Positions 1 to 11,347 of a DNA stretch of 11,347 bases are shown here, piece after piece. The translations under genes were made by a program, and so were the position numbers. The stretch lies in assembly GCA_946885765.1 (NCBI GenBank), contig CAMPHD010000069.1:1-11347 (forward strand), read 5' to 3'. Source of the stretch: an uncultured Thalassospira sp. GTDB lineage: Bacteria; Pseudomonadota; Alphaproteobacteria; Rhodospirillales_A; Thalassospiraceae. The notes beneath the pieces were generated by a model that worked only from the letters and a program-made list of their open reading frames with translations, did not search any database and was not told the DNA's origin. Each line of letters begins with the position of its first letter. Position 1 is the first letter of the stretch.

Positions 1-1843
1 TGGCGCCACTTTTGCCAAATGCCTTGGCGGCATCGCTGGCGTCTGCAAAGCCGTTATTGGTGATGGCCTCAATCCCGCCAGCTTCGAAAAAGTTTCGGGC
101 AAACATGGCGCGCGCGGTGTGCTTGGCAACCGGGCCCAGATTGGCCAGAAAGATTTGCGGAAATTTGCCGGTTGATGCCTTGTGGGCATCGGCACGATCC
201 CGCAGGGTTTCGAAACTTTCCGAAAGACGATGGGTTGGCAGCGGATCGATGGTTGTGCCTGCTGCCTTGCCATAAAGGGCTTCATACATCTGTGCGATGG
301 TGGCACCGGATTTGGCGGCCGTGATCAGATCATCAAGGCTGCTTCCGATTGCACCCTTGAACCCGGTCTGGCGGGCTTTGGCTTCCTTGCGGATCGTCGC
401 GAGATTCGGCGTATCGCAGGTGACTTTGGCCTCGGTGATATTGGGGAATTCCGACACCCCGGTCAGCGGATCACGCCGGGTGGCAATGCGGCTTTCGCGG
501 GTCTGCCAGATTTCCGAAATCTCTTTTTGCAGGGACCCGTCGGCAAGGGCCTTGATAATGCCGCCTTTGGCTTCAAGTGACTGGAACCGGCCCCAGGCAT
601 TAGATGCCAGTTCGCGGGTCAGGTTCTCGATGAACCATGACCCGCCCGCCGGATCGATCACGCGGTGAACGTTGCTTTCTTCCTGCAGGATCAGTTGGGT
701 GTTGCGCGCAATGCGGCGCGCAAAGCCATCGGGCAGGCCAATCAGATGATCATAGGGCAGGCAGATAACGCTATCGGCCCCGCCCAGACCGGCGCTCAAG
801 CTGGTGACGGTGGTACGCAGCATATTGACCCACGGATCAACCTTCGACAGCGCCATCTCGGCTGATACCGCATTGATCGTGATGGTGGCATCATCTACAC
901 CCGATGCCGAAAGAACGCGGCTCCACATCAGGCGAAGCGCGCGAAGTTTGGCAATCCCGGCAAAGAAATCGGTGCCAACCGCAACATTAAACGCAATCGC
1001 GCCCGCGGCCTGATCAATCACCATGCCGGTATCGGTCAGCGTCCGCAGATAGGTGACACCACCGGCCAGCAGGCAGGCAAGTTCCTGCCCATCGGTCGCA
1101 CCGGCATTATAGAACGGCGCGCCATTGACGGTGATGGCGGTGGCATGTGGGAAACGGTCGATCAGATCAGCGGTAATATCGGCGGCCTGTTTGATGGCAT
1201 CATTGGCGGAAACCGGAAGGCATCCTGTGGCGGCCAATGTGCCAATCGGATCAATGTTAAAGGCCGGGGCGGCGTCGCTTGCAAAATCGTCATCCGCGTC
1301 AGTGCTGTTTTCCGTATCCTTTTCAAGGCGCGCTGCCAGAATGGCGGCGGCCGGGATGGCGGCAGCACCGGCATCAAGTGCGATGGTCGCAAGGTTGGTA
1401 TAGACATCGTCAAGTGCGCAATCGAGATCGGCAAGACAGTGAATGGCGATGCCATCAATGCCAGCGTCGCCCGATGTGATATCCGCGCCTGCGCGTGCGG
1501 CGGCATCCAGACGCAAAAGAACCGACGTCGCGCCGTTTTCAAGATCGTCGAGAATCGCGGCATTGACCGATTTGGGATCGGGATGGGCATGAAGCTGTCG
1601 AATATCCCAGCCGCTGGCGGCGTCCTTGGCGTCGACGGCGGCACACAGGACCTGATGGATCAGGCGGGTGGCATCATCCTGATCATCGTTGGTGTAAAGC
1701 GGCTGCATCGCGAAACCGTCAAGCATCCTTGTGACCAGTTTCTTGTCAAAGGATGCGCCTTTCAGGCCGGATTCCGCCAGTTGACGCCAGCTCGCATAAT
1801 CTGCGGCTGGAAACTCTGAGGCCAGCTTTAACGGGTCTGTCAT
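1..1843 (-). CDS. mutA: Methylmalonyl-CoA mutase small (beta) subunit, 3' end beyond window
   Basis: The frame reads open from ATG at 1843 to the window edge, giving 614 residues with no stop. The large MutB subunit catalyses the adenosylcobalamin-dependent isomerisation of methylmalonyl-CoA and succinyl-CoA in propionate and odd-chain or branched-chain catabolism; MutA is its structural partner in the cytoplasm. Family signs are the NTQLILQEESNVHRVIDPAG block (391-400 onward, ending in GGSWFIE), EFPNI at 475-479, and a C-terminal cobalamin-domain-like fold from about residue 565. There the usual DxHxxG cobalamin ligand motif is replaced by LGPVAKH, as expected for the non-binding small subunit. 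Only the last tens of residues should be missing. The start is supported by GGGAGAG at 1847-1853, just upstream. The gene follows a long leader carrying a cobalamin riboswitch. mutB would be expected next, left of the window, but is not visible. Confidence 0.93.
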   Translation of the reverse strand, partial: MTDPLKLASEFPAADYASWRQLAESGLKGASFDKKLVTRMLDGFAMQPLYTNDDQDDATRLIHQVLCAAVDAKDAASGWDIRQLHAHPDPKSVNAAILDDLENGATSVLLRLDAAARAGADITSGDAGIDGIAIHCLADLDCALDDVYTNLATIALDAGAAAIPAAAILAARLEKDTENSTDADDDFASDAAPAFNIDPIGTLAATGCLPVSANDAIKQAADITADLIDRFPHATAITVNGAPFYNAGATDGQELACLLAGGVTYLRTLTDTGMVIDQAAGAIAFNVAVGTDFFAGIAKLRALRLMWSRVLSASGVDDATITINAVSAEMALSKVDPWVNMLRTTVTSLSAGLGGADSVICLPYDHLIGLPDGFARRIARNTQLILQEESNVHRVIDPAGGSWFIENLTRELASNAWGRFQSLEAKGGIIKALADGSLQKEISEIWQTRESRIATRRDPLTGVSEFPNITEAKVTCDTPNLATIRKEAKARQTGFKGAIGSSLDDLITAAKSGATIAQMYEALYGKAAGTTIDPLPTHRLSESFETLRDRADAHKASTGKFPQIFLANLGPVAKHTARAMFARNFFEAGGIEAITNNGFADASDAAKAFGKSGA

Positions 1844-1936
1844 GCTCTCTCCCGGTCGCGGTCCGATCTTTTCGGATCTGGTCGATTCTATTTTACAACG
1901 GATTCCCTCCGTCCGGTACACCCCGCCCGGTTCGGC
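1844..1936 (-). promoter_or_regulatory. Probable riboswitch expression platform and mutA ribosome binding site
   Basis: Between aptamer and mutA start, the minus-strand RNA can form two small hairpins: ACGGA/TCCGT (1898-1912) and TCCGA/TCGGA (1862-1876). The ribosome binding site GGGAGAG lies at 1847-1853. The segment ATCGGACCG (1859-1867) is perfectly complementary over 9 bases to CGGTCCGAT (2033-2041) inside the aptamer. That pairing excludes the 1862-1876 hairpin and ends 6 nt from the ribosome binding site. No hairpin followed by a U-run is present, so control of translation initiation is more likely than intrinsic termination. The role is inferred from base pairing only. Confidence 0.55.
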
Positions 1937-2067
1937 AGAAACAGAGCCATCTTTCGGTATCTGACTTATGCACTGCCAGAAACGGTGCATTTACAGTTGC
2001 GAGGGCAGCTTCGGCCTTGGTCATGGACATGCATCGGACCGTACCGAATTCCCGAAAGAATGTTTCC
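1937..2067 (-). ncRNA. Cobalamin (vitamin B12) riboswitch aptamer in the mutA leader
   Basis: Read on the minus strand, the leader contains the hallmark core GCTGCCCTCGCAACTGTAA (1991-2009) and a B12 box, AAGTCAGATACCG (1955-1967). The pairing fits the cobalamin family. An outer stem forms between GGAAACA (2061-2067) and TGTTTCT (1937-1943). A second closing stem forms between TCTTTCGG (2052-2059) and CCGAAAGA (1950-1957). A stem of TTCGG with CCGAA flanks the segment before the core. A hairpin ATGCAC/GTGCAT lies between core and B12 box. Such RNAs bind adenosyl-, methyl- or hydroxocobalamin and switch expression of the downstream gene. The aptamer ends about 93 nt before the mutA start codon. 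The exact ligand subclass cannot be told by eye, and the segment between the P5-like strands is longer than usual. Confidence 0.93.
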
Positions 2068-2092
2068 ATATCGCATCTGCGACATGGCGGTG

Positions 2093-2122
2093 TTTATAGC
2101 ACCCGCCTATAATTACGTAAAT
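2093..2122 (-). promoter_or_regulatory. Candidate sigma-70-type promoter of mutA leader
   Basis: On the minus strand, TTTACG (2117-2122) and TATAAA (2093-2098) are separated by 18 bp, matching 4/6 and 5/6 of the housekeeping consensus. Transcription would start near 2086, about 20 nt before the first strand of the riboswitch outer stem, which is what a riboswitch leader needs. Judged by eye, without a scored model. Confidence 0.45.
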
Positions 2123-2146
2123 AGGCATGGAAATACCTATTTACGT
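2115..2146. promoter_or_regulatory. Perfect 11-bp inverted repeat, candidate operator of mutA
   Basis: ACGTAAATAGG (2115-2125) and CCTATTTACGT (2136-2146) are perfect reverse complements separated by 10 bp. The first arm covers the candidate -35 element of the mutA promoter. A third CCTAT at 2106-2110 lies 15 bp before the ATAGG, so CCTAT/ATAGG/CCTAT recur at 15-bp steps. This looks like the binding site of a dimeric regulator. ACGT-containing operators are known for some acyl-CoA or branched-chain catabolism regulators, but I cannot assign a family. It is not a terminator, because no T-run follows on either strand. Confidence 0.5.
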
Positions 2147-2367
2147 CAATTTTGCGACCATCCATCAGTATTCCGTAACGTTATCCGTCTGAAAAATGGT
2201 TGTTTTCTGCCAAGGGTGAGGTTGATGAACGGATATTTATGGCGCGGCGCTGCCATTATACTTTGGCTGGATTGTGATGGTTTCTGGGAAAAAATGCGGG
2301 GTTTAACCAATTTGACATTTTCATCTGCCAGATTGGGGCTGTCCCAAATCTCGGAGTATTGCCATCC
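2147..2367. other. Intergenic region before the response regulator
   Basis: No convincing gene is seen in these 221 bp. It contains an isolated TTGACA (2312-2317) without a good -10 at the right distance, and TATACT (2257-2262) without a good -35. A 20-bp palindrome lies at 2331-2350. The open frames that cross it overlap the mutA regulatory elements or the response regulator gene and lack family features. Confidence 0.4.
2331..2350. repeat. 20-bp imperfect palindrome directly before the response regulator RBS
   Basis: The 20 bases read GATTGGGG then CT/GT then CCCAAATC: GATT pairs AATC and GGG pairs CCC, with one mismatched pair and a four-base centre. It ends one base before the TCGGAG that serves as ribosome binding site. 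It could be an operator or a leader hairpin limiting ribosome access; the sequence cannot separate these. Confidence 0.4.
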
Positions 2368-2790
2368 ATGAATGCGCTCAGCGCCGTGCCGCCCCGACCG
2401 ACACATGACGGTCTGGTTGCGTTTGCCGACGACAGCCCCAGCGCCAAAGCGGCCCTTGAAACCGTTTTGCGCCGTGCCGGGTATGACGTGGCAGGGTTTG
2501 ACTGTGCCGACGATCTGATCGACCAACTGGACGGTCTTTATCCGCGCGCGATTATTCTGGATCTTGAAATGCCCGGCATGAGCGGGTTTGAAGCCTTTTG
2601 CGAGATTCGCCGCCGCTTCCCCAACGCGGTGGAGGTGCCTGTTCTGTTTTTCTCGGCCCATTATGATGCCGATACGCGGGCACAGGCCGATGCCCTTGGT
2701 GCGGCTGACTTTATCAGCAAGGATGCAAGCCCGATGGTGGTGATCGAGCAGCTTAACCGGGCGCTCGATAAATCCATGAGCCATTGCTGA
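2368..2790 (+). CDS. Single-domain response regulator (receiver domain only)
   Basis: The 140-residue product is one CheY-like receiver domain with no output domain. The acidic pair is D21-D22, the phosphoacceptor is D65 in ILDLEMPGMSG, the switch residue is S96 in LFFSAH, and the conserved lysine is K118 in FISKD. All key residues are present, so it should accept phosphate from a histidine kinase and act by protein-protein contact. I chose ATG 2368, because the in-frame TTG at 2359 lies only 2 nt from the GGAG at 2353-2356 whereas ATG is 11 nt away. No kinase gene is adjacent; the nearest kinase in the window is more than 3 kb away on the other strand. It is transcribed alone, converging on phhA. 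Partner and process are unknown. Confidence 0.88.
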   Translation: MNALSAVPPRPTHDGLVAFADDSPSAKAALETVLRRAGYDVAGFDCADDLIDQLDGLYPRAIILDLEMPGMSGFEAFCEIRRRFPNAVEVPVLFFSAHYDADTRAQADALGAADFISKDASPMVVIEQLNRALDKSMSHC

Positions 2791-2836
2791 GTTATTTTTG
2801 GTAATCGCCTGTATTTTTCATTTTTTGTGAATAATC

Positions 2837-2879
2837 AAAAAATCGGGTCTTTTGGCAAAAAATGCCCCTGGACCCGATT
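2837..2879 (-). terminator. Rho-independent terminator of phhA
   Basis: AATCGGGTC (2841-2849) and GACCCGATT (2871-2879) form a perfect 9-bp stem, with an inner GGCA/TGCC stem in the loop (2854-2866). On the minus strand the stem is followed by a T-run (2842 down to 2837), so it stops transcription from phhA, whose stop codon is about 37 bp upstream. On the plus strand no T-run follows, so termination of the response regulator transcript here would be weaker. Confidence 0.85.
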
Positions 2880-2915
2880 GATCAACCTCCGCACATTATA
2901 ATAGCACATGCCAAC

Positions 2916-3806
2916 TCAGGCGTCCCGCCGTGGCGTCACATCACCCGCCTGCATAGCGATGGTGAGCTCCTCGTCCCCGTGAATATAATAAAGCTGATCA
3001 CCGGGAAGCGTGACTGCCGGATCAATCGCCGGACGCTGGGCGAGGCGGTCATAGATGGCCGCGAAATCCGCATCCATCGCGTCGAAAAGCTGCTGATAGT
3101 CGGTCAGCACGAAATAGGTTTTCTGGAAATCGTCAATCGCATAGTCGGTTGCCATCACCCGTTCGAGGTCAAATGCCACCCGGTTGGGGTGTGGGTCGGA
3201 CACGGAATAGATGGTTTCGGTCTGTGATGACAGCATGCCCGCCCCATAGGCGCGCAATCCGTGGTCGGTCATGATCAGGCCAAACTCGACCATGTACCAA
3301 TACATCCGTGCAAGTTTCTTGAGCCCGCCCTTGGCAATGGCTTCGGGGCCCTTGGCGCCGTAAGCCGCCAGATAATCGGCAAAGACCGGATCATAAAGCA
3401 TCGGCACATGACCAAAGAAGTCATGGAAGATGTCGGGCTCGACGAGATAGTCGATTTCCTCTGGCTTGCGCAGCCAGACGGTCACCGGAAAGCGCCGGTT
3501 GGCGAGGTGATCGAAAAATACATCATCGGGCACCAGCCCCGGCACCGCGACAAGGTGCCAGCCGGTGGCGGCATGAAGTTTTTCACTGACCCGGCCGAAA
3601 TGCGGAATGCCATCGGCAGCATCAAGTTTTTCAAGATTGCGGATATAGTCCGGGGCGGCATAGCCCGGCAGGATCGACTTCTGGCGGGCATAAAGTTTGC
3701 GCCAGAGGTCGTGTTCGGCCCCGGAATAGGATGCCCAGTCCTGGGCCACGGTGTAGTCATCATTGATGTGGCTGTAATCGCCGCGCAGATTTTTGTTCTG
3801 GTCCAT
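2916..3806 (-). CDS. phhA: Phenylalanine-4-hydroxylase
   Basis: This 296-residue protein matches the bacterial monomeric aromatic amino acid hydroxylases. They convert L-phenylalanine to L-tyrosine using O2, non-haem iron and a tetrahydropterin, feeding tyrosine and homogentisate catabolism in the cytoplasm. The iron ligands are visible: H128 and H133 in FHDFFGHVP and E174 in YWYMVEFGL, the spacing of the Chromobacterium enzyme (138, 143, 184). No regulatory ACT domain is present, as usual for bacterial forms, and the length is typical. The ATG at 3806 is preceded by GAGGAC at a suitable distance. It is divergent from an Lrp/AsnC regulator gene 142 bp away, which probably controls it, and ends in its own terminator. 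A pterin-4a-carbinolamine dehydratase partner is not in the window. Confidence 0.96.
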   Translation of the reverse strand: MDQNKNLRGDYSHINDDYTVAQDWASYSGAEHDLWRKLYARQKSILPGYAAPDYIRNLEKLDAADGIPHFGRVSEKLHAATGWHLVAVPGLVPDDVFFDHLANRRFPVTVWLRKPEEIDYLVEPDIFHDFFGHVPMLYDPVFADYLAAYGAKGPEAIAKGGLKKLARMYWYMVEFGLIMTDHGLRAYGAGMLSSQTETIYSVSDPHPNRVAFDLERVMATDYAIDDFQKTYFVLTDYQQLFDAMDADFAAIYDRLAQRPAIDPAVTLPGDQLYYIHGDEELTIAMQAGDVTPRRDA

Positions 3807-3948
3807 GACGGTCCTCGTTTGCTCCCTGATGAGAATTTCTGCATGGATTATTTTACATCAATTCAAATGTCATTTTCGCGCGATGTCGCGGCCAAAATGC
3901 ATTATGGTTGATCAAATATGACCGTATAAGCCAGTTTTGGGGCGAAAA
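3807..3948. promoter_or_regulatory. Divergent control region between phhA and the Lrp-family gene
   Basis: This 142-bp spacer must hold both promoters. It is AT-rich around 3838-3870. It contains a loose dyad with outer ACAT/ATGT around 3847-3870, a TTGATCAA palindrome (3908-3915), and a TATAAG (3925-3930) that could be the -10 for the plus-strand gene, although no good -35 is seen. These are candidate Lrp-type sites only; no element matches a defined consensus strongly. Confidence 0.35.
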
Positions 3949-4434
3949 ATGACCGATATGCTGTTGAGCCCAACCGACATCAAAATCCTGCAAATCCTTC
4001 AGCGCGACGCATCAATCAGCAATGTGCAACTGGCCGAAAAGGTTGGCATGTCGCCATCGCCCTGCCTGCGCCGGGTCAAGCAGCTTGAGGCATCGGGCAT
4101 CATCCGCCAGACGGTGGCGTTGCTCGATCGCAAGAAGGCCGGGCTTGGCGTGCTGGCAACCATTCAGGTCCGCCTGCAACGCCACACCGAAGAAGGGGCG
4201 GAGGATTTCGCCAAGGCGATGAACGACCTGCCGCAGATCATGTCCTGCTGGGCAATGACCGGGCGGCAGGACTTCCTTCTGGTGGCCCTGGCGCGCGATA
4301 TTGAAAGTTTTGGGGATTTCGTGACGCACAAGCTGTTGTCGATGCCCAATGTGCGTGATGTTCAGTCAAGCCTTGTACTTAAGGAATACAAGAATCAGAC
4401 GGCCATCCCGGTTGGTCATCTGGCAGGCGGATGA
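3949..4434 (+). CDS. Lrp/AsnC-family transcriptional regulator, probable phhA regulator
   Basis: The 161-residue protein has the two-part Lrp/AsnC build. An N-terminal helix-turn-helix (about residues 10-58) includes SNVQLAEKVGMSPSPCLRRV and the following QLEASGII. A C-terminal ligand-sensing and oligomerisation domain spans about residues 70-150, including the MTGRQDFLL segment. The length is standard. The start is ATG 3949 with GGGG 6 nt upstream; the earlier in-frame TTG at 3937 overlaps that ribosome binding site. Family members bind amino acids and often regulate an adjacent gene of amino acid metabolism. The divergent position next to phhA suggests it senses phenylalanine or tyrosine and regulates phhA and itself; this is inference from context. 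A terminator follows, separating it from the asparaginase gene. Confidence 0.92.
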   Translation: MTDMLLSPTDIKILQILQRDASISNVQLAEKVGMSPSPCLRRVKQLEASGIIRQTVALLDRKKAGLGVLATIQVRLQRHTEEGAEDFAKAMNDLPQIMSCWAMTGRQDFLLVALARDIESFGDFVTHKLLSMPNVRDVQSSLVLKEYKNQTAIPVGHLAGG

Positions 4435-4450
4435 AAGTTGTCGTGGCGCT

Positions 4451-4481
4451 GCACTGCGTCACGGGTGATGCTTGCTTTTTT
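4451..4481 (+). terminator. Rho-independent terminator after the Lrp-family gene
   Basis: GCGTCA (4456-4461), loop CGGG and TGATGC (4466-4471) form a stem with one G-U pair. It is extended by GCA (4451-4453) with TGC (4473-4475) across a small internal bulge, and is followed at once by six T (4476-4481). It lies 17 bp past the regulator's stop codon. Confidence 0.8.
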
Positions 4482-4544
4482 GGGGCGATTTCGGGCATAG
4501 GTTTGATCCTGTTTTGAATGCGCCAGTCATGGAGAGCCCCCAAG

Positions 4545-5567
4545 ATGTCTGCCAATTCTGCCAACCAGATTGCTGCCAATCCGATCCTTGTCGAAGCCAC
4601 CCGTGGCGGGATGGTTGAGAGTTTCCATCGCGGGCGGTATGTCGTGATGAAGGCCGATGGCACCGTGGTTGCCGAAGGGGGCGATATTGACGCGTTGATG
4701 TATCCGCGATCCGCGATCAAGCCGTTGCTGGCGATCCCGCTGCTTGAAAGCGGGGCGGCGGATGCGTTCGGGCTTGAGGACAAGCATATTGCATTGGCTT
4801 GTTCGTCGCATAATGGCGAGGAAGAACACGCGCAGACCGTTGCCGCATGGCTTGAGAAAATCGGGTTGTCGGTCGATACGCTGGCCTGCGCGCCGCATTA
4901 TTCATTGAGCCTGAACGCGGCGATCAAGCAGGCGTCCGATCATGTGAAATTGAGCAAGGCGCATAACAATTGTTCGGGCAAGCATTGCGGGTTTCTGACG
5001 ACCGCGCAGCATCTGGGCGATGATCCGGCGGGCTATATCGAGGAAGCCCACCCGGTTCAGCAGCGCCTGATCAGGGTTCTGGAAGAAATGGGCGATTGCG
5101 ATCTGTCGTTCACACCGCGCGGCATTGATGGATGCGGCATTCCGGTGATCGGCATGCGGTTGCGTGACCTTGGCCTTGCCATGGCACGCATGGCCGATCC
5201 GAGCGGATTGGCCCCCAAACGTATTGAGGCGATCAAGCGCATTCGCAGGGGATGTGCGCAAGCCCCGTTCATGGTGGCGGGCACCGGGCGTTTTTGCACC
5301 GGGATCATGGAAGTCTGCGGCGAGGATGCGTTGGTCAAGGTTGGGGCGGAAGGCGTTTATTGCGCCGCATTCCCTAAACAGGGGCTTGGCGTTGCCCTTA
5401 AGATCGATGACGGCACCCAGCGAGGGGCCGAGGTTGCGATGGGCGCGATCCTGCGCCAGCATGGCGTGATTGACGATGCCCGTGCCGAGACGCTTAAAAA
5501 GTATCTGACGCCGGTTCTGACCAACTGGGCGGGCAAATATGCCGGGGATTTGCGCCCCGCATTCTGA
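4545..5567 (+). CDS. L-asparaginase, Rhizobium etli type (Asparaginase_II family)
   Basis: The 340-residue protein belongs to the serine-lysine, zinc-containing asparaginase class typified by inducible R. etli ReAV, which hydrolyses L-asparagine to aspartate and ammonia. Residues aligning with the published ReAV site are present: S56 and K59 in RSAIK (ReAV 48 and 51), S88 in ACSSHN (80), C143 and K146 in NNCSGKHCGF (135 and 138), C197 in IDGCGIP (189), C251 (249) and K265 (263). The offset changes from 8 to 2, implying about six residues fewer in between. No signal peptide is seen, so it is likely cytoplasmic. I chose ATG 4545, with GGAGAG 8 nt upstream, over ATG 4518, which lacks a ribosome binding site. 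A small membrane protein gene follows after 12 nt, suggesting co-transcription. Confidence 0.92.
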   Translation: MSANSANQIAANPILVEATRGGMVESFHRGRYVVMKADGTVVAEGGDIDALMYPRSAIKPLLAIPLLESGAADAFGLEDKHIALACSSHNGEEEHAQTVAAWLEKIGLSVDTLACAPHYSLSLNAAIKQASDHVKLSKAHNNCSGKHCGFLTTAQHLGDDPAGYIEEAHPVQQRLIRVLEEMGDCDLSFTPRGIDGCGIPVIGMRLRDLGLAMARMADPSGLAPKRIEAIKRIRRGCAQAPFMVAGTGRFCTGIMEVCGEDALVKVGAEGVYCAAFPKQGLGVALKIDDGTQRGAEVAMGAILRQHGVIDDARAETLKKYLTPVLTNWAGKYAGDLRPAF

Positions 5568-5579
5568 TCTGAGGAAAAG

Positions 5580-5900
5580 ATGCACAGCATTGCGGCCTAT
5601 GCCGGAGCAGCAATTGCCGAAATCGCCGGATGCTTTGCGTTCTGGGCGTGGCTTCGGCTTGGCAAATCCGGGCTTTGGATCGTGCCGGGTATTTTGTCGC
5701 TGATTGTCTTCGCATGGTTGTTGACCAAGGTCGAAAGCGATTTTGCCGGGCGGGCCTATGCGGCCTATGGCGGGATTTATATCGCGGCGTCGCTGGGCTG
5801 GTTGTGGCTGATTGAGGGCAAAATGCCCGACCGATGGGACATGACCGGCGTTGCCGTTTGCCTTGTCGGGGCGGGGATTATTTTGTTCGCGCCGCGATAG
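5580..5900 (+). CDS. ynfA: YnfA/UPF0060 family four-helix inner membrane protein
   Basis: The 106-residue product is almost entirely hydrophobic, with four predicted membrane helices (about 5-25, 31-50, 61-78 and 87-104). It carries the family pattern with an early Glu (E14), [20 protein letters not shown] (58-77), the [10 protein letters not shown] loop (78-87) and the terminal PR. The YnfA family is related to small multidrug resistance transporters, and some enterobacterial members are reported to export cationic compounds; the substrate here is unknown. ATG 5580 has GAGG 5 nt upstream and lies 12 nt after the asparaginase stop, so the two are probably one operon without an obvious functional link. 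Its last 23 bp overlap the 3' end of the convergent histidine kinase gene. Confidence 0.92.
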
Positions 5901-7308
5901 CCGGTTTCTTTACTGCGTCGGGTTTGCCAGTCCGATCCTCGGCCGGGAGGAGGACATGGAATGTCGTGCCCTTGCCCATTTCGGTTTCAAACCAGATGCG
6001 TCCGCCATGCTTGATCTGCACGATGTCATGGGTGATGGCCAATCCCTGACCGGTGCCTTTACCGACTTCCTTGGTGGTGAAAAACGGGTTGAAGATTTTG
6101 GATCGGTTTTCCTTGGCGATGCCGGTGCCGTTATCGGAAATGCTGATCAGGATGCTGTCATCAAGAAAGGTGGTTTTGATTTTGATCTCGCCTTCTTCGG
6201 GCGCGCGCCCGGCGGCGTCAATCGCCTGCGCGGCATTGACGATCAGGTTGAGAAACACCTGATTGATTTCGTTGATATGACACGGAATATGCGGCAGTTC
6301 CGGTTCGTAGTTTTCAACCAGTTGTGCGTAATGTTTCCATTCGTTGCGCGATATGACGGTAACGTTTGACAGGACCCGGTTGATATCGGTCGCGGTTTTT
6401 TCAGCCCCGCCCGGATGGGAAAATTCCTTCATCGACAGGACGATACGCGCAACCTGATTGATGCCGTCAAGCGATTGCTGGGTTGCGTGCGGAATTTCAT
6501 CAAGCAGGAATTCCAGATCGGCATCGCGCATTTTGCGCGCAAAATTATTGAAGGTGTTTTCAGGCAGTTTGTCGCGATTCTGCCAGAGTGCCTGCAAGGC
6601 AAGACCCAGAATACGTGACAGGGCCCCGTAGCCGTCATTGAGGAATTTCAGGTTGTCGCGGATATACTGGCTGGGTGTGTTGATTTCATGCGCGATCCCG
6701 CCAGCAAGATGGCCGATGGCTTCGAGTTTCAAGGCTTCGCGCAATTCACCTTCGAGCTTTTGCTGCGATTCTTCTGCCTGTTTGCGGCGCGTGATATCAC
6801 GGAAAATGTAAAGGTAGCTCATTTCACCGGTGAAATTTGCCGGGCTGACGGTGATTTCCATCGGGAAGGTGTCACCATCAAGACGTTGTCCCATGGTTTC
6901 GGTATAGTCATAGCGCAGTGTGCCACTGCTGATATTGATGCAGCGGTTCAACAATTTGTGGCGTACCGTTGATTTGCGGTCGACGAACAGTGTTTCGACC
7001 GGTGTGCCCAGCATGGTTTCCATCGTGCCACGGAGCAAGGTGAGCGCAGAGTCGTTGCAATCGCAGATCCTTCCGGCACCATCGACAACTAGAATGCCTT
7101 CAACCACACTGTTGATGATGGTTTTAAGACGTTGATTGGACTCTGTTTCGCGTTTTTTCTGTTCATTCAGCAGGGCATGAATCTGTTTAAGGGCTTCTTC
7201 GCTGACATCAAGCTGATCAATGGCATCAAGCAGGTCATCGGTTCCCGTCGAATCACTGGCGGGATGCATGATTTTGAGGTTGTCGTCATTCTGCCGTTTG
7301 TCCGTCAT
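5878..7308 (-). CDS. Cytosolic PAS-domain sensor histidine kinase
   Basis: The 476-residue protein has no membrane segment or signal peptide. In order: a charged N-terminal coiled-coil-like stretch (about 25-62), a PAS domain (about 62-175, with [12 protein letters not shown] at its end), a dimerisation region with phosphoacceptor H207 in [10 protein letters not shown], and a HATPase domain. The ATPase boxes are visible: N354/N358 ([10 protein letters not shown]), DNGTGI (392-397), IFNPFFTTK (405-413) and GKGTGQGLA (417-424). All catalytic elements look intact, so it should be an active kinase sensing an internal or PAS-bound signal. It is the last of three minus-strand genes, 27 nt after a receiver-domain protein gene, so the two upstream receivers are its likely targets. 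The start ATG 7308 has GGAA 8 nt upstream. It ends within ynfA, leaving no room for a separate terminator before that gene. Confidence 0.95.
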
Positions 7309-7335
7309 GCCTGCATTTCCGTTATTTCAAACGTT

Positions 7336-8520
7336 TTACGACGGCGGTGATCCGCCACGACGAATGCGTATTGGTTCGCGAAACTTGTGTATTTCCTGAA
7401 ATACGCGGAGGCGCTGCAACTGGACTTCGGAAAGGTGATTGCCATGTGTCAGCAGGACATGGCCTTCGACGGTTTCGATATCGGTCATCAGGAAGTCATT
7501 CACGCGCAGTGATTTGAGAAAGATGTCCTGTTCGCGCCCTTTGGGATGGGCTTTGATATCGTAGGAATCGTCAACGATGGCAAGAAGATCGGATATATGA
7601 TCGAGCAGGGCCGGGTCATATCGATGCGGATGATCCTGCAATTCATCAAAATTCTGGGCCAGAGGCATGTCGCTGGTACTGAGTTCGGCAAGGTCATTGA
7701 GGATGCGCAATATGCGTGCGCCTAATGGAATGTCTGTTTCCTTGGGGCTTTCGCCAACAGGAAAGCCCGACCCGTCGAAGTTCTTGAACTGCAGGTAAAC
7801 GATATCGCCGATATGGTTCAGGCGCGGAATATTGGCAATCAGCTGTCTGCCGACTTCCGGTGTACGGTTAAGCAGATCGCGTTCAAGCGGTTGCAGAACC
7901 TTGCCCATGGCAAGCCGTGCCAACGTATCGGGCGGCAGGGATACCATGCCGATTGGCGCAAGAAGGGCCGCGAGGCCCAGTTCCCATGGTTGCGGATAGC
8001 CGATATCACGCGCAATCATGTCACACCATGATTTCACCCGCATGGAACGCCCGAATATCAGGGGATTTAGCTGGGCCAGAACATCGGTCAGAACCTTGAC
8101 GCTACCGGCCAGTGTCTGTTCAAGCAGATCGCGTTCCGCCGTGATCAGGTGATGCTGGCGAATGGCATCATTGATGCCCTGTTCGAGCATTTCGTCATCG
8201 CAGGGTTTGCTGAAAAAGCGGAAAATCTTCCCGCGATTGATGGCCTCGACGGCGGTGTGCTGATCGGCGTTGCCGGTTAACATCATGCGTACCGTATCAG
8301 GGCTGATCCGGCCGATTTCGGTCAGAAGTTTTATGCCATCCATGCCGGGCATACGCATGTCGGCAATGCAGACGGCAAAGGGGCCGTCTTCCATCAGAAT
8401 GCGCAGGGCTTCCTGTCCGCCGACCGCGATTTCAAAATCGAATTTGCGGCGCATTTTACGCTGGAGCGCATGAAGCAGGTTTCTGTCATCGTCGACGAAT
8501 AGGACTTTGCTTTTTTCCAT
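7336..8520 (-). CDS. Response regulator with degenerate HD-GYP-like output domain
   Basis: The 394-residue protein starts with an intact receiver domain: D10-D12 acidic cluster, D54 in ADMRMPGMDG, T82 and K105 in FSKPC. After a helical linker (about 120-150), residues 140-345 resemble an HD-GYP phosphodiesterase fold. However, ALLAPIGMVSLP (185-196) replaces the usual ALLHDIGK motif, so the catalytic His-Asp is lost. QFKNFDGSGFP (244-254) replaces HHExxDGSGYP; the later T220-P221 replaces His-Pro. It therefore probably cannot cleave cyclic di-GMP and may act as a binding or docking domain. I chose ATG 8520, directly before the receiver, over ATG 8586, which would overlap the upstream gene and add a non-conserved 22-residue tail. 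The ribosome binding site is weak and the start is 11 nt after the preceding stop, suggesting translational coupling. Confidence 0.88.
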   Translation of the reverse strand: MEKSKVLFVDDDRNLLHALQRKMRRKFDFEIAVGGQEALRILMEDGPFAVCIADMRMPGMDGIKLLTEIGRISPDTVRMMLTGNADQHTAVEAINRGKIFRFFSKPCDDEMLEQGINDAIRQHHLITAERDLLEQTLAGSVKVLTDVLAQLNPLIFGRSMRVKSWCDMIARDIGYPQPWELGLAALLAPIGMVSLPPDTLARLAMGKVLQPLERDLLNRTPEVGRQLIANIPRLNHIGDIVYLQFKNFDGSGFPVGESPKETDIPLGARILRILNDLAELSTSDMPLAQNFDELQDHPHRYDPALLDHISDLLAIVDDSYDIKAHPKGREQDIFLKSLRVNDFLMTDIETVEGHVLLTHGNHLSEVQLQRLRVFQEIHKFREPIRIRRGGSPPS

Positions 8521-8531
8521 GGCCACGATCT

Positions 8532-9752
8532 TTACTGGGTCAGGGTTTTGTATTTGTCGGCTACAACGCGCGCAATCATGCGCCATTCTTCAAGCTGATC
8601 GGCTTTGCCGATGCTTGTGAGGTAATCCATGTCGATATGGCTTTCGAATTCCTTGCCTGCTTCTTCGAGTGCGACCTGACGTGTGAGGTCCTGGGCGACA
8701 TAGATCGCGGTCAGGACATTCATTTCACGATGCGGTGTATCCATCGGGCGGTGATGATAGGCAACGGCCTGGACCACGGGTGCGGGGAAACCCCATAATC
8801 CCAGAAGATAGGCGCCGATTTCCGGGTGCCCTGCCCCGAATTGTTCAATTTCGGCCTGTTCGATAGGGACATGTTCGTTTTCAACCCGTTCAATCACTTT
8901 GGTCATTTCTGCGTTGCGATTGGCGTAAAGGATCAGGCTGCCGACGTGGCTTAGCATACCGGTTGACGGGACGGCGTGGCAGATGGCGCGCGGAAGCTTT
9001 TCATATTCTGCAATAAGGGCTGCGGTGACGCCGATCTGCTGGCTGCGGTGGCAGAGGCGCAGCAGTTTGTCGGCTTCGCTTTTAGGGCCGTCAAAGCCGC
9101 GGAAAATGCCGACGAAAAGTGCCAGTGCCTTAAGCGTTTCGGTGCCGATCATGCGCACGGCATGAGAAACCGAGCTTATTTTCTGGGCGATGGCGAAATA
9201 GGCGGAATTGGTCAGTTTAAGGACTTCGGCGGTCAAGGCGATGTCGGAAGAAACGATCCGGGTGATCTGTTCCTGCGAGATTTTCGGATTTTCCAGTGCG
9301 GTAACGAGCCGTAAATAGGTGTCGGGCGGAGAGCTTAGCGAATTGATGCTGGCGACCAGAGACCGCAATTCCGGGCGAGTCAGAAGACTGCGCAGGTCAA
9401 GGGCGTTTTCGATTGTTTCGATCAAAAGGGAGTCTTCGCAAGGTTTGGCGAGATACTGATGCGCCGGTCCGACAGTTCGTAAAACAGCCTCTTCTTCGGC
9501 AAAGCCGGAAAGAATGATTCGTGTGGCATGCGGGTGGGTTTTTTGCAATGTGCCCAGCAGCGTTGCCCCATCCATTCCGGGCATGCGCATATCCGATACG
9601 ATGACATCTATCTGCATGGTTTTGGCCAGTTCCAGCGCATCGTTTGCGTTGGCAGCAAATACCATTTCCCAGTCGGGACGCATGCCGCGCAGCCGTCGAC
9701 GCAGGCCGCTCAGGATGTTTTCGTCATCGTCAACGAACAGGATGCTTTTCAT
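8532..9752 (-). CDS. Response regulator with HDOD output domain
   Basis: The 406-residue protein has an N-terminal receiver domain with all key residues: D8-D10, phosphoacceptor D54 in SDMRMPGMDG, S82 in ILSGF, K103 in LAKPC. An HDOD domain follows (about 135-335). It includes ISQEQITRIVSSDIALTAEV, LKLTNSAYFA and HAVRMIGTETLKAL, and later the GAGHPEIGAYLLGLWGFP segment and YHHRP. HDOD domains are non-enzymatic relatives of HD hydrolases found in signalling proteins, often with receiver domains. It is the first gene of the three-gene signalling operon. ATG 9752 begins right at the receiver; only a weak GGA lies upstream. The upstream 350-bp region must hold its promoter. The kinase two genes downstream is its likely phosphodonor, by context only. 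Confidence 0.93.
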   Translation of the reverse strand: MKSILFVDDDENILSGLRRRLRGMRPDWEMVFAANANDALELAKTMQIDVIVSDMRMPGMDGATLLGTLQKTHPHATRIILSGFAEEEAVLRTVGPAHQYLAKPCEDSLLIETIENALDLRSLLTRPELRSLVASINSLSSPPDTYLRLVTALENPKISQEQITRIVSSDIALTAEVLKLTNSAYFAIAQKISSVSHAVRMIGTETLKALALFVGIFRGFDGPKSEADKLLRLCHRSQQIGVTAALIAEYEKLPRAICHAVPSTGMLSHVGSLILYANRNAEMTKVIERVENEHVPIEQAEIEQFGAGHPEIGAYLLGLWGFPAPVVQAVAYHHRPMDTPHREMNVLTAIYVAQDLTRQVALEEAGKEFESHIDMDYLTSIGKADQLEEWRMIARVVADKYKTLTQ

Positions 9753-10102
9753 AGATTGTGGTCCATACAGTGAGCACTACTTATGGATTTGGTGATTTGA
9801 CGTGCCAGATCAAAGGTATTGAGGTCATTTAAATGAAGTTGTGCCGGGCAATGGATGGTAATGCCATTGGCATCGGGAGAGTTCCATGGAAGGAACCGAA
9901 AGTTCGATACCCGTATCTATATCTTTGTATAGATATGTAAAATTGTTTTGTAATTTATTGCGTCAACTTGTTGGAAAGTGGCGCGAAAATACCAAGATGT
10001 CATATTGTGTCAGAAAATTAGCGGTGAATCCCGGCTACAATAAAACTGTAAAAACTCCAAACCTTAAACCGGGCCAGATCTTCGGGGGATCGATCCTATC
10101 AA
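9753..10102. other. 350-bp divergent intergenic region with inverted repeats
   Basis: This spacer lies between the signalling operon (leftward) and the pentapeptide-repeat gene (rightward) and is AT-richer than the neighbours, especially 9905-9960. It holds the perfect inverted repeat at 9914-9935, an odd ATGCCA-T-TGGCAT dyad (9861-9873), a TTCCATGGAA palindrome (9882-9891), and TACAAT (10036-10041) as a possible plus-strand -10 without a clear -35. No known riboswitch core was recognised on either strand. An 80-codon frame (9886-10128) crosses it and is discussed in the findings. Confidence 0.5.
9914..9935. repeat. Perfect 8-bp inverted repeat, candidate operator
   Basis: TATCTATA (9914-9921) and TATAGATA (9928-9935) are perfect reverse complements around TCTTTG. 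The pairing continues outward as G-U then C-G if read as plus-strand RNA. No T-run fit for a terminator follows directly. Its place between two divergent transcription units suggests a regulator site, but no protein can be named. Confidence 0.45.
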
Positions 10103-11347
10103 ATGGTTTCACGTACAGAGCTGATTGAAGCGATCAAAAAGCATCAGCGATATGTATTGAAACAGCCTGGTGGCAAGCGCATGCAGCTTCGCAACGGGAA
10201 CCTTTCGCGCATCAAGATGAGCAAGATCAGCCTTGAAGACGCCATCCTGCCCGGATCGAATTTTATCCAGGCCGTCATCAATGATGTCAGCTTTAACTTC
10301 TGCGACCTTTTCGGAACCAACTTTGTCGAAGCCGATCTTGAGGGATCAAGCTTTGTGCGGGCGGATTTGCGCGGGGCGAATATGGCACGCGCCAAGCTGC
10401 GCAATGCCAACCTCAAGGGGGCCGATCTTCGATCAGGCGTTATGATTGTCATGGATGCCGGGCGCGAACGCCGGGTCAAGCGCGCAACTGATCTTGCCAA
10501 CGCGGATATGGAAGGGTCGATGCTGGCGGGGGCCAATCTGGCCGAAAGCAATATGTCGGGTTCCAGTCTGATTGATGCAGATCTTAGCGATGCCAACATG
10601 TTTGCGGTCAATCTTGCCGGGGCGGATTTATCGGGCTGCAACCTTTCGGGTGCGAAGATGAAGAACGCCAACCTCAAGGGGGCGAAGCTTCAGAATGCGG
10701 TCCTGGCGGGAACGGATTTGAGCGGCGCAAATATGCGCAATGTCGATATGACCGGTGTTGATTTGTCCCAGGCCAATACCGCCAACAGCCTTGGCAGCAG
10801 GGCGCTTGCCCCGTTGCCCGACGATATTCGCGATCTTGTGAATGCGCATAGTGAATGGTTATCGACAAACGGGCAGGTCGGGACGCCATTGAATGCAACC
10901 GGGCGTGATCTTTCGGGAATGGATTTTTCCGGTCTTGATCTGTCTGCGGCATGTTTCGATGAGTGTATCTTGCGTGGTGCGCTTTTCATCGACACCATCC
11001 TTGCCATGGCGTCATTGCGCAGTGCGGACCTGAAACTTGCCAAGATGAACAGTGCAACATTGAACGGTGCCCGGTTGACAGGGGCGAACTGCCAGAAGGC
11101 GGTTTTTCAAGGCGCGCGTTTTGGTGCGGTCGAGCAACGCGACGGTCAGGGGCATAAAACCGGCGTGATGTGGCATGCCGATCTCAGCGGTGCGGATTTT
11201 TCCAAGGCCGATATCCGCAATGCGATCTTCACCAATCCGAAGATGGCCGATGTCAAAATGGTGCGCGCCAATATTTCCGGGGTTGCGTTTGGGGAAACCG
11301 ATCTGAGCAGTGTTGATTTTGACGGGGCAAATGTCGGAGCCATTCTG
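10103..11347 (+). CDS. Pentapeptide-repeat protein, 3' end beyond window
   Basis: The frame is open from ATG 10103 to the last base, giving 415 residues without a stop. After a short charged N-terminus (about 1-26), tandem A(D/N)LxX repeats dominate, e.g. EADLEGSSFVRADLRGANM (77-94) and ANLKGAKLQNAVLAGTDL. Such repeats fold into a right-handed quadrilateral beta-helix, usually a protein-binding scaffold; the function here is unknown. The repeats are interrupted by a charged loop (113-129), a non-repeat linker rich in polar residues (about 226-266, including LPDDIRDLVNAHSEWLSTNG), and another loop (342-356). No signal peptide or membrane segment is seen. The ribosome binding site is poor: GGGGG lies about 14 nt upstream, but no other in-frame start exists. 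It is divergent from the signalling operon. Confidence 0.9.
   Translation, partial: MVSRTELIEAIKKHQRYVLKQPGGKRMQLRNGNLSRIKMSKISLEDAILPGSNFIQAVINDVSFNFCDLFGTNFVEADLEGSSFVRADLRGANMARAKLRNANLKGADLRSGVMIVMDAGRERRVKRATDLANADMEGSMLAGANLAESNMSGSSLIDADLSDANMFAVNLAGADLSGCNLSGAKMKNANLKGAKLQNAVLAGTDLSGANMRNVDMTGVDLSQANTANSLGSRALAPLPDDIRDLVNAHSEWLSTNGQVGTPLNATGRDLSGMDFSGLDLSAACFDECILRGALFIDTILAMASLRSADLKLAKMNSATLNGARLTGANCQKAVFQGARFGAVEQRDGQGHKTGVMWHADLSGADFSKADIRNAIFTNPKMADVKMVRANISGVAFGETDLSSVDFDGANVGAIL
10406..10683 (+). repeat. Exact 17-bp direct repeat inside the pentapeptide gene
   Basis: GCCAACCTCAAGGGGGC occurs at 10406-10422 and 10667-10683, in the same reading frame, encoding ANLKG(A). It reflects the tandem pentapeptide structure and may mark a recent duplication of coils or a site of recombination between them. 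Confidence 0.6.

Follow-up and report, generated by a model that had tools for sequence, protein, structure and literature searches.

A short, diverged cobalamin riboswitch before the methylmalonyl-CoA mutase genes of Thalassospira, next to a palindromic operator-like element

In the part of the literature available to our survey, cobalamin riboswitches are placed mainly on genes for B12 synthesis or import, or on genes that replace B12-dependent enzymes. An earlier note on the present DNA, a stretch of 11,347 bases from an uncultured Thalassospira sp., a marine bacterium (the window, by which we mean that whole stretch), proposed such an element before mutA, whose product itself depends on B12, and doubted on physiological grounds that an ordinary OFF switch would be placed there. 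The locus raises the questions of whether the element is a cobalamin riboswitch at all, which genes stand behind it, and whether the cofactor would lower or raise their expression. The features on which the argument rests are collected in Table 1.

Table 1. Coordinates of the features in and around the mutA leader (window positions)
Feature	Position	Strand	Basis
mutA, methylmalonyl-CoA mutase small subunit, cut by window end	2..1843	minus	PF01642, E 2.7e-115
Putative Shine-Dalgarno CCGGGAG of mutA	1849..1855	minus	kept in 28/29 genus leaders
H2, small hairpin just upstream of ribosome-binding site	1862..1876	minus	folding of 27 leaders
H1, small hairpin, conserved GGGAAUCC-like motif at 1900-1907	1898..1912	minus	alignments, folding
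P13 hairpin CCGGGCGGGGUGUACCGG (L13 at 1917-1926)	1913..1930	minus	comparison of 27 leaders
Cobalamin aptamer, full RF00174 model length	1934..2101	minus	cmscan 37.0 bits, gathering 31.5, E 1.6e-06
P3, closes P3-P6 junction core	CTTTCGG 2052-2058 with CCGAAAG 1951-1957	minus	sequence reading; 8-bp inverted repeat I8; RF00174 alignment
B12 box / J6/3, AAGUCAGAUACC (AAGTCAGATACC), degenerate, one base short	1956..1967	minus	RF00174 alignment, leader alignment
P6, short simple hairpin instead of long class-I extension	1968..1990	minus	leader length comparison
L5, UGCCCUCGC, kissing-loop half in aptamer	1999..2007	minus	RNAalifold pairing with L13, 27-row alignment
P1 5' strand, overlapped by -10-like element, transcription doubtful	2084..2095, pairs with 1939-1950	minus	sequence pairing
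Putative -10 TATAAA, TGC before it	2093..2098	minus	sequence reading
-35-like TTTACG, spacer 17	2116-2121	minus	sequence reading
Palindromic operator-like element AAATAGGTATTTCCATGCCTATTT, overlaps -35	2119..2142	minus	inverted repeat I1

RF00174 was the sole Rfam family above any gathering score in a scan of the whole window, and a second scan with more permissive filters, covering 361 bases and E values up to 1, returned nothing besides this match, which lies 90 bases from the mutA start codon (1843, minus strand). The Rfam search suggested in the earlier note thus bore out its cobalamin riboswitch on the mutA strand, at 37.0 bits against a cut-off of 31.5; the span first given, 1937-2067, was in the right place but slightly too small. 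The core GCTGCCCTCGCAACTGTAA was found on the minus strand by reading, as claimed, and the RF00174 and leader alignments showed the P3-P6 junction core as GGGAA and GC-UGCCC-GCAACUGU. Both closing stems, P3 and P1, can be drawn, of which P1 is doubtful, and the B12 box is recognisable but altered, differing from the RF00174 consensus AGCCAGGAGACC as well as being shorter. Because the match stands directly before mutA in 26 of 29 Thalassospira genomes, above cut-off in 24, it represents more than chance. By these sequence comparisons we regard the element as near certainly a cobalamin riboswitch, short and diverged, that belongs to the known family and has a minimal aptamer. Its likely ligand is adenosylcobalamin, on which the mutase, an enzyme of propionate breakdown, depends as cofactor.

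The conservation of this arrangement was examined across the genus, where mutA of this type occurred in all 29 genomes. Adjacency of RF00174 to mutA was judged by reading the positions of both searches; besides the 24 genomes above cut-off, two carried the match below it (G154, 30.7 bits, and G004, 28.2 bits). This survey of the leader in relatives, which the earlier note had recommended, strengthens its identification. No RF00174 match preceded mutA in G051, G153 and G164 (paired by contig position with loci L024, Thalassospira lucentensis DSM 14000, L014, Thalassospira lohafexi 139Z-12, and L018, each without a match over its whole length), which lack the aptamer and P13 together and retain both the palindrome and the TGCTATAA box. 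In a MutA tree built from the window, the 29 Thalassospira genomes and three loci as outgroup, and given without branch supports, G051 and G153 were sisters and G164 stood apart inside the genus, so that one ancestral riboswitch, lost twice, is the simplest reading and the one that reads best from these sequences; the window itself fell beside G165 and G003. In the leaders of G051 and G153 (L057, L102), the riboswitch may have been deleted between the GGGAATCC copies of aptamer and platform, one copy being left. A protein search with mutA gave 33 loci, among which L001-L024, at 60-95% identity, were titled Thalassospira in 22 of 24 cases, the others being MAGs titled Rhodospirillales (L011) and Roseicyclus (L004). 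The contig of the latter, probably a binning error, carries a mutA resembling that of Thalassospira (94%) together with 127 bases of leader end (95%).

The comparison was then widened to 150 genomes of the order, of which 138 contained RF00174 and 122 contained mutA-like matches at E values up to 1e-40; among the matches listed, 49 with at least 38% identity were taken as the small-subunit type. Upstream DNA was scanned for 48 of these (30 loci, L051-L080; 16 regions, L081-L096; L127 and L128), G136 being omitted because its match starts at base 33 of the contig. RF00174 above cut-off was found upstream in 12 of 14 Thalassospira loci versus 2 of 34 others, namely L081 (G126, 124.3 bits) and L082 (G151, 112.1 bits). 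Both of these have full-length aptamers and a different platform, suggesting that the origin or recruitment of riboswitches at mutA was probably not a single event. G126 presents a B12 neighbourhood, in which mutB and meaB (frames identified by reading) come after mutA, and a second riboswitch and a cobN-like gene (cobN was its best model, below cut-off) come next; the gene upstream of the switch there resembles, by eye, the end of a TonB-dependent receptor. Among six distant mutA loci (L025-L030), the only two RF00174 matches were both in L026, not directly before the mutA-like match, and L031-L033 gave no match. In L026, a Desulfobacterales contig, they lie at 5733-5962 and 8394-8619 on the minus strand.

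Since the window ends inside mutA, the surroundings of this gene were read from relatives. For the window's mutA, TIGR00642 was the best NCBIfam model, below its cut-off, and the complete protein of the close relative L001 (Thalassospira lucentensis MCCC 1A02072) gave the same outcome. In L001, where frames of at least 150 aa were listed to about 9.8 kb past the mutA start, the gene order was mutA, mutB, meaB, about 890 bases, and a DusC-like gene. It agrees with the earlier claim that the genes behind the riboswitch need adenosylcobalamin. The survey of genes downstream of mutA thus yielded mutB and meaB and, in L001, no B12-synthesis genes, the gap of about 890 bases holding small frames only; the suggestion of a wider operon with B12-related genes did not hold there. 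Two similar small frames of 51 and 53 aa lie in this gap on the opposite strand (L001 15376-15531 and 15830-15991, minus). Elsewhere in the window, at positions 2919-5564 the gene for an aromatic amino acid hydroxylase of the biopterin-dependent type (PF00351) is oriented divergently to that of an Lrp/AsnC regulator, and an L-asparaginase II gene follows; positions 5881-9752 (minus) hold a signalling cluster of a PAS histidine kinase, an HD-domain response regulator and an HDOD-domain response regulator; and 10103-11347 (plus) a pentapeptide-repeat protein, open at the window end.

The aptamer kept P3, P4, P5, P6 and the L5 core, and P4 and P6 showed two-sided changes that preserve pairs in the 27-row alignment. 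From the P5 exit to the B12 box we counted 20-51 nt in the 27 mutA leaders versus 67-95 nt at the other riboswitch loci of Thalassospira, where 11 of 13 gave a value (the start anchors of the two sets differ by about one base), so the P8-P12 extension in P6, which defines class I in the available text of PMC11260477, is missing from these 27 leaders. The same text describes class IIb by GGAA in J3/4 and UCU in J6/3. GGGAA was present in all 27 rows, and the bases before ACC were GAU, GAAU, GGAU, GAUU, GAUC or GAUG, with UCU in none of them. Taken together, the aptamer is, on this alignment, minimal and class-II-like. The mutA aptamers also scored lowest among the RF00174 copies in the genus, at 28-54 bits versus 65.7-132 bits for the other copies above cut-off.

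P13 was identical in 25 of the 27 leaders, with a single-base change each in L054 and L106. RNAalifold on the 27 rows showed UGCCCCCGC of L5 to be complementary to GCGGGG-U-GUA of L13 over nine columns; since the program draws this L5-L13 pairing as a nested helix, it cannot display P13. The window has U in place of the majority C in L5, which gives a U-G pair and keeps all nine kissing pairs, and among the 27 rows L054 (G004) alone breaks one L5-L13 pair and lacks another. This complementarity across the leaders suggests that the kissing-loop device has been kept. RNAalifold additionally pairs the P3 5' strand with CCGG of the ribosome-binding site over 4 bp, a pairing that we take as unproven.

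P13 and mutA are separated by two hairpins, first the small H1, which carries a GGGAATCC-like motif, and then H2. The folding z-scores of H2 ran from -3.64 to 1.12 over the 27 leaders (mean -1.30), with 0.15, not above shuffles, in the window, and H2 was larger and better supported solely in the other large clade. The distance from the end of P13 to the mutA start was 69 nt in the window and 56-112 nt across the 27 leaders, so P13 does not cover the ribosome-binding site, unlike in the cbtAB leaders of the same genomes (L035-L037), where by reading the site follows P13 directly. P13 placed directly before the ribosome-binding site is the usual layout of translational OFF control; the mutA leader is therefore built differently. 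The putative Shine-Dalgarno sequence CCGGGAG was kept also in two of the three leaders without a riboswitch. No intrinsic terminator was found on the mutA strand at window positions 1780-2380, the single site found there being on the opposite strand, and the leader of the window thus lacks the arrangement of a terminator-type OFF switch. Two candidate devices were dropped: the GGGAATCC after P13 as a competitor for P4, on account of its resemblance to the aptamer's GGGAATCC, fails in the window, where P4 is UUCGG/CCGAA; and an upstream ORF with a GTG start within L13, noticed on inspection of a few leaders, had no conserved frame.

The start of the transcript bears on how much of the aptamer is made. 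The TGCTATAA box reads as an extended -10 and was identical across the aligned leaders, including the three without a riboswitch; the stricter rule of a promoter scan gave zero promoter sites in the region of the window scanned. P1 pairs well in the window clade and in other registers or poorly in other species, and as the -10-like box also lies over its 5' strand, P1 is maybe partly untranscribed. The transcript may start near P2 and leave out most of P1, which would spare the junction core, the kissing loop and P13.

The palindrome stood before mutA in all 29 genomes, in one of them (G164) with a single mismatch. Searching with the pattern AAATMGGTATTNNNATGCCKATTT and at most one mismatch, we found a further site in 24 of the 29 genomes, G150 having two; the pattern reversed as a control gave none under the same rule. 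The strict pattern was used solely, because in a looser search (up to three mismatches, seven genomes) the control equalled the real hits in three genomes. At all three further sites that were read (L121-L123, 3 of 24), the next gene was the same acyl-CoA ligase, which in L122, where it is cut by the locus end, best matched propionate--CoA ligase models, below their cut-offs. Additionally, prpB was found above the family cut-off in 2 of 29 genomes, with weaker relatives in all 29. The palindrome is thus, as the shared sites suggest, probably an operator common to mutA and a prpE-like gene that ties the operon to propionate or propionyl-CoA, and its presence at both points to a regulon for propionate to which B12 would add a second input.

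From these parts we propose a model in which ligand binding in the P3-P6 junction would favour L5-L13 kissing and hence P13, by analogy with characterised relatives; the parts of this step are present in the leader. P13 formation would most likely lower expression, by hindering translation initiation or by Rho-dependent transcript loss and not through an intrinsic terminator, so that mutase production would go up under cofactor shortage and down when supply is ample, while the palindromic operator shared with the prpE-like gene would add control by propionate or propionyl-CoA. As a whole, this model of a minimal, genus-wide riboswitch whose P13 lowers mutA-mutB-meaB expression and a palindrome that adds propionate control has, in our judgment, slightly more than an even chance of being correct; the low score of the window's aptamer, just 37 bits, and its shortened B12 box count against it.

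The sign of control is not fixed by the sequence, given that no intrinsic terminator is present and that P13 lies 56-112 nt before mutA. We somewhat favour the OFF direction. By analogy, repression is the rule in the literature surveyed, with one activating case, and the riboswitch before mutA of Veillonella parvula is described as repressing GFP in Bacillus subtilis (PMC9600662), which weakens the objection that OFF control of a B12-dependent enzyme makes little physiological sense. The cbtAB leaders of the same genomes, whose layout is that of translational OFF control, count on this side too. We also folded 20 riboswitch leaders freely, without the aptamer, and with P13 forced, taking as measure how open six bases at the ribosome-binding site were on average (the input was 24, with L014, L018 and L024 lacking P13, L011 dropped for one changed base in P13, and L004, which is cut, excluded). 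Relative to the aptamer-free fold, openness under forced P13 was lower for 15 of the 20 leaders and higher for 5, a weak OFF lean that is not decisive because it depends on short pairings of the site, in one state with the P13 arms and in the other (4 bp) with the coding start.

The opposite sign, in which B12 and P13 raise mutA-mutB-meaB expression and, together with the operator, form an AND gate of propionate and B12, appears possible but clearly less probable. The enzyme is of no use without its cofactor, and in the 27 of 29 genomes without prpB above cut-off the B12 route is probably the main one, weaker prpB relatives occurring in all 29. The P13 arms and the Shine-Dalgarno sequence share the self-complementary CCGG, so P13 could free the site, which in some leaders does pair with the P13 arms when P13 is not forced; however, this pairing is just 4 bp, CCGGGAG persists in two of three leaders that have no riboswitch, and the computed accessibility of the site rose in merely the five leaders noted above. 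One natural activating corrinoid riboswitch is reported (PMC10653944), but it acts by way of a terminator, of which the mutA strand at 1780-2380 has none, and the sole tested mutA leader that we found in the accessible literature is an OFF switch. If the ON direction were nevertheless right, this would be the second natural activating corrinoid riboswitch by the literature surveyed, and a terminator-free one. We consider it rather unlikely that all parts of such a proposal hold, that is, a B12-activated riboswitch without a terminator on a B12-dependent enzyme, stacked on a propionate operator as a genus-wide two-input AND gate.

Still less probable, in our view, is a decaying element with little regulatory effect in the window clade, where the palindromic operator would do the work. 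The mutA copies have the lowest scores of the RF00174 copies above cut-off in the genus, two losses are inferred, the B12 box of the window clade is one base short, and G004 has an L5 deletion and an L13 change; against this, the window clade retains P13 and L13 unaltered, the C to U change in L5 leaves nine kissing pairs with one U-G, and P3 and P4 are intact by reading. That the match is a chance resemblance, as the modest score of the window on its own might suggest, is hardly credible, as conservation already disfavours it: 24 of 29 genus genomes exceed the gathering score at the same place, with core and kissing loop conserved. A conserved switch on a B12-dependent enzyme, together with natural losses that keep the promoter, makes the sign and purpose of cofactor control testable within one genus.

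Among the matches listed in our literature search, whose titles and abstract openings were consulted, we found no report of a Thalassospira cobalamin riboswitch before mutA. The nearest known system is the corrinoid riboswitch of V. parvula, which likewise stands before mutA and has an L5-L13 kissing loop as described in PMC9600662; the comparison of the two aptamers is here one by description. In the portion of that work available, 38 of 86 reporters were repressed, and 37 of these 38 have a predicted terminator, unlike the Thalassospira leader. Two other reports, as available in part, also concern such riboswitches. In Bacteroides thetaiotaomicron, a locus for cobamide transport that is described as having cobamide riboswitches spans the gene numbers of mutAB, BT_2090-2091 (PMC8941943), which again weakens the objection to OFF control, and in the skin microbiome riboswitches are described near cobamide-dependent and cobamide-independent enzymes alike (PMC9600381). 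In Xylanibacter ruminicola, mutA and mutB transcripts rose with cobalamin, with no riboswitch near according to the available text (PMC11575231), so B12 can raise mutAB by other routes.

The Mycobacterium tuberculosis ppe2 riboswitch shares with the mutA leaders the lack of the P8-P12 extension, GGAA in J3/4 and, in the text available, the lack of UCU in J6/3 (PMC11260477). That paper proposes a class IIb variant for it, and a review from 2025 assigns it, in the passage available, to class IIa as a variant (PMC12713380). It is described as acting through a translated upstream ORF (PMC11260477), whereas no conserved upstream ORF was seen by reading the mutA leaders. The first activating corrinoid riboswitch to be reported, before cobT of Alkalihalobacillus halodurans, shares the kissing loop and P13, and P13 is described there as an antiterminator (PMC10653944), whereas on the mutA strand at window positions 1780-2380 no terminator exclusive with P13 was found.

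The other cobalamin riboswitches of Thalassospira itself (cbtAB, cobU/cobP, btuF-type and cobT leaders, with gene names by reading) belong to the same RNA family and follow the same kissing-loop logic. In the btuF-type leaders L038-L041, P13 is, by reading, followed at once by GGAG(G) and the ATG of a short upstream ORF before the main gene, a layout reminiscent of the riboswitch-controlled upstream ORFs of M. tuberculosis. These other riboswitches differ from the mutA element in their longer aptamers, higher scores and targets in synthesis and in cobalt or B12 uptake, and in the cbtAB leaders also in the ribosome-binding site that adjoins P13, while the btuF-type P13, CCGGGCGGGGTGCCCCGG, is close to that of mutA.
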